Positions 1 to 43,715 of a stretch of 43,715 bases of DNA are shown one piece after another. Every line of letters begins with the position of its first letter. The first letter of the stretch is position 1. The translations under genes and the position numbers were made by a program. This DNA comes from Flavobacteriales bacterium (GTDB taxonomy: Bacteria > Bacteroidota > Bacteroidia > Flavobacteriales_F > PHOS-HE28): positions 1-43,715 of the forward strand of contig JAGQVN010000104.1 of NCBI GenBank assembly GCA_020437905.1, written 5' to 3'. The notes under the pieces were generated by a model. The model was given only the letters and a program-made list of their open reading frames with translations, made no database searches and was not told the DNA's origin.

Positions 1-945
1 GAGGGCTGAGTTATTAATGAATTGCAGGTATCCCGCGTTCGGGGAGCCGTCCTTCACCCAGCGGACATCGTGCACCGCAGCCGGGATCACCTGGGTGCCG
101 GCCGTATTGTAGTTCGCCGGATGGCCCCACCGGTACAGGAAGTCGCCGCCCATACCGGAGTTTCCACCCGTACTCGTGGCAGCCTCGGCCGTTGTCGTGC
201 TGTGGTCGATGATGAAGATCTCGCTCACGTAGCGTGAGCTGAACGCGATCTGGTCGAGGGTGGGGTTGTAGTCGATGCCGTTCACATGGAACCAGTCCCC
301 GCTTCCGCCCGGACCACCCCCCATGCTGTTGGTCGCCACATTGATGTTCATACGCTCCGGGTGTTCGCTGATGATGCCATAGTTCGGTTTGTTCTGATCC
401 ACGTCCTGGATGAAATGGTCCATCATGTTCCACTCCCACACGATCTGTCCGCCCGTACCGTTCTGCTCCACTTCTATGATGCGCGTTGGGTACTTGTTCT
501 GTGTGCCGGAATAGCCAAGCGCTTGCAATGCTGCATTGCCGGGGTTGTGCCAGGCGATGAGCAGGACATGGCCGTTGGGCATCAGACAGATGTCGTGGTG
601 GGTCACGTAGGTCGCCGTGGAGTACACGAACTCCCACACCACGTTGTTCCCCGGGTCGATTTCCTGCACCTTGCCGGCCACGGCAGCGCCATTCAGGATG
701 TTGCCGGAATGGATCGCTGCGCGCACCAGGTTACCGTTGTCCTTGAGTGCCATGGCGTAGCCGTTCCCACCGCTCATGTTCCATTGCTTGGCGATGATTC
801 CGTCCTTGTCGATCAGGCGCGCCGTGTTCTGGTTCAGGTGGCCGTACAGCACGTAGCCATCGAACTGGGCGAACAGCAGGCTTGCCATAAGCAACGCGGG
901 TACAGTAGCCAAAAGCGGCAGCGTCAGGTCTCTGGTGGTGTTCAT
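1..945 (-). CDS. Arylsulfotransferase (ASST)-like secreted protein, 3' end cut by window
   Basis: 315 codons are open from the ATG at 945 to the window edge, so the C-terminus is missing. The N-terminus has a hydrophobic signal-like stretch (about residues 8-25, ending ASLLFAQ). The body reads as a beta-propeller of the arylsulfotransferase family: repeated 'G..V.E.D..NNVVWE' turns, a THHDICLMPNGHVLLIAWH-type segment around residue 115, and the signature DWFHVNGIDYNP followed by SSRYVSEIFIIDHS near residues 225-260. Family members move sulfate between phenols or bind aromatic ligands outside the cytoplasm. In Bacteroidota they often end in a T9SS sorting domain, which would lie outside this window. 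The family call rests on motif memory, and true sulfotransferase activity is unproven. Confidence 0.75.
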   Translation of the reverse strand, partial: MNTTRDLTLPLLATVPALLMASLLFAQFDGYVLYGHLNQNTARLIDKDGIIAKQWNMSGGNGYAMALKDNGNLVRAAIHSGNILNGAAVAGKVQEIDPGNNVVWEFVYSTATYVTHHDICLMPNGHVLLIAWHNPGNAALQALGYSGTQNKYPTRIIEVEQNGTGGQIVWEWNMMDHFIQDVDQNKPNYGIISEHPERMNINVATNSMGGGPGGSGDWFHVNGIDYNPTLDQIAFSSRYVSEIFIIDHSTTTAEAATSTGGNSGMGGDFLYRWGHPANYNTAGTQVIPAAVHDVRWVKDGSPNAGYLQFINNSAL

Positions 946-1052
946 GTTCGGAGAGGCGGATGGAAGGGTGCGCAAGGTATGTTGCCGCTTCAGTGCGTTA
1001 AGTCAATAAGACCGGAACGTGAAGAAATGGTTTGATCGGTTGACGAAAAAGC

Positions 1053-2564
1053 TCATAGACCCTCAACTGACTTGAACAGCTCCGCGTAGTTGTTCTTCCA
1101 GTCCCTCCGCAGCGGACCGTTCAGTATCGGGCTCAGCGCCTGCCAACTACTGTCCTTCGCGGCGGTGTCCGTGCCGATGACGAGCACCTGGCCTCGTTCC
1201 TGGCGAAGCAGCTCCAGGTAAGAGGAGGAATGATCCGCGTCGTAGAACCGTCGGCCGAAACGCTTCCTCCAGGCCAAGCCTTCCGGGGTGCGCGCCGACA
1301 ACCAGAACTTATCGCGACGGCTCAGCACCAGGCCATCGTGCTCGATCATCAGCCAGGCCGCCTGGTGCATCAACAGAAAATTCGCTTCCCGGAACACGGG
1401 GATGACAAGGCTCTGCGGCGGAAATTGCGGGATGGCCGACATCAGTTCGTTCCGCTGGTGAGCCATTGGCGCGGTGCGCTGTTCCATGTACAGCAGCCGT
1501 GCACCGTGCAGGCACAAGGCGGCCACACCAAGGAGCGTGGCATATGAAAGGCGCACCGGGACCGTGCAGGACCACAGGATCAGCAGGAGGACCCCAAGCC
1601 ATTGCGCCCGTTCGCAGAAGTAATGCAGGTCGGCCCCTGGACTGCGAATGACCAGTGACGCGACCAAAAGGCCAACACCGGAAAGTCCGATCGCCTGCAT
1701 GCCCGAAGGTCTATTGTCGAACTTACCGAACAGTGCCATGAGCAGGGCTCCAGCGAGCAATAGACCGAAGCCGAGGCGATAGACCTGCTCCGCCGCTCGG
1801 TCCAGCATCAACAGGGGTCTCAGCGACAACAGTTCCATCAGGGGCTGCCGTTCCTCAGGGACCTTCAACCGGTCGGCATAGAGAAATGCCAGCGCGTACA
1901 CCCCGACGAGTGCGACCGGCAAGAGCAAGACCACAACTTGTCCCCGCTTTCGCGCCGGTATCTGTCGCCATTGGAGCACGTGCCTCAACTCATGCGCACC
2001 GACCAGCAAAGCCAGTAGGAACAAGGCCCCCCGATGGATCAGGTAACAGGCCAGCCCACCCACGAGCAGGCCGACCAGCGTTGTTGGCGCAGAGCGCTGC
2101 CGGGAGAGGTGCCAAGCGAACACACCGAATGCGGCCGCAACACCGAAATAGAAATTGAAGAAGCCCAGCACGAACAGGTAGCCGATGCTCCAGGGAAGCA
2201 CAAGCAGCAACCGCAGGTCGTTGGCCGCCTCCACGCGATGCGCTAGCGCCCACAAGGCAAGACCCAAGCTCAGGATGCTCAGCACGGCAAGCACGTCATG
2301 GACCTGTGGGCCATCCAGCACCTGCAACAGCGGCCAGGCGATCAGGTCCGTGAAGCTGGGCATGAACTGACCCAGGTCGTAGCGCAATGTGGCGGTTCCT
2401 GGTTCCGCACCCTGCAGCCACCAGCTAAAAAAATGACCGTGCAGCACATGCAGCGGCCCGTCCAAGGTGGCCAGGTGGCGGAAGCCAAGGAGTGCTCCGC
2501 ACGTACCGATCAACGCGACCGGATACGCGAGCTCCCAACGGCGGGCTCGAAGCATTTCCTTCAT
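1053..2564 (-). CDS. Polytopic membrane protein of unknown function
   Basis: A 503-residue protein with about nine or ten hydrophobic segments (near 13-29, 92-109, 116-150, 162-190, 209-229, 262-280, 290-306, 322-336, 341-356) and a soluble C-terminal tail of about 140 residues. The first loop carries DGPLHVLHG (35-43), an acidic residue plus histidines of the kind found in the first loop of GT-C glycosyltransferases, but the rest is too divergent to assign. It lies downstream of nothing obvious on its strand and divergently from the ECF sigma gene. Function is not recognised; a lipid-linked sugar transferase is only a guess. Confidence 0.75.
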   Translation of the reverse strand: MKEMLRARRWELAYPVALIGTCGALLGFRHLATLDGPLHVLHGHFFSWWLQGAEPGTATLRYDLGQFMPSFTDLIAWPLLQVLDGPQVHDVLAVLSILSLGLALWALAHRVEAANDLRLLLVLPWSIGYLFVLGFFNFYFGVAAAFGVFAWHLSRQRSAPTTLVGLLVGGLACYLIHRGALFLLALLVGAHELRHVLQWRQIPARKRGQVVVLLLPVALVGVYALAFLYADRLKVPEERQPLMELLSLRPLLMLDRAAEQVYRLGFGLLLAGALLMALFGKFDNRPSGMQAIGLSGVGLLVASLVIRSPGADLHYFCERAQWLGVLLLILWSCTVPVRLSYATLLGVAALCLHGARLLYMEQRTAPMAHQRNELMSAIPQFPPQSLVIPVFREANFLLMHQAAWLMIEHDGLVLSRRDKFWLSARTPEGLAWRKRFGRRFYDADHSSSYLELLRQERGQVLVIGTDTAAKDSSWQALSPILNGPLRRDWKNNYAELFKSVEGL

Positions 2565-2622
2565 GAGGGCCGTGCAAGGTGCGGCCTTTGAGAGCCTCTT
2601 CCAATAAGCTTCTCCGACATCC

Positions 2623-2648
2623 TGTAACTTTCTTTGGCCCTGGCCGTC
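2623..2648 (+). promoter_or_regulatory. ECF-type promoter of the sigma/anti-sigma pair
   Basis: TGTAAC at 2623-2628, a 16-nt spacer and CGTC at 2645-2648, 22 nt before the sigma factor ATG. This is the classical ECF layout (AAC-type -35, CGTC-type -10). The same two boxes recur at 4516 and 5001, which suggests that the sigma factor drives its own operon. Confidence 0.7.
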
Positions 2649-2670
2649 ACACCAGCATCAGGCCCCTTGC

Positions 2671-3156
2671 ATGAACCTGCAGGAATACAACGCCGCTGTG
2701 GATCAGCATGCCGATGGCTTATACCGCTTCGCGTTGAAGCACCTGCGTGATGAGGATCAGGCGAAGGATGTGGTCCAGGACAGCTTCACCCGCTTATGGG
2801 TCAGGCTGGAGGGGGTGGATGGCAGCAAGGTGAAGAGCTACCTGTTCACCACTGCGCACCACCTGATCGTGGATGAAGTGCGCAAGCGTTCGCGGAGCAC
2901 GGTCATGGAGGAAAAGCACGAACAGCTGCGCTGGAGCGAACAGGAGCAACCCGATCTGCAGGCGGTGCTGGAAGCGGGGCTTTCCACCCTGCCGGAAGTG
3001 CAACGCAGTGTGGTGCTGCTGCGCGACCTCGAAGGGTACAGCTATGACGAGATCGCCGAGATCACCGGCCTGAACCTGGCCCAGGTGAAGGTGTACATCT
3101 ACCGGGGTCGCATGGCGTTGAAGGAATATATTGGTTCGTTGGATCTGGTGGTATGA
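2671..3156 (+). CDS. RNA polymerase ECF sigma factor (sigma-70 family)
   Basis: 161 residues, a normal length for an ECF sigma factor. Region 2 covers about residues 14-80 (LYRFALKHLRDEDQAKDVVQ, then a FTRLW core), and region 4 covers about 107-157 (LPEVQRSVVLLRDLEGYSYDEIAE followed by a helix-turn-helix ending in VKVYIYRGR). It recruits core RNA polymerase to a dedicated promoter class. The stop codon overlaps the start of the next gene by 4 bases, so sigma factor and putative anti-sigma factor are translationally coupled. The promoter TGTAAC-N16-CGTC in front points to autoregulation, and identical boxes precede the two envelope genes downstream. Confidence 0.95.
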   Translation: MNLQEYNAAVDQHADGLYRFALKHLRDEDQAKDVVQDSFTRLWVRLEGVDGSKVKSYLFTTAHHLIVDEVRKRSRSTVMEEKHEQLRWSEQEQPDLQAVLEAGLSTLPEVQRSVVLLRDLEGYSYDEIAEITGLNLAQVKVYIYRGRMALKEYIGSLDLVV

Positions 3157-4463
3157 AGTTGGACCGCAGCACATACGAAGCCTGGTTGCTCGATCGCCTC
3201 GAAGGGCGCTTGAGCGCTGCGCAGGAGCGTGAGCTGGATACGTTCCTGGCTGCCAACCCGGACCTGCCCACCACGGACCTCGATGCCGCTCTTCCGACCA
3301 TCGATCCGGCTGCACCGCGTCACCCGGACAAGGCGGCTTTGCAGCAGATCGGTGATGAACTGATCATTGCTTTGTTGGAAGGGGATCTTGCTCCCGACCT
3401 GCAACGGGAGGTGGCTCAAGCGATCGCCAAGGACCCTGAGCTATCCGCCATGGCACTGCGCTATGCGCAGGTCCGCATCCAAGGCGAAGGGTCCTTCGAG
3501 CAGAAGAACGATCTGCTCCGCGGTCCGGAAGAGGTGCCGCTCCCGGAACTACAGGCCTTGCTCATTGCCGAGCTCGAAGGTGATCTTAGTACATCCGATC
3601 GTGCCCGGCTCGATGAGCTGGTCCGCTCGCATCCGGAACATGAACAAGAGCGGCGGGCCTTCGCGGCGACCGTGTTGCATGCCCCGTCCATCGCCTATCC
3701 GGACAAGGACGGATTACGGCGTGAGCAGGGTCGTGTCGTGGCTTTGTGGCCAAGGTTGGCCGTTGCGGCGTCGATCGCTGCGCTGTTGGGTCTGGCCACC
3801 TGGCTCCTGTGGCCCAAGACTGAACACCCTGTGGTCCCCGAACTGGCAGGTTTCGAACAGGTCAAGGAGGAGACCAAAGGACCGGCAACGGAGAGCATGG
3901 TCGAACAGCCGGTGGAGCAGGATGATGCGCACGAAGTGCCGATCCCTGCACAGAAGGATGAAGCTGTTCGTACGCCGACTTTGGTGCCCGTTCAGACAGA
4001 GCCACGGGACAAGCACCTGGCCGACAACGCGAACACTGAGGAGCCGTCGATGGAGGAACCGGTCCTGGATCAGGCGGAAGAAGCGATCGAAAAGCAACCC
4101 CTCCTGGCGGAAGTGGAGGAGAAGCCCGTGCCGATCGACCAGGGCACCGCAGTGGTGGAGATACCGGACGAGGAAGAGGAATTGCTGGCCAGGGTGGACC
4201 CATCACCTGATCGGGTATTACCCGAACGGGAGATCCCGGAACTGTCGAACGCGCTTGTGCAACACCTGCGCCGCACCGTCTTGAACGAGCAGGACAGCCG
4301 CCCCCTGGATGCCGATGATGCCGTTGCCTTCGTGGACCGCGGGATCCAAGCGGTCTCTGGCGGAATGGGCGGCGTGAAAGTGGAGCGCCAAGGCAAGCGC
4401 ATTACCCGGCTGCATCTGCGCCTGGGGCACGACCTGGGCTTCTCGGCCAGCCGGGGGCGTTAA
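3153..4463 (+). CDS. Membrane-bound anti-sigma factor candidate with three repeated cytoplasmic units
   Basis: 436 residues overlapping the sigma gene by 4 bases. One membrane segment (about 201-219) separates a cytoplasmic part from an acidic, Glu/Pro-rich, probably periplasmic part of about 215 residues. The cytoplasmic part has three units of one plan. Each opens with a leucine-rich LEGxL helix pair (LLDRLEGRLS at 12, IIALLEGDLA at 71, LIAELEGDLS at 137) running to a P[DE][LH] end, and closes with a [FP]xxKxxL box (HPDKAALQ at 57, FEQKNDLL at 115, YPDKDGLR at 182). The LEGxL...P plan resembles the sigma-binding helix of anti-sigma domains but has no zinc-binding His/Cys. The anti-sigma role is inferred from position, topology and this motif. 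Confidence 0.7.
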   Translation: MKLDRSTYEAWLLDRLEGRLSAAQERELDTFLAANPDLPTTDLDAALPTIDPAAPRHPDKAALQQIGDELIIALLEGDLAPDLQREVAQAIAKDPELSAMALRYAQVRIQGEGSFEQKNDLLRGPEEVPLPELQALLIAELEGDLSTSDRARLDELVRSHPEHEQERRAFAATVLHAPSIAYPDKDGLRREQGRVVALWPRLAVAASIAALLGLATWLLWPKTEHPVVPELAGFEQVKEETKGPATESMVEQPVEQDDAHEVPIPAQKDEAVRTPTLVPVQTEPRDKHLADNANTEEPSMEEPVLDQAEEAIEKQPLLAEVEEKPVPIDQGTAVVEIPDEEEELLARVDPSPDRVLPEREIPELSNALVQHLRRTVLNEQDSRPLDADDAVAFVDRGIQAVSGGMGGVKVERQGKRITRLHLRLGHDLGFSASRGR

Positions 4464-4515
4464 GGCGCCGCTCGTCCGTACCGAACGACCGCTCATCATT
4501 TGTCTCCCTTCTTGC

Positions 4516-4542
4516 TGTAACGATCCCTGAGCTCATCGCGTC
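4516..4542 (+). promoter_or_regulatory. ECF-type promoter of the TonB-C-like gene
   Basis: TGTAAC at 4516-4521, a 17-nt spacer and CGTC at 4539-4542, 34 nt before the ATG at 4577. It has the same boxes as the promoters at 2623 and 5001. Confidence 0.65.
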
Positions 4543-4576
4543 CTACCGGTACAAGGACCCACTAAAACCAACAGTC

Positions 4577-4942
4577 ATGAGAACTTGGAGATCACGTCTA
4601 TTCCTGCTCGCGCTGGCCACGGTGTTCACCATGGGCTACACGCGCGGTGCCGAACCCTTCCGTACCGGGACCAACACCATCGAACGCGCCGTGGCGAAAG
4701 CCATTGACAAGCACGTGGTGTTCCCGATCATGGAACGTGAGCATCACATGCTCGGCTCGGTCGAGGTCAGCTTTGTGGTGGATGGCGAAGGCCGCTTGAA
4801 GGTGCTTTCCTGTCGTAGTGGGAACCAGGACCTGGCGGCGTACGTGCAGCGCAAACTGGAAGCCATCCAGGTCCCCGGTGAGCACGACGGCATCTGGCGT
4901 ACCAGCCATGTGCGCTTCGTATTCCGTCCTGAGCAAAGCTGA
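4577..4942 (+). CDS. Small secreted protein with TonB C-terminal-like domain
   Basis: 121 residues with an N-terminal signal-like segment (about 7-24) and one domain from about 38 to 118. The pattern GSVEVSFVVDGEGRLKVLSC followed by an amphipathic helix (YVQRKLEAIQV) matches the beta-beta-alpha layout of TonB C-terminal domains, which in Bacteroidota are common as stand-alone periplasmic proteins. It lacks the membrane anchor and proline-rich linker of a true TonB, so it is unlikely to energise transport itself. It sits between the anti-sigma gene and a barrel gene and has its own ECF-type promoter, so it is probably part of the envelope response controlled by the sigma factor. Confidence 0.6.
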   Translation: MRTWRSRLFLLALATVFTMGYTRGAEPFRTGTNTIERAVAKAIDKHVVFPIMEREHHMLGSVEVSFVVDGEGRLKVLSCRSGNQDLAAYVQRKLEAIQVPGEHDGIWRTSHVRFVFRPEQS

Positions 4943-4970
4943 TGCGCAGGGTACGCATGAACGGAAGGAG

Positions 4971-4990
4971 GGGGCTGCGGCCCCTTTTTT
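4971..4990 (+). terminator. Rho-independent terminator after the TonB-C-like gene
   Basis: GGGGC/GCCCC stem with a TGCG loop followed by six T. The preceding AAGGAG can pair with the T run and extend the stem. It lies 28 nt after the stop codon and 10 nt before the next ECF-type promoter, so the barrel gene appears to be a separate transcription unit. Confidence 0.75.
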
Positions 4991-5000
4991 CTTGGGCTCC

Positions 5001-5026
5001 TGTAACAAAGCACGTGGGTCCCCGTC
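5001..5026 (+). promoter_or_regulatory. ECF-type promoter of the outer-membrane barrel gene
   Basis: TGTAAC at 5001-5006, a 16-nt spacer and CGTC at 5023-5026, with the ATG at 5051. It is placed directly behind a terminator. It is the third copy of the boxes seen at 2623 and 4516. Confidence 0.7.
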
Positions 5027-5050
5027 CCACCCATAACAAGCGAACGTATC

Positions 5051-6025
5051 ATGAAGCATCTTCTCTTCGCCCTTCTGTTCAGTGCGCCTTGCCTGGCTCT
5101 GGCTCAGAACGACACGACCACCACTGAGCGTGGGCATTCCCTGGAGCTGGGCGTGAGCGCAGCGGACGGTGCCTTTGCCAAGGTGAATGCCAAGGACGGT
5201 CCCGATCGGATGGTGCCGGACACCTTCCGCGTAACGACCAAGCGCCGCCTGTACACGGTGCTCACCGAATGGCGCATCCAAGGTTCCTCCGAGGATAGCC
5301 TCGAGCGACGCATGAAGCAGTTGCGCACCGAACGTCGGAACCTCTTCACCAATTGGGCGGGTGTGGAGTTCGGTTTCAACAACTGGATCACGCCATCCGG
5401 ATCATTCGACCTGCCCGAGGAGGACCGCTATATGGAAGCCACGCCCTTGGGCTCGCGCTTCTTTGCGATCAACGTGATGGAACAGAAGATCGAGTTCGGC
5501 TCGCACCATGCCGGCCTCTTCACCGGACTGGGTATGGAGTTCCTCAACTACCGCTTGAGCAACAACGCCCTGCTCCAGTTCGACGGGGACAGCCTTTATG
5601 GTGTGCCCATGGAAACACCTGACCTGCGGAAGAACAAGCTGCGGCAGATCGGCATCCGTGTCCCGCTCATGTTCGAGTTCAACACAAAGCGCGCACCCAT
5701 GCCCGATCCAGCCACGTTGGCCGGCAAGAAAATGTCAGACCCCTTCAGCCGGAAGAACAATTTCAGCTTCGCCTTCGGGGTGGTCGGCTCCTGGTACTTC
5801 GAGAACATGTACAAGGTGAAATACCGCCAGGATGGTGAAGCCCGGAAGGACCGGACCAAAGGCTCCTTCAACCTGAACCCGCTTCGGGTCTACGGTCGGG
5901 TGCAATTGGGTTATGGCTCTTTCAACCTGTTCGCCGAATATTCCCTGACAGAACTAGTTCAGGCCGGCAAGGGACCGGAGCTGGTCCCGGTGAACATCGG
6001 CATCACGCTCCTGGCTTTCAACTGA
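5051..6025 (+). CDS. Outer-membrane beta-barrel protein (porin family-like)
   Basis: 324 residues with a clear signal peptide (KHLLFALLFSAPCLALAQ). The mature part has alternating hydrophobic strands and aromatic girdle residues (WAGVEFGFNNWI near 98, FSFAFGVVGSWYFENMY near 240, VYGRVQLGYGSFNLFAEYSL near 285) and a C-terminal strand ending in phenylalanine (NIGITLLAFN). This fits the OMP_b-brl type of small Bacteroidota barrel. It has its own TGTAAC-N16-CGTC promoter, making it a likely output of the nearby ECF sigma factor. Ligand or function cannot be read from the sequence. Confidence 0.75.
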   Translation: MKHLLFALLFSAPCLALAQNDTTTTERGHSLELGVSAADGAFAKVNAKDGPDRMVPDTFRVTTKRRLYTVLTEWRIQGSSEDSLERRMKQLRTERRNLFTNWAGVEFGFNNWITPSGSFDLPEEDRYMEATPLGSRFFAINVMEQKIEFGSHHAGLFTGLGMEFLNYRLSNNALLQFDGDSLYGVPMETPDLRKNKLRQIGIRVPLMFEFNTKRAPMPDPATLAGKKMSDPFSRKNNFSFAFGVVGSWYFENMYKVKYRQDGEARKDRTKGSFNLNPLRVYGRVQLGYGSFNLFAEYSLTELVQAGKGPELVPVNIGITLLAFN

Positions 6026-6081
6026 TCGACGCCGGGAGGCAGCAGCGCAACAAGGGGTTCTGATCCCTCTCCGGCACGACC

Positions 6082-6127
6082 GGCGGACCGCCAAAGGGCA
6101 ATAGCCTCGGGCGGTCTGCCTATTTTT
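6082..6127 (+). terminator. Terminator hairpin behind the barrel gene
   Basis: Arms GGCGGACCGCC (6082-6092) and GGCGGTCTGCC (6110-6120) form an 11-bp stem with one G-T pair and a 17-nt loop, followed at once by TATTTTTG. The T-run doubles as the -7 box of the yebC promoter. Confidence 0.6.
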
Positions 6128-6128
6128 G
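6121..6128 (+). promoter_or_regulatory. -7 promoter box (TAnnTTTG type) for yebC
   Basis: TATTTTTG, 31 nt before the yebC ATG, matches the Bacteroidota primary sigma -7 consensus. No clear -33 TTG is seen. It overlaps the T-run of the upstream terminator. Confidence 0.5.
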
Positions 6129-6159
6129 CGGCCGCCTCACGCATAGCAACAAGGCACTC

Positions 6160-6912
6160 ATGGGACGCATCTTCGAAAAGCGGAAGCACCGGATCTTCGC
6201 GCGGAACGCTAAGCTTAGTAAGCTCTTCACAAGGATCGGCAAGGAGATCTCCATGGCCGTGAAGGCCGGCGGCCCCAATCCGGAGGCTAACCTGCGCCTG
6301 CGCATGGCCATTCAGAACGCCAAGGGTATGAACATGCCCAAGGACAACATCGAGCGCGCCATCAAGAAGGCCTCCGGTGAAGGCGAGGCCGATTATCATG
6401 AGACCACATACGAAGGCTACGCCCAAGGCGGGGTGGCTGTGTTCGTGGACGCCGCCACGAACAACCAGAACCGCACCGTGGGCAATGTGCGCAGCTACTT
6501 CAGCAAGTGCGACGCCAACCTTGGCACCTCCGGTTCGCTCCTGCATGTGTTCGAACGAAAAGCGGAGTTCGTGGTGGAAGCCGAGGGGCTCGGCGACCGC
6601 GACCCTGACGAGTTCGAAATGGAGGTGATCGACGGTGGTGCCGATGACGTGGTCCGCGATGAGGGCACCTTCTATATCTACACGCCCTTTCAATCCTTTG
6701 GCAAGATGCAACAGCACCTGGACAAGCTGGGCGTGGAATACAAAAGCGCTGAGCTGAAGCGGTTCCCGCTCACTACTGTTCCTGTGGACCTGGAGACCGC
6801 CAAGCAGGTGATGAAGCTCGTGGACCTGTTGGAGGACGACGACGATGTGAACGCGGTCTTCCACAACATGGACCTTTCGGACGAGGTGGCTGCTGCCCTA
6901 GAACAGGACTGA
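6160..6912 (+). CDS. yebC: YebC/PmpR family (TACO1-like) protein
   Basis: 250 residues, the usual length. The N-terminus (MGRIFEKRKHRIFARNAKLS) and the helical first domain with GGPNPEANLRLR and NMPKDNIERAIKKA are diagnostic. The central YEGYAQGGVAVFVDAATNNQNR and the acidic C-terminal helix also match. Family members were described as transcription regulators, and the mitochondrial homologue TACO1 acts in translation of difficult sequences. The gene stands alone: a terminator and promoter lie before it, and its stop codon abuts the stop of the convergent kinase gene with no base between. Confidence 0.95.
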   Translation: MGRIFEKRKHRIFARNAKLSKLFTRIGKEISMAVKAGGPNPEANLRLRMAIQNAKGMNMPKDNIERAIKKASGEGEADYHETTYEGYAQGGVAVFVDAATNNQNRTVGNVRSYFSKCDANLGTSGSLLHVFERKAEFVVEAEGLGDRDPDEFEMEVIDGGADDVVRDEGTFYIYTPFQSFGKMQQHLDKLGVEYKSAELKRFPLTTVPVDLETAKQVMKLVDLLEDDDDVNAVFHNMDLSDEVAAALEQD

Positions 6913-8823
6913 TCAGCGCGTTCGGAAGCGGATGTGGTAGGAGGTGCCGTTGTCGCCGCCTTCCACGGCGACCATCCCGTTCATTTGCTCCACCAAGCTT
7001 TCGATCAGGGATACACCGAGCGTGGTGCCGTTCTCACTGGCTTGTCCCGCTGGTATGCCGACCCCGTTGTCCTGATAGATCAGGTCGTATAGTCTGTCCT
7101 CCGCTTGTGATATGCGCAAGTGGATGCGCCCTTCGGTGCGCCCCACGAAGGCATGTTTGAAGGAATTGGTGATCAGCTCGTTGAGCACCAGCCCCAGCGG
7201 GACCATCGTGTTCATGTCGAACTCGAGCCCTTCATCCACCTCGGCATCGTAAACCACTTTGATGCCTACCTTGTTCAAGCGCACCAGTTCGGCGAACAGT
7301 TCCTTGATATAATTGCCCAGGTCCAGGTGGGCCAGCTCGTCACCGCGATAAAGCTTTTCGTGGATCAGGGCCATGGAGGTGACCCGGCTCTGGCTCTGGT
7401 CGAACACCTGTTGCAGCCGCTCATCTTCAATGCTCCCGCTCTGAAGACGTAGCAGGCTGGCCACCACTTGGAGGTTGTTCTTCACCCGATGGTGGATCTC
7501 CTTGATCAGCACGCTGATGCGATCGTGTGCCTGTTCCAGTTTTTCCTTCTCCAGCTCCAGTGCTTTCTTCTGTTCGGCATCCATTTGTCGCGCTGCACGA
7601 AGGTTCTCCTGCATTCGCGTCAAAGCGATCCCAAGCTCGTCCATGTCACCGCGCACGGGAACGGGTTCATTATAGTTCCCTTTTCCAATGGCCTCTGCAC
7701 TTTCCGAGAGCGAGCGCACGTGATCGATCATCAGGTTGAAGGACCTGGCCATGGCGCCGAACTCATCCTCGGAGGTCACAGGCACTTTGACGCTGATGTC
7801 TCCATGGGATAGTGCACTTGCCGCTGCCGTGACCTCCTGTACGGTGCGCATCATGCCCCGCATGATCACGAAGGCCATGATGGTGACCACCGTGATCACC
7901 CCGATCAAGGCCAGGACCACCACCAACAAGCGCAGTTCCGCGTAGCGCTGGTTCTCCTCCGTGGTCTCGAGGATGGCCTCCATGGATATCCGCTCGACCG
8001 CTCGGAGCTTGTCCAAGGCTTCCTCGGATAGGCGCCACCACTGCTCGGCGTCCACATTGCTGCCCTCGAGCGAGCGTCGCTGACGGACCGTGCCGATGAC
8101 CGTGCGCAGGAAATTCACCTGGGGGCCCTGGAACAGTTCCCTGTAGGAGGCAACCACCTCATGTGCTGCATCGCGTTCGAAAAGGAGCAGGTTGTTCTGA
8201 TAAAGGGCCATGCGGTCCTCCAGTTCTGAAGCCCGCAGTTCTTCAAGGCTGTCACCCTCGAAGGCCCGACCGAGCGTGATGCGTATCGAGACCAACGCAT
8301 TGAATGCGTTCAACAGGCTCAGGTGACTGTAGATCCGGTCCTTGGTGGCCGGCTCCAACGCGAGCTTGCCCATGCGTCCGAGGTCGTCCAGGATACCGGC
8401 ACGCATGACCCGATATTCCTGCTCCATGTCGCTTACCGCGATTCGACGCGACTTTATTCGTTCCCGGAGCAGCTCGACACGGGCCAATAGGTCCACCCCC
8501 TGCACATCGCGTGAGATCAACAACGACGGGTCGGTGATCCGGGAGGCCGCTTCATCCGTCTTGGCGAATTGCAGGTCCAAGCGGCCCAGCGGCTTTCCAT
8601 CATCGCTCAGGTACATGACGGCTTCCACGGTCTCCTGTTGAAGCTGGTGGAGCAATTCGGAGAACAGGTCGATGTTGCGCGCCTGCACGTCCACATAGTG
8701 CATGATGTTCCGACGCTTGATGCTCGAGTCGATCTGCTTTCCGATAAGCAGTACCAGGCCCAGCACCGGAATGCCCAGCGTGATCAGGAACTTCGTTCGG
8801 ACAGGTAGGTCGGCGAAACGCAT
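6913..8823 (-). CDS. NIT-domain sensor histidine kinase (HisKA_2 type)
   Basis: 636 residues. TM1 is at about 12-28, followed by a helical extracytoplasmic region of about 270 residues whose pattern ([17 protein letters not shown] near 57 through [14 protein letters not shown] near 207) fits the nitrate/nitrite-sensing NIT domain. TM2 is at about 299-322, HAMP at 322-375, a coiled coil at about 405-440, then the H-box EIHHRVKNN (442-450), N-box [12 protein letters not shown] (548-559), G1 DNGVGIP and G2 GTTLGVSLI. It is a membrane sensor that autophosphorylates on His444/445. No response regulator gene is in the window, so the kinase is an orphan here. The ligand is inferred from the domain family only. 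Confidence 0.85.
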
Positions 8824-8835
8824 CGGCTGGTTCCA

Positions 8836-8843
8836 CGAAGTTA
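8836..8843 (-). promoter_or_regulatory. -7-like promoter box (TAACTTCG) for the histidine kinase
   Basis: TAACTTCG on the minus strand, 12 nt before the kinase start. It is the TTCG variant of the TAnnTTTG box, which recurs before dnaG and ftsX in this window. Confidence 0.35.
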
Positions 8844-8884
8844 GCCAAGGCCCCGGTGATCAAGGCCAAAGCGCCTGGCGGGGC

Positions 8885-8892
8885 TACCTTTG
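8885..8892 (+). promoter_or_regulatory. -7 promoter box (TACCTTTG) for the carboxyltransferase gene
   Basis: Exact TAnnTTTG match 32 nt before the ATG at 8925. It supports that ATG over the in-frame start at 8856, which would lie upstream of the promoter. Confidence 0.5.
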
Positions 8893-8924
8893 GACCGCTT
8901 CACCAAGAGCCCCGCCCCTACCCC

Positions 8925-10466
8925 ATGAACGAACATTTCGATCGCCTCGACCGCACTGTTGAACAAGCCCTGGAAGGAGGGGGTGCCGATCGCATTGCAG
9001 CGCAGCATAAGAAAGGGAAGCTTTCTGCGCGTGAGCGGCTCGACCTGTTGTTGGACGAAGGATCCTTCCAGGAGATCGGTCAGCTGGTGACCCATCGCAG
9101 CCACCATTTCGGCTTGGACCAACAGGTGTTCCTGGGTGATGGTGTGGTCACCGGCTATGGGACGATCGAGGGCAGAACGGTGTATGTATTCTCCCAGGAT
9201 TTCACGGTCATGGGAGGATCTCTGGCTGAGGCCCATGCCGAGAAGATCTGCCGGATCATGGACCTGGCCATGCAGAACGGCTCGCCGGTGATCGGGTTGA
9301 ACGATTCCGGCGGGGCCCGGATACAGGAGGGCGTGGTCTCCCTGGGGGGATATGCGGACATCTTTTTTCGCAATGTGCGCGCGAGCGGCGTAGTGCCGCA
9401 GATCAGCGCCATCCTTGGACCCTGTGCAGGTGGTGCGGTGTACAGCCCTGCCCTTACCGACTTCGTCATGATGGCCGAAGGGACGAGCTACATGTTCGTG
9501 ACCGGGCCGAACGTGGTGAAGACCGTAACGCACGAAGAGGTCTCAGCCGAGGAACTTGGAGGCGCGTCTGCACATGCCACCAAGAGCGGGGTGGCACATT
9601 TCACAGCCCCGAACGAATTGGAGGCCCTGCGGGAATTACGCCGCCTGGTGGGGTACATCCCGAACAATTGTGAGGATGAACCTCCGCGCACGGTTTATAC
9701 CCCGGGGGATGAAAGAAGGCCTGGGCTGGATGCGATCATTCCCGAGAACCCCAATCAACCCTATGATATCCGAGAGCTGCTGAACGCCGTGATCGATCCG
9801 GACAGCAGCATGGAGGTGCATGCGGAATACGGGAAGAACATGGTCGTTGGTTTCGCGCGTGTCGCCGGTCAGGTGGTGGGCTGCGTAGCCAATCAACCCG
9901 CGGTGCTTGCCGGGGTATTGGACATCGATGCATCGATCAAGGCAGCCCGCTTCGTGCGGTTCTGCGATGCCTTCAACATCCCGCTCCTCGTATTTGTGGA
10001 TGTCCCCGGGTTCCTGCCCGGAACCGATCAGGAGTGGCGCGGTATCATCGACCATGGGGCCAAGTTGCTTTACGCATTCAGTGAGGCCACGGTGCCGAGG
10101 ATAACTGTCATCACGAGAAAGGCCTACGGTGGAGCGTATGATGTGATGAACTCCAAGCATATCGGAGCGGATATGAACTTTGCGTGGCCATCCGCGGAGA
10201 TCGCTGTGATGGGAGCGAAGGGTGCGGCCGAGATCATCTTCCGGAGCGAGATCGCCAAGGCGAAGGACCCGGAGGCCAAATGGAGGGAGAAGGAAGAGGA
10301 ATACCGCAGGCAGTTCGCCCATCCTTATGAGGCGGCATCGCGGGGTTATGTGGACGAAGTGATCCGACCCAGTGAGACACGGATCAAGTTGATCCAAGCC
10401 TTGCATATGCTTCGGAACAAGGTGGATAAGCTTCCCAGGAAGAAGCACGGGAACATTCCCTTGTGA
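8925..10466 (+). CDS. Acyl-CoA carboxylase, carboxyltransferase (beta) subunit
   Basis: 513 residues, the usual length for propionyl-CoA carboxylase beta chains. The N-terminal half holds [31 protein letters not shown] and [16 protein letters not shown], which form the first CoA/biotin pocket. The C-terminal half holds [16 protein letters not shown] and [13 protein letters not shown], the second oxyanion-hole region. The enzyme transfers carboxyl from carboxybiotin to an acyl-CoA, probably propionyl-CoA, feeding the methylmalonyl-CoA route in the cytoplasm. No biotin carboxylase or biotin carrier gene is adjacent, so partners must be elsewhere. An internal start upstream adds 23 residues that do not look like family sequence. 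Confidence 0.93.
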
Positions 10467-10473
10467 CCCGTGC

Positions 10474-10494
10474 AGCTGTCCTTGGATGACAGCT
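10474..10494. terminator. Possible bidirectional hairpin between convergent genes
   Basis: AGCTGTC (10474-10480) and GACAGCT (10488-10494) form a 7-bp stem with a 7-nt loop, filling the 34-nt gap between two converging stop codons. There is no T-run on either side. Confidence 0.4.
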
Positions 10495-10500
10495 ACCCGA

Positions 10501-11289
10501 TCACGCCAGAAGCCCCATGGCCATCGCTGCGCCGATGCCCAACAGAAAGGCCCCGACCAACAGCCGTACCATGCGGAAGGTGACCTTGGGTATCAGGCGC
10601 TTTCCAACGTAGGCGCCCAGAAATGCACAGAGCACGGCCAGGGTGAGCACCGGCCATTCCGGTCCGAGCATGTCGCTGTGCCAACCGGCCATGTACACCG
10701 GGATACGCGTGAGATCCACCAACAAGGCGATCGCAATGCCTGTAGCGATGTAGGCCTCCTTGCCGAGCCCACTGTGCAAAAGGAACAGGCTGCGCAATGC
10801 TCCCTGGTGTCCGCTGAGCCCTCCGAAGAACCCGCTCAAGGTCCCGCCGAGCAGTTCGTATCCCTGCAGTCCCGTATATCGGTCAAACACCGGGAACAGT
10901 TCGATGCACGCGAAGAGGATCATCAGTAACCCGATGGCGAGCTCCAATGCGCCTACAGGTCCGTTGACCCCCATGAACAGCCCATCGCCGCCTTCCAGCC
11001 AGCGCAGCAGATACGCACCCGCGAATGCACCGAGTATCGAAGGCACTCCGAAACGAAGGACCATCCGCCGATCCACCGACCCACGCAACAGCCAGAATTT
11101 GAACACATTGTTCAGCAGGTGTACCACAGCGGTCATGGCGATGGCTTGAGGAAGCGGGAAGAACAGCGCGAAGACAGGAAGCATCAGCGTACCCAGCCCG
11201 AAACCACTGATCAGCGTCAGCAGGGATGCGACCACCGAGGCAAGTGCAATGATCAGCGTCGGAATGGAGAGCATATCCCCGGTGAACAT
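10501..11289 (-). CDS. TauE/SafE family sulfite-exporter-type permease
   Basis: 262 residues with about eight hydrophobic helices arranged as two similar halves. The first half shows LTLISGFGLGTLMLPVFALFFP and VVHLLNNVFKFWLLRG, and the second shows GTLSGFFGGLSGHQGALRSL. These glycine-rich re-entrant segments are the family hallmark. Family members export sulfite, sulfoacetate or similar organosulfur anions; the substrate cannot be told here. The start may be 11289 or the ATG 15 nt further in. It is convergent with the carboxyltransferase gene and divergent from the thioredoxin-like gene. Confidence 0.88.
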   Translation of the reverse strand: MFTGDMLSIPTLIIALASVVASLLTLISGFGLGTLMLPVFALFFPLPQAIAMTAVVHLLNNVFKFWLLRGSVDRRMVLRFGVPSILGAFAGAYLLRWLEGGDGLFMGVNGPVGALELAIGLLMILFACIELFPVFDRYTGLQGYELLGGTLSGFFGGLSGHQGALRSLFLLHSGLGKEAYIATGIAIALLVDLTRIPVYMAGWHSDMLGPEWPVLTLAVLCAFLGAYVGKRLIPKVTFRMVRLLVGAFLLGIGAAMAMGLLA

Positions 11290-11313
11290 ACGCAGGCCAT
11301 GTTCACCCTGCGT

Positions 11314-11321
11314 TAATTTTG
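11314..11321 (+). promoter_or_regulatory. -7 promoter box (TAATTTTG) for the thioredoxin-like gene
   Basis: Exact TAnnTTTG match, 18 nt before the ATG at 11340. Confidence 0.5.
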
Positions 11322-11339
11322 CCGCACGAAAGCAACACG

Positions 11340-11972
11340 ATGATGATGAAAGTACTTCTTCCTTTCCTGGCCGTTGGCCTTCTGAGCACCCCGCATGGCG
11401 AGTTGCCTGATCTGCAGATCGGTGACGCGATGCCGGTACCCGAGCATCGCATGATGGACGTTTCCGGCAAGGAGCTTTCCTTGGGACAGGTCAAAGGGGA
11501 GAATGGCCTGGTGGTGATCTTCAGTTGCAATACCTGCCCCTTCGTGATCGGCAGTAACGACAGCGAAGGGTGGGAAGGGCGCTACCCGGAATTGGCGGCA
11601 CTGTTCGCCAAGAACGGGGTGGGCTTTGCGTTGGTGAACAGCAATGAAGCCAAACGCGATGCTGGTGACAGCTACGAGGACATGCGCGTGCGCTACAAGG
11701 AGAAGAACTATGCACAGTATTACATGCTGGACACCGATCATGTGGTCGCGGATGCCTTCGGGGCCCGGACCACGCCGCACGTGTTCCTCTTCAACAAGGA
11801 CATGAAGCTCGTGTACAAGGGTGCCATTGATGACAGCGTGGAAAGTGCCTCCGGTGTAAAGGAGAATTACCTGAGCAACGCCCTTCGGGGGCTGGTGAGC
11901 GGGAAGGCGATCGACCCGGCCATGACCCGGAACATCGGTTGCAGCATCAAACGGAAGCCGCACGAGCATTGA
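11340..11972 (+). CDS. Exported thioredoxin-fold (redoxin/AhpC-TSA-like) protein
   Basis: 210 residues. A short hydrophobic leader (about 4-17, MKVLLPFLAVGLLS) suggests export. The fold shows the redoxin start (IGDAMPVPEHRMMDVSGKELSL), the active-site loop FSCNTCPFV with Cys63 and Cys66, and the cis-proline segment GARTTPHVFLFNKD (Pro146). An extra cysteine sits near the end (Cys201). It probably acts as a periplasmic thiol oxidoreductase or resolving protein. Three consecutive ATG codons (11340, 11343, 11346) make the exact start uncertain. A weak hairpin follows at 11982. Confidence 0.82.
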   Translation: MMMKVLLPFLAVGLLSTPHGELPDLQIGDAMPVPEHRMMDVSGKELSLGQVKGENGLVVIFSCNTCPFVIGSNDSEGWEGRYPELAALFAKNGVGFALVNSNEAKRDAGDSYEDMRVRYKEKNYAQYYMLDTDHVVADAFGARTTPHVFLFNKDMKLVYKGAIDDSVESASGVKENYLSNALRGLVSGKAIDPAMTRNIGCSIKRKPHEH

Positions 11973-11981
11973 TCGCTGCGA

Positions 11982-11997
11982 CGATCCGGAGGGATCG
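11982..11997 (+). terminator. Weak hairpin between thioredoxin-like gene and purD
   Basis: CGATCC and GGATCG form a 6-bp stem with a GGAG loop, 9 nt after the stop codon. There is no real T-run, so termination would be inefficient or rho-dependent. Confidence 0.3.
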
Positions 11998-12039
11998 GTC
12001 CTGTTGAAAAGATCATTTCGGACGGGGGCCTGACCGTTG

Positions 12040-12047
12040 TTCCTTTG
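12040..12047 (+). promoter_or_regulatory. -7-like box (TTCCTTTG) for purD
   Basis: One mismatch to TAnnTTTG, 19 nt before the ATG at 12067. It supports that ATG over an upstream in-frame TTG. Confidence 0.35.
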
Positions 12048-12066
12048 CGTGAAAGGAACGCTGCGG

Positions 12067-13374
12067 ATGAATGTGCTTTTGATCGGAAGCGGTGGCAGGG
12101 AACATGCCTTGGCATGGAAGATCACCCAAAGCTCCCTGCTTGATGAACTGTACATCGCTCCCGGGAATCCGGGCATGGAACGCCATGGACGATGCGTAGC
12201 GTTGGATATCCATGATCATGATGCGTTGCGCGCATTCCTCCTGGAAAAACGCATCGGCATCGTTGTGGTCGGCCCTGAGGCCCCCTTGGTGGAGGGCCTG
12301 CACGATCGTATCGCGGCCGATCCCGAGCTGAAGAAGGTCACGGTCATCGGTCCAAAGGCGTCGGGGGCCCGCCTTGAGGGTAGCAAGGATTTCGCCAAGG
12401 AGTTCATGTTCCGTCACAACATCCCCACCGCAGCACACAGGAGTTTCGGGAAGGAGGAGGTCGGGCTTGCGATCGAGCATCTGGAGAAGGTGCCGCCGCC
12501 ATTCGTGATCAAAGCCGATGGTCTTGCCGCCGGCAAAGGGGTCGTCATCACTTCGGATAGGAAGGAGGCCATGGAAGTGGTGAGGGGCATGCTCGGTGGT
12601 TCGCGCCTCGGCCCGGCCGGGCAACGGGTCGTGATCGAGGAGTTCCTGGAAGGACGCGAAGTGTCAGCCTTTTTGATCACCGATGGCCGGTCGTTCAAGA
12701 TGCTGCCCGCGGCCAAGGACTACAAGCGGATCGGCGACCAGGACCAGGGACCGAACACGGGAGGGATGGGAGCGGTATCTCCGGTCCCGTTCGCTGACAA
12801 GGACTTCATGCAGAAAGTACACGATCGTATCGCCGCCCCAACGATCAGAGGCCTTTCAACAGAGGGGATCCCCTTTCAGGGATTCCTGTTCATGGGCCTT
12901 ATGAACGTGAAGGGCGACCCTTACGTGATCGAGTACAATGTGCGACTTGGCGACCCCGAGGCACAGGCCATCCTGCCGCGGCTGCGCTCCGACCTGCTCG
13001 ATCTGTTCGAGGGCATTGCCACCGATACGCTCAGTGAGTGCCATGTTGATGTGGATGACAGGACCACAGCCACCGTGGTCCTGGCCTCGGAAGGCTATCC
13101 GGGGAAATACCGAACGGGCTTTCCGATCGGTGGTTCAGAGCTCCTGCGGAACGCGCTCCTGTTCCATTCAGGCACGACCAAGGATGGAGAGGAACTGCGC
13201 ACGAATGGAGGCCGGGTACTGTCCGTCACGTGCTTCGGTAAGGACCTTGAACAGGCCGTGGTGAACGCCTACACCAACGTTCAGCTCATCGATTTCAAGG
13301 GAAAGTATCATCGCACCGATATCGGGCACGATCTGGCCCGCAAACCGAATGCCCGCGCACCGCAGCAGGTCTGA
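12067..13374 (+). CDS. purD: Phosphoribosylamine--glycine ligase
   Basis: 435 residues, the normal length. The N-terminal domain starts MNVLLIGSGGREHALAWK and contains GPEAPLVEGLHDRI. The ATP-grasp domain has KADGLAAGKGVVI (about 152-164) and PNTGGMGAVSPVP. The magnesium-binding segment YNVRLGDPEAQA follows at about 298. The enzyme joins glycine to phosphoribosylamine with ATP, the second step of purine synthesis. purQ lies about 1.2 kb downstream on the same strand, but two membrane-protein genes lie between and purQ has its own promoter box. The stop lies 2 nt from the stop of the convergent small gene. Confidence 0.97.
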   Translation: MNVLLIGSGGREHALAWKITQSSLLDELYIAPGNPGMERHGRCVALDIHDHDALRAFLLEKRIGIVVVGPEAPLVEGLHDRIAADPELKKVTVIGPKASGARLEGSKDFAKEFMFRHNIPTAAHRSFGKEEVGLAIEHLEKVPPPFVIKADGLAAGKGVVITSDRKEAMEVVRGMLGGSRLGPAGQRVVIEEFLEGREVSAFLITDGRSFKMLPAAKDYKRIGDQDQGPNTGGMGAVSPVPFADKDFMQKVHDRIAAPTIRGLSTEGIPFQGFLFMGLMNVKGDPYVIEYNVRLGDPEAQAILPRLRSDLLDLFEGIATDTLSECHVDVDDRTTATVVLASEGYPGKYRTGFPIGGSELLRNALLFHSGTTKDGEELRTNGGRVLSVTCFGKDLEQAVVNAYTNVQLIDFKGKYHRTDIGHDLARKPNARAPQQV

Positions 13375-13376
13375 GC

Positions 13377-13559
13377 TCAAAGATGCTCTCCCTTCTCGCG
13401 TGCACGCTTGTTGTACCGGTTCTGTAAGCTCATCCAATACAGAAAGCCGATCGACATCACGGCGATGATCCCCACAACAGGCAGCCACCCGAAAGGCACC
13501 AGCAGCCAATCAAAGGTCATTTCCAGCGCCCTACCGATCCCGAACCAGATCTCCTGCAT
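13377..13559 (-). CDS. 60-residue membrane protein, DUF6341-like
   Basis: 60 residues with one or two hydrophobic stretches (about 15-45: FDWLLVPFGWLPVVGIIAVM then IGFLYWMSLQ) and a basic tail. The pattern 'F...L.PF..L......N/I.....IGF..YWM.QL' is like the small Bacteroidota family DUF6341, which as I recall sits beside purD and a DUF6427 gene in flavobacteria; that is the arrangement here, although this copy lies on the opposite strand. A good TATATTTG box 22 nt upstream supports expression. Function unknown. Confidence 0.65.
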   Translation of the reverse strand: MQEIWFGIGRALEMTFDWLLVPFGWLPVVGIIAVMSIGFLYWMSLQNRYNKRAREKGEHL

Positions 13560-13581
13560 GTCCGTCGTGCTTTGTGGTCGT

Positions 13582-13589
13582 CAAATATA
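13582..13589 (-). promoter_or_regulatory. -7 promoter box (TATATTTG) for the 60-residue membrane protein
   Basis: Exact TAnnTTTG match on the minus strand, 22 nt before the start at 13559. Confidence 0.55.
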
Positions 13590-13614
13590 GCCGACCACCG
13601 GCGATAGCAAGAAC

Positions 13615-14592
13615 ATGTTCGTCAACTGGTTCCGAACCTATCAACCGGCCATCCTGATGATCCTTGTCATCTTGGTACCGGCCCTGTGGGTCCCGGGACC
13701 GGGAAGGTCCCCGGACCCGGGTCCGCTCGGCACCATGCTCCTCTTTCGGCCCTTCGAAGCGTGGTTCCTCGCGTTTCCATGGGCCGCTTGGATCACAGGT
13801 GTGGCGATCACGTTGGGATCGGCCATCTGGATCGATGTGCTGGCCAATCGGGTGGAGCTCTTCGAACGACGGAACCATCTTCCAGCCTTGTTGTTCCCGA
13901 TCGTGCTCTCCATGGCCCCTGGAGGAGCGTCCTGCGACCCCGCTCTGTTGGGCATGCCCTTCGTGGTGTTCGCCTTGGGCCGGATCTGGAGCATCCAAGG
14001 CAAGATGCGCGCCTTTGCAGCCATCTTCGATGCCGGAAGCCTCATCGGGATCTCCGCGCTCTTTTACCTGCCGTATGCTTTCCTTCTCGTTGTCCTGCTG
14101 GCCTCGGTATCGGTAATGCGGTCGTTCAGCCTGCGTGAGTTCCTCACTCCGCTCCTGGGCTTCTCAACGGTCCTGTTCCTGGCATGGATGTTCGGAGCGC
14201 TGTTCCTGGGCCCCGGGCATGTTCTCGACCCTTCCATAAGCTCACTGCCACTCCCCGCCCAGGAACGTGTTCCGCAATGGTTGTTGATCGCTGCGGCCCT
14301 GGTGTTCCTGCCGTTCCTGTTCTATGCCGTCGTTTCTTTCTCGACGGTCTATGGGCGTAGCGTCATGAGCGAGAAGAACCTGAGGAGCTCCATCCTGGCG
14401 TTGCTTGCGGCCTCCATTCCCATCGTCGTTTTCGAACTGTTCACAGGAGGAAGGTTCCCAATGGCCCTTGTTGCACTTCCCATGTCCCTCTTCCTGACCT
14501 ATCCGTTCCAACTCCTGCAGCGGACCTGGTTGGCGGAACTGATCCTGTTGGCCATGCTGGCCACGGCGGGAATGATGCGGTGGATGGCCTGA
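13615..14592 (+). CDS. Polytopic membrane protein, DUF6427-like
   Basis: 325 residues with about nine hydrophobic segments spread over the whole length. It starts MFVNWFRTYQPAILMILVIL and ends in alternating transmembrane helices and short loops (PFQLLQRTWLAELILLAMLA). No catalytic motif is visible. The length, topology, start pattern and placement next to purD and a DUF6341-like gene fit the Bacteroidota family DUF6427. It runs up to 14 nt before purQ and reads toward it, so some read-through into purQ is likely. Function unknown. Confidence 0.7.
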   Translation: MFVNWFRTYQPAILMILVILVPALWVPGPGRSPDPGPLGTMLLFRPFEAWFLAFPWAAWITGVAITLGSAIWIDVLANRVELFERRNHLPALLFPIVLSMAPGGASCDPALLGMPFVVFALGRIWSIQGKMRAFAAIFDAGSLIGISALFYLPYAFLLVVLLASVSVMRSFSLREFLTPLLGFSTVLFLAWMFGALFLGPGHVLDPSISSLPLPAQERVPQWLLIAAALVFLPFLFYAVVSFSTVYGRSVMSEKNLRSSILALLAASIPIVVFELFTGGRFPMALVALPMSLFLTYPFQLLQRTWLAELILLAMLATAGMMRWMA

Positions 14593-14594
14593 AG

Positions 14595-14602
14595 TACCTT
14601 TG
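14595..14602 (+). promoter_or_regulatory. -7 promoter box (TACCTTTG) immediately before purQ
   Basis: Exact TAnnTTTG match ending 4 nt before the purQ ATG and starting 2 nt after the upstream stop codon. Transcription from it would begin at or next to the ATG. Confidence 0.5.
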
Positions 14603-14606
14603 TGGC

Positions 14607-15296
14607 ATGAAATGCGGGGTGGTCGTTTTTCCGGGTTCCAATTGCGATGAGGACATGGTCTTTGTCCTGGCCACTGTGTTGAACAGGAAGGTGGAGCGCC
14701 TTTGGCACAAGGAGCACGACCTGAAAGGATGCGAATTGATCGTTCTTCCAGGTGGGTTCTCCTATGGGGATTATTTACGGTCGGGGGCCATTGCCCGCTT
14801 CTCCCCCATCATGCAGGAAGTGGTCGCCCATGCCCGGAAAGGTGCTCCCGTTCTGGGTATTTGCAATGGATTCCAAGTGCTCTGCGAAGCAGGCCTGTTG
14901 CCGGGCGCCCTGTTGCACAATGCGGGTCAGCGCTTCGTGTGCAGGAACGTGCACGTTACGGCCGGGACCGCGAACTCGCCCCTGACCTCGGAACTATCCG
15001 GGAAGGTCCTGAAGATACCCGTGGCCCATGGTGAGGGGCGGTACTACCTGCCGGAGAACGAATTGCAGGAACTGCGGCGGAACGACCAGGTGCTCTTCCG
15101 CTATTGCGACGCGAACGGCCAGCTATCGGATCGATCGAACCCCAATGGCAGCTTGGACCACATTGCCGGGGTGTGCAACGCTGCTCGGAACGTCTTCGGA
15201 ATGATGCCGCATCCCGAGCGTGCCGCGGATGAGCGGCTTGGTAACACCGACGGCAAAGCGATCCTGGCTGGCCTTGTCCAAGCTGTGGTGGCTTGA
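14607..15296 (+). CDS. purQ: Phosphoribosylformylglycinamidine synthase, glutaminase subunit
   Basis: 229 residues, normal length for stand-alone PurQ. It is a class I glutamine amidotransferase with nucleophile Cys86 in VLGICNGFQVL and His202/Glu204 in MMPHPERA. The start MKCGVVVFPGSNCDED is typical. It supplies ammonia from glutamine to PurL in the fourth step of purine synthesis. The presence of a separate PurQ implies a small PurL plus PurS elsewhere, not the large fused PurL. An in-frame ATG 27 nt upstream is inside the preceding gene and ahead of the promoter box. Its last 174 bases are overlapped by the antisense end of the CotH gene. Confidence 0.97.
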   Translation: MKCGVVVFPGSNCDEDMVFVLATVLNRKVERLWHKEHDLKGCELIVLPGGFSYGDYLRSGAIARFSPIMQEVVAHARKGAPVLGICNGFQVLCEAGLLPGALLHNAGQRFVCRNVHVTAGTANSPLTSELSGKVLKIPVAHGEGRYYLPENELQELRRNDQVLFRYCDANGQLSDRSNPNGSLDHIAGVCNAARNVFGMMPHPERAADERLGNTDGKAILAGLVQAVVA

Positions 15297-17333
15297 TCCG
15301 TCGGCCGGTCGGAAGCATGCTTTGAGTCGCGCGGTGGTTCCGGCCTGAACGGTCCTTTCCATCGGTGCTAAACGTTCATCCTTCCATCCGGCGAATTCCA
15401 TGTTCGTGTCAGGGACCACCCCGAGCCGTAGGGATCTCCCCTTCAACAGGGACAACCTCACATGCCCCCTTGGCAGGGGTTGTCCTTCGAGCAGTACGGT
15501 CCCGCCCGGTGCCACCCAGACCTTCATGCTGACCACTTCAGAACCGGAGCATCTGGCCAATTGCCCGAACAGGTGTTGTGGTCTTTCCTGCACCATGTTC
15601 AGGAGTTCTTTCAAGCTTTCCTCCGGGGACGGCATCCCTGGAAGTTCGTCATGCCATCGATGGTGGTCCTCCAACAACAACTGGTGGTTGTCCCGATACA
15701 AGCGCAGCAGGATCTGTTCAGCCCGGTCCGGGGAGAGCGTGGTGTTCAAGAGGGTTGTCATCCTGGCGATGAACAGCTCCGCAAGTTGCGCGTGTGCCAT
15801 GATCTCCCCCAGGAAGGGCGCCGAGGGGAAGGGTGCGCTCATGATCCGTTCCAGGCTTGGGTCGTTCGGCAGTGCCCATAGGTCCATGTCATACAGGACC
15901 CACCGCCAGCGTGCGTTCGGCATTTCAGGTCTCCAGCAACGCATGTTCAGGTCGTGGTCGGCACGTCCGGTGTACAGATCGAAACAGGCCAGCTCGATCA
16001 AACTTTCCACATCCATCCATCGCTCCAGCTCATGCAGTGGTGCTCCGTCCCTCAATAGCAGCAGGGCCTGTTCGTAATGATCGCGTCCCCCCTTTATTGA
16101 GCGAGCTTCCGGGCCGTCGATGATCTCCACAGGAACATTGCCCGACAGGGTACGGAGCCAGTCCTCATCCTTGGCTGGCATGATGCGATAGGTCCCCCAA
16201 TGATCACCGTTGAGGTACAGGGATGTCAAGTGCGACCGACGCACATCCGTTCGCATGCCGCTCTCACGAGCCACCTCCGCCATGAACAGGTTCCGCAGTG
16301 TTGCATGAGGTGTAGCATCCGCCCGGGCGACCATGGTCCTCAATGGAGATCCTTCCGGCGATCGCATGCTCCCATCCCCGTTGAACCGGCCGCGGTCGGC
16401 CAGTCGGAACGAGCGTTTCGGCAAGCTGCGCGAGCCGCTTCCGCTGATCCGAATACCCACATGTGCAGTCCACTCCGATCCGGCGTTCCGCGACAACACG
16501 CGGGCCGGCCGTTCCCATTCCGGACCGCTGCGTGTGAAGTTCGCATGATCCCCATCCACGTAGATCCCCGAACCGGGGTCCCACAGGTCCTCGTGCAGGA
16601 CACACAGATGAAGCTCAGGTCCGGAAATTGGAGCAAGCGCTTTGGTCAATTCGGGCCCCGGCAACTCGCCTGGCGAGACCGTTACCGCGCGAAGTATCCC
16701 TGTGCCAGGGAAAGGCCGCCCGGACCAGACCTCGGCCCCACCGGAGAGGGGTGATGAGCCGTCAAGCGTGAAGCGGACCTCCCGGGTCGGCCTTGGCTCG
16801 ATGGTCCAGCCCTCTTCGACCGGGACCAACTGAAGTTCAGGACAGCGTGTCTGGATGCGGTCCGTGCCTCGCACCGGGCCGCCAGGACTGGGTTCCGGAA
16901 GAAAGCTCCAATTGGACGAGCCGTCCGGGCTGCGTCCGATGGAGGTCCCGCGAGGAAGCTCGGGGTATGAGAATAGGTCCAGGATATCGGTGCCTGACCT
17001 GGACAAGAGCATGAGCGTACCACCGCTCCGTGAGAGGGAAAGAGGAATGATGCTCCCTTCTCCCTGTCCGCTCCGATCGAAACGGAACACCTGGAAGCCC
17101 CCGGGTGCGAGGAAAAGCGGGCCGGGGATCCGACTTCGTGAAGCACCCACGACGAATTGAAGGCCGGTCAGGTCCACGGTCGTCCCTCCTGGATTGAACA
17201 ACTCGACCAGATCCGTACCCGCGTAGGGTCCCTGGTCCAGCGGACTGGCCACCACTTCATTGATGACCTGTGCGTGCGCGGAAGGACCGACCATGACGGC
17301 GCTCATCAGCATCAACATCGGCCTGTAGACCAT
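15123..17333 (-). CDS. CotH-kinase-fold surface protein with lamin-tail domain
   Basis: 736 residues. Signal peptide (about 1-22, ending AHAQ), a lamin-tail domain at about 22-150 (VINEVVASP...DLVELFNPGG...), a chitobiase-C-like domain at about 180-235 (VRFTLDGSSPLSG), a CotH region at about 280-560 (LYLNGDHWGTYRIMPAKDED, LYTGRADHDLNMRCW, VLYDMDLWALPND) and a beta-rich end at 600-677. CotH proteins are secreted, often carbohydrate-linked, with kinase-like chemistry in spore-coat members. Residues from about 679 on are encoded antisense to purQ and do not look like a domain, and no T9SS sorting signal is visible. I chose the start at 17333 because a CACCTTTG box lies 4 nt ahead; 17354 is the alternative. 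Confidence 0.82.
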   Translation of the reverse strand: MVYRPMLMLMSAVMVGPSAHAQVINEVVASPLDQGPYAGTDLVELFNPGGTTVDLTGLQFVVGASRSRIPGPLFLAPGGFQVFRFDRSGQGEGSIIPLSLSRSGGTLMLLSRSGTDILDLFSYPELPRGTSIGRSPDGSSNWSFLPEPSPGGPVRGTDRIQTRCPELQLVPVEEGWTIEPRPTREVRFTLDGSSPLSGGAEVWSGRPFPGTGILRAVTVSPGELPGPELTKALAPISGPELHLCVLHEDLWDPGSGIYVDGDHANFTRSGPEWERPARVLSRNAGSEWTAHVGIRISGSGSRSLPKRSFRLADRGRFNGDGSMRSPEGSPLRTMVARADATPHATLRNLFMAEVARESGMRTDVRRSHLTSLYLNGDHWGTYRIMPAKDEDWLRTLSGNVPVEIIDGPEARSIKGGRDHYEQALLLLRDGAPLHELERWMDVESLIELACFDLYTGRADHDLNMRCWRPEMPNARWRWVLYDMDLWALPNDPSLERIMSAPFPSAPFLGEIMAHAQLAELFIARMTTLLNTTLSPDRAEQILLRLYRDNHQLLLEDHHRWHDELPGMPSPEESLKELLNMVQERPQHLFGQLARCSGSEVVSMKVWVAPGGTVLLEGQPLPRGHVRLSLLKGRSLRLGVVPDTNMEFAGWKDERLAPMERTVQAGTTARLKACFRPADGSSHHSLDKASQDRFAVGVTKPLIRGTLGMRHHSEDVPSSVAHPGNVVQAAIGVRSIR

Positions 17334-17337
17334 TGGG

Positions 17338-17345
17338 CAAAGGTG
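17338..17345 (-). promoter_or_regulatory. -7-like box (CACCTTTG) before the CotH gene
   Basis: One mismatch to TAnnTTTG on the minus strand, ending 4 nt before the chosen start codon, the same spacing as purQ and rlmN. Confidence 0.35.
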
Positions 17346-17371
17346 GGAAAGCACGGCGGTACCTGTCTTCG

Positions 17372-17379
17372 TACTTTTG
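17372..17379 (+). promoter_or_regulatory. -7 promoter box (TACTTTTG) for the T9SS cargo gene
   Basis: Exact TAnnTTTG match, 22 nt before the ATG at 17402. It rules against the in-frame start at 17333. Confidence 0.5.
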
Positions 17380-17401
17380 GATCGAGAAAAAGAACCGCTC
17401 C

Positions 17402-18796
17402 ATGCACCGATCCATTACCCCGATCATCGCTTGCTTGTTCACCATTGGCGTGCAAGCGCAAGGGATCAACAATGTGGTGATCACTCCGAACCAGATCACC
17501 ACCTGCGACCTGGTCAATTTCACCATCAATGGCAGTATCCCGGGCAATGCCATGCTGACCGGGTTCACCACGGGCCTGGCCGGAACGACCGTGACGATCA
17601 CGCTTCAGGCGAGCGGTTCGGGTGGTGGTTCCCAAGGTTTCAGCCAGGCCGTTGGTCCGCTCGGGAACTATCAAACACCCGGGAACTATACGTTCATCGT
17701 GGAACTGGAACTGAACGGGAACGTCGTGGATACCTGGCAGGGGACCCGGACCATCAGCCCCGGTATGGACCCCGATCCCGGGCAGTATGCGGAGATCGAC
17801 GTATGTACCTCGGACCCGCCGTTCTCGCTCATCTCCCAATTGGGAGGCTCGCCGGACCCGGGAGGTACATGGACGAATCCGTTGAACCAACCGAGCAACG
17901 GACAGTTCATCCCAGGTACGAGCATGGCCGGGCTCTATACATACTCGTTCAACCCTTTGCCACCCTGCAATCCGGCTGAACAATCGCTCCTGATCATGTA
18001 CCTGCCCAACGGCGATCCGGGAACCGACGGGACCGCACAGGCCTGTGTCGGCGGCGCTCCGGTGGACCTGTTCCCGTTTCTGGGAGGCAATCCGCAGACC
18101 AACGGCACATGGACCCGTCCGGGCAACCAACCGCATAGCGGCATCTTCAACCCGCTCACCGATCCACCGGGGGCATACAACTATACCGTGCCCGGTCTGG
18201 GCAATTGTCCGGACCCTTCTGCAACGGTGACCGTAACCATTGTCCAACTGCCGAATGCCGGTGTGGGTTCGTCCGTGGAGGTTTGTGAGGAGGACAGCAC
18301 GTACGCGCTCAGCATGGCATTGAGCGGTAATCCGGACCAGACCGGGAGTTGGTTCTCCGATGGATTCAACTTCGGGCCTTATCCCACCGAACTGACCCCC
18401 ATATTCGGAAGCACGTCAGGCATGTTCCAATACATTGTGTCGAGCCCTGTCTGCGGCACTTCGGATACCGCCTTCGTCGATGTGTATATCGGACCGGAAC
18501 CCTGTACGATCGGCATTGGAGAGCTGTCCCTGGGTTTGACCCGTTTCGAGGTCTGGCCGAACCCGACGCAGGGGGCCGTGACCGTGGAATTGGCCGGGGA
18601 CCGCGAGCTTCAGGCCATGAACTTGGTCCTGTTGGACCTGCTTGGCAAAGAGGTGCGGTCCTGGGACCTGGGGGTCCAAGGTCGCCGTGAGCTCTTGAGA
18701 ACGCTGGACCTGTCCGGGCTTCCCCCAGGGGTCTTCGTAGTTCGTTTGCAGGGTTCGAAAGCCAGCGTGGAGCGGAAGATCGTGATCGAGCGCTGA
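17402..18796 (+). CDS. Secreted T9SS type A cargo protein with internal repeats
   Basis: 464 residues. Signal peptide (about 1-19, ending VQAQ). A first beta domain is followed by three related units, each opening near a cysteine and running L..LGGxP...GTWT.P..QP..G.F.P....G.Y.Y (about 133-195 and 215-275, and a looser third at about 295-360). The last ~80 residues are a classic type A sorting domain: FEVWPNPTQGAVTVEL, a central LLDLLGKEVRSW strand, GVFVVRL and a terminal KIVIER. The protein would cross the outer membrane by the type IX system and be attached at the surface. The role of the repeats is unknown, perhaps adhesion or matrix. Confidence 0.88.
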   Translation: MHRSITPIIACLFTIGVQAQGINNVVITPNQITTCDLVNFTINGSIPGNAMLTGFTTGLAGTTVTITLQASGSGGGSQGFSQAVGPLGNYQTPGNYTFIVELELNGNVVDTWQGTRTISPGMDPDPGQYAEIDVCTSDPPFSLISQLGGSPDPGGTWTNPLNQPSNGQFIPGTSMAGLYTYSFNPLPPCNPAEQSLLIMYLPNGDPGTDGTAQACVGGAPVDLFPFLGGNPQTNGTWTRPGNQPHSGIFNPLTDPPGAYNYTVPGLGNCPDPSATVTVTIVQLPNAGVGSSVEVCEEDSTYALSMALSGNPDQTGSWFSDGFNFGPYPTELTPIFGSTSGMFQYIVSSPVCGTSDTAFVDVYIGPEPCTIGIGELSLGLTRFEVWPNPTQGAVTVELAGDRELQAMNLVLLDLLGKEVRSWDLGVQGRRELLRTLDLSGLPPGVFVVRLQGSKASVERKIVIER

Positions 18797-18823
18797 CACG
18801 CTTCCAGCATGGGATGATGAGGG

Positions 18824-18847
18824 GGCCTTCGGTCGCGCCGGAGGGCC
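18824..18847. terminator. GC-rich hairpin between convergent genes
   Basis: GGCCTTCGG and CCGGAGGGCC form an imperfect stem around TCGCG, abutting the stop of the CDF gene and 27 nt after the stop of the T9SS gene. No strong T-run, so a bidirectional terminator is only possible. Confidence 0.4.
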
Positions 18848-19741
18848 TCAGCTTGGAAATGGACCTTCCGCATCCATTGGGGGCTCCAGTTCGATGGTCG
18901 CATGGTCCACGCCACGTTCATGCAGGATGCGTCGCGCCTCGGTCTTGATGCGTTCACCGGCATCCCAGCCGGTCTCGTTCACGACCAGGTGTATGGTGAG
19001 TACAATGAATTCCCCATCCAGGCTCCAGGCATGTTGATCATGCGTATCCACCACTCCGGGGATGGTTGACAGTGCCTCGCTCACAGCCAGTGTGTCGAAG
19101 TGCTCCGGAAGCCCCTGCATCAGGATCTTGGTGCCCTGGCGCAAGGTGCGGACCGCATTGTACAGGATGAACACACTGATCCCGATCGAAAGCAAGGGAT
19201 CGATGATCCGGGCCCCGGTGAAGTGGATGATGATGGCACCGATCAACACGGCGGCCCAGCCCAGCACGTCCTCCAACAGGTGCAGGAACACGCCACGCTC
19301 GTTCAGGCTTTCACCGCCTCTCAGCAAGTACGCCGCAAGGGAGTTGACCACCAGGCCGAACACGGCCAATAGGATCATTCCCGGGGCATGTGGCTCACCC
19401 GGAGACCAGAGCCGTGGGATGCTCATCGACAGCATGAACAGCGCGCCGAGGATCAGCACCATGCTGGCCATCCAGCCTCCCAACATGCTGTATCGTCCAT
19501 AGCCATACGAGTATTTCTGATCGCGGTCCCTGTCCGAAAGTCGTTGCAGATACCATGCTGTACCGAGCACCAATGAGTCGCCGAGGTCATGCACTGCATC
19601 GCTCAATACGGCAACGCTATCTGTTGCCAACCCTCCGATGGCCTCCACCACGGTGAACAACAGATTCAGCAAAAAGGCATAACCCAGGGCCTTCGCTCCA
19701 AGGGCATGGCTTCGGCCATGGCGATGGGTGTGTGCCATCAT
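18848..19741 (-). CDS. Cation diffusion facilitator (CDF) metal exporter
   Basis: 297 residues. A His-rich N-terminus (AHTHRHGRSH), six predicted transmembrane helices, and the CDF metal-site pattern DAVHDLGDSLVLG in TM2 and HLLEDVLGWAAVL in TM5 (HxxxD-type zinc/cobalt site). A cytoplasmic ferredoxin-like C-terminal domain follows (about 210-290, HDQHAWSLDGEFIVLTIHLVV). It exports divalent metal ions, most likely zinc, by proton antiport across the inner membrane. The start may be 19741 or the next ATG at 19738. A TACCTTTA box lies 3 nt upstream. Confidence 0.95.
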   Translation of the reverse strand: MMAHTHRHGRSHALGAKALGYAFLLNLLFTVVEAIGGLATDSVAVLSDAVHDLGDSLVLGTAWYLQRLSDRDRDQKYSYGYGRYSMLGGWMASMVLILGALFMLSMSIPRLWSPGEPHAPGMILLAVFGLVVNSLAAYLLRGGESLNERGVFLHLLEDVLGWAAVLIGAIIIHFTGARIIDPLLSIGISVFILYNAVRTLRQGTKILMQGLPEHFDTLAVSEALSTIPGVVDTHDQHAWSLDGEFIVLTIHLVVNETGWDAGERIKTEARRILHERGVDHATIELEPPMDAEGPFPS

Positions 19742-19744
19742 GGG

Positions 19745-19752
19745 TAAAGGTA
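19745..19752 (-). promoter_or_regulatory. -7-like box (TACCTTTA) before the CDF gene
   Basis: One mismatch to TAnnTTTG on the minus strand, 3 nt before the first ATG. Confidence 0.35.
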
Positions 19753-19783
19753 GCTGGACACATCACCTTCGAAAGGGACGGAC

Positions 19784-19791
19784 TATCTTCG
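19784..19791 (+). promoter_or_regulatory. -7-like box (TATCTTCG) before the 158-residue membrane protein
   Basis: TTCG variant of TAnnTTTG ending 4 nt before the ATG at 19796, so any transcript would be nearly leaderless. Confidence 0.35.
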
Positions 19792-19795
19792 AACA

Positions 19796-20272
19796 ATGGA
19801 GCAAGAAAGCCCAAAGGGGTCCGCAGAACAGCCAAGTGTCGCTGCTCGGATAAAACGGTTCTTCCGTCGTCTGTTCCTGGTCATCGGACTCCTGATCTTG
19901 GCAGTGATGCTTTTCCTTTATTACGGATCCTACAGCAAGGGATCGCGCAGTGGAGTAGTGATCAAGATGAGCAAGAGGGGCATGCTCTTCAAGACCTCCG
20001 AGGGACAATTGAACATGCAGAGCTTCGGAGCGATCGATGCGCGTGGCAACAACCTGAACGAGGTCTTTTCGTTCTCTGTCGCCTCTGGGAACGATTCCTT
20101 GTTCGATGCCTTGGAGGCGGCTTCCTTGAGCGGTGAACGGGTCAAGCTGGATTACGTGGAGCGGTATGCCAAGATCCCCTGGCGTGGAGAGACCAAGTAC
20201 TTTGTCATAGGTATGGAACGTTCCGGGGTGGTGAAACCTCTGAAGAGCGGCCATGACCGGTTGATGGAGTGA
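19796..20272 (+). CDS. Conserved Bacteroidota single-pass membrane protein
   Basis: 158 residues. One hydrophobic helix (about 27-43, LFLVIGLLILAVMLFLYY) after a basic stretch (RIKRFFRR), then a C-terminal globular part. The sequence GSYSKGSRSGVVIKMSKRG, FKTSEGQLNM, SLSGERVKLDYVERY and IPWRGETKYFV matches a small Bacteroidota family that databases often label '6-phosphogluconate dehydrogenase', with no dehydrogenase fold visible here. I would annotate it as a conserved membrane protein of unknown function. The SRAP gene follows 18 nt later on the same strand and may be co-transcribed. Confidence 0.75.
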   Translation: MEQESPKGSAEQPSVAARIKRFFRRLFLVIGLLILAVMLFLYYGSYSKGSRSGVVIKMSKRGMLFKTSEGQLNMQSFGAIDARGNNLNEVFSFSVASGNDSLFDALEAASLSGERVKLDYVERYAKIPWRGETKYFVIGMERSGVVKPLKSGHDRLME

Positions 20273-20290
20273 ACGGAGATCGCCAGGGTC

Positions 20291-21076
20291 ATGTGTGGTC
20301 GTTATGTGCTCGTTCAAAAGGTCGAGGCGATCGAGAAACGCTTTCAGGTCGAGCGATCCGTGGACTTCGTCTGCTCTCCATCGGTGAATATCGGTGTTGG
20401 CCGGTCGGCACCGGTGATCACGGACCACGATCCCACTGAGTTGAACATGGCCGTGTTCGGTCTAACGCCGTTCTGGGCCAAGAAACGCCTGTATTTCTTC
20501 AATGCACGTGCGGAAGGAGACCGGAACAAGGAGAACGACCCGAACTACAGGGGGGCCTTGGACATCATCGTGAAGCCTGCATTCCGGCGGTCCATTCGGT
20601 CCAAACGTTGTTTGGTGCCCTTCGACGCGTTCGTGGAGGGGACCACGGAAAAGAAGCTATCCGAACCTTTTCTGGTCCACTTGACCGATCGACCCGGACC
20701 ACATGCCTTTGCCGGGATATGGGATGATTGGCAGGACCCATTGACCGGACGATCGGAAAGGAACTTCGCGATCATCACCACCGTGGCCAACCGGACCATC
20801 CAGGCACTGCCCCACCACCGATCACCGGTGCTGCTGCACCGGGATGATGAACGGCTTTGGCTTCAGCGGGACCTTCCCTTGGCCGATGTGCTCGCGCTGT
20901 TGCGACCCTATCCGGCTGAAGCCATGAACGCATGGCCTCTGGACCCTGCGATCAAGGATCCCCGTGCGGAAGGACCTGAACTGCTGCGCCCCACCGGTGA
21001 TCCGGTGCGGCAGGAGAACGAGCTGGTCTTCAGCGTTGACCTGTTGCTTCAAGGGATGGGTTCGGGGAAACGCTGA
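20291..21076 (+). CDS. yedK: SOS response-associated peptidase (SRAP, HMCES/YedK family)
   Basis: 261 residues. Starts MCGRYVL, so Cys2 becomes the N-terminal active residue after Met removal. The other active-site elements are present: NARAE (71-75), the CLVPFDAFVEG box with Glu116, and the His pair in LPHHRSPVLL (175-176). Family members form a stable thiazolidine link to abasic sites in single-stranded DNA, shielding them at replication forks. The protein acts on DNA in the cytoplasm. No SOS-box-like sequence is evident upstream, and it may be read from the promoter of the gene before it. Confidence 0.93.
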   Translation: MCGRYVLVQKVEAIEKRFQVERSVDFVCSPSVNIGVGRSAPVITDHDPTELNMAVFGLTPFWAKKRLYFFNARAEGDRNKENDPNYRGALDIIVKPAFRRSIRSKRCLVPFDAFVEGTTEKKLSEPFLVHLTDRPGPHAFAGIWDDWQDPLTGRSERNFAIITTVANRTIQALPHHRSPVLLHRDDERLWLQRDLPLADVLALLRPYPAEAMNAWPLDPAIKDPRAEGPELLRPTGDPVRQENELVFSVDLLLQGMGSGKR

Positions 21077-21084
21077 CGCGCTGT

Positions 21085-21408
21085 TCAATTGATGATCGCA
21101 GGATCGGAATTGCACCATCCATTGAAGAATGATCGGACAAGCACCACGTTCGGGTCCTTTTCAAGTTCCTCGGCCTCATCGATGAGGTAGAACAAGTGAC
21201 CGATCTGTTCGAGGTCGCGGAGGGGCAGGAGTTGCATGATGGCCATGTCCTCCTGATCCATGCGCACGTTCACAAAGAAGTCGTTCACCACGAAATAAGC
21301 CTCCAGGCTCGATGGTCCCATGCCCACGGCCAGAAAGCGACCATGCTCATGCAGGCATTCGGTGCGTTGCGCAAGGTCCATCAGGAGAAAGGTGTGGTAG
21401 CTGATCAT
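21085..21408 (-). CDS. Hypothetical 107-residue cytoplasmic protein
   Basis: 107 residues, mixed alpha/beta, no signal peptide or membrane segment. An internal ATG gives a shorter 98-residue form (MDLAQRTECL...). The sequence has a strand-rich start (FLAVGMGPSSLEAYFVVNDFFVNV) and a helix-rich acidic middle (LEQIGHLFYLIDEAEELEKD). I do not recognise the family, though this size and style is common among uncharacterised Bacteroidota proteins. It converges with the SRAP gene (8 nt between stops) and lies 85 nt downstream of dnaG on the same strand. Confidence 0.6.
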   Translation of the reverse strand: MISYHTFLLMDLAQRTECLHEHGRFLAVGMGPSSLEAYFVVNDFFVNVRMDQEDMAIMQLLPLRDLEQIGHLFYLIDEAEELEKDPNVVLVRSFFNGWCNSDPAIIN

Positions 21409-21493
21409 GGTACCACGATGTTAAGGCATTCTGCCGATCGACCCCGCGGTCCGATCGGGCACTTATTCGCCGCTGCCTGTTGATGCCGAGAGA

Positions 21494-23440
21494 TCAGCCT
21501 ACCACCACACGGCCAGTCCGCTTTGCCAGCGCCCGTTTGGCTTCTGAGAGGGCCCGTATCTCGCCGAGCACGGTGCGCTCCTCCTCAGCCCCGATCCCGC
21601 TCTTCAGGCGGTCCTGCTTTTCCCGGATCATGCGGTCGACACGTCGTTCCCGCAGGATGTCGATGGCCTCTTCAAGGGCATCCAGCAGATTATCCCTTTC
21701 CAAGGAGACATGGATCCGATGCTTTTCCCGCCAGTTGGGACTTAACGTATAGCGATCGCTGAGCAGGTCGATCGCCAGGTTCCGCCAATCATCCTTGTCA
21801 TGTCCGGCATAGCGGCCGCGCTCCACCTCCTGGCCCAGGTTGGAGGTGTGCCTGTAATCCAAATAGATCTCCTTGAAGAGCGGCTGATCGAAAAGGATGT
21901 CGTCCACCGCCAGCAGCGTGAACATGGTCTCCGCCAGCGTGGTCTCCTCCTCGCTCGTGCTTCCATCGTCGTTCTGGAACGGCACCACGATGCGTTCATG
22001 ACCGTAGCAAAGCAGCATGCGCAGCAGATCGCGTTCCTGTGCGCTGGTGTCACGTTCTTTCTTCTCAGGCTCGGGTGGTCGAATGGCCGGGGCCAATTCC
22101 TCCGGCACCTGGTCCCTCCCGAGCCGCTTGCGATAGGCGACCCGTAGCAGCTTGTTCAATTCACTGATGAGGGCCTGCTCGCTCACACCCAAGCGCGAGC
22201 TGCATTCCTTGAGGTAGAGGGAGCGAAGGACGTGGTCCGGCACCTTGGAGATGCTTTCCACGATCTCGTGGATGGCTCCCGCTTTGGCTACCGGGTCATT
22301 CCCGGCACCATCGACCAACAGGTCGGTCTTGAACACCAGGAAATCCCTGGCATGCGATCTCAGGTAACCCTGCAGCTCGGCCTCCCCCTGCTTTCTGATG
22401 AAACTGTCGGGGTCATCGCCTTCCGGGAAACTGACCACCTTGACGCCCAGACCTTCAGCGAGGATCATATCGATCCCACGAAGGCTGGCTTTCATGCCCG
22501 CCGCATCCCCATCATACAGGATGGTCACGTGGCCGGCATAGCGCTTGATCAGCCGGACCTGGTCCTCGGTAAGGCTGGTCCCGCTGCTGGCGACCACGTT
22601 CGATACACCGGCCTGGGCCATGGCCAGGACATCGGTGTACCCTTCCACGAGGTAGCAGTTCCCCTCTGCACTGATGCTCCGCTTGGCGAAGTGGATGCCG
22701 TAAAGCGAACGGCTCTTGACGTACAGGGCACTTTCGGGGCTATTGAAATACTTGGCCAATTTCTTGTCATTGCGCAAGGTGCGTGCACCAAATGCAATGA
22801 CCTGACCGCTGAGGCCATGTACCGGGAAAGTGACCCTTCCCTGAAAGAAGTCCCACGCCTTTCCGTTCTCCCTGCGCTTGATCCACCCCGCCTTTTCAAG
22901 GACCTCGGGAAGGAACCCATGTGCCAGGGCTGCCGTAGCGAAGGCATCCCCTCGTTCAGGAACGTAGCCAAGCTCGAACCGACGTATCGTATCCTCACTG
23001 AACCCGCGCTCCTCGAAATACCCGAGCCCGATGCGCCTGCCCTCATCGGTGTTCCAGAGTTGGTCCACGGACCAGTTCCGGGCCCAGTTCTGCACGACCG
23101 CCACGCTCTCGCGTTCGCTTTGTTCAGCCAGTTGTTCCGGGCTTGCCTCTTCTTCCGGCAATTCGATGCCGTATCGGCTGGCCAGCCATTTGATCGCTTC
23201 AACGTAGCTCAGATGCTCATGCTTCCGCAGGAAGTTGATGCTATCGCCCGCTTCACCACATCCAAAGCACTTGTAGATACCCAACGCAGGACTGACCGTG
23301 AAGCTCGGTGTCTTTTCATTGTGGAAGGGACATAGACCCAGGAAGCGGGGACCTTTCCGTTTGAGCGCAACGAACTCGCCCACCACCTCCTCCACCTGGG
23401 CAGCTTCCTTGACCGCTTGGATCTTATCCGGTGGGATCAT
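21494..23440 (-). CDS. dnaG: DNA primase
   Basis: 648 residues, a normal DnaG length. The N-terminal CHC2 zinc ribbon has Cys37, His40, Cys58 and Cys61 (GLCPFHNEKTPSF, YKCFGCGEAGD). The catalytic core contains FGART and the TOPRIM motifs VEGYTDVLAM and LYDGDAAGMKA. A helical C-terminal part (about 440-648) should bind the replicative helicase. It makes RNA primers at the replication fork. It starts with ATG at 23440, with a TAACTTCG box 11 nt upstream. It is not in the dnaG-rpoD arrangement seen in proteobacteria. Confidence 0.97.
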   Translation of the reverse strand: MIPPDKIQAVKEAAQVEEVVGEFVALKRKGPRFLGLCPFHNEKTPSFTVSPALGIYKCFGCGEAGDSINFLRKHEHLSYVEAIKWLASRYGIELPEEEASPEQLAEQSERESVAVVQNWARNWSVDQLWNTDEGRRIGLGYFEERGFSEDTIRRFELGYVPERGDAFATAALAHGFLPEVLEKAGWIKRRENGKAWDFFQGRVTFPVHGLSGQVIAFGARTLRNDKKLAKYFNSPESALYVKSRSLYGIHFAKRSISAEGNCYLVEGYTDVLAMAQAGVSNVVASSGTSLTEDQVRLIKRYAGHVTILYDGDAAGMKASLRGIDMILAEGLGVKVVSFPEGDDPDSFIRKQGEAELQGYLRSHARDFLVFKTDLLVDGAGNDPVAKAGAIHEIVESISKVPDHVLRSLYLKECSSRLGVSEQALISELNKLLRVAYRKRLGRDQVPEELAPAIRPPEPEKKERDTSAQERDLLRMLLCYGHERIVVPFQNDDGSTSEEETTLAETMFTLLAVDDILFDQPLFKEIYLDYRHTSNLGQEVERGRYAGHDKDDWRNLAIDLLSDRYTLSPNWREKHRIHVSLERDNLLDALEEAIDILRERRVDRMIREKQDRLKSGIGAEEERTVLGEIRALSEAKRALAKRTGRVVVG

Positions 23441-23451
23441 GAAAAGGACGA

Positions 23452-23459
23452 CGAAGTTA
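23452..23459 (-). promoter_or_regulatory. -7-like box (TAACTTCG) for dnaG
   Basis: TTCG variant of TAnnTTTG on the minus strand, 11 nt before the dnaG ATG. The same eight bases lie before the NIT kinase gene. Confidence 0.35.
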
Positions 23460-23484
23460 CAGCACCCATCGACCGCAAGGGGTG

Positions 23485-23895
23485 CTACGACCCGGCATCC
23501 CCGGTGGCTGTGCGCTCCAATTCCCGGACCAGCTCCCCTTCCTTGTCGTAAAAACGCCAGGTCCCGGAAGGTTGGTCGTCCTCATACGCTCCCGTGTACC
23601 GGACCGCCCCGTTCGGATGATAGACCACGGTGGGCCCATGTTTCCGGCCATTCCGGTATTCGATCTGGCTAAGCAGTTTTCCGTTCGGCAAGTGCGAACG
23701 CCAGACCCCGACCCTTTCACCATCCTTCATTTCGCCCTCGGCAATAATGCCGTCCTTGAGGCGCACGCGTTGCATGCCGTTCTCCGTGAACGTGCTGTCG
23801 ACCCCGGTCACAGGGGTGCTTTGATGCGGCACCTCCTGGTCCGCGCTCCCGCAGGCACCTGCGACCAGGAGAGCAAGCAGTGCGACGGATCTCAT
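23485..23895 (-). CDS. MORN-repeat lipoprotein
   Basis: 136 residues. A lipoprotein signal with lipobox LLVAGAC (Cys15). About three MORN_2-type units fill residues 50-120: AEGEMKDGERVGVWRSH, the NGRKHGPTVVYHPNG unit, and YTGAYEDDQPSGTWRFYDKEG. Such YwqK-like proteins are envelope-anchored in Bacteroidota and of uncertain function; the 'antitoxin' label sometimes given is not supported here because no toxin gene is nearby. The ATG overlaps the stop of the polyprenyl synthetase by 4 bases, so the two are translationally coupled. Confidence 0.82.
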   Translation of the reverse strand: MRSVALLALLVAGACGSADQEVPHQSTPVTGVDSTFTENGMQRVRLKDGIIAEGEMKDGERVGVWRSHLPNGKLLSQIEYRNGRKHGPTVVYHPNGAVRYTGAYEDDQPSGTWRFYDKEGELVRELERTATGDAGS

Positions 23896-24866
23896 CGTTC
23901 TCTTTCCACGGTAAGTTGAACGAGACCTTCGAGCGAGTTGCGCGCTTCAGAAACGGGGAACGTATGCAGTATGCGCAACGCTTCATCCCGGTGCTCCAGC
24001 ATGCGCATACGGGCATGGTCTATCCCACCGGTCGCCATCACCATCTCGATCACACGAGCGATCTCCCTGCCATCCTGGGACCGCGCTTTCACCGCGCGCA
24101 CCATCCAACGACGGTCACTTCGGCCCACCTGCTGCAGCGAGTGGATCAGTGGGAGGGTCAGTTTTCGTTCACGAATGTCCAGCCCGGTCGGTTTTCCAGC
24201 ACCAGTGCCCGAACCATAATCGAACAGGTCATCCTTGATCTGGAAGGCGATCCCGGTGTGCTCCCCGAAGCGATGCATGCGCTCGATCTCCTCCGCGCTG
24301 GCCCCACCCGAAGCGGCTCCACTGGCGCAACAAGCGGCTATCAAGCTGGCGGTCTTTTGACGAATGATGTCGAAGTATACCGCCTCATCGAAATTGAGCC
24401 CGCGAGCCTTCTCCAGCTGGAGCAATTCACCTTCGCTCATCTCCCGGACCGCCCGACTGACGATGCGCAACAGCTCGAACTGTCCGTTGTCCACCGCCAA
24501 CAGCAATCCCCGGCTCAACAGGTAGTCACCGACCAGCACGGCGATCTTGTTCTTCCACAGCGCATTGATGCTGAAGAACCCTCGACGCACCGGACTTCCG
24601 TCCACTACATCGTCATGCACCAGAGTGGCCGTGTGCAACAGTTCGATCAGCGAGGCCGCCACAAAACCACCTTCGTTCACGGGGCCGAACATCCGGGCAC
24701 TGAGCAGGGTGAACATGGGCCGCATTTGCTTGCCCTTGCGCTTGACGATGTAATGCATGATACGGTCCAGGAGCGCGGCCTTGCTCTTCATGGAATCCCG
24801 GAAATGCTGTTCGAACACACGCATTTCCCCGGATACCGGGGCCTGGATCTGTTCCAGTGTCATCAT
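23892..24866 (-). CDS. Long-chain polyprenyl diphosphate synthase
   Basis: 324 residues from the ATG at 24866, usual length. It has both aspartate-rich metal sites, HDDVVD (Asp85, Asp86, Asp89) and KDDLFD (Asp212, Asp213, Asp216), plus GKQMRP near the start. It adds isopentenyl units to an allylic diphosphate, giving the side chain of menaquinone or a similar quinone. An in-frame start 48 codons upstream adds residues unlike the family and would overlap the divergent barrel gene, so I rejected it. A CATCTTTG box lies 6 nt before the chosen ATG. Confidence 0.93.
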   Translation of the reverse strand: MMTLEQIQAPVSGEMRVFEQHFRDSMKSKAALLDRIMHYIVKRKGKQMRPMFTLLSARMFGPVNEGGFVAASLIELLHTATLVHDDVVDGSPVRRGFFSINALWKNKIAVLVGDYLLSRGLLLAVDNGQFELLRIVSRAVREMSEGELLQLEKARGLNFDEAVYFDIIRQKTASLIAACCASGAASGGASAEEIERMHRFGEHTGIAFQIKDDLFDYGSGTGAGKPTGLDIRERKLTLPLIHSLQQVGRSDRRWMVRAVKARSQDGREIARVIEMVMATGGIDHARMRMLEHRDEALRILHTFPVSEARNSLEGLVQLTVERER

Positions 24867-24872
24867 GCCCGG

Positions 24873-24880
24873 CAAAGATG
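24873..24880 (-). promoter_or_regulatory. -7-like box (CATCTTTG) for the polyprenyl synthase
   Basis: One mismatch to TAnnTTTG on the minus strand, 6 nt before the ATG at 24866. Confidence 0.35.
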
Positions 24881-24957
24881 GCGACCAGTGATGGATCCGG
24901 GTCACGCTTTTCAGGCAATGGTATCGGCGCATCGATCCCTGCTTACATTCGTGTGCG

Positions 24958-25707
24958 ATGCGTACCATGATCCCCTGGCGAACGGTCCTGCTTGCCCTTG
25001 TACTGGCCACTTCCGGTATCAGTGCGCTGCACGCTCAGGAGATGAAGAAGAAGGCCAAGCCCAAGGTCATCCTGCAGCGCGACCGGCTTGCCCAACAGTT
25101 CGACACCGTGGATGTGGTGAAGAACGTGATCAAGCTGAACCCACTGCTCTTCTTCCGCGGGGAGATCCCGTTGTATTACGAACGAGCCCTCACACACCGG
25201 CTCAGCGCGGAAGTGGCCATCGGGTTCACCTGGCGGAACTACCTCAACGTCTCGTTCGCCGGGGACGATGCGGATGATTACGGACGGGGCACCGAGCTTC
25301 TGGCAAGGCCTTCGTACCACTTTGGGTTCCGGTATTATCTGGTGGATGATATCGAGCCTCAGGGGACCTATCTCCATCTGGAGTTCGCTCACCTGAACTA
25401 CAGCAAGGATATCCGTACCAAACAGGACAGTACAGGGGCGCTTACCGATGACCGTCTGCGGGACCAGCGGATCTATAATGACCTCCGATTGCTCTTCGGC
25501 TACCAGCGCTTGAGCGCGACCAGTAACTGGCTGTTCGATGTCTATGCCGGGGTCGGTCTGCGAGATCGCAACATGCAGATCGTCAAGGAGTATACGCGGC
25601 GTGATATGGATAACGACAATGCGATCTATTTTGACTACGAGGTGGTCCCGCAGGACGACATCACCGTAGCGTTCTTCCTGGGCCTGAAGGTCGGCCTGGC
25701 ATTCTGA
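24958..25707 (+). CDS. Outer-membrane beta-barrel-like protein, DUF3575-like
   Basis: 249 residues. Signal peptide (about 8-26, ending ALHAQ), then a lysine-rich linker and a barrel-like region. NVIKLNPLLFFRGEIPLYYERAL near residue 59 resembles the entry strands of DUF3575-type outer-membrane proteins. Further amphipathic strands follow (YHFGFRYYLVDD, YLHLEFAHLNYS, WLFDVYAGVGLRDRN), and the protein ends in FFLGLKVGLAF with terminal phenylalanine. Function unknown. It is divergent from the polyprenyl synthase and convergent with rlmN. Confidence 0.7.
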   Translation: MRTMIPWRTVLLALVLATSGISALHAQEMKKKAKPKVILQRDRLAQQFDTVDVVKNVIKLNPLLFFRGEIPLYYERALTHRLSAEVAIGFTWRNYLNVSFAGDDADDYGRGTELLARPSYHFGFRYYLVDDIEPQGTYLHLEFAHLNYSKDIRTKQDSTGALTDDRLRDQRIYNDLRLLFGYQRLSATSNWLFDVYAGVGLRDRNMQIVKEYTRRDMDNDNAIYFDYEVVPQDDITVAFFLGLKVGLAF

Positions 25708-25745
25708 ACCGGATCCCCAACACACGTTCCGCTCCGTACCCCTGC

Positions 25746-26789
25746 TCAGGGAGCAGCCGCGTTCTTGTTCGCCAGCTGACCACAGGCTGCGTCGATGTCC
25801 CGGCCACGGCTGCGCCGGATCCGTGCCGTGATCCCCTTGCTCTCCAAGGCATGTTGGAATGCCTCGGCCATCTGTGGGGAGGTCCGTTGAAAAGCACCAT
25901 CTCCGATCGGGTTGTACTCGATCAGGTTCACCTTCGCATGCACGTCGCTCGCAAAACGCACAAGCTCTTGGGCATCGTCCAATGAATCATTGAAGCCCCT
26001 GAGCAGGATGTACTCGAACGTGACGTCCTTCCTGGTGACATGCGTGTAGTATCGCAGGGCATCCTTGAGCTCGGCCAGCGAATTCTGTTCGTTGATCGGC
26101 ATGATGCGGTCGCGCTTGGCGTCGTTCGCCGCATGCAGGCTGAGCGCCAGGTTGAACCGCGCTCCATCGTCGGCTATCCTGCGGATCATCTTGGCGATCC
26201 CCGCTGTGCTCACAGTTATCCTTCGCGGGCTCATGCCCAGGCCATCCTCCCTGCTGATGCGTTCGGTGCTGCGCAACACCCCGGAGTAGTTGAGCAGGGG
26301 TTCGCCCATGCCCATGTACACGATGTTGGTGAGGCCCTGCTGATGGTGCTTCCGCGCCAACCGGTCAATGAGCACCACCTGGTCCACGATCTCGGCGGTG
26401 TCCAGGTTCCGGACGCGCTTCAGCTTACCCGTGGCGCAAAAGCTGCAGGTCAGGCTGCACCCGATCTGACTGCTGATGCAGGCCGTCAGGCGGGTGGGGG
26501 TGGGGATCAGCACCCCCTCTACTACATGATCATCCCAGGTCCTGAATGCGCATTTCACCGTGCCATCCGCGCTGCGCTGCTCCTCGGCCAATACCAATGG
26601 ACGCAGCATGGTGTTGGAAGCCAGCCTCTCCCGAAAGACCTTGGGCAGGTCGCTCATCTCCTCCCAACTGAGCGCGCCCTTCCGCCAAAGCCAATCCCAC
26701 AATTGGCGGGCTCGGTACGGCTTCTCGCCCATCCCCTCCACAAGCTCGATGAGGGCGTCCTTTTCCAGTTGCCGGATATCCAACGCCAT
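25746..26789 (-). CDS. rlmN: 23S rRNA (adenine2503-C2)-/tRNA A37 methyltransferase, radical SAM
   Basis: 347 residues, the usual size. The radical-SAM cluster motif is GCSLTCSFCATG with Cys111, Cys115 and Cys118. The N-terminal domain begins MALDIRQLEKDALIE. The catalytic C-terminal cysteine that carries the methyl group lies in DAACGQLAN (Cys336). It methylates A2503 of 23S rRNA and some tRNAs in the cytoplasm. It ends the housekeeping run that begins at ftsX but has its own exact TATTTTTG box 4 nt before the ATG, so it can be transcribed separately. Confidence 0.97.
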   Translation of the reverse strand: MALDIRQLEKDALIELVEGMGEKPYRARQLWDWLWRKGALSWEEMSDLPKVFRERLASNTMLRPLVLAEEQRSADGTVKCAFRTWDDHVVEGVLIPTPTRLTACISSQIGCSLTCSFCATGKLKRVRNLDTAEIVDQVVLIDRLARKHHQQGLTNIVYMGMGEPLLNYSGVLRSTERISREDGLGMSPRRITVSTAGIAKMIRRIADDGARFNLALSLHAANDAKRDRIMPINEQNSLAELKDALRYYTHVTRKDVTFEYILLRGFNDSLDDAQELVRFASDVHAKVNLIEYNPIGDGAFQRTSPQMAEAFQHALESKGITARIRRSRGRDIDAACGQLANKNAAAP

Positions 26790-26793
26790 GGAC

Positions 26794-26801
26794 CAAAAAT
26801 A
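26794..26801 (-). promoter_or_regulatory. -7 promoter box (TATTTTTG) just before rlmN
   Basis: Exact TAnnTTTG match on the minus strand, ending 4 nt before the ATG, implying a leaderless or nearly leaderless mRNA. Confidence 0.5.
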
Positions 26802-26810
26802 GCCGGGACC

Positions 26811-27482
26811 TCAGTCGGTCCGTCCCATCAACCCTTCCAGCAGTCGCAGGTCCATGGGTCGCGTGACCTTGATGTTGGTGATCTCACCTTCCACCAAATG
26901 GACCTGTCTTCCGGTCCCCTCGACCAGCGAAGCTTCGTCCGTGAACCGGGGGTCGAACCTTTGCTCGAAGGCTTCGCGCAGAACATCCGCCTGAAAGCAT
27001 TGAGGGGTCTGGACGACCCTCAACGCGGAGCGATCTATCGCACGACTGTTGCCGTTCTCCACCAAGCGGAACGAGGAGGTCACAGGCACCACCGGGATCG
27101 CGGACCCATGCGCCGCAGCCTCGGCGAAGCAACGTTCGATCAAGTCCTTGGAGACCAATGGGCGTACCCCATCATGTACGGCGATGATCGGTTTTCCAGA
27201 CAGGGAAAAGACCCCCGCCCGCACGGAATGATAGCGCTCCGATCCGCCGGCCACCACCTCATGTTCCACGGTGATCCCATGACCGATGCACATCGTACGC
27301 CAGATGTCCAGATGCTGCTCAGGCAGGACCAAGACGATCCGCATATCGCGATCGGCGGCATGAAAGGCCATCAAAGCATGCCAGAGGATCGGTTTGCCTT
27401 GAAGGAGCATGAACTGCTTCGGCACGGCACCACCGAACCGGGTGCCGGTACCGCCGGCCACGATGATCGCGGCCCGCTCCAT
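26811..27482 (-). CDS. ispD: 2-C-methyl-D-erythritol 4-phosphate cytidylyltransferase
   Basis: 223 residues, normal length. The N-terminal nucleotide-binding signature is IIVAGGTGTRFGGAVPKQF, followed by VHDGVRPLVS (about 108-117), VPVTSSFR and VQTPQCFQAD. The enzyme makes CDP-methylerythritol from MEP and CTP, the third step of the non-mevalonate isoprenoid pathway, which supplies precursors for UppP's lipid carrier and for the polyprenyl synthase also in this window. It starts 2 nt after the queA stop and so is read with it. Confidence 0.96.
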   Translation of the reverse strand: MERAAIIVAGGTGTRFGGAVPKQFMLLQGKPILWHALMAFHAADRDMRIVLVLPEQHLDIWRTMCIGHGITVEHEVVAGGSERYHSVRAGVFSLSGKPIIAVHDGVRPLVSKDLIERCFAEAAAHGSAIPVVPVTSSFRLVENGNSRAIDRSALRVVQTPQCFQADVLREAFEQRFDPRFTDEASLVEGTGRQVHLVEGEITNIKVTRPMDLRLLEGLMGRTD

Positions 27483-27484
27483 GA

Positions 27485-28534
27485 TCAGATGATCAACATC
27501 GCATCGCCGTAGGAGAAGAAGCGATACTTCTCCTTCATGGCCACCTTGTACGCGTTCCAGACATGCTCATAACCACCAAAGGCCGCCACTTGCATCAATA
27601 ATGTGCTCTCCGGCATGTGGAAGTTGGTGATCATGGAATCCGCGATGCTGAAATCGTAGGGAGGGAAGATGAACTTGTTGGTCCATCCGTTCAGCGGCTT
27701 GATGTGGTTCTCGGTGCTGACACTGCTCTCGATGGCGCGCATCGTCGTGGTGCCCACGCAGCAGACCTTGTTCTTCCGGTCCTTGGCATCGTTCACCAGC
27801 TTGCAGGTCTCGCTGTTGATGATGACCTGTTCACTGTCCATCTTGTGCTTGGTCAGGTCCTCGACCTCCACCGGTCGGAAGGTCCCCAAGCCCACGTGCA
27901 GGGTCACAGGAGCGAATCCGATCCCCTTCAGTTCCATGCGCTTCATCAGCTCACGGCTGAAGTGCAGCCCTGCGGTCGGTGCGGCCACCGCTCCTTCATG
28001 CCGCGCATAGATCGTCTGGTATCGCTCCGCATCGGAGGGTTCCGTTTCCCGCTTGATGTACTTCGGCAGCGGGGTCTCCCCCAGGTCGGTGATCGCCTGC
28101 TTGAACTCCTCGTACGAGCCGTCGAACAGGAATCGCAACGTACGTCCCCGACTGGTCGTGTTGTCGATCACTTCGGCCACCAGCTCGTCGTCCTTCCCGA
28201 AGTACAGCTTATTGCCGATACGGATCTTCCGGGCCGGGTCGACCAACACATCCCAGAGGAGGCTGTCCCGGTTCAGTTCACGGAGCATGAACACCTCGAT
28301 CTTGGCACCCGTCTTCTCCTTGTTACCCCAAAGGCGGGCAGGGAAGACCTTGGTGTCGTTCATGATGAAGATGTCCCCATCATCGAAGTAATCCAGGATG
28401 TCCTTGAACTTGCGGTGTTCGATCTTGCCGTCCTTCTTATGCAGCACCATCAGGCGACTGCCATCGCGGTCCTTGGCCGGGTAAAGGGCGATAAGTTCCT
28501 TGGGTAGATCGAACTTGAAAGAGGTCAACTTCAT
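27485..28534 (-). CDS. queA: S-adenosylmethionine:tRNA ribosyltransferase-isomerase
   Basis: 349 residues, normal length. Diagnostic stretches are the N-terminal [17 protein letters not shown] and [13 protein letters not shown], then [25 protein letters not shown], and the C-terminal [17 protein letters not shown]. It transfers and isomerises ribose from SAM onto preQ1 at tRNA position 34, making epoxyqueuosine. It is preceded by a hairpin that probably terminates truB and by a TATATTCG box, so queA-ispD may form their own unit. Confidence 0.97.
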
Positions 28535-28570
28535 GACGTGATCGGCTTACGGGCCCATCGAATGGGGCGG

Positions 28571-28578
28571 CGAATATA
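28571..28578 (-). promoter_or_regulatory. -7-like box (TATATTCG) for queA-ispD
   Basis: TTCG variant of TAnnTTTG, 36 nt before the queA ATG on the minus strand, placed directly after the truB hairpin. Confidence 0.35.
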
Positions 28579-28580
28579 GT

Positions 28581-28599
28581 ACGATCGGGCCCCGATCGT
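28581..28599 (-). terminator. Hairpin between truB and queA
   Basis: ACGATCGG and CCGATCGT form a perfect 8-bp stem with a 3-nt loop, 25 nt after the truB stop. On the minus strand it is followed by ACTATATTC rather than a pure T-run. Confidence 0.45.
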
Positions 28600-28624
28600 C
28601 CATGCCCATTGCCGGTTGCCGTTC

Positions 28625-29320
28625 TCAGCGGACGCAGATGAAGGCCGACCAGTCCTCGGGGCTCTTCGCATCGGTCACATCCAGCGCACCCACCCGGGTC
28701 CTGCGGAGGCCGCTCAAGTAGGCCCCGCAGCCCAGAGCCTGCCCGATGTCATGCACGAGGCTGCGGATGTAGGTGCCTTTGCTTACCGTGGTGCGGAACC
28801 GGACGCGTGGACCGTCCTGTCCGAACATCTCCAGGGCATGGATGGTCACCGGGACCGCGTCCATTTCCACTTCGTCCCCGGCACGGGCCTTGAAGTAGGC
28901 CCTTTCCCCTTGGTGGCGCTTGGCCGAAAAGGAGGGAGGGCGCTGCATGATGGGCCCTCGGAACCCCGGGAGGGAATCTTCGATGGTGGTCAGGTCGATG
29001 TGTGCGTACGGTTTGAGGTCCTGAGGATCGGTCTCCAGGTCATAGGAAGGAGTGACGGCACCCAGGGTCATCTCACCCTCGTAGGTCTTGTCGGAACCGG
29101 TAAGCTCTTGAAGCTTCCGGGTGTAGGGTCCGTAGCCGAGCACCAGCAGGCCGGTGGCCAAGGGGTCCAAGGTGCCGCCGTGCCCCACCTTTACCCTGTG
29201 GCCGAAGCGGGCTTTCAGCGCACCCCTCAATTTCCCCACCACATCGAAGGAGGTCCAGCCCCGGGGCTTGTCCACCAGAAGAAAGCCCCCCTCCTCAGGT
29301 CCAGGCAGCTGTTGGGTCAT
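28625..29320 (-). CDS. truB: tRNA pseudouridine(55) synthase
   Basis: 231 residues from the ATG at 29320, which overlaps the uppP stop by 4 bases (ATGA). That coupling and the family start ([18 protein letters not shown]) decide the start over one 26 codons upstream inside uppP. The catalytic motif [12 protein letters not shown] holds Asp52. [10 protein letters not shown] and [14 protein letters not shown] also match the family. It makes pseudouridine 55 in the T-loop of tRNAs. It is shorter than E. coli TruB because the C-terminal extension is absent, as in many Bacteroidota. Confidence 0.96.
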
Positions 29321-30105
29321 ACGACGCTCAGGTCCGTGCCCATTGCAAGGAGGATGAGCAATACCGTGCCCAATACGATCCGGTACCAGCCGAACCATCG
29401 GAAGCCATGCCGCGTGAGGAATGCGATGAAGAAGCGGATGGCGGCCATGGCCACCACAAAGGCCACCACATTGCCCAGCAGCAGTATGCCAAGGTTGTCC
29501 TCATTGAACAGACCGGGCGTCTCCTGCACCCCTTTCAGCAGCTTATAGGCCGAAGCCGCGAACATGGTCGGCACGGCCAGGAAGAAGCTGAATTCCGCCG
29601 CCTGTTTCCGGGTCATGCCCTGCAACATCCCACCGATGATCGTCGCAGCGGATCGGCTCACTCCGGGTACCATGGCGATACTCTGATACAGACCCACCAT
29701 GAAGGACCTCCGATAGTTGATCTCAACCTCCTCCTTGGGGTCCAGCCACCGGTCGATGAACACCAGCAGAATACCGCCAAGAAGCAAGGTGATGGCCACC
29801 ACATGGACATTGTCCAACAAGGCATCGATGTGATCGTTCAGGAGGAAACCGAGGATGGCTGTCGGTACAAAGGCCGCCAGGAGCTTGTAATAGAAATCGA
29901 GCGACTTGATGAAACGCTTCCAATACAGCACCACGACCGAAAGGATCGCTCCGAACTGGATGTTCACCAGGTAGGCCTTGGTGAACGCATCGGCCTTCAT
30001 CCCGAGCAACTTCTCGGTGATGATCATATGTCCGGTGGAAGAGATCGGCAGGAACTCCGTGATCCCTTCGACAATGGCGATAAGCACAGCTTCGAACAGC
30101 GTCAT
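29317..30105 (-). CDS. uppP: Undecaprenyl-diphosphatase (BacA/UppP type)
   Basis: 262 residues with about eight transmembrane helices. Signature motifs are [17 protein letters not shown] (about 14-30) and [14 protein letters not shown] (about 148-161), which line the active site. It dephosphorylates undecaprenyl diphosphate to recycle the lipid carrier for cell-wall and surface glycans, and family members give bacitracin tolerance. It overlaps truB by 4 bases and follows DUF3098 after a 70-nt spacer that holds a long inverted repeat. Confidence 0.96.
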
Positions 30106-30175
30106 GGCAGGCTTGACAGGTGGTACCCACGCTTACGGGAGGGCACGATGTGGAAAGGTCCCATGAGGCCGCCTG

Positions 30176-30418
30176 TCACTCGGCCGAACGCTTCATGATC
30201 GCATGGATGATGAAGATGTACCCGGCCAGGATCACGATCGGTGCCACGGTGATCCGCCGGGCACTGAAGATCTCCTCTTCGTTGAACACGTTCGGGTCAC
30301 CGCTGCCTCCACCGCTCATCAGCACGTAGCCCACCACCAGCACGGCCAGGCCGATCAGGAGGTATAGGTAGTTCGTTCGTGTGAACGGCATTTCGTTGTC
30401 ATTGCTTCCCTTTACCAT
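30176..30418 (-). CDS. DUF3098 family small membrane protein
   Basis: 80 residues with two hydrophobic helices (about 17-34 and 55-73). The start region MPFTRTNYLYLLIGLAVLVVG and the link FNEEEIFSARRITVAP are typical of DUF3098, a Bacteroidota family nearly always found between ftsX and uppP. The stop codon of ftsX lies 1 nt before this gene's ATG. Function unknown; position suggests a link with FtsEX or envelope biogenesis. Confidence 0.9.
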   Translation of the reverse strand: MVKGSNDNEMPFTRTNYLYLLIGLAVLVVGYVLMSGGGSGDPNVFNEEEIFSARRITVAPIVILAGYIFIIHAIMKRSAE

Positions 30419-30419
30419 G

Positions 30420-31295
30420 TCAGCTCCAGAACAGGTCCTCTGAGTTCATGCGAATGTAGCGCCGCACCGCGAACCACGTGCTTGCCAGCGAAATGAACAA
30501 GCCAAGCAGGAACACGCTGCCCAACAAAATGGCAAGGACCCGCGCATCGGTGAAGGCCAGCAGGTCAGGTACATATTGGTCGATCAGCTGCATGGTGCCG
30601 ACCAGCAAGGCCATGGCCAGCAATGCGCTCAACACGCCCTGCCACAAGCTCTGGCCCAGGAAGGGCTTCTTGATGAACCACTGCGTGGCCCCGACCAGGT
30701 GCATGGTGCGGATCAGAAAGCGCTTGGAATAGATGGCCAGCCGGATGGTGTTGTTGATGAGCGCAATGGCGATGATGAGCAGCAGGGCGCTGAAGCCAAG
30801 CACCGCCATGCCCAGCTTGTTCATATTGGATTCGATGTTCTCCACCACAGCTGCGTTGTAGGCCACCTCATGGCTCCGGGGGTCGCTTTCCAGATGCTCC
30901 ACGATCCAGCGCAGGCTGTCCGGGAGTGCATGGCTGGCGTTCAGTCGCAGTTCCACGGACGCAAGCAGGGGGTTGCTTCCAAGCACGCCCAGAAAATCCT
31001 CGCCCAGGTCCTGCTTCAACAGCTCGGCTGCCTCCTCGGAGGTGACGTAGCGGCTCTCGCGCACGAAGGGTTCCATGTCCAGCTCCTTCCGGAACTGCAT
31101 CATGTCGACTTCTTTAACATCGCGCTTTAGATATACCTCCACCCGCACGTTCTCCTTGAAGTAGCGTTCCAAGGCCCGCGCATTCAAGACCAGAAAGCCC
31201 AGTACACCCAACATGAACAGGACCAGCGCAATGCCCACCACCGTGCTGATCGTGGAAGTGCGCGCACGCGATCGGTAGTGCCGGTCCATGCCCAT
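30420..31295 (-). CDS. ftsX: Cell division permease-like protein
   Basis: 291 residues. TM1 is at about 18-37, followed by a periplasmic domain of about 130 residues (VEVYLKRDVKEVDMM..., YVTSEEAAELLKQDLGEDFL) and three C-terminal helices. FLIRTMHLVGATQWFIKKPFLG is the classic FtsX permease-domain segment. With the ATPase FtsE (not in this window) it controls peptidoglycan hydrolases at division. It heads the minus-strand run ftsX-DUF3098-uppP-truB, and a TACCTTCG box lies 6 nt before the ATG. Confidence 0.94.
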   Translation of the reverse strand: MGMDRHYRSRARTSTISTVVGIALVLFMLGVLGFLVLNARALERYFKENVRVEVYLKRDVKEVDMMQFRKELDMEPFVRESRYVTSEEAAELLKQDLGEDFLGVLGSNPLLASVELRLNASHALPDSLRWIVEHLESDPRSHEVAYNAAVVENIESNMNKLGMAVLGFSALLLIIAIALINNTIRLAIYSKRFLIRTMHLVGATQWFIKKPFLGQSLWQGVLSALLAMALLVGTMQLIDQYVPDLLAFTDARVLAILLGSVFLLGLFISLASTWFAVRRYIRMNSEDLFWS

Positions 31296-31301
31296 CGGGG
31301 A

Positions 31302-31309
31302 CGAAGGTA
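31302..31309 (-). promoter_or_regulatory. -7-like box (TACCTTCG) for the ftsX operon
   Basis: TTCG variant of TAnnTTTG on the minus strand, 6 nt before the ftsX ATG and divergent from the leuS box 50 nt away. Confidence 0.4.
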
Positions 31310-31359
31310 GAACCTTGATCCGAGCGGATCGAGCGCGGGCCCGGCACGCTGGAGCGGCC

Positions 31360-31367
31360 TACATTTG
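31360..31367 (+). promoter_or_regulatory. -7 promoter box (TACATTTG) for leuS
   Basis: Exact TAnnTTTG match, 15 nt before the leuS ATG at 31383. It rules out an in-frame TTG start at 31365, which overlaps the box. Confidence 0.55.
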
Positions 31368-31382
31368 CGGGTCATTCGCACC

Positions 31383-34343
31383 ATGTCCTACGACCATCGG
31401 TCCATTGAAGCACGCTGGCAGAACGCCTGGCGGGAGCGGGGAACCTACCGGACGACCGAGGACCCTTCCAAGCCGAAGTACTACGTGCTCGACATGTTCC
31501 CTTACCCCAGCGGTGCAGGGCTGCACGTGGGGCATCCGTTGGGCTACATCGCCAGCGATATCGTGGCACGCTACAAGCGGCACTGTGGCTTCAACGTGCT
31601 GCACCCCATGGGCTACGACAGCTTCGGCCTGCCAGCCGAGCAGTATGCCATCCAGACCGGACAGCATCCCGCAAAGACCACGGAAGTGAACGCTGCACGC
31701 TATCGGGAGCAGCTCGACCGGATCGGCTTCAGTTTTGACTGGGATAGGGAGGTCCGCACCAGCGATCCAGCCTACTACAAGTGGACCCAATGGATCTTTC
31801 TGCAACTGTTCAACAGTTGGTACGACACCCGTGCGAACAAGGCCCGTCCGATCGAGGAACTGATCGACCGCTTCGAGGCCGAGGGCTGTCAGGGACAGGA
31901 TGCCGAGGTCCTTACCGGAGACATCGAGGAGCCGCTCGGGGCGTTTACGGCGGACGAATGGAAGGGCTTCAGTGAGCGCACGCGCCAGATGGTGCTGCAG
32001 CACTTCCGCTTGGCCTACCTCAGCGAGGCCTGGGTGAACTGGTGCCCAGCTCTGGGTACTGTGCTCGCCAACGATGAAGTGAAGGATGGTGTGAGCGAGC
32101 GGGGTGGCCACCCGGTGGAGCGCAAGCGGATGCCGCAGTGGAGCATGCGCATCACGGCCTATGCACAACGGCTGCTCGACGGTCTCGATGACTTGGATTG
32201 GAGCACGTCCATGAAAGAGGCTCAGCGCAACTGGATCGGCAGGAGCGAAGGGGCCAGTGTGCGTTTCCCGGTGGGCGATGACTTTATTGAGGTCTTTACC
32301 ACGCGGCCCGATACGCTCTTCGGGGTCACTTTCCTGACCTTGGCACCGGAGCATGTCCTTGTGGGCAAGTACACCACGGAAGGCCAACGCGCCGAGGTGG
32401 AATCCTACGTGCAGGAAGCGAAGAACCGCAGCGAGCGGGAACGTCAGGCCGAGGTGGACCGGATCACCGGCGTGTTCACCGGCAGTTTTGCGAAGCATCC
32501 GTTCACCGAGGCGGATATCCCGATCTGGGTGGGCGACTATGTGCTGGCAGGCTACGGAACCGGTGCGGTCATGGCCGTGCCCGGTGGTGACCAGCGCGAC
32601 TGGCGCTTCGCGAAGCATTTCGGTCTGCCGATCATCGCCGTCACCGAAGGAGCGGATATTGAGAAGGAGGCTGATGAAAGCAAGGAAGCCACGATCTGCA
32701 GTGAAGGCTTCCTGAAGGGCATGCAGGTGCCCGATGCCATCCGTAGGGCGATCCAGGAATTGGAGAAGTTGGAGGCCGGTGAGGGCCGGATCAACTACCG
32801 CCTGCGTGACGCCGCCTTTGGTCGCCAGCGATACTGGGGCGAACCCATCCCGATCTACTACAGGGACGACATCCCCTATCCCCTGCCGGAAAGCGAGTTA
32901 CCGCTGGTGCTGCCCGAGGTGGACAAGTTCCTGCCCACTGAGGATGGGGAGCCGCCATTGGCAAGGGCCAAGGACTGGAACTATGACGGTTATCCCCTGG
33001 AGACCACGACGATGCCAGGCTGGGCCGGGAGCAGCTGGTACTTCCTGCGTTACATGGACCCGCACAACGCAGAGCGATTCGCCTCGCCCGAGGCCATCGC
33101 TTACTGGAAGCAGATCGATCTGTACGTGGGCGGCAGCGAGCACGCCACCGGCCACCTGCTCTATTTCCGCTTCTGGACCAAGTTCCTACACGACCGCGGC
33201 TGGCTGCCTTTTGACGAGCCTGCCAGGAAACTGGTGAATCAGGGGATGATACAGGGGGTGTCAGCCATTGTTCCCTTCATATCCAGGGTGTCTATCGAGG
33301 AGAAGTTGGATTCGGTCGAGGATGTAGGTTGGATGGAGACGAGTGTGGCCCCATTTGTTTATGTCTCAGAGGCGGTGATACATGGGGGTGAGCTTGATGC
33401 ACGGATCAGAACGGTCTATGAGGCCTACTGGCCAAAGCTGAAGAATTCTTCTGCCAGATTGAGCTTCCAGTTCAGCGGAAGTCATGAATCAATTGAGAAC
33501 GTTGATAGTCGCAACACGATAGATGTTGGAGGATTCATCAAGTCGAGGAGTAGTAGCACGGGTGCTCGTCCGATAGAAGTCCTGGATGACGGCGATAACC
33601 GCTTAACCGTGCGTCGTGAGGTTGAGAAGATGTCCAAATCGAAGTTGAACGTTGTCAACCCCGACGACATCATCGCCAGGTACGGCGCCGATACCCTGCG
33701 GCTGTACGAGATGTTCCTGGGCCCCATCGAGCAGAGCAAACCCTGGGATACCAACGGCATCGAGGGTACGTATCGCTTCCTGCGGAAGTTCTGGAACCTG
33801 TTCCATCAGGACAATGTGGGAAATGGGAACAATGCGGGCAATGAGGACAATGTGGTCCATGTGTCCGATGAGGAGCCTAACAGGGCCGAGCTGAAGGTGC
33901 TGCATGCCACGCTGAAGAAGGTGCAGGAGGACATCGAGCGGATGAGCTTCAACACGAGCGTGAGCCAGTTCATGATCGCGGTGAACGAGCTGGGCGCCCT
34001 GAAGTGCAACAAGCGGGCCGTGCTGGAGCCCTTGGTGGTGACGTTGGCGCCCTTCGCACCGCACATTGCCGAGGAGCTGTGGAGCCGGCTCGGACATGCT
34101 GAAAGTGTGACCGCCGCTCCCTGGCCCGTACACGACCCGCAGTACCTGGTGGAGGACAGTTTCAGCTACCCCATCAGCTTCAACGGAAAGACCCGCCTGC
34201 AGCTGGAATTCCCCATCGCGCTGAGCAAGGAGGATATAGAAGCTGCCGTACTCGCGAACCCCGAAGTGCAGAAACGCCTGGAGGGCAAGCCGCCGAAGAA
34301 GGTGATCGTGGTGCCGAAGCGCATCGTGAACATCGTGGTGTGA
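31383..34343 (+). CDS. leuS: Leucyl-tRNA synthetase
   Basis: 986 residues. The class I signatures are HVGH in [14 protein letters not shown] and [14 protein letters not shown]. The editing domain (about 290-560) and the C-terminal anticodon-binding and appended domains are present. Between GMIQG and VEKMSKS, about 33248-33620, roughly 120 residues replace the usual shorter leucine-specific insert. This stretch is about 50% GC by my count (182 of 360 bases) against about 60% around it, with five ATA codons where I noticed only one in the rest of the gene. A short Asn/Gly-rich repeat (33813-33861) precedes the anticodon domain. The reading frame is intact, so the enzyme is probably functional. 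Confidence 0.97.
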
Positions 34344-34447
34344 GTTCCCATTGCCCGCTGCGTAACTTGTACGTGATGCGGATGATCGGTCGTTCGGCTT
34401 CCAATGGCTCCCGATCGCGGTGGCACAGGCTTTGCTGTTGGAATGAC

Positions 34448-35269
34448 ATGGCACGCAAGACCCTTGTCGCCGGGTTGGGCATCGGCATGTTGACGCTGGC
34501 CTTCGCCCAGGCCCCTCGCGCTTTTGAACCTGCCGGAGTGCCGGTTGCTCCGCTGCGCGAACTGTCCTATGATGCGTTCAAGCCCGGTGAGAAGCTGACC
34601 TACCTGGTGCATTACGGGCTGCTGAACGCGGGTGAGGCGGTGGTGGAGCTGAAGGAGAGCGAACGTGAGATCCAGGGTCGGAAGATCCTGCATGCCGTAG
34701 GCAAGGGCCGGAGCCTCGGCGCCTTCAACCTGTTCTACAAGGTGGATGACCATTACGAGACCTACTTCGATCGCGAAGGGGTCTTCCCTTGGGCTTTCAT
34801 CCGCCGCGTCAGCGAAGGAGGCTACAACTTCAGCCAGGATTATGTCTACCTGCAGCACCGCCAGCAGGTCAACACCCAAAAGAAGCAGACCCATGCCGTG
34901 CCGGCCCACGTGCAGGACATGCTCAGCTCCTTTTATTACGCCCGCACGCTGGATCTGCGCGACGCGGAACCAGGGCAGCAATTCGAGATCCAGACCTTCA
35001 TCGATGATGAGCTCTGGCCCCTGCGCATGCGGTTCATCGGTCGTGAAACGATCAAGGTGCGCAGTGGCAGGTACCAGTGCCTGCGCTTCCAACCCGTCGT
35101 GCAGGAAGGGCGCATCTTCGCCAGCAACGAGGACCTGAACGTTTGGATCACCGACGACCCGAACCTGGTACCTGTGCTGGTGGAGGCCAAGGTGTTGGTC
35201 GGGTCCATCAAGATGGAGCTCACCGATCATGAAGGCCTCGCCCACCCCCTGGCGCGTCAGGACCGTTAA
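34448..35269 (+). CDS. DUF3108 family exported protein
   Basis: 273 residues from the ATG at 34448, which begins a proper signal peptide (ARKTLVAGLGIGMLTLAFAQ). Residues ahead of it in the frame (34340-34447) are basic and Cys-rich and unlike a protein start. The body has the DUF3108 pattern: FKPGEKLTYLVHYGLLNAGEA, KVDDHYETYFDREG, a SFYYARTLDL stretch, and a final lipocalin-like strand set. Family members are periplasmic barrel-like proteins of unknown function. An M23 peptidase gene follows 96 nt later. Confidence 0.82.
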   Translation: MARKTLVAGLGIGMLTLAFAQAPRAFEPAGVPVAPLRELSYDAFKPGEKLTYLVHYGLLNAGEAVVELKESEREIQGRKILHAVGKGRSLGAFNLFYKVDDHYETYFDREGVFPWAFIRRVSEGGYNFSQDYVYLQHRQQVNTQKKQTHAVPAHVQDMLSSFYYARTLDLRDAEPGQQFEIQTFIDDELWPLRMRFIGRETIKVRSGRYQCLRFQPVVQEGRIFASNEDLNVWITDDPNLVPVLVEAKVLVGSIKMELTDHEGLAHPLARQDR

Positions 35270-35365
35270 GGTTTTCCACGCGCTGCCCGTTGAAACGTGC
35301 GTGACCTGTTCTCCGCACAGCGTGCAACACATCGTTCCTTCGCAGGAACGCGAGGAACAGGAAGG

Positions 35366-36637
35366 ATGAACAAGGGGAGGAAGGCATGGGCCATCGGGGC
35401 ACTAACGGTACTGGCCATTTCGGCCGTGGTGTTCACAGTGGATTTGGGTCCGCGTATGGAATACGTGCCGGAACCTGCTTTTGTACAAGCGGTCGACACC
35501 ATACCCGATCCTCCCGGAGCATATGGCATCCCCATGTCTGGCTTCCTGATCGAGCAGGAGCATGTGCGCAAGGGCAGCACCTTCGGTGATCTCCTATCGG
35601 CCCATGGCATAGGATATCCGGTGGTGGACAGTTTGGTCCGTTTGGCCGAAGGTGTGTTCGATGTGAAACGCATGCAGGTCGGACGCCCCATTGCGTTCGT
35701 GTTCACTGATGACGAAGCGCACGAGCTCCGCTATTTCGTGTATGAGGTGGACCTGGTGGAACATGTGGTCTTCAGCACACAGGCACCTCTTGGGGTCCGC
35801 GTTGGAAGGAGGGAGATCGATACCCAGGTGGCCCAAGTGAGCGTGCCGGTCACCGGGGCCTTGTACAACGACCTGGACCAGGCTGGTGCAGACCCGATGC
35901 TGAGCATGCTGCTGGCCGAGATCTACGCCTGGACCGTGGACTTCTACCGCATCCAGAAAGGCGATCGTTTCACGCTCATCTTCGAGGAACAACGGGTGGA
36001 TGGTCAACGGTACGGCAGACCGAAGATCCTAGCGGCCCGTTACGAAAGCGGGGACGCTGTCCGAGATGCGTATTTCTTCGAACAGGATGATCAGGCGGAC
36101 TATTTCGATCCGGAGGGCAACAGCCTGCGCAAGGCCTTTCTGCAGGCGCCCTTGAAGTTCAGCCGGATCTCGTCCGGGTTCAGCAGGCGCCGCTTCCATC
36201 CGGTGCAGAAGCGCTTCAAGGCACATCTGGGGACCGATTATGCAGCACCCTATGGAACGCCGATACTGGCCGTGGGCGATGGCGTGGTGGAGAAGGCAGG
36301 CTATACGGGTGGTAATGGCAAGTATGTCAAGATCCGCCACAACGGCACATACAGTACCCAGTACCTGCACATGCGCAAGATCCTGGTGAATCAGGGGCAG
36401 CGCGTGGCGCAGGGTGATGTGATCGGTGAGGTGGGCAGTACGGGCCTGGCCACGGGACCGCATGTGTGCTTCCGTTTTTGGAAGAACGGCTCACAGGTGG
36501 ACCATCGCCGCGAAGAGTTCCCCAGTGCCGAGCCCGTGGCCACAGCGCACCGCGCACGCTTCGTCCGGGAAGCCTCGCGCCTGATGGCCGAACTGGATGA
36601 AGCCCGCCACCGCGCCGATCAGCGCGTGGTGTTCTGA
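35366..36637 (+). CDS. M23 family peptidoglycan DD-metallopeptidase
   Basis: 423 residues. One N-terminal membrane anchor or signal (about 8-25), a LysM/OapA-like middle (GSTFGDLLSAHGI near 70, YRIQKGDRFTLIFEEQ near 194), and an M23 domain at about 265-385. Zinc and catalytic residues are His287 and Asp291 (HLGTDYAAPYGTP), His335 (YLHM) and His366 (GPHVCF). The usual second His of the HxH motif is Cys368. The enzyme should cut peptide cross-links in the periplasm. The start at 35366 has GGAACAGGAAGG just ahead, a rare Shine-Dalgarno-like run here. Its 3' end overlaps the convergent gene by 19 nt. Confidence 0.92.
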   Translation: MNKGRKAWAIGALTVLAISAVVFTVDLGPRMEYVPEPAFVQAVDTIPDPPGAYGIPMSGFLIEQEHVRKGSTFGDLLSAHGIGYPVVDSLVRLAEGVFDVKRMQVGRPIAFVFTDDEAHELRYFVYEVDLVEHVVFSTQAPLGVRVGRREIDTQVAQVSVPVTGALYNDLDQAGADPMLSMLLAEIYAWTVDFYRIQKGDRFTLIFEEQRVDGQRYGRPKILAARYESGDAVRDAYFFEQDDQADYFDPEGNSLRKAFLQAPLKFSRISSGFSRRRFHPVQKRFKAHLGTDYAAPYGTPILAVGDGVVEKAGYTGGNGKYVKIRHNGTYSTQYLHMRKILVNQGQRVAQGDVIGEVGSTGLATGPHVCFRFWKNGSQVDHRREEFPSAEPVATAHRARFVREASRLMAELDEARHRADQRVVF

Positions 36638-37287
36638 GCCGCCATTCCCATGATCGCGTCGTAGGTGTGCACATGCACACCCGATGCACCGCTCCGTGCA
36701 GCGTACAACAGGGCACGCGCCAGCCGTTCATGCGGCATGGGACGGTACTTTCTCAGACCACCGACCATCAGCGGCGCGAGCAGTTCGGCCACCAGGATGC
36801 CGGCGCGTTCGCCAGGGCGCTTCTCATTACGCGGGCCGGTTAGGATCGAAGGTTGGAACAGATGCAGGGCTGAAAGGTCCAATGCCCTCAGATCATCCTC
36901 GGTCTCTCCTTTCACGCGGTTGTAGAAGATCCCGGAACGGGCATCGGCTCCGATGGCACTGACCACGGCCATGGAGGCTACGCCCTGCTCCTTCGCCCAT
37001 CGGCCCAGCGATAGCACAAGGTCTTTGTCCACGTGAATGAACTTGTTCCGGTCGCCACCCACGTTGCGGATCGTCGTTCCCAGACAGCAGATCACGGCAT
37101 CCGCGCGCTGGGGCCGAAGTGCTTCCTGCAGGTCCGCACGGACCCATTGTTCCAGCTTGGGGTGCTCCGGAAGCGGGCGGCGCCCTACGACGATCACCCG
37201 TTCGACATGAGGCTCGGCCAGGGCCTGTTCGAGGACCGAGGAACCAACAAGTCCGGTGGCACCGGCAAGCAGCAGGGAGGTGGACAC
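36619..37287 (-). CDS. NAD(P)-binding Rossmann-fold protein (atypical SDR, HTATIP2-like)
   Basis: 222 residues from a GTG at 37287; a TTG 21 nt upstream is the alternative. The N-terminal dinucleotide motif is LAGATGLVGSSVLEQAL (GxxGxxG), followed by VGRRPLPEHPKLEQWV, DAVICCLGTT and VSAIGADARSGIFYNRVKGETE, where Tyr and Lys sit in a YNRVKGE box. This fits the small NAD(P)H-binding proteins related to human TIP30. The substrate is unknown. A TACCTTCA box ends 4 nt before the GTG, which supports that start. It diverges from the membrane protein at 37360. Confidence 0.85.
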   Translation of the reverse strand: MSTSLLLAGATGLVGSSVLEQALAEPHVERVIVVGRRPLPEHPKLEQWVRADLQEALRPQRADAVICCLGTTIRNVGGDRNKFIHVDKDLVLSLGRWAKEQGVASMAVVSAIGADARSGIFYNRVKGETEDDLRALDLSALHLFQPSILTGPRNEKRPGERAGILVAELLAPLMVGGLRKYRPMPHERLARALLYAARSGASGVHVHTYDAIMGMAAQNTTR

Positions 37288-37291
37288 GGTA

Positions 37292-37299
37292 TGAAGGTA
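37292..37299 (-). promoter_or_regulatory. -7-like box (TACCTTCA) before the Rossmann-fold gene
   Basis: Two mismatches to TAnnTTTG on the minus strand, 4 nt before the GTG at 37287. Confidence 0.3.
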
Positions 37300-37332
37300 G
37301 GCGGTCAATTAGGTTTATAAAATAAATAAGTC

Positions 37333-37340
37333 TATATTTG
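37333..37340 (+). promoter_or_regulatory. -7 promoter box (TATATTTG) for the membrane protein/regulator pair
   Basis: Exact TAnnTTTG match, 19 nt before the ATG at 37360, inside the most AT-rich short stretch of the window (37309-37340, with AAATAAATAAG). Confidence 0.6.
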
Positions 37341-37359
37341 TCTCAACAAGCTGATCGAC

Positions 37360-37941
37360 ATGGAAACCGAACTGACCCCTTCCCAAAGCCTGCAGCTGAT
37401 CCAGGACATGGTTCAGCAGGCCAAACAAAGTTTTCAGAAGTCGAACTTCTACTTCCTGCTGTGGGGAGTGCTGTTCGCCTTGGCCGGTGTGGTGGACCAC
37501 CTGCTGCAGCGTGCTGGCGTCCAGATGCACTGGGTGATCTGGCCCGCGATGGGTGTTATCGGTGGGCTCGTATCAGGCATCCACGGCGCGCGTGAAGGCA
37601 AGCGCCAAGGGGTGATGACCTGGATGGACCGTGTACAGATGTGGTTGTGGGGCAGCTATACCATCACGCTTGTACTGCTCATCGTAGCTGCGGTGAGCTG
37701 GGGTCGCGATCCGAATCCCTTTGTGCTTCTGCTCACGGGCCTTCCCACCTTCGTTACCGGTGCCCTGATCCGGTTCAGACCATTGATGTTCGGCGGAGTG
37801 CTGTTCTGGATGATCGGACTGCTTTCCTTGTTCGTGTTACGTGAGTACAGTTCGCTCGTCTTCGCCTTTGCGCTCGTCGCGGGATACCTGATCCCGGGGA
37901 TCTTGTTGAAGCAACACGAGGATGGCCTTCGCCCCGCTTGA
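37360..37941 (+). CDS. Small polytopic membrane protein paired with a regulator
   Basis: 193 residues. An N-terminal amphipathic helix (SLQLIQDMVQQAKQSFQ) and then about five or six transmembrane helices (near 30-47, 57-75, 89-110, 119-135, 140-158, 160-178). I know similar proteins in Bacteroidota, always next to a small winged-helix regulator as here, but no function is assigned. The next gene starts 20 bases before this one ends, so the pair is co-translated. The pair may work like a membrane sensor or effector with its repressor, which is inference from context. Confidence 0.75.
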   Translation: METELTPSQSLQLIQDMVQQAKQSFQKSNFYFLLWGVLFALAGVVDHLLQRAGVQMHWVIWPAMGVIGGLVSGIHGAREGKRQGVMTWMDRVQMWLWGSYTITLVLLIVAAVSWGRDPNPFVLLLTGLPTFVTGALIRFRPLMFGGVLFWMIGLLSLFVLREYSSLVFAFALVAGYLIPGILLKQHEDGLRPA

Positions 37942-38215
37942 TCCCATCCTGCACAACCAGTTGCGCCTGGCGGTCATGAGCCTCCTGGTGTCGGTGGAAA
38001 GGGCGGATTTCAACTGGCTTTTGGAGAAGACGGGGGCTACACGTGGGAACTTGAGCGTGCAACTGAGCAAGCTGAAGGATGCGGGCTACATCAAGGTCAA
38101 GAAATCCTTCAAGGACAACTACCCGAACACCGCCTGCACCATCACTACCAAGGGTGTAGATGCGTTCGAGGGTTACGTGAAAGGTATCCGTACGTACCTG
38201 GATCAGGAGCTTTAG
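37922..38215 (+). CDS. Winged-helix transcriptional regulator (HTH_34 type)
   Basis: 97 residues forming one winged-helix domain: LHNQLRLAVMSLLVSVERADFNWLLE, the recognition part TGATRGNLSVQLSKLKDAGYIKV, the wing KKSFKDNYPNTACTITTKGVDAFEGYV. This matches the small MarR/ArsR-like 'winged helix DNA-binding' family. Coding overlap of 20 bases with the upstream membrane-protein gene implies a joint operon and probably autoregulation of the promoter at 37333. No operator palindrome is obvious. Confidence 0.88.
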   Translation: MAFAPLDPILHNQLRLAVMSLLVSVERADFNWLLEKTGATRGNLSVQLSKLKDAGYIKVKKSFKDNYPNTACTITTKGVDAFEGYVKGIRTYLDQEL

Positions 38216-38322
38216 TCGCTGCCTCGCTTCAGGTCCGTCGATCGTTCCTTACGGCTCGTCGAAGAGCTGGAACTCCGCGGAACACGGTGCGTACCTCTTC
38301 CCACGGCCTGATAAAGGTCCGC

Positions 38323-38478
38323 ATGAACCAAGACATGAAGCCCATGGAACCGAAGTATCGCACCCTGATCCAAGCTGTGGCCATCCTGCTCGTTCTTTCG
38401 GTGGTGGTCCTGATGCATGAAAAGGACAACGCCGCCAAAAGCGGAGATCGCCCTGTTGCGGAAGCCAAAGCGCCGTAG
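38323..38478 (+). CDS. 51-residue single-pass membrane peptide
   Basis: 51 residues from the ATG at 38323. A polar start, one hydrophobic helix (YRTLIQAVAILLVLSVVVLM, about 10-29) and a charged tail. An in-frame GTG 36 nt upstream is possible. It is followed 19 nt later by a strong palindromic terminator, which suggests a real transcript. No family recognised. Confidence 0.5.
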   Translation: MNQDMKPMEPKYRTLIQAVAILLVLSVVVLMHEKDNAAKSGDRPVAEAKAP

Positions 38479-38497
38479 CGGGAACTTGACCAACAGC

Positions 38498-38531
38498 GAA
38501 GAACGGGACCCCGATCGGGGTCCCGTTCTTC
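38498..38531. terminator. Perfect 34-bp palindrome, likely bidirectional terminator
   Basis: GAAGAACGGGACCCC and GGGGTCCCGTTCTTC form a perfect 15-bp stem with GATC as loop, and the whole is palindromic. The arms end in GAAGAA/TTCTTC, giving a short T-rich end on both strands. It isolates the exported-protein operon that starts at 38660. Confidence 0.7.
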
Positions 38532-38627
38532 ATTCATGGATGCGCTGTTCCGGTCGATCGTCGAATGGGATCGTCCATTGATCCACGGCCCTTCTCCATT
38601 TGTCGAGCGATCGTCACTGCTGCCACC

Positions 38628-38635
38628 TACGTTTC
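38628..38635 (+). promoter_or_regulatory. Possible -7 box (TACGTTTC) for the exported-protein operon
   Basis: One mismatch to TAnnTTTG (a G follows), 24 nt before the ATG at 38660. It is the only candidate found between the palindrome and the first gene. Confidence 0.3.
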
Positions 38636-38659
38636 GTAACATCGTGCTAGGGTGTCCTG

Positions 38660-39607
38660 ATGGATCGACACGTAATGCGGCTGAACAACACCAAGAACAT
38701 CGTCCTGATAGGCTTTGCGGTATGGTGTGCCGGGTCGCTGGCCTCATGCAAGAAGGAGGTGGAGACCGTGCCTGATAACCAGGCACCGTACTATGACGGT
38801 GTGCCGACCGTGGTGGTGCGCAACTATGTGAACCGCCTTTTCATCGATCTGATCGGCAGGGAACCGCTCGACGCAGAAATGGACGCGGCCGTGGCCGATC
38901 TGGAAGCGAACGGCCTTTCCCGCAGTGCCCGCGAGGTACTGGTGGACCGGCTGATGACATCGACAGATTTCGTCGCCGGGGATTCATCGTACAAGCATGC
39001 CTACTACCAACGCCAGTACGACCTGTACAAGGCACGATGCCTGGAAGGGGTCTCCGACGATGTCATCGATCAGTTCATCGGCATCGCCGAGCAGAACGCA
39101 CTGGCCGATTCACTTGCGGGTAACACGGCAGGTTCACAACAGGCCAGTTCGGAAGCCGACCAGCTGCGCGATCTGAAAGCCGCGCGCATTGAGTACCGGG
39201 AGGGGCTCATCGGCATCAACGAGGTCTTCGCTCGTGTGGTGTACAACAACGTGTATGACGAGATCAATATGGGTTCCTTCAACTTCGTCAACGCCACCTT
39301 CGACAACCTGCTGTTCCGTTTCCCCACCACCGCCGAGTTCGATGCGGGATACGAGATGGTGGAATTCTCGCAAGCGGCCATTCTGTTCGGTCAGTCCGGA
39401 CAGAGCAAGAGCGACTACACCGATATCGTGGTATCCTCGGCCGAGTTCCACGAGGGGATGGTGCGTTGGTGCTACGTCACCTTCCTTGGTCGCCAACCCA
39501 GCACCTTCGAAGTGTATACGCTGCTTTCGCCGTTCATCAACGACAAGGACCTGCAACGGGTGCAACGTACCATTCTGACCTCCGATGAGTATGCGAATTT
39601 CCAATAG
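38660..39607 (+). CDS. Lipoprotein with two DUF1549-like units
   Basis: 315 residues. Lipoprotein signal with lipobox SLASC (Cys30). Two segments share one plan: N-terminal VNRLFIDLIGREPLDAEM (57-74) ending in LMTSTDF, and C-terminal YVTFLGRQPSTFEV (272-285) ending in LTSDEY. The plan '[FY]...GRxPxxxE ... LxSx[DE][YF]' is that of DUF1549 in Planctomycetes and, more loosely, DUF4214. The middle is helical with no motif. It heads a run of six exported proteins, the third being DUF1501-like, which is what DUF1549 genes usually accompany. Start could be the ATG at 38675. The role is unknown; probably a scaffold or binding lipoprotein of the complex. Confidence 0.7.
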   Translation: MDRHVMRLNNTKNIVLIGFAVWCAGSLASCKKEVETVPDNQAPYYDGVPTVVVRNYVNRLFIDLIGREPLDAEMDAAVADLEANGLSRSAREVLVDRLMTSTDFVAGDSSYKHAYYQRQYDLYKARCLEGVSDDVIDQFIGIAEQNALADSLAGNTAGSQQASSEADQLRDLKAARIEYREGLIGINEVFARVVYNNVYDEINMGSFNFVNATFDNLLFRFPTTAEFDAGYEMVEFSQAAILFGQSGQSKSDYTDIVVSSAEFHEGMVRWCYVTFLGRQPSTFEVYTLLSPFINDKDLQRVQRTILTSDEYANFQ

Positions 39608-40100
39608 CACGATCCGGACCGGAGCAACCGCATGCGCTGTTGTTCTTGCGATTTTGTTCCTGCTGCCATCGTGCAGGAAGGATCGCATCTACGAGGTGGA
39701 ACCGCTGCCTGTTCTTCCGCCCAGCCCGAACAAGGACAAGGAAAAGACCAACGAACAGTACGCCGCCATCCTGCATGCGAACCTGTTCCAGACCGCGTTG
39801 AGCGCGAATGAGCTGTTCGAGCTGGGACAATGCATCGAATCCATCGGTGACAAGGAACTGGCTAGGGAGGTGATCATCAGCAATTTCATGAACGAGCCGG
39901 ATGTGATCATCCCATCCGATTCGGTGATGCGCGCCGATATCGACGCCTTCGTCAACGCCACCTACGAGCGTTTTCTCGTGCGTGAGCCAACGGAAGCCGA
40001 ACGCACGTGGTTCCGGAACTACATCGAAGCTGACCCCAATGTGAGCGCGGAGCTGGTATACTTCTCGTTCGCCTTGTCCAATGAATACCTGTTCTACTGA
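39585..40100 (+). CDS. Small lipoprotein with one DUF1549-like unit
   Basis: 171 residues (169 if the ATG at 39591 is used). Both starts lie inside the end of the previous gene, so the two are coupled. Lipobox LLPSC (Cys30), a proline-rich linker (LPVLPPSPNKDK), and a helical body. The C-terminal segment FVNATYERFLVREPTEAE followed by FALSNEYLFY repeats the GRxPxxxE...LSxEY plan of the preceding protein, with VRE in place of GRE. It is probably a partner of the neighbouring lipoprotein. No other motif is visible. Confidence 0.7.
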   Translation: MSMRISNSTIRTGATACAVVLAILFLLPSCRKDRIYEVEPLPVLPPSPNKDKEKTNEQYAAILHANLFQTALSANELFELGQCIESIGDKELAREVIISNFMNEPDVIIPSDSVMRADIDAFVNATYERFLVREPTEAERTWFRNYIEADPNVSAELVYFSFALSNEYLFY

Positions 40101-40109
40101 AGCACGACC

Positions 40110-41447
40110 ATGGACAGAAGGAAATTCATCAAACGAGCAGGGGCAGTGGCGGGAGCCACCATTGCTGCACCTTACATCCTTCCAACGGGCAGGCTCTTCG
40201 CCGCGTCCGGTGGGGGCGGTCAGCTGGCCTCGCACGTGGTCTTCGTGCTGTTCGCCGGTGGCGTGCGCCAGCAGGAATCCGTGTTGCAACGCTACCTGGA
40301 TGACAGCCAGGGTGAGCCCTATGCCGGCAACATCATGTACAACATGTTGAACGGCGCACCACCCACCCAGAAGATCGTGTACGGCACCGGTCTGGGAGGC
40401 ATCAACCCGATCCCTGCGGTGCTTGGACAAACCTTGCAGCAGCAGGGCACGCTCTTTCCCGAGATGCGCGCGGTCTCCACCGGTCATTATGGTGGATTGA
40501 ATTCGCTGCTCCAAGGTGATACGGCCGCCACCCAGGGCCTGAACCAGAAACCCCTCGGCCCGACCATCTTCGAATACCTCCGCCGCCACGCAGGAACCCC
40601 GGCCAGCAAGGTGTGGTTCGTGGGCAATACGATCGGCAATTCGGTTCCCCTGTTGAACTACAGCGAGCATCCGGACTACGGTGTGACCTATGGGGCCAAT
40701 TTCTTTGCACCCAACATCACCTTCGGTCCCCTGGGTGACGAGTACCTGGCCAACGCCAAAGTGTACCACCCGCAGGACCAGCTGGCGCCCATGTACGAGA
40801 TGAAGTACTTCCTGGACAACAGCTTCGAGAACCAGGGTCGTGTGCTGCCTGCTCTGGGCAATACGGAAGAGGAGAAGCAGGACATCAAGGCCTTCATGAA
40901 GGAGATGTTCAATAAGACCCAGAACGGAACGATCGCCCATCCACCGGTGGCCGATAGCGGCGATCTGCGCACGGTGGGCTATGCCTGCGAGCTGCTCAAG
41001 TGGTTCAAGCCCACGCTCACCGTCGTGAACCTGAGCGCCGTTGATGGGTGCCACAGCAATTTCACGGGTTATCTCGCCTCCCTGCATCGCGCCGATCATG
41101 CGGTCGGTCACCTGTGGGACTTCATCCAGACCCAGGTCCCTGAAATGGCGGGGGATACCGTGATCATCGCTGCGCCGGAGTGCGGACGCAACGATGAGCC
41201 GAACGCCATCCGCGATGCCAACGACTGGTATGCGTATGACCACAGCGATCAGAACTCGCTCCGCGTGTTCGGCATGATGGCCGGGCCGACCGTACCCAGC
41301 AACCTCATCGTTGGCAGTGAGAACAACCCCGTGGGCCGGGTCACGGACATGGTCCTGACGATCGCAGAGGTATTGGGCATCAAGAGCGAAGTCATCAATG
41401 CGGGACAGATCTACCCGACATCCTCATCCTTGTTCGATCAGATGTGA
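40110..41447 (+). CDS. Tat-exported DUF1501-like protein (alkaline-phosphatase-superfamily fold likely)
   Basis: 445 residues. The twin-arginine signal RRKFIK (3-8) precedes AGAVAGATIAAPYIL. The body follows the DUF1501 plan: VVFVLFAGGVRQQ near 43, SVSTGHYGG-like STGHYGG (123-129), then the C-terminal set VDGCHSNF (311-318), ADHAVGHLWDFI, APECGRNDEPN (355-365) and DHSD (377-380). DUF1501 members show D-[TS]-H-S-N, EFGR and DH at the same places. They are exported, of unknown activity, and are mostly known from Planctomycetes beside DUF1549/DUF1553 genes. Metal-dependent hydrolase chemistry is inferred from the superfamily resemblance. Its stop lies 2 nt before the next ATG. Confidence 0.75.
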   Translation: MDRRKFIKRAGAVAGATIAAPYILPTGRLFAASGGGGQLASHVVFVLFAGGVRQQESVLQRYLDDSQGEPYAGNIMYNMLNGAPPTQKIVYGTGLGGINPIPAVLGQTLQQQGTLFPEMRAVSTGHYGGLNSLLQGDTAATQGLNQKPLGPTIFEYLRRHAGTPASKVWFVGNTIGNSVPLLNYSEHPDYGVTYGANFFAPNITFGPLGDEYLANAKVYHPQDQLAPMYEMKYFLDNSFENQGRVLPALGNTEEEKQDIKAFMKEMFNKTQNGTIAHPPVADSGDLRTVGYACELLKWFKPTLTVVNLSAVDGCHSNFTGYLASLHRADHAVGHLWDFIQTQVPEMAGDTVIIAAPECGRNDEPNAIRDANDWYAYDHSDQNSLRVFGMMAGPTVPSNLIVGSENNPVGRVTDMVLTIAEVLGIKSEVINAGQIYPTSSSLFDQM

Positions 41448-41449
41448 AC

Positions 41450-42382
41450 ATGCGCGGTTGCGTGATCATAGCAGCATTGCTGGTGGTGGCGTGCCAGAAG
41501 ACGGACGAGAACCCCTTCGACGGTCTGGACCGACCGGACCTGAACCCTCCCTTGGAGAGCTTGCCGACCGGGAACTTTGCATGGCTGCATCAGAAGATCT
41601 TCGAGCCCACCTGCGCGGAGAGCGGGTGTCACGACGGCACGTTCGAACCGGAGTTCCGCACGATCTCCAGTGCCTACAATTCCATCGTCCTGCACCCGGT
41701 CATTGCCAATGATCCGGGCGAAAGCTTCAGCTATCGTGTGGTGCCAGGTGATGTGAACGCTTCCTTCCTGCATGAGCGCATGACCGTGTTCGTTCCGGCG
41801 ACCTCGGGCATCATGCCCTTGGACGTGGCGCCGGGGTCGGATTGGCCCGCGAACAGCCAGAGCTACATCGCGGCCATTGAGCAGTGGATCGCCAACGGTG
41901 CGCCCGACATGTTCGGCCAGCTGCCCAGCGCCGGTGATCTGGAGCCTCAGGTGGTCGGTCTCCTGGCCTTCCCTGCCGGGAGCACCTCATCGCCCTATCC
42001 ACGCGGGACCGATCCCGGTGTACAGCCCATTGAAGTGCCATCGGGTCCGGTTGATGTCTGGTTCGCCTTCGACGATGCGAACACAGCGGCTTTGGACCTG
42101 CAGGTGAACCAGTTCAAACTGTCCACGGCCAGCATGGGCTTCGACACCATTCCGGCACAGAACCTTGCGGTGGGCAATGGCTTCGTGGGTCCGGACTTCG
42201 GTAATGCGAACGTGGGATTCACGCACCTCGCGGCCTTGGACCTGAGCGGATCGGATGTTGGCACATATTACTTCCTCCGCGTCTATGTGAACGATGGTGA
42301 TCATACGGAGGACACCGAGATCCCGAACGACGGGACCGGGCCGCCCATGCGGGATTACTTCACCCTGAAGGTCGTGCCATGA
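41450..42382 (+). CDS. Lipoprotein with CxxxxCH heme-c-like site
   Basis: 310 residues from the ATG at 41450; a GTG at 41444 overlapping the previous stop is the alternative. Lipobox LLVVAC (Cys15). The segment IFEPTCAESGCHDG puts Cys55, Cys60 and His61 in a CX4CH pattern, as in some multiheme cytochromes. Downstream RVVPGDVNASFLHERM and SGIMPLDV resemble the PGxxxxS.L..R...MP part of planctomycete-type cytochromes. The C-terminal half (about 190-310) looks like an Ig/beta-sandwich domain. If heme is bound, the protein is a surface or periplasmic electron carrier. It overlaps the next gene by 4 bases. Confidence 0.7.
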   Translation: MRGCVIIAALLVVACQKTDENPFDGLDRPDLNPPLESLPTGNFAWLHQKIFEPTCAESGCHDGTFEPEFRTISSAYNSIVLHPVIANDPGESFSYRVVPGDVNASFLHERMTVFVPATSGIMPLDVAPGSDWPANSQSYIAAIEQWIANGAPDMFGQLPSAGDLEPQVVGLLAFPAGSTSSPYPRGTDPGVQPIEVPSGPVDVWFAFDDANTAALDLQVNQFKLSTASMGFDTIPAQNLAVGNGFVGPDFGNANVGFTHLAALDLSGSDVGTYYFLRVYVNDGDHTEDTEIPNDGTGPPMRDYFTLKVVP

Positions 42383-42816
42383 ACAAGTGGATCCTCGCGT
42401 TCACGGTCGTAGTGCTGACCTCCTGTAAGAAGGATGAGGTGCTTCCTTCCGTGCCGGAGATCGAGCTGATCTCCGTGTCGCCGACCGTGGTGCAATCCTT
42501 TGGCGAGCCGGTGATCCTGCGGTTCAAGTACCAGGATGGGGATGGCGACCTCGGCGAGCCCGACCCGGACAGTTATTCGCTGGAAGTGAAGGACAGCCGC
42601 CTGAACGCCGCCGACGGCTACCATGTGCCACCCTTGGCACCGCTGGATAGCGAAGTGGCCATCGAAGGAGAGCTCGAAGTGGAATTGACCCCCTTGTTCC
42701 TACTTGGCAATGGGGCCCAGGAGACCGTGACGTATTCCATCCGATTGCGGGACCGGGCCGGAAATTGGAGCAATACGCTCGTGTCCCCCGCGGTGATGGT
42801 GGTGGACAGTCTGTAG
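42379..42816 (+). CDS. Small Ig-like lipoprotein
   Basis: 145 residues overlapping the preceding gene by 4 bases (ATGA). Lipobox VVLTSC (Cys16). A single beta-sandwich-like domain (about 25-145) with the acidic loop YQDGDGDLGEPDPDSY, which may bind calcium, and a last strand VTYSIRLRDRAGNWSN. It resembles the small Ig-like lipoproteins of Bacteroidota operons. It is likely an accessory surface part of the same system, which is inference from position. Confidence 0.7.
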   Translation: MNKWILAFTVVVLTSCKKDEVLPSVPEIELISVSPTVVQSFGEPVILRFKYQDGDGDLGEPDPDSYSLEVKDSRLNAADGYHVPPLAPLDSEVAIEGELEVELTPLFLLGNGAQETVTYSIRLRDRAGNWSNTLVSPAVMVVDSL

Positions 42817-42828
42817 CACCGGTGCGTG

Positions 42829-43715
42829 ATGAACGCCAGGAACATCATAGGATCCGCAGCCATCGCGCTGATCGGGCAGACAGGGGCGCAACCCCTGCCC
42901 GAGTTCAACATGATGGATACGGTGGTCACCGAGTGCAAAGGCATCCTGCTGGACAGTGAGGCCGGCCCCGGCGGCAACATCTATGGCAACAATGAGGACT
43001 TCGTCTTCACCATCGATGCAGGCAATACCATCACGCTCGTGTTCGATCCCGTTTTCTGCACGGAGTTCGGCCTTGACCTGCTCACCTTCCATGACGGGCC
43101 TTCCACGGCGTCCCCACAGATAGGTCCGGCTTATTCGGGGATCGTAGCCCCGCCACCCATCGTGGCCACCAGCGGTTTCCTCACCGTGCATTTCGTGTCG
43201 GATCAGAGCGTGGCCTATTGTGGCTTCGAGGCCCAATGGACCTCCGAAGTGGAGCCGCCGGTACCGCCAACGCTATCCGTTCCCCAGGCGCCTTTATGCC
43301 AGGCCACAAGCATCAGCGTCTCCTTCTCCGATCCGATCCCCTGCGACTCCATCGTGGCGGATGCATTCACGCTGACCGGGACAGGTATGCCGGACATCGT
43401 GGGGGCCCAAGCGACGAACTGCGTGGGTGACGAGACCACCACCGGTGTGTTGTTGGTCGATCCGCCATTCGACTACAACTGCCCCTATGACCTGGACTTC
43501 ACCATCGGCATTGCTGACCGGTGCGACAGCATCTGGATGTTCACCATCGCTACCACCACGCTGGTCAATGACTGTCCGCTGGTGGTGAACGCATTGGTCA
43601 CCGAGGACACGATCTGCGGCGGGACCTGCGTGCAGCTGCGGGCTGAAGTACAAGGCTGCCTGAACTACACCTACTCATGGGACCAGGGTCTACCCGCGAC
43701 GTCGGGCCCGCATAC
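42829..43715 (+). CDS. CUB-domain surface protein, 3' end cut by window
   Basis: 295 codons are open from the ATG at 42829 to the window edge. A signal peptide (about 1-20, ending TGAQ) precedes a CUB-like domain at about 32-142: ECKGILLDSEAGPGGNIYGNN, VFDPVFCTEFGLDLLTFHDG, VHFVSDQSVAYCGFEAQW. Cysteine-rich beta repeats follow. Such CUB-plus-repeat proteins of Bacteroidota are usually very large adhesin-like T9SS cargo ending in a gliding-motility C-terminal domain, which would lie beyond the window. It starts 12 nt after the Ig-like lipoprotein gene, so it is probably the sixth gene of the operon. Confidence 0.78.
   Translation, partial: MNARNIIGSAAIALIGQTGAQPLPEFNMMDTVVTECKGILLDSEAGPGGNIYGNNEDFVFTIDAGNTITLVFDPVFCTEFGLDLLTFHDGPSTASPQIGPAYSGIVAPPPIVATSGFLTVHFVSDQSVAYCGFEAQWTSEVEPPVPPTLSVPQAPLCQATSISVSFSDPIPCDSIVADAFTLTGTGMPDIVGAQATNCVGDETTTGVLLVDPPFDYNCPYDLDFTIGIADRCDSIWMFTIATTTLVNDCPLVVNALVTEDTICGGTCVQLRAEVQGCLNYTYSWDQGLPATSGPH

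Follow-up and report, generated by a model that had tools for sequence, protein, structure and literature searches.

An ECF sigma factor/putative anti-sigma factor module of Bacteroidota and its differently composed candidate promoters

ECF sigma factors are numerous in Bacteroidota; to our knowledge, few of their promoters have been mapped. Among the closest described systems, EcfO/Reo and Das/Dma of the Bacteroidales couple an ECF sigma factor to an anti-sigma factor that spans both membranes, and envelope stress has been proposed as their signal (PMC9308784, PMC13114119, PMC13088901). In Reo and Dma, the barrel is part of the anti-sigma chain itself (PMC9308784, PMC13088901). A different precedent is the algD promoter of Pseudomonas aeruginosa, where AlgU/MucA and AlgR bring together an ECF sigma factor and a LytTR activator (PMC4064291). 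In Flavobacterium psychrophilum, the parts of the report on which we draw describe a sigma-ECF motif, SM6, with a CGT -10 box and mapped starts; its targets include an ECF/anti-sigma pair and several type IX secretion genes, and no -35 sequence is given there (PMC9723704).

Here, we describe a locus from a window of 43,715 bp, the whole stretch of Flavobacteriales DNA that was analyzed. Like EcfO/Reo and Das/Dma, this locus combines a Bacteroidota ECF sigma factor, an unusual putative anti-sigma factor with a long periplasmic part, and an outer-membrane barrel within the system. Like algD, it would place an ECF sigma factor and a LytTR activator on one promoter. It shares with the SM6 targets, likened by description, a CGT -10 box and an ECF/anti-sigma pair, and differs in its target genes. 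From sequence, we consider it likely that the locus encodes an autoregulated module of an ECF sigma factor and a transmembrane anti-sigma factor with four conserved units, whose promoters would be plain (P1 and P3), activator-gated (P2), or double (P4). What appears to be new is that the promoters of one ECF module's conserved targets are differently composed. An ECF promoter would be joined to a second signal by two conserved designs, one with a LytTR-type operator in fixed phase and one with a housekeeping promoter that overlaps it.

The sigma factor, the putative anti-sigma factor, and the barrel

The sigma factor (161 aa; 2671..3156, plus strand) carries regions 2 and 4 only, the domain content of ECF (group IV sigma-70) proteins. 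Pfam places region 2 at residues 10-75 (PF04542, 3.2e-14) and region 4 (r4_2) at residues 100-150 (PF08281, 3.9e-17), and the protein scores 83.3 bits against TIGR02937, above the cut-off of 42.9. Its best full-length NCBIfam match is NF058625 (sigma_PG0214, GFO_1088 family ECF sigma factor), which covers residues 1-154 of 161 at E 6.7e-35; since its 120.3 bits fall short of the curated cut-off of 130, it is not a formal member of that family.

The next gene starts 4 nt before the sigma gene ends and encodes a putative anti-sigma factor of 436 aa (3153..4463, plus strand), a role assigned from position and topology. A sigma-adjacent position and a transmembrane segment are present in every family member checked. 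Pfam detects no anti-sigma domain in the window protein, and zf-HC2 in 2 of 22 members. The structural model predicts cytoplasmic helical repeats (residues 8-173), one transmembrane segment (198-219), a disordered stretch (225-362), and a C-terminal HH-EEE domain (364-433; block pLDDT near 60-80); the periplasmic part would be a disordered tether capped by a small folded domain. The better-conserved parts of the protein are its N- and C-terminal ends.

Further downstream, a gene at 5051..6025 (plus strand) encodes an outer-membrane beta-barrel protein of 324 aa, assigned from its family domain and predicted structure. OMP_b-brl_2 is matched by 30 of 41 family members, the window member alone giving no match. 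The model (pLDDT 83.8) predicts an N-terminal beta segment and a helix followed by the barrel; the best matches in a structural search (Foldseek) are mostly generic outer-membrane barrels, none below E 1e-3.

The arrangement differs from that of Reo and Dma: the chain of the putative anti-sigma factor is predicted to stop at a small domain in the periplasm, and the barrel, which we liken to theirs by kind alone, is separate and apparently co-regulated. Because the barrel is a separate gene, the locus does not belong to the Reo/Dma type. The predicted architecture hints at an analogue, in two pieces, of the anti-sigma factors Reo and Dma that span the envelope. The protein ends in a conserved domain, predicted to be folded, at the tip of a ~140-residue tether, and the pair is accompanied by a barrel gene through much of the phylum; it is therefore plausible that the tail senses the condition of the outer membrane, possibly by way of the barrel. 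A bolder version, which we put forward tentatively and think rather unlikely to hold in full, is a two-piece trans-envelope sensor: the P3 barrel would hold the end domain of the anti-sigma factor, loss of or damage to the barrel would free the sigma factor, and the outputs would be gated individually (P1 and P3 plain, P2 by a LytTR protein, P4 by sigma-A/ECF overlap). Should the anti-sigma tail have the barrel as its partner, two genes here would correspond to what Reo and Dma contain as fused sensors.

Candidate promoters in the window and their conservation

The motif TGTAAC-N15-18-CGTC occurs exactly three times in the 43,715 bp scanned, at 2623, 4516, and 5001, all on the plus strand; dinucleotide shuffles (n = 100) give a mean of 0.18 and a maximum of 1. 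P1 (TGTAAC-N16-CGTC-ACA; 2623..2651) lies ahead of the sigma/anti-sigma operon, P2 (TGTAAC-N17-CGTC-CTA; 4516..4545) ahead of a gene for a TonB-C-like protein, and P3 (TGTAAC-N16-CGTC-CCA; 5001..5029) ahead of the barrel gene. P1 was identified by motif scan, orthologous loci, and genus loci; P2 and P3 by motif scan and genus loci. The three sites have CGTC-N-Y-A in common, and the end of the CGTC box stands 22 nt (sigma), 34 nt (TonB-C-like), and 24 nt (barrel) from the ATG. A first-pass annotation of this DNA had picked out these identical boxes before the same genes, with spacers of 16, 17, and 16 nt, and had found no further pair in the window by eye; the motif scan agrees with it on both points.

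We collected 80 Bacteroidota loci with relatives of the sigma factor (45-76% identity in all loci used). These were fetched by protein alone, so the promoter played no part in their choice. In 77 of the 80, TGTAAC is found no more than 120 nt ahead of the sigma start (shuffles: mean 2.9, maximum 8), a pattern consistent with the autoregulated promoter that is typical, if not universal, for ECF sigma factors. In the 76 scorable loci, an NGTN box follows TGTAAC after 16 or 17 nt: CGTC in 42, CGTA in 16, CGTT in 9, and others in 9. In 189 kb of control upstream DNA, the strict motif occurs at only 3 sites.

In distant loci, sites fall at about -50 and at +1500 to +1900 of the sigma start; in many of the 80, the second site, ~1.5-1.9 kb into the locus, directly precedes the barrel gene. 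Several Bacteroidales loci have it before a longer reading frame (~500-550 aa) whose C-terminal part matches the barrel. The N-terminal part of such frames (L012 from 7659, L025, L033, L045) is repetitive and by eye resembles a head GIN/DUF2807 domain. A Crocinitomicaceae genome (L060) instead has a TonB-C-like gene, with a site of its own, upstream of the sigma gene. In Brumimicrobium aurantiacum (locus L086), the candidate promoters of the sigma and barrel genes are both present. In Chitinophagaceae loci L062, L080, L081, and L088, an extra TGTAAC site about -330 to -400 from the sigma start precedes a short secreted frame of 66-73 aa upstream of the sigma gene.

Closer to home, two or three sites recur at matching places of the locus in the majority of sister genomes; the genus loci are related, so that their counts are not independent events. 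In G002 and G017 (L134, L136), the sigma/anti-sigma operon has the opposite orientation with respect to the genes for the TonB-C-like protein and the barrel. TGTAAC boxes are kept before each gene despite the inversion; the strict CGTC is not kept at all of them.

Because the three sites lie close together, they might be taken for chance occurrences or for copies of one recent duplication. The sequences of their spacers, however, are unrelated to one another, and the sites are conserved across phylum and genus; this phylogenetic footprint already refutes such an origin, to which we give almost no credence. Conservation instead supports the three sites as real promoters. The first-pass annotation had proposed that the sigma factor drives its own operon and two envelope targets, and had named conservation of the boxes upstream of orthologous genes as a point on which this should stand or fall. 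The boxes are conserved there, which favors the proposal at the level of sequence. This would amount to a promoter code open to testing and valid across Flavobacteriales, Bacteroidales, and Chitinophagales, along with target genes that are conserved as a set.

An intrinsic terminator (4963..4992, plus strand) separates the TonB-C-like gene from P3, as had also been noticed at first reading. Folding finds a stem-loop of -21.7 kcal/mol (z -2.96) within 4955-4998. Across the genus, stems resembling a terminator stand ahead of P3 at 19 of 32 loci; the corresponding counts are 1 of 34 for P2 and 2 of 24 for P1. The terminator before P3 is not among the sites listed by a consensus scan.

Elements adjoining P2 and P4

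The gene behind P2 (4577..4942, plus strand) encodes a secreted TonB-C-like protein of 121 aa, named for the TonB_C matches of its family. Pfam TonB_C is found at E <= 0.1 in 13 of 23 members (best 2.4e-8); the window member, at 0.035, is below the cut-off, and the assignment holds more for the family than for this member.

A direct repeat, CCGCTCGTC-N12-CCGCTCATC (4468..4497, plus strand), ends 18 bp upstream of the P2 -35 box and is a candidate LytTR-type operator. Described LytTR sites consist of 9-11 bp repeats separated by 11-13 bp, as a rule a short way ahead of a -35 box (PMC6193735, PMC4847170); the P2 element has this geometry, with two direct repeats of ~9 bp at such a distance near the -35 box. 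Its consensus in the genus is CCGYTCATC-N12-CCGYTCATC, a 9-12-9 architecture in which the inner spacing is 11 instead of 12 in five cases. The best pair scores at least 14/18 in 35/35 P2 sequences; a repeat of this type at that score is present at 0/24 P1 and 0/34 P3 sites. Between the repeat and TGTAAC lie 18 bp in 31 of the 35, 17 bp in one, and 8 bp in three, the last placing the repeat one helical turn nearer the -35 box than in the 18-bp cases. Allowing up to one mismatch, we found the repeat in its own genome only at P2. A reversed-sequence control also yields about one match per genome, so this uniqueness is weak evidence, and position and phase carry the argument.

A role of the repeat as an RNA hairpin or terminator was rejected, as its folding does not exceed that of shuffled sequences. 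The window contains no identifiable LytTR gene. Eleven LytTR proteins are encoded elsewhere in the genome, none of them linked to the P2 repeat: a connection through similar repeats near their genes was considered and discarded, as only weak 15/18 matches occur near two. The P2 repeat would be the operator of an activator, probably one of the LytTR family. Its half-site CCGYTCATC resembles the AlgR core CCGTTCGTC (PMC4064291). The AlgR sites at algD lie near -394 and -470, with one more at -45, and include no direct repeats spaced by 12 bp (PMC4064291); unlike algD, P2 has its direct repeat in fixed phase next to the -35 box. In one sister genome (G008; L139 3841-4212, 4384-4749), the TonB-C-like gene is tandemly duplicated; the box of the second copy reads GGTAAC, with no repeat upstream of it.

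The first-pass annotation had called the regulon self-contained. We scanned the whole genome with an extended motif, TGTAAC-N15-18-CGTCNYA, and obtained five matches. Three are the window sites P1-P3, a fourth falls within a reading frame, and the fifth, on contig C239, is the site that we call P4. Genome matches L004-L006, L008, L009, and L094-L096 were rejected because they lie inside or across long reading frames. P4 precedes the gene for a lipoprotein of 171 aa, of a metal-binding type, with an HMA domain (PF00403, 9.7e-8) and the motif GMSCEMMCG. Orthologues of this lipoprotein are present in 38 of 44 genus genomes. Among the 30 HMA loci read, 27 have TGTAAC-N16/17-CGTC before the gene, one has TGAAAC, and two end at the contig end; among eight more distant orthologues, the boxes occur only in G018. 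As P4 is conserved at this distant gene, the regulon is not self-contained.

The region read upstream of the HMA gene is without TGTAAC in seven sister genomes (G002, G004, G013, G017, G019, G022, G049). In the same seven, TGTC or GGTC replaces CGTC at P2, a pattern that would fit a joint weakening of the two sites in a single lineage.

P4 reads TAnnTTTGTAAC in 27/27 sequences, a string found in 0/88 elsewhere (0/34 P2, 0/22 P1, 0/32 P3). Within it, a housekeeping -7 box, TAnnTTTG, shares the letters TG with the ECF -35 box. TAnnTTTG is the -7 box given for Flavobacterium sigma-A in the parts of the SM6 report used here (PMC9723704). Overlap with a housekeeping box could make the C239 site a chance match; this was ruled out, as the overlap itself is conserved in sister-genome orthologues. 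The candidate second inputs, the repeat at P2 and the sigma-A overlap at P4, had both been overlooked at first reading.

The P2 repeat and the TAnnTTTG box could each be independent of the ECF boxes, merely adjoining them without joint action. The LytTR regulator of the repeat is, after all, a candidate suggested by sequence, and the sigma-A box could drive the HMA gene alone. This independence sits poorly with the fixed distance of the repeat, whose three clear exceptions to the 18 bp of 31/35 sequences are one helical turn shorter, with the sharing of TG by the P4 boxes in 27/27, and with the absence of both elements from P1 and P3. We judge it quite unlikely and prefer joint action of each element with the ECF boxes.

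The proposed circuit and the readers of the boxes

In the mechanism that we favor, a signal at the anti-sigma factor would free the sigma factor from its membrane anchor. The freed sigma factor, which we infer to be the reader, would recognize TGTAAC at -35 and CGTC-NYA at -10, 16-17 bp apart, and so serve four units in the genus: its own operon (P1), the periplasmic TonB-C-like protein (P2), the outer-membrane barrel (P3), and the HMA lipoprotein (P4). P1 would provide positive feedback, with the extra anti-sigma factor acting as a brake. P2 would fire only with a second regulator active, probably a LytTR-family activator on the 9-12-9 repeat, in fixed helical phase. P4 would be a double promoter, with a sigma-A -7 box over the ECF -35 box, giving basal and induced expression.

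It had also been claimed that the locus directly shows which sequence this ECF group recognizes. The boxes were read correctly; their exclusiveness to the group did not survive comparison. Sister genomes contain a second ECF group (28% identical to the present one), whose own gene directly follows TGTAAC-N17/18-CGTC; the same boxes precede a divergent gene for a small membrane protein of ~115 aa (L275 1752(-)/1846(+), L276 1755(-)/1848(+), L277 1515(+), L100, L103, L108, L212). The boxes alone therefore do not identify the ECF group, and cross-recognition or overlapping specificity is possible. This second group probably occurs in other Bacteroidota as well; no close copy was found among the ECF genes of the window's own genome (92.5% complete).

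The boxes may then be real and yet read by several ECF sigma factors, which would make the locus one node among overlapping ECF regulons and not the regulon of a single sigma factor. Beyond the second group itself, this reading draws on the F. psychrophilum study, whose authors, in the parts drawn on here, suggest overlapping ECF regulons for the CGT-box motif (PMC9723704). Three observations weigh on the other side: TGTAAC placed as a promoter was found before none of the 11 other ECF-like genes of the window's own genome, the spacers differ (16/17 versus 17/18), and a Brumimicrobium genome has just two extended-motif sites, both at the sigma locus. We regard a shared readership as rather unlikely and retain the sigma factor of the locus as the probable reader.

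Among the papers searched, none names TGTAAC together with Bacteroidetes ECF sigma factors; the motif may already be listed in the published ECF group tables. At a further locus, in one sister genome (L101, G003:C155), the motif lies 39 nt before the gene for a secreted protein whose C-terminus, by eye, resembles a type IX secretion signal.

Follow-up and report, generated by a model that had tools for sequence, protein, structure and literature searches.

The six genes at the end of the window, by which we mean the whole 43,715-nucleotide stretch of Flavobacteriales DNA analyzed here, encode exported proteins in close succession, and the locus raises the question of what kind of envelope assembly they form. 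A sequence-only reading had regarded it as a miniature planctomycete module split into small proteins, with DUF1549, DUF1553, DUF1501 and PSCyt1 parts, and possibly as an electron-transfer or hydrolase assembly of the envelope. Below, we examine each gene, its conservation across Bacteroidota and the roles that the set might undertake.

Organization of the locus

The reading-frame list and direct reading of the window identified six open reading frames for exported proteins, here called A to F, which form one operon on the forward strand (38660-43715) with intergenic gaps, from A to F, of -23, +9, +2, -4 and +12 nt. The end of the window is the end of the contig (position 43715), and gene F is therefore truncated. 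The five complete frames, the cut one and the spacings given by the sequence-only reading are thus all present, as are its four lipoboxes, one Tat signal and one signal peptide with a CUB domain: the N-termini of A, B, D and E show a hydrophobic stretch up to the lipobox Cys, and C starts with the Tat sequence MDRRKFIK. The features are as follows.

38498..38531, no strand: perfect 34-nt palindrome GAAGAACGGGACCCCGATCGGGGTCCCGTTCTTC, read directly; likely hairpin between the operon and the upstream genes
38660..39607, + strand: gene A, lipoprotein of 315 aa with helical repeats like those of DUF4214 and phycobilisome linkers; residues 53-105 give a weak, partial match to DUF1549
39585..40100, + strand: gene B, lipoprotein of 171 aa, DUF4214-like
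40110..41447, + strand: gene C, 445 aa, Tat-exported, divergent DUF1501 of the alkaline-phosphatase superfamily, with His126 at the nucleophile position
40485..40487, + strand: His126 codon of gene C, invariant; position of the Ser/Thr nucleophile in active-type relatives
41043..41054, + strand: D312-G-C-H315 codons of gene C, first metal site, retained
41178..41183, + strand: E357-C358 codons of gene C, Asp-His in active-type relatives; position 358 is His in 17/90 members
41450..42382, + strand: gene D, lipoprotein with a putative PSCyt1-like single-heme cytochrome c domain and a C-terminal beta-sandwich
41612..41632, + strand: putative heme-attachment motif of gene D, C-A-E-S-G-C-H (CX4CH), in 72/72 homologues
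41813-41815, + strand: candidate axial Met of gene D, in the MP that follows CX4CH in homologues
42379..42816, + strand: gene E, lipoprotein of 145 aa, probably Ig-like, with conserved Y-x-D-x-[DN]-G-D-[LV]-G and no Pfam match
42829..43715, + strand: gene F, 5' part, with ATG at 42829 and an in-frame GTG at 42826; signal peptide and CUB domain

The upstream palindrome had also been called a terminator; it exists, and its absence from the terminator scan listing is explained by a tail poor in T, which leaves that role plausible but short of demonstrated.

Conservation of the gene order across Bacteroidota

With each GTDB species represented by one genome, a scan yielded 331 encoded relatives of C, of which the best 80 were analyzed, all of them from Bacteroidota MAGs. 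Among these best 80 of 331, the complete A-B-C-D-E-F series lies on one strand in 69 loci, while the remainder comprises 8 partial loci, mostly at contig ends, and 3 with C alone. A protein search in 39 related genomes detected C in 14, among which 5 are further members of the window genome's own genus, and the neighborhoods of the matches displayed the same gene order in all 5 of these and in 3 other families; the 80-locus and 39-genome counts share some genomes and are not independent. The median gaps over the loci are -5.5, 10, 3, -4 and 2 nt, and the pairwise protein distances of all six genes are correlated (r=0.74-0.83, 55 complete loci). The recurrence of this arrangement is far beyond chance, and the neighborhood survey that the sequence-only reading had proposed found strict co-location in related genomes. 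PorP/SprF, described below, is the single consistent extra neighbor among the 80 loci, where no glycan-degradation gene recurs consistently, and no plasmid copies of C were matched. In 395 genomes sampled evenly across the phylum, the full-length C family is rare, which indicates that the operon is confined to particular, largely uncultured lineages.

Six further loci (L029-L034) harbor a paralogous A-B-C-D-E set without an adjacent F, and in three cases the genome has the full operon as well; at L030, A is cut by the contig end. The existence of this version implies that F is not always required. The C proteins of the paralogous operon exhibit PEHGR in place of PECGR.

Within the genus of the window genome, the block of the carriers, PorP/SprF included, is found exactly between a winged-helix gene on its upstream side and the IspG-side genes on the other, always at this one site. 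In the non-carriers of the genus these flanks are adjoining or near (1246 and 1311 in L223, 1430 and 1737 in L218, 1296 and 1912 in L222), and in L219 and L220 unrelated genes stand between them. Because the flanks mostly abut in non-carriers, the block behaves as a unit, and the seven genes (A-F and PorP/SprF) appear to be kept or lost together in many uncultured Bacteroidota. Recent mobility within the genus was considered and rejected, given the common site in all carriers and their scattered placement on the flanking-gene tree; ancestral presence with repeated loss fits this small tree better than repeated insertion. Where C stands alone and detached (L085, L112 and L113), A was found elsewhere in the genome in 3/3 cases and D in 2/3, the D match of the third genome being weak and partial. 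The all-or-none occurrence of the block, and the retention of A and D alongside a detached C, are independent signs that these proteins work together.

Gene C: a DUF1501-like protein with replaced catalytic residues

The window copies of C, D and E received no useful Pfam or NCBIfam name. For C there was no Pfam match, and DUF1501 (PF07394) stayed below its gathering cut-off, the best member reaching E=0.0032; family members match Phosphodiest (1.8e-5), Sulfatase and DUF1501 in Pfam. When profiles were compared, C against 21 canonical DUF1501 proteins gave E=4e-8 with probability 95, spanning the metal core, and C shares with them the core motifs (D-x-H type, ExGR and DH), the His at the nucleophile position and the Tat signal. 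The predicted structure (pLDDT 72, pTM 0.80) matched PDB sulfatases and alkaline phosphatase in Foldseek with E=2e-9 and probability 1.0, at a TM of only ~0.4. On these profile and fold comparisons, C is a divergent DUF1501 protein with an alkaline-phosphatase fold, as the sequence-only reading had anticipated.

The active site was inspected in a residue alignment of 90 C proteins, 21 canonical DUF1501 proteins and 27 superfamily relatives. The catalytic position is occupied by Ser/Thr in 27/27 relatives and by His in 90/90 C and 21/21 DUF1501 proteins. One metal Asp of the second site is replaced by Gly in 90/90 C and 21/21 DUF1501 proteins, and the Asp-His of the relatives gives way to Glu-Cys (73) or Glu-His (17) in the 90 C proteins and to Glu-Phe in 21/21 DUF1501 proteins. 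The first metal site (D312, H315 and H378) is retained in C, and these three residues are conserved, along with E357 and H126, in 90/90 C proteins. The His columns of this first site are gap-shifted between the groups in the alignment, so that their correspondence is a motif reading. The replacements common to both groups support their kinship, and the exchange of the nucleophile for His and of the metal Asp for Gly makes ordinary hydrolysis unlikely in C and DUF1501 alike. Compared with an active hydrolase of the alkaline-phosphatase superfamily, C thus presents the fold, with neither the nucleophile nor the two-metal site, and the idea of a hydrolase assembly in the sequence-only reading loses ground. 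Extrapolating from the Bacteroidota DUF1501 proteins, the His/Gly replacement may hold for the whole family, planctomycetes included.

C, which Tat exports in the folded state, carries neither a lipobox nor a T9SS signal that would account for a position at the surface, and may act in the periplasm instead. Its residues 19-32 (window 40164-40205), APYILPSGRLFA after the Tat motif, are almost invariant, which is unusual for a discarded signal peptide. The nearest recognizable relatives outside DUF1501 are active-type superfamily proteins, mostly of 300-400 aa, with a Ser/Thr nucleophile and DHGR (L161-L187).

Gene D: a candidate PSCyt1-like cytochrome

Although no Pfam cytochrome match was obtained for D, hhalign against the N-terminal cytochrome domain of ten canonical PSCyt1-DUF1549-DUF1553 proteins from Bacteroidota produced E=1.3e-8, which upholds the PSCyt1 part of the sequence-only reading. 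All 72 of 72 D homologues bear the motif followed by MP, with the spacing CX4CH and not CxxCH, and D fits the heme/Met-Pro/WI-GA pattern of PSCyt1. The model is confident (pLDDT 92) and shows a beta-sandwich alongside a small domain of helices; the structure search returned generic beta-sandwich matches to the C-terminal domain only and no cytochrome. From the motif and the profile match, we infer that D is a PSCyt1-like single-heme lipoprotein that would bind heme through CX4CH. The genome encodes cytochrome c assembly, SprA and TatC genes.

Genes A, B and E: the remaining lipoproteins

In the A family, 13/14 members match DUF4214 at E<=1 (best 3e-7), with a PBS linker match of 3e-7 and PDB linkers at 1.4e-7; in the B family, 11/14 members match DUF4214 (best 3e-5). 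The DUF4214/linker matches of the window copies of A and B lie below the Pfam cut-off. By these family-level profiles, A and B are DUF4214/phycobilisome-linker-like lipoproteins. E, which matched no profile, is probably an Ig-like lipoprotein, judged by eye from its sequence. The two domains that the sequence-only reading had expected here did not hold up. A resembles DUF1549 over 48 of 209 positions, with 23.9 bits against a cut-off of 29.8 (hhalign E=0.003, probability 10), a weak likeness that is real yet short and sub-cut-off, and none of 73 A proteins contains a heme motif. DUF1549/PSCyt2 was rejected as the identity of A on this partial match and the lack of CxxCH, with DUF4214 and the phycobilisome linkers fitting better. 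DUF1553/PSD1 was rejected as well, with a best value of 0.023 in 3/14 A proteins and none for B, which is DUF4214-like.

A lipoprotein export signal of the form C-X-K-(D/E)2 has been described in Capnocytophaga (PMC5080379). The lipobox Cys of the operon lipoproteins is mostly followed by Lys and then by acidic residues, in resemblance to this signal. Since other flavobacteria use different lipoprotein export signals, surface exposure of the lipoproteins is only suggested.

Gene F and the PorP/SprF gene

The CUB domain of the window copy of F scores above the Pfam cut-off (2e-6). Full-length F homologues of ~1160 aa combine CUB with a T9SS type-B sorting domain, matching TIGR04131 at 3e-12, 1e-10 and 8e-13, all above cut-off, and the window copy ends before this domain. 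No heme motif occurs in 57 F proteins. The seventh gene, after F, is PorP/SprF (TIGR03519 match of 4e-50 in L021), which was observed in carriers of the genus and in ~20 of the best 80 (of 331) loci; in the window genome it falls beyond the contig end, so that neither this gene nor the sorting domain of F was visible to the sequence-only reading. PorP-like proteins have been found experimentally to bind type-B substrates at the surface (PMC9143113). At L071, L107 and others, genes that adjoin the operon upstream of A encode more secreted proteins of large size, which either resemble F or have many GCTDxxAxNYDPxAxxDDGSC repeats.

A proposed envelope complex and its alternatives

Taken as anatomy, the locus very probably encodes an envelope module that unites a cytochrome resembling PSCyt1, a metal protein resembling DUF1501, lipoproteins of linker-like type and a surface protein of the T9SS along with the anchor for it. 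As to mechanism, we tentatively favor a surface metallo-redox complex that would act on a surface-bound polymer. A-F and PorP/SprF would constitute one envelope complex in which A and B serve as linker-like scaffolds that bring C and D into one assembly at the outer membrane. C would offer a remodelled metal site (Asp312, His315 and His378 with His126 and Glu357) devoid of the phosphatase/sulfatase nucleophile, and the heme of D would exchange electrons, in either direction, with this metal center. F would capture a polymer or glycan at the surface, and the complex would oxidize or reduce the captured substrate.

The alkaline-phosphatase fold of C, the Phosphodiest and Sulfatase matches of some of its members and the frequent vicinity of sulfatases to PSCyt genes in Verrucomicrobia (PMC5615132) would all suit an active hydrolase of sulfatase/phosphodiesterase type, with the operon clearing a glycan captured at the surface of its sulfate or phosphate esters and D as an accessory. 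We regard this as improbable, considering that 90/90 C proteins have His where 27/27 relatives have the Ser/Thr nucleophile, with Gly in place of the second-site Asp and Glu-Cys/His in place of Asp-His. The same replaced catalytic residues, with the linker-like A and B and the CUB domain of F, would agree with a non-catalytic surface scaffold or adhesin in which C is a ligand-binding pseudoenzyme and the D motif is structural; the invariance of D312, H315, E357, H378 and H126 (90/90) and of the heme motif with MP (72/72) points instead to a chemical site that is kept, and makes a mere scaffold unlikely.

In another arrangement, A-E would be a periplasmic maturation or anchoring complex for F and similar type-B T9SS substrates, for instance by modifying F before export. 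F and PorP/SprF share the operon and are missing together with A-E, and the signal of C places it only in the periplasm, both as such a complex would predict; six loci possess A-E without an adjacent F, and many type-B substrates are exported without A-E-like genes, and we consider this role rather doubtful. An extracellular electron-transfer conduit would agree with the presence of an outer-envelope cytochrome-like protein and an outer-membrane barrel in one operon. It appears very improbable here: the only heme motif is the single one in D, with none in the 73 A or 57 F proteins, and PorP/SprF is a T9SS anchor and not a porin-cytochrome component. The surface metallo-redox complex, tentative as it is, could have a wider counterpart, in which the DUF1501 fold, here and in planctomycetes, is that of an alkaline-phosphatase-type metalloprotein that has exchanged hydrolysis for redox chemistry, with a metal-ligand His where the nucleophile was and a PSCyt1-type cytochrome as the electron partner; a new kind of polymer-acting surface oxidoreductase of this breadth is a speculative and, on balance, unlikely extension.

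Relation to known systems

The split-miniature idea of the sequence-only reading holds for two parts, since C is DUF1501-like, D is PSCyt1-like and their genes are co-located, and fails for DUF1549 and DUF1553. As in planctomycetes, where PSCyt1-DUF1549-DUF1553 has a DUF1501 neighbor, a PSCyt1-like heme domain and a DUF1501-like Tat protein are encoded side by side. The operon differs from the planctomycete system in its small split lipoproteins, in CX4CH instead of CxxCH, in the lack of DUF1553 and of a second heme, and in its link with PorP/SprF and a type-B protein of the T9SS. With the SprB-SprF and PG1035-PorP pairs of the T9SS it has in common the type-B sorting domain of F and the PorP/SprF gene that follows, whereas these pairs have no counterpart of the five upstream genes of the heme/metal module. 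With sulfatases and phosphodiesterases of the alkaline-phosphatase superfamily, C shares the fold and the first metal site, but the nucleophile and the second metal site are replaced in all C members.

DUF1501 is also paired with DUF1800 in other bacteria (PMC5122149), and nothing is known of the function of PSCyt genes (PMC5615132); neither of these papers gives a function for DUF1501, DUF1549 or DUF1800 proteins. Such a DUF1800 and DUF1501 pair likewise consists of a Tat-exported DUF1501 protein with the same His/Gly/Glu replacements beside a second protein of unknown function, but it has no cytochrome, linker-like lipoproteins or type-B protein, and shows EFGR where C has PECGR/PEHGR. The window's own genome contains, independently of the operon, a canonical DUF1501 gene (profile match) adjoining a DUF1800-like gene, so named from resemblance and gene order, on contig C280 (L116 4628-7870). 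This DUF1501 protein has a C-terminal extension resembling a T9SS sorting tail.

PSCyt and DUF1501 proteins are abundant in Planctomycetes and Verrucomicrobia, and to our knowledge no function has been assigned to them. In the operon, this system comes down to a handful of small proteins, each with its own gene, which opens it to expression, purification and pairing one by one. The residue analysis provides a direct, testable reason against an ordinary sulfatase or phosphatase identity, and the link to T9SS anchoring puts a PSCyt1/DUF1501-type module at the cell envelope.
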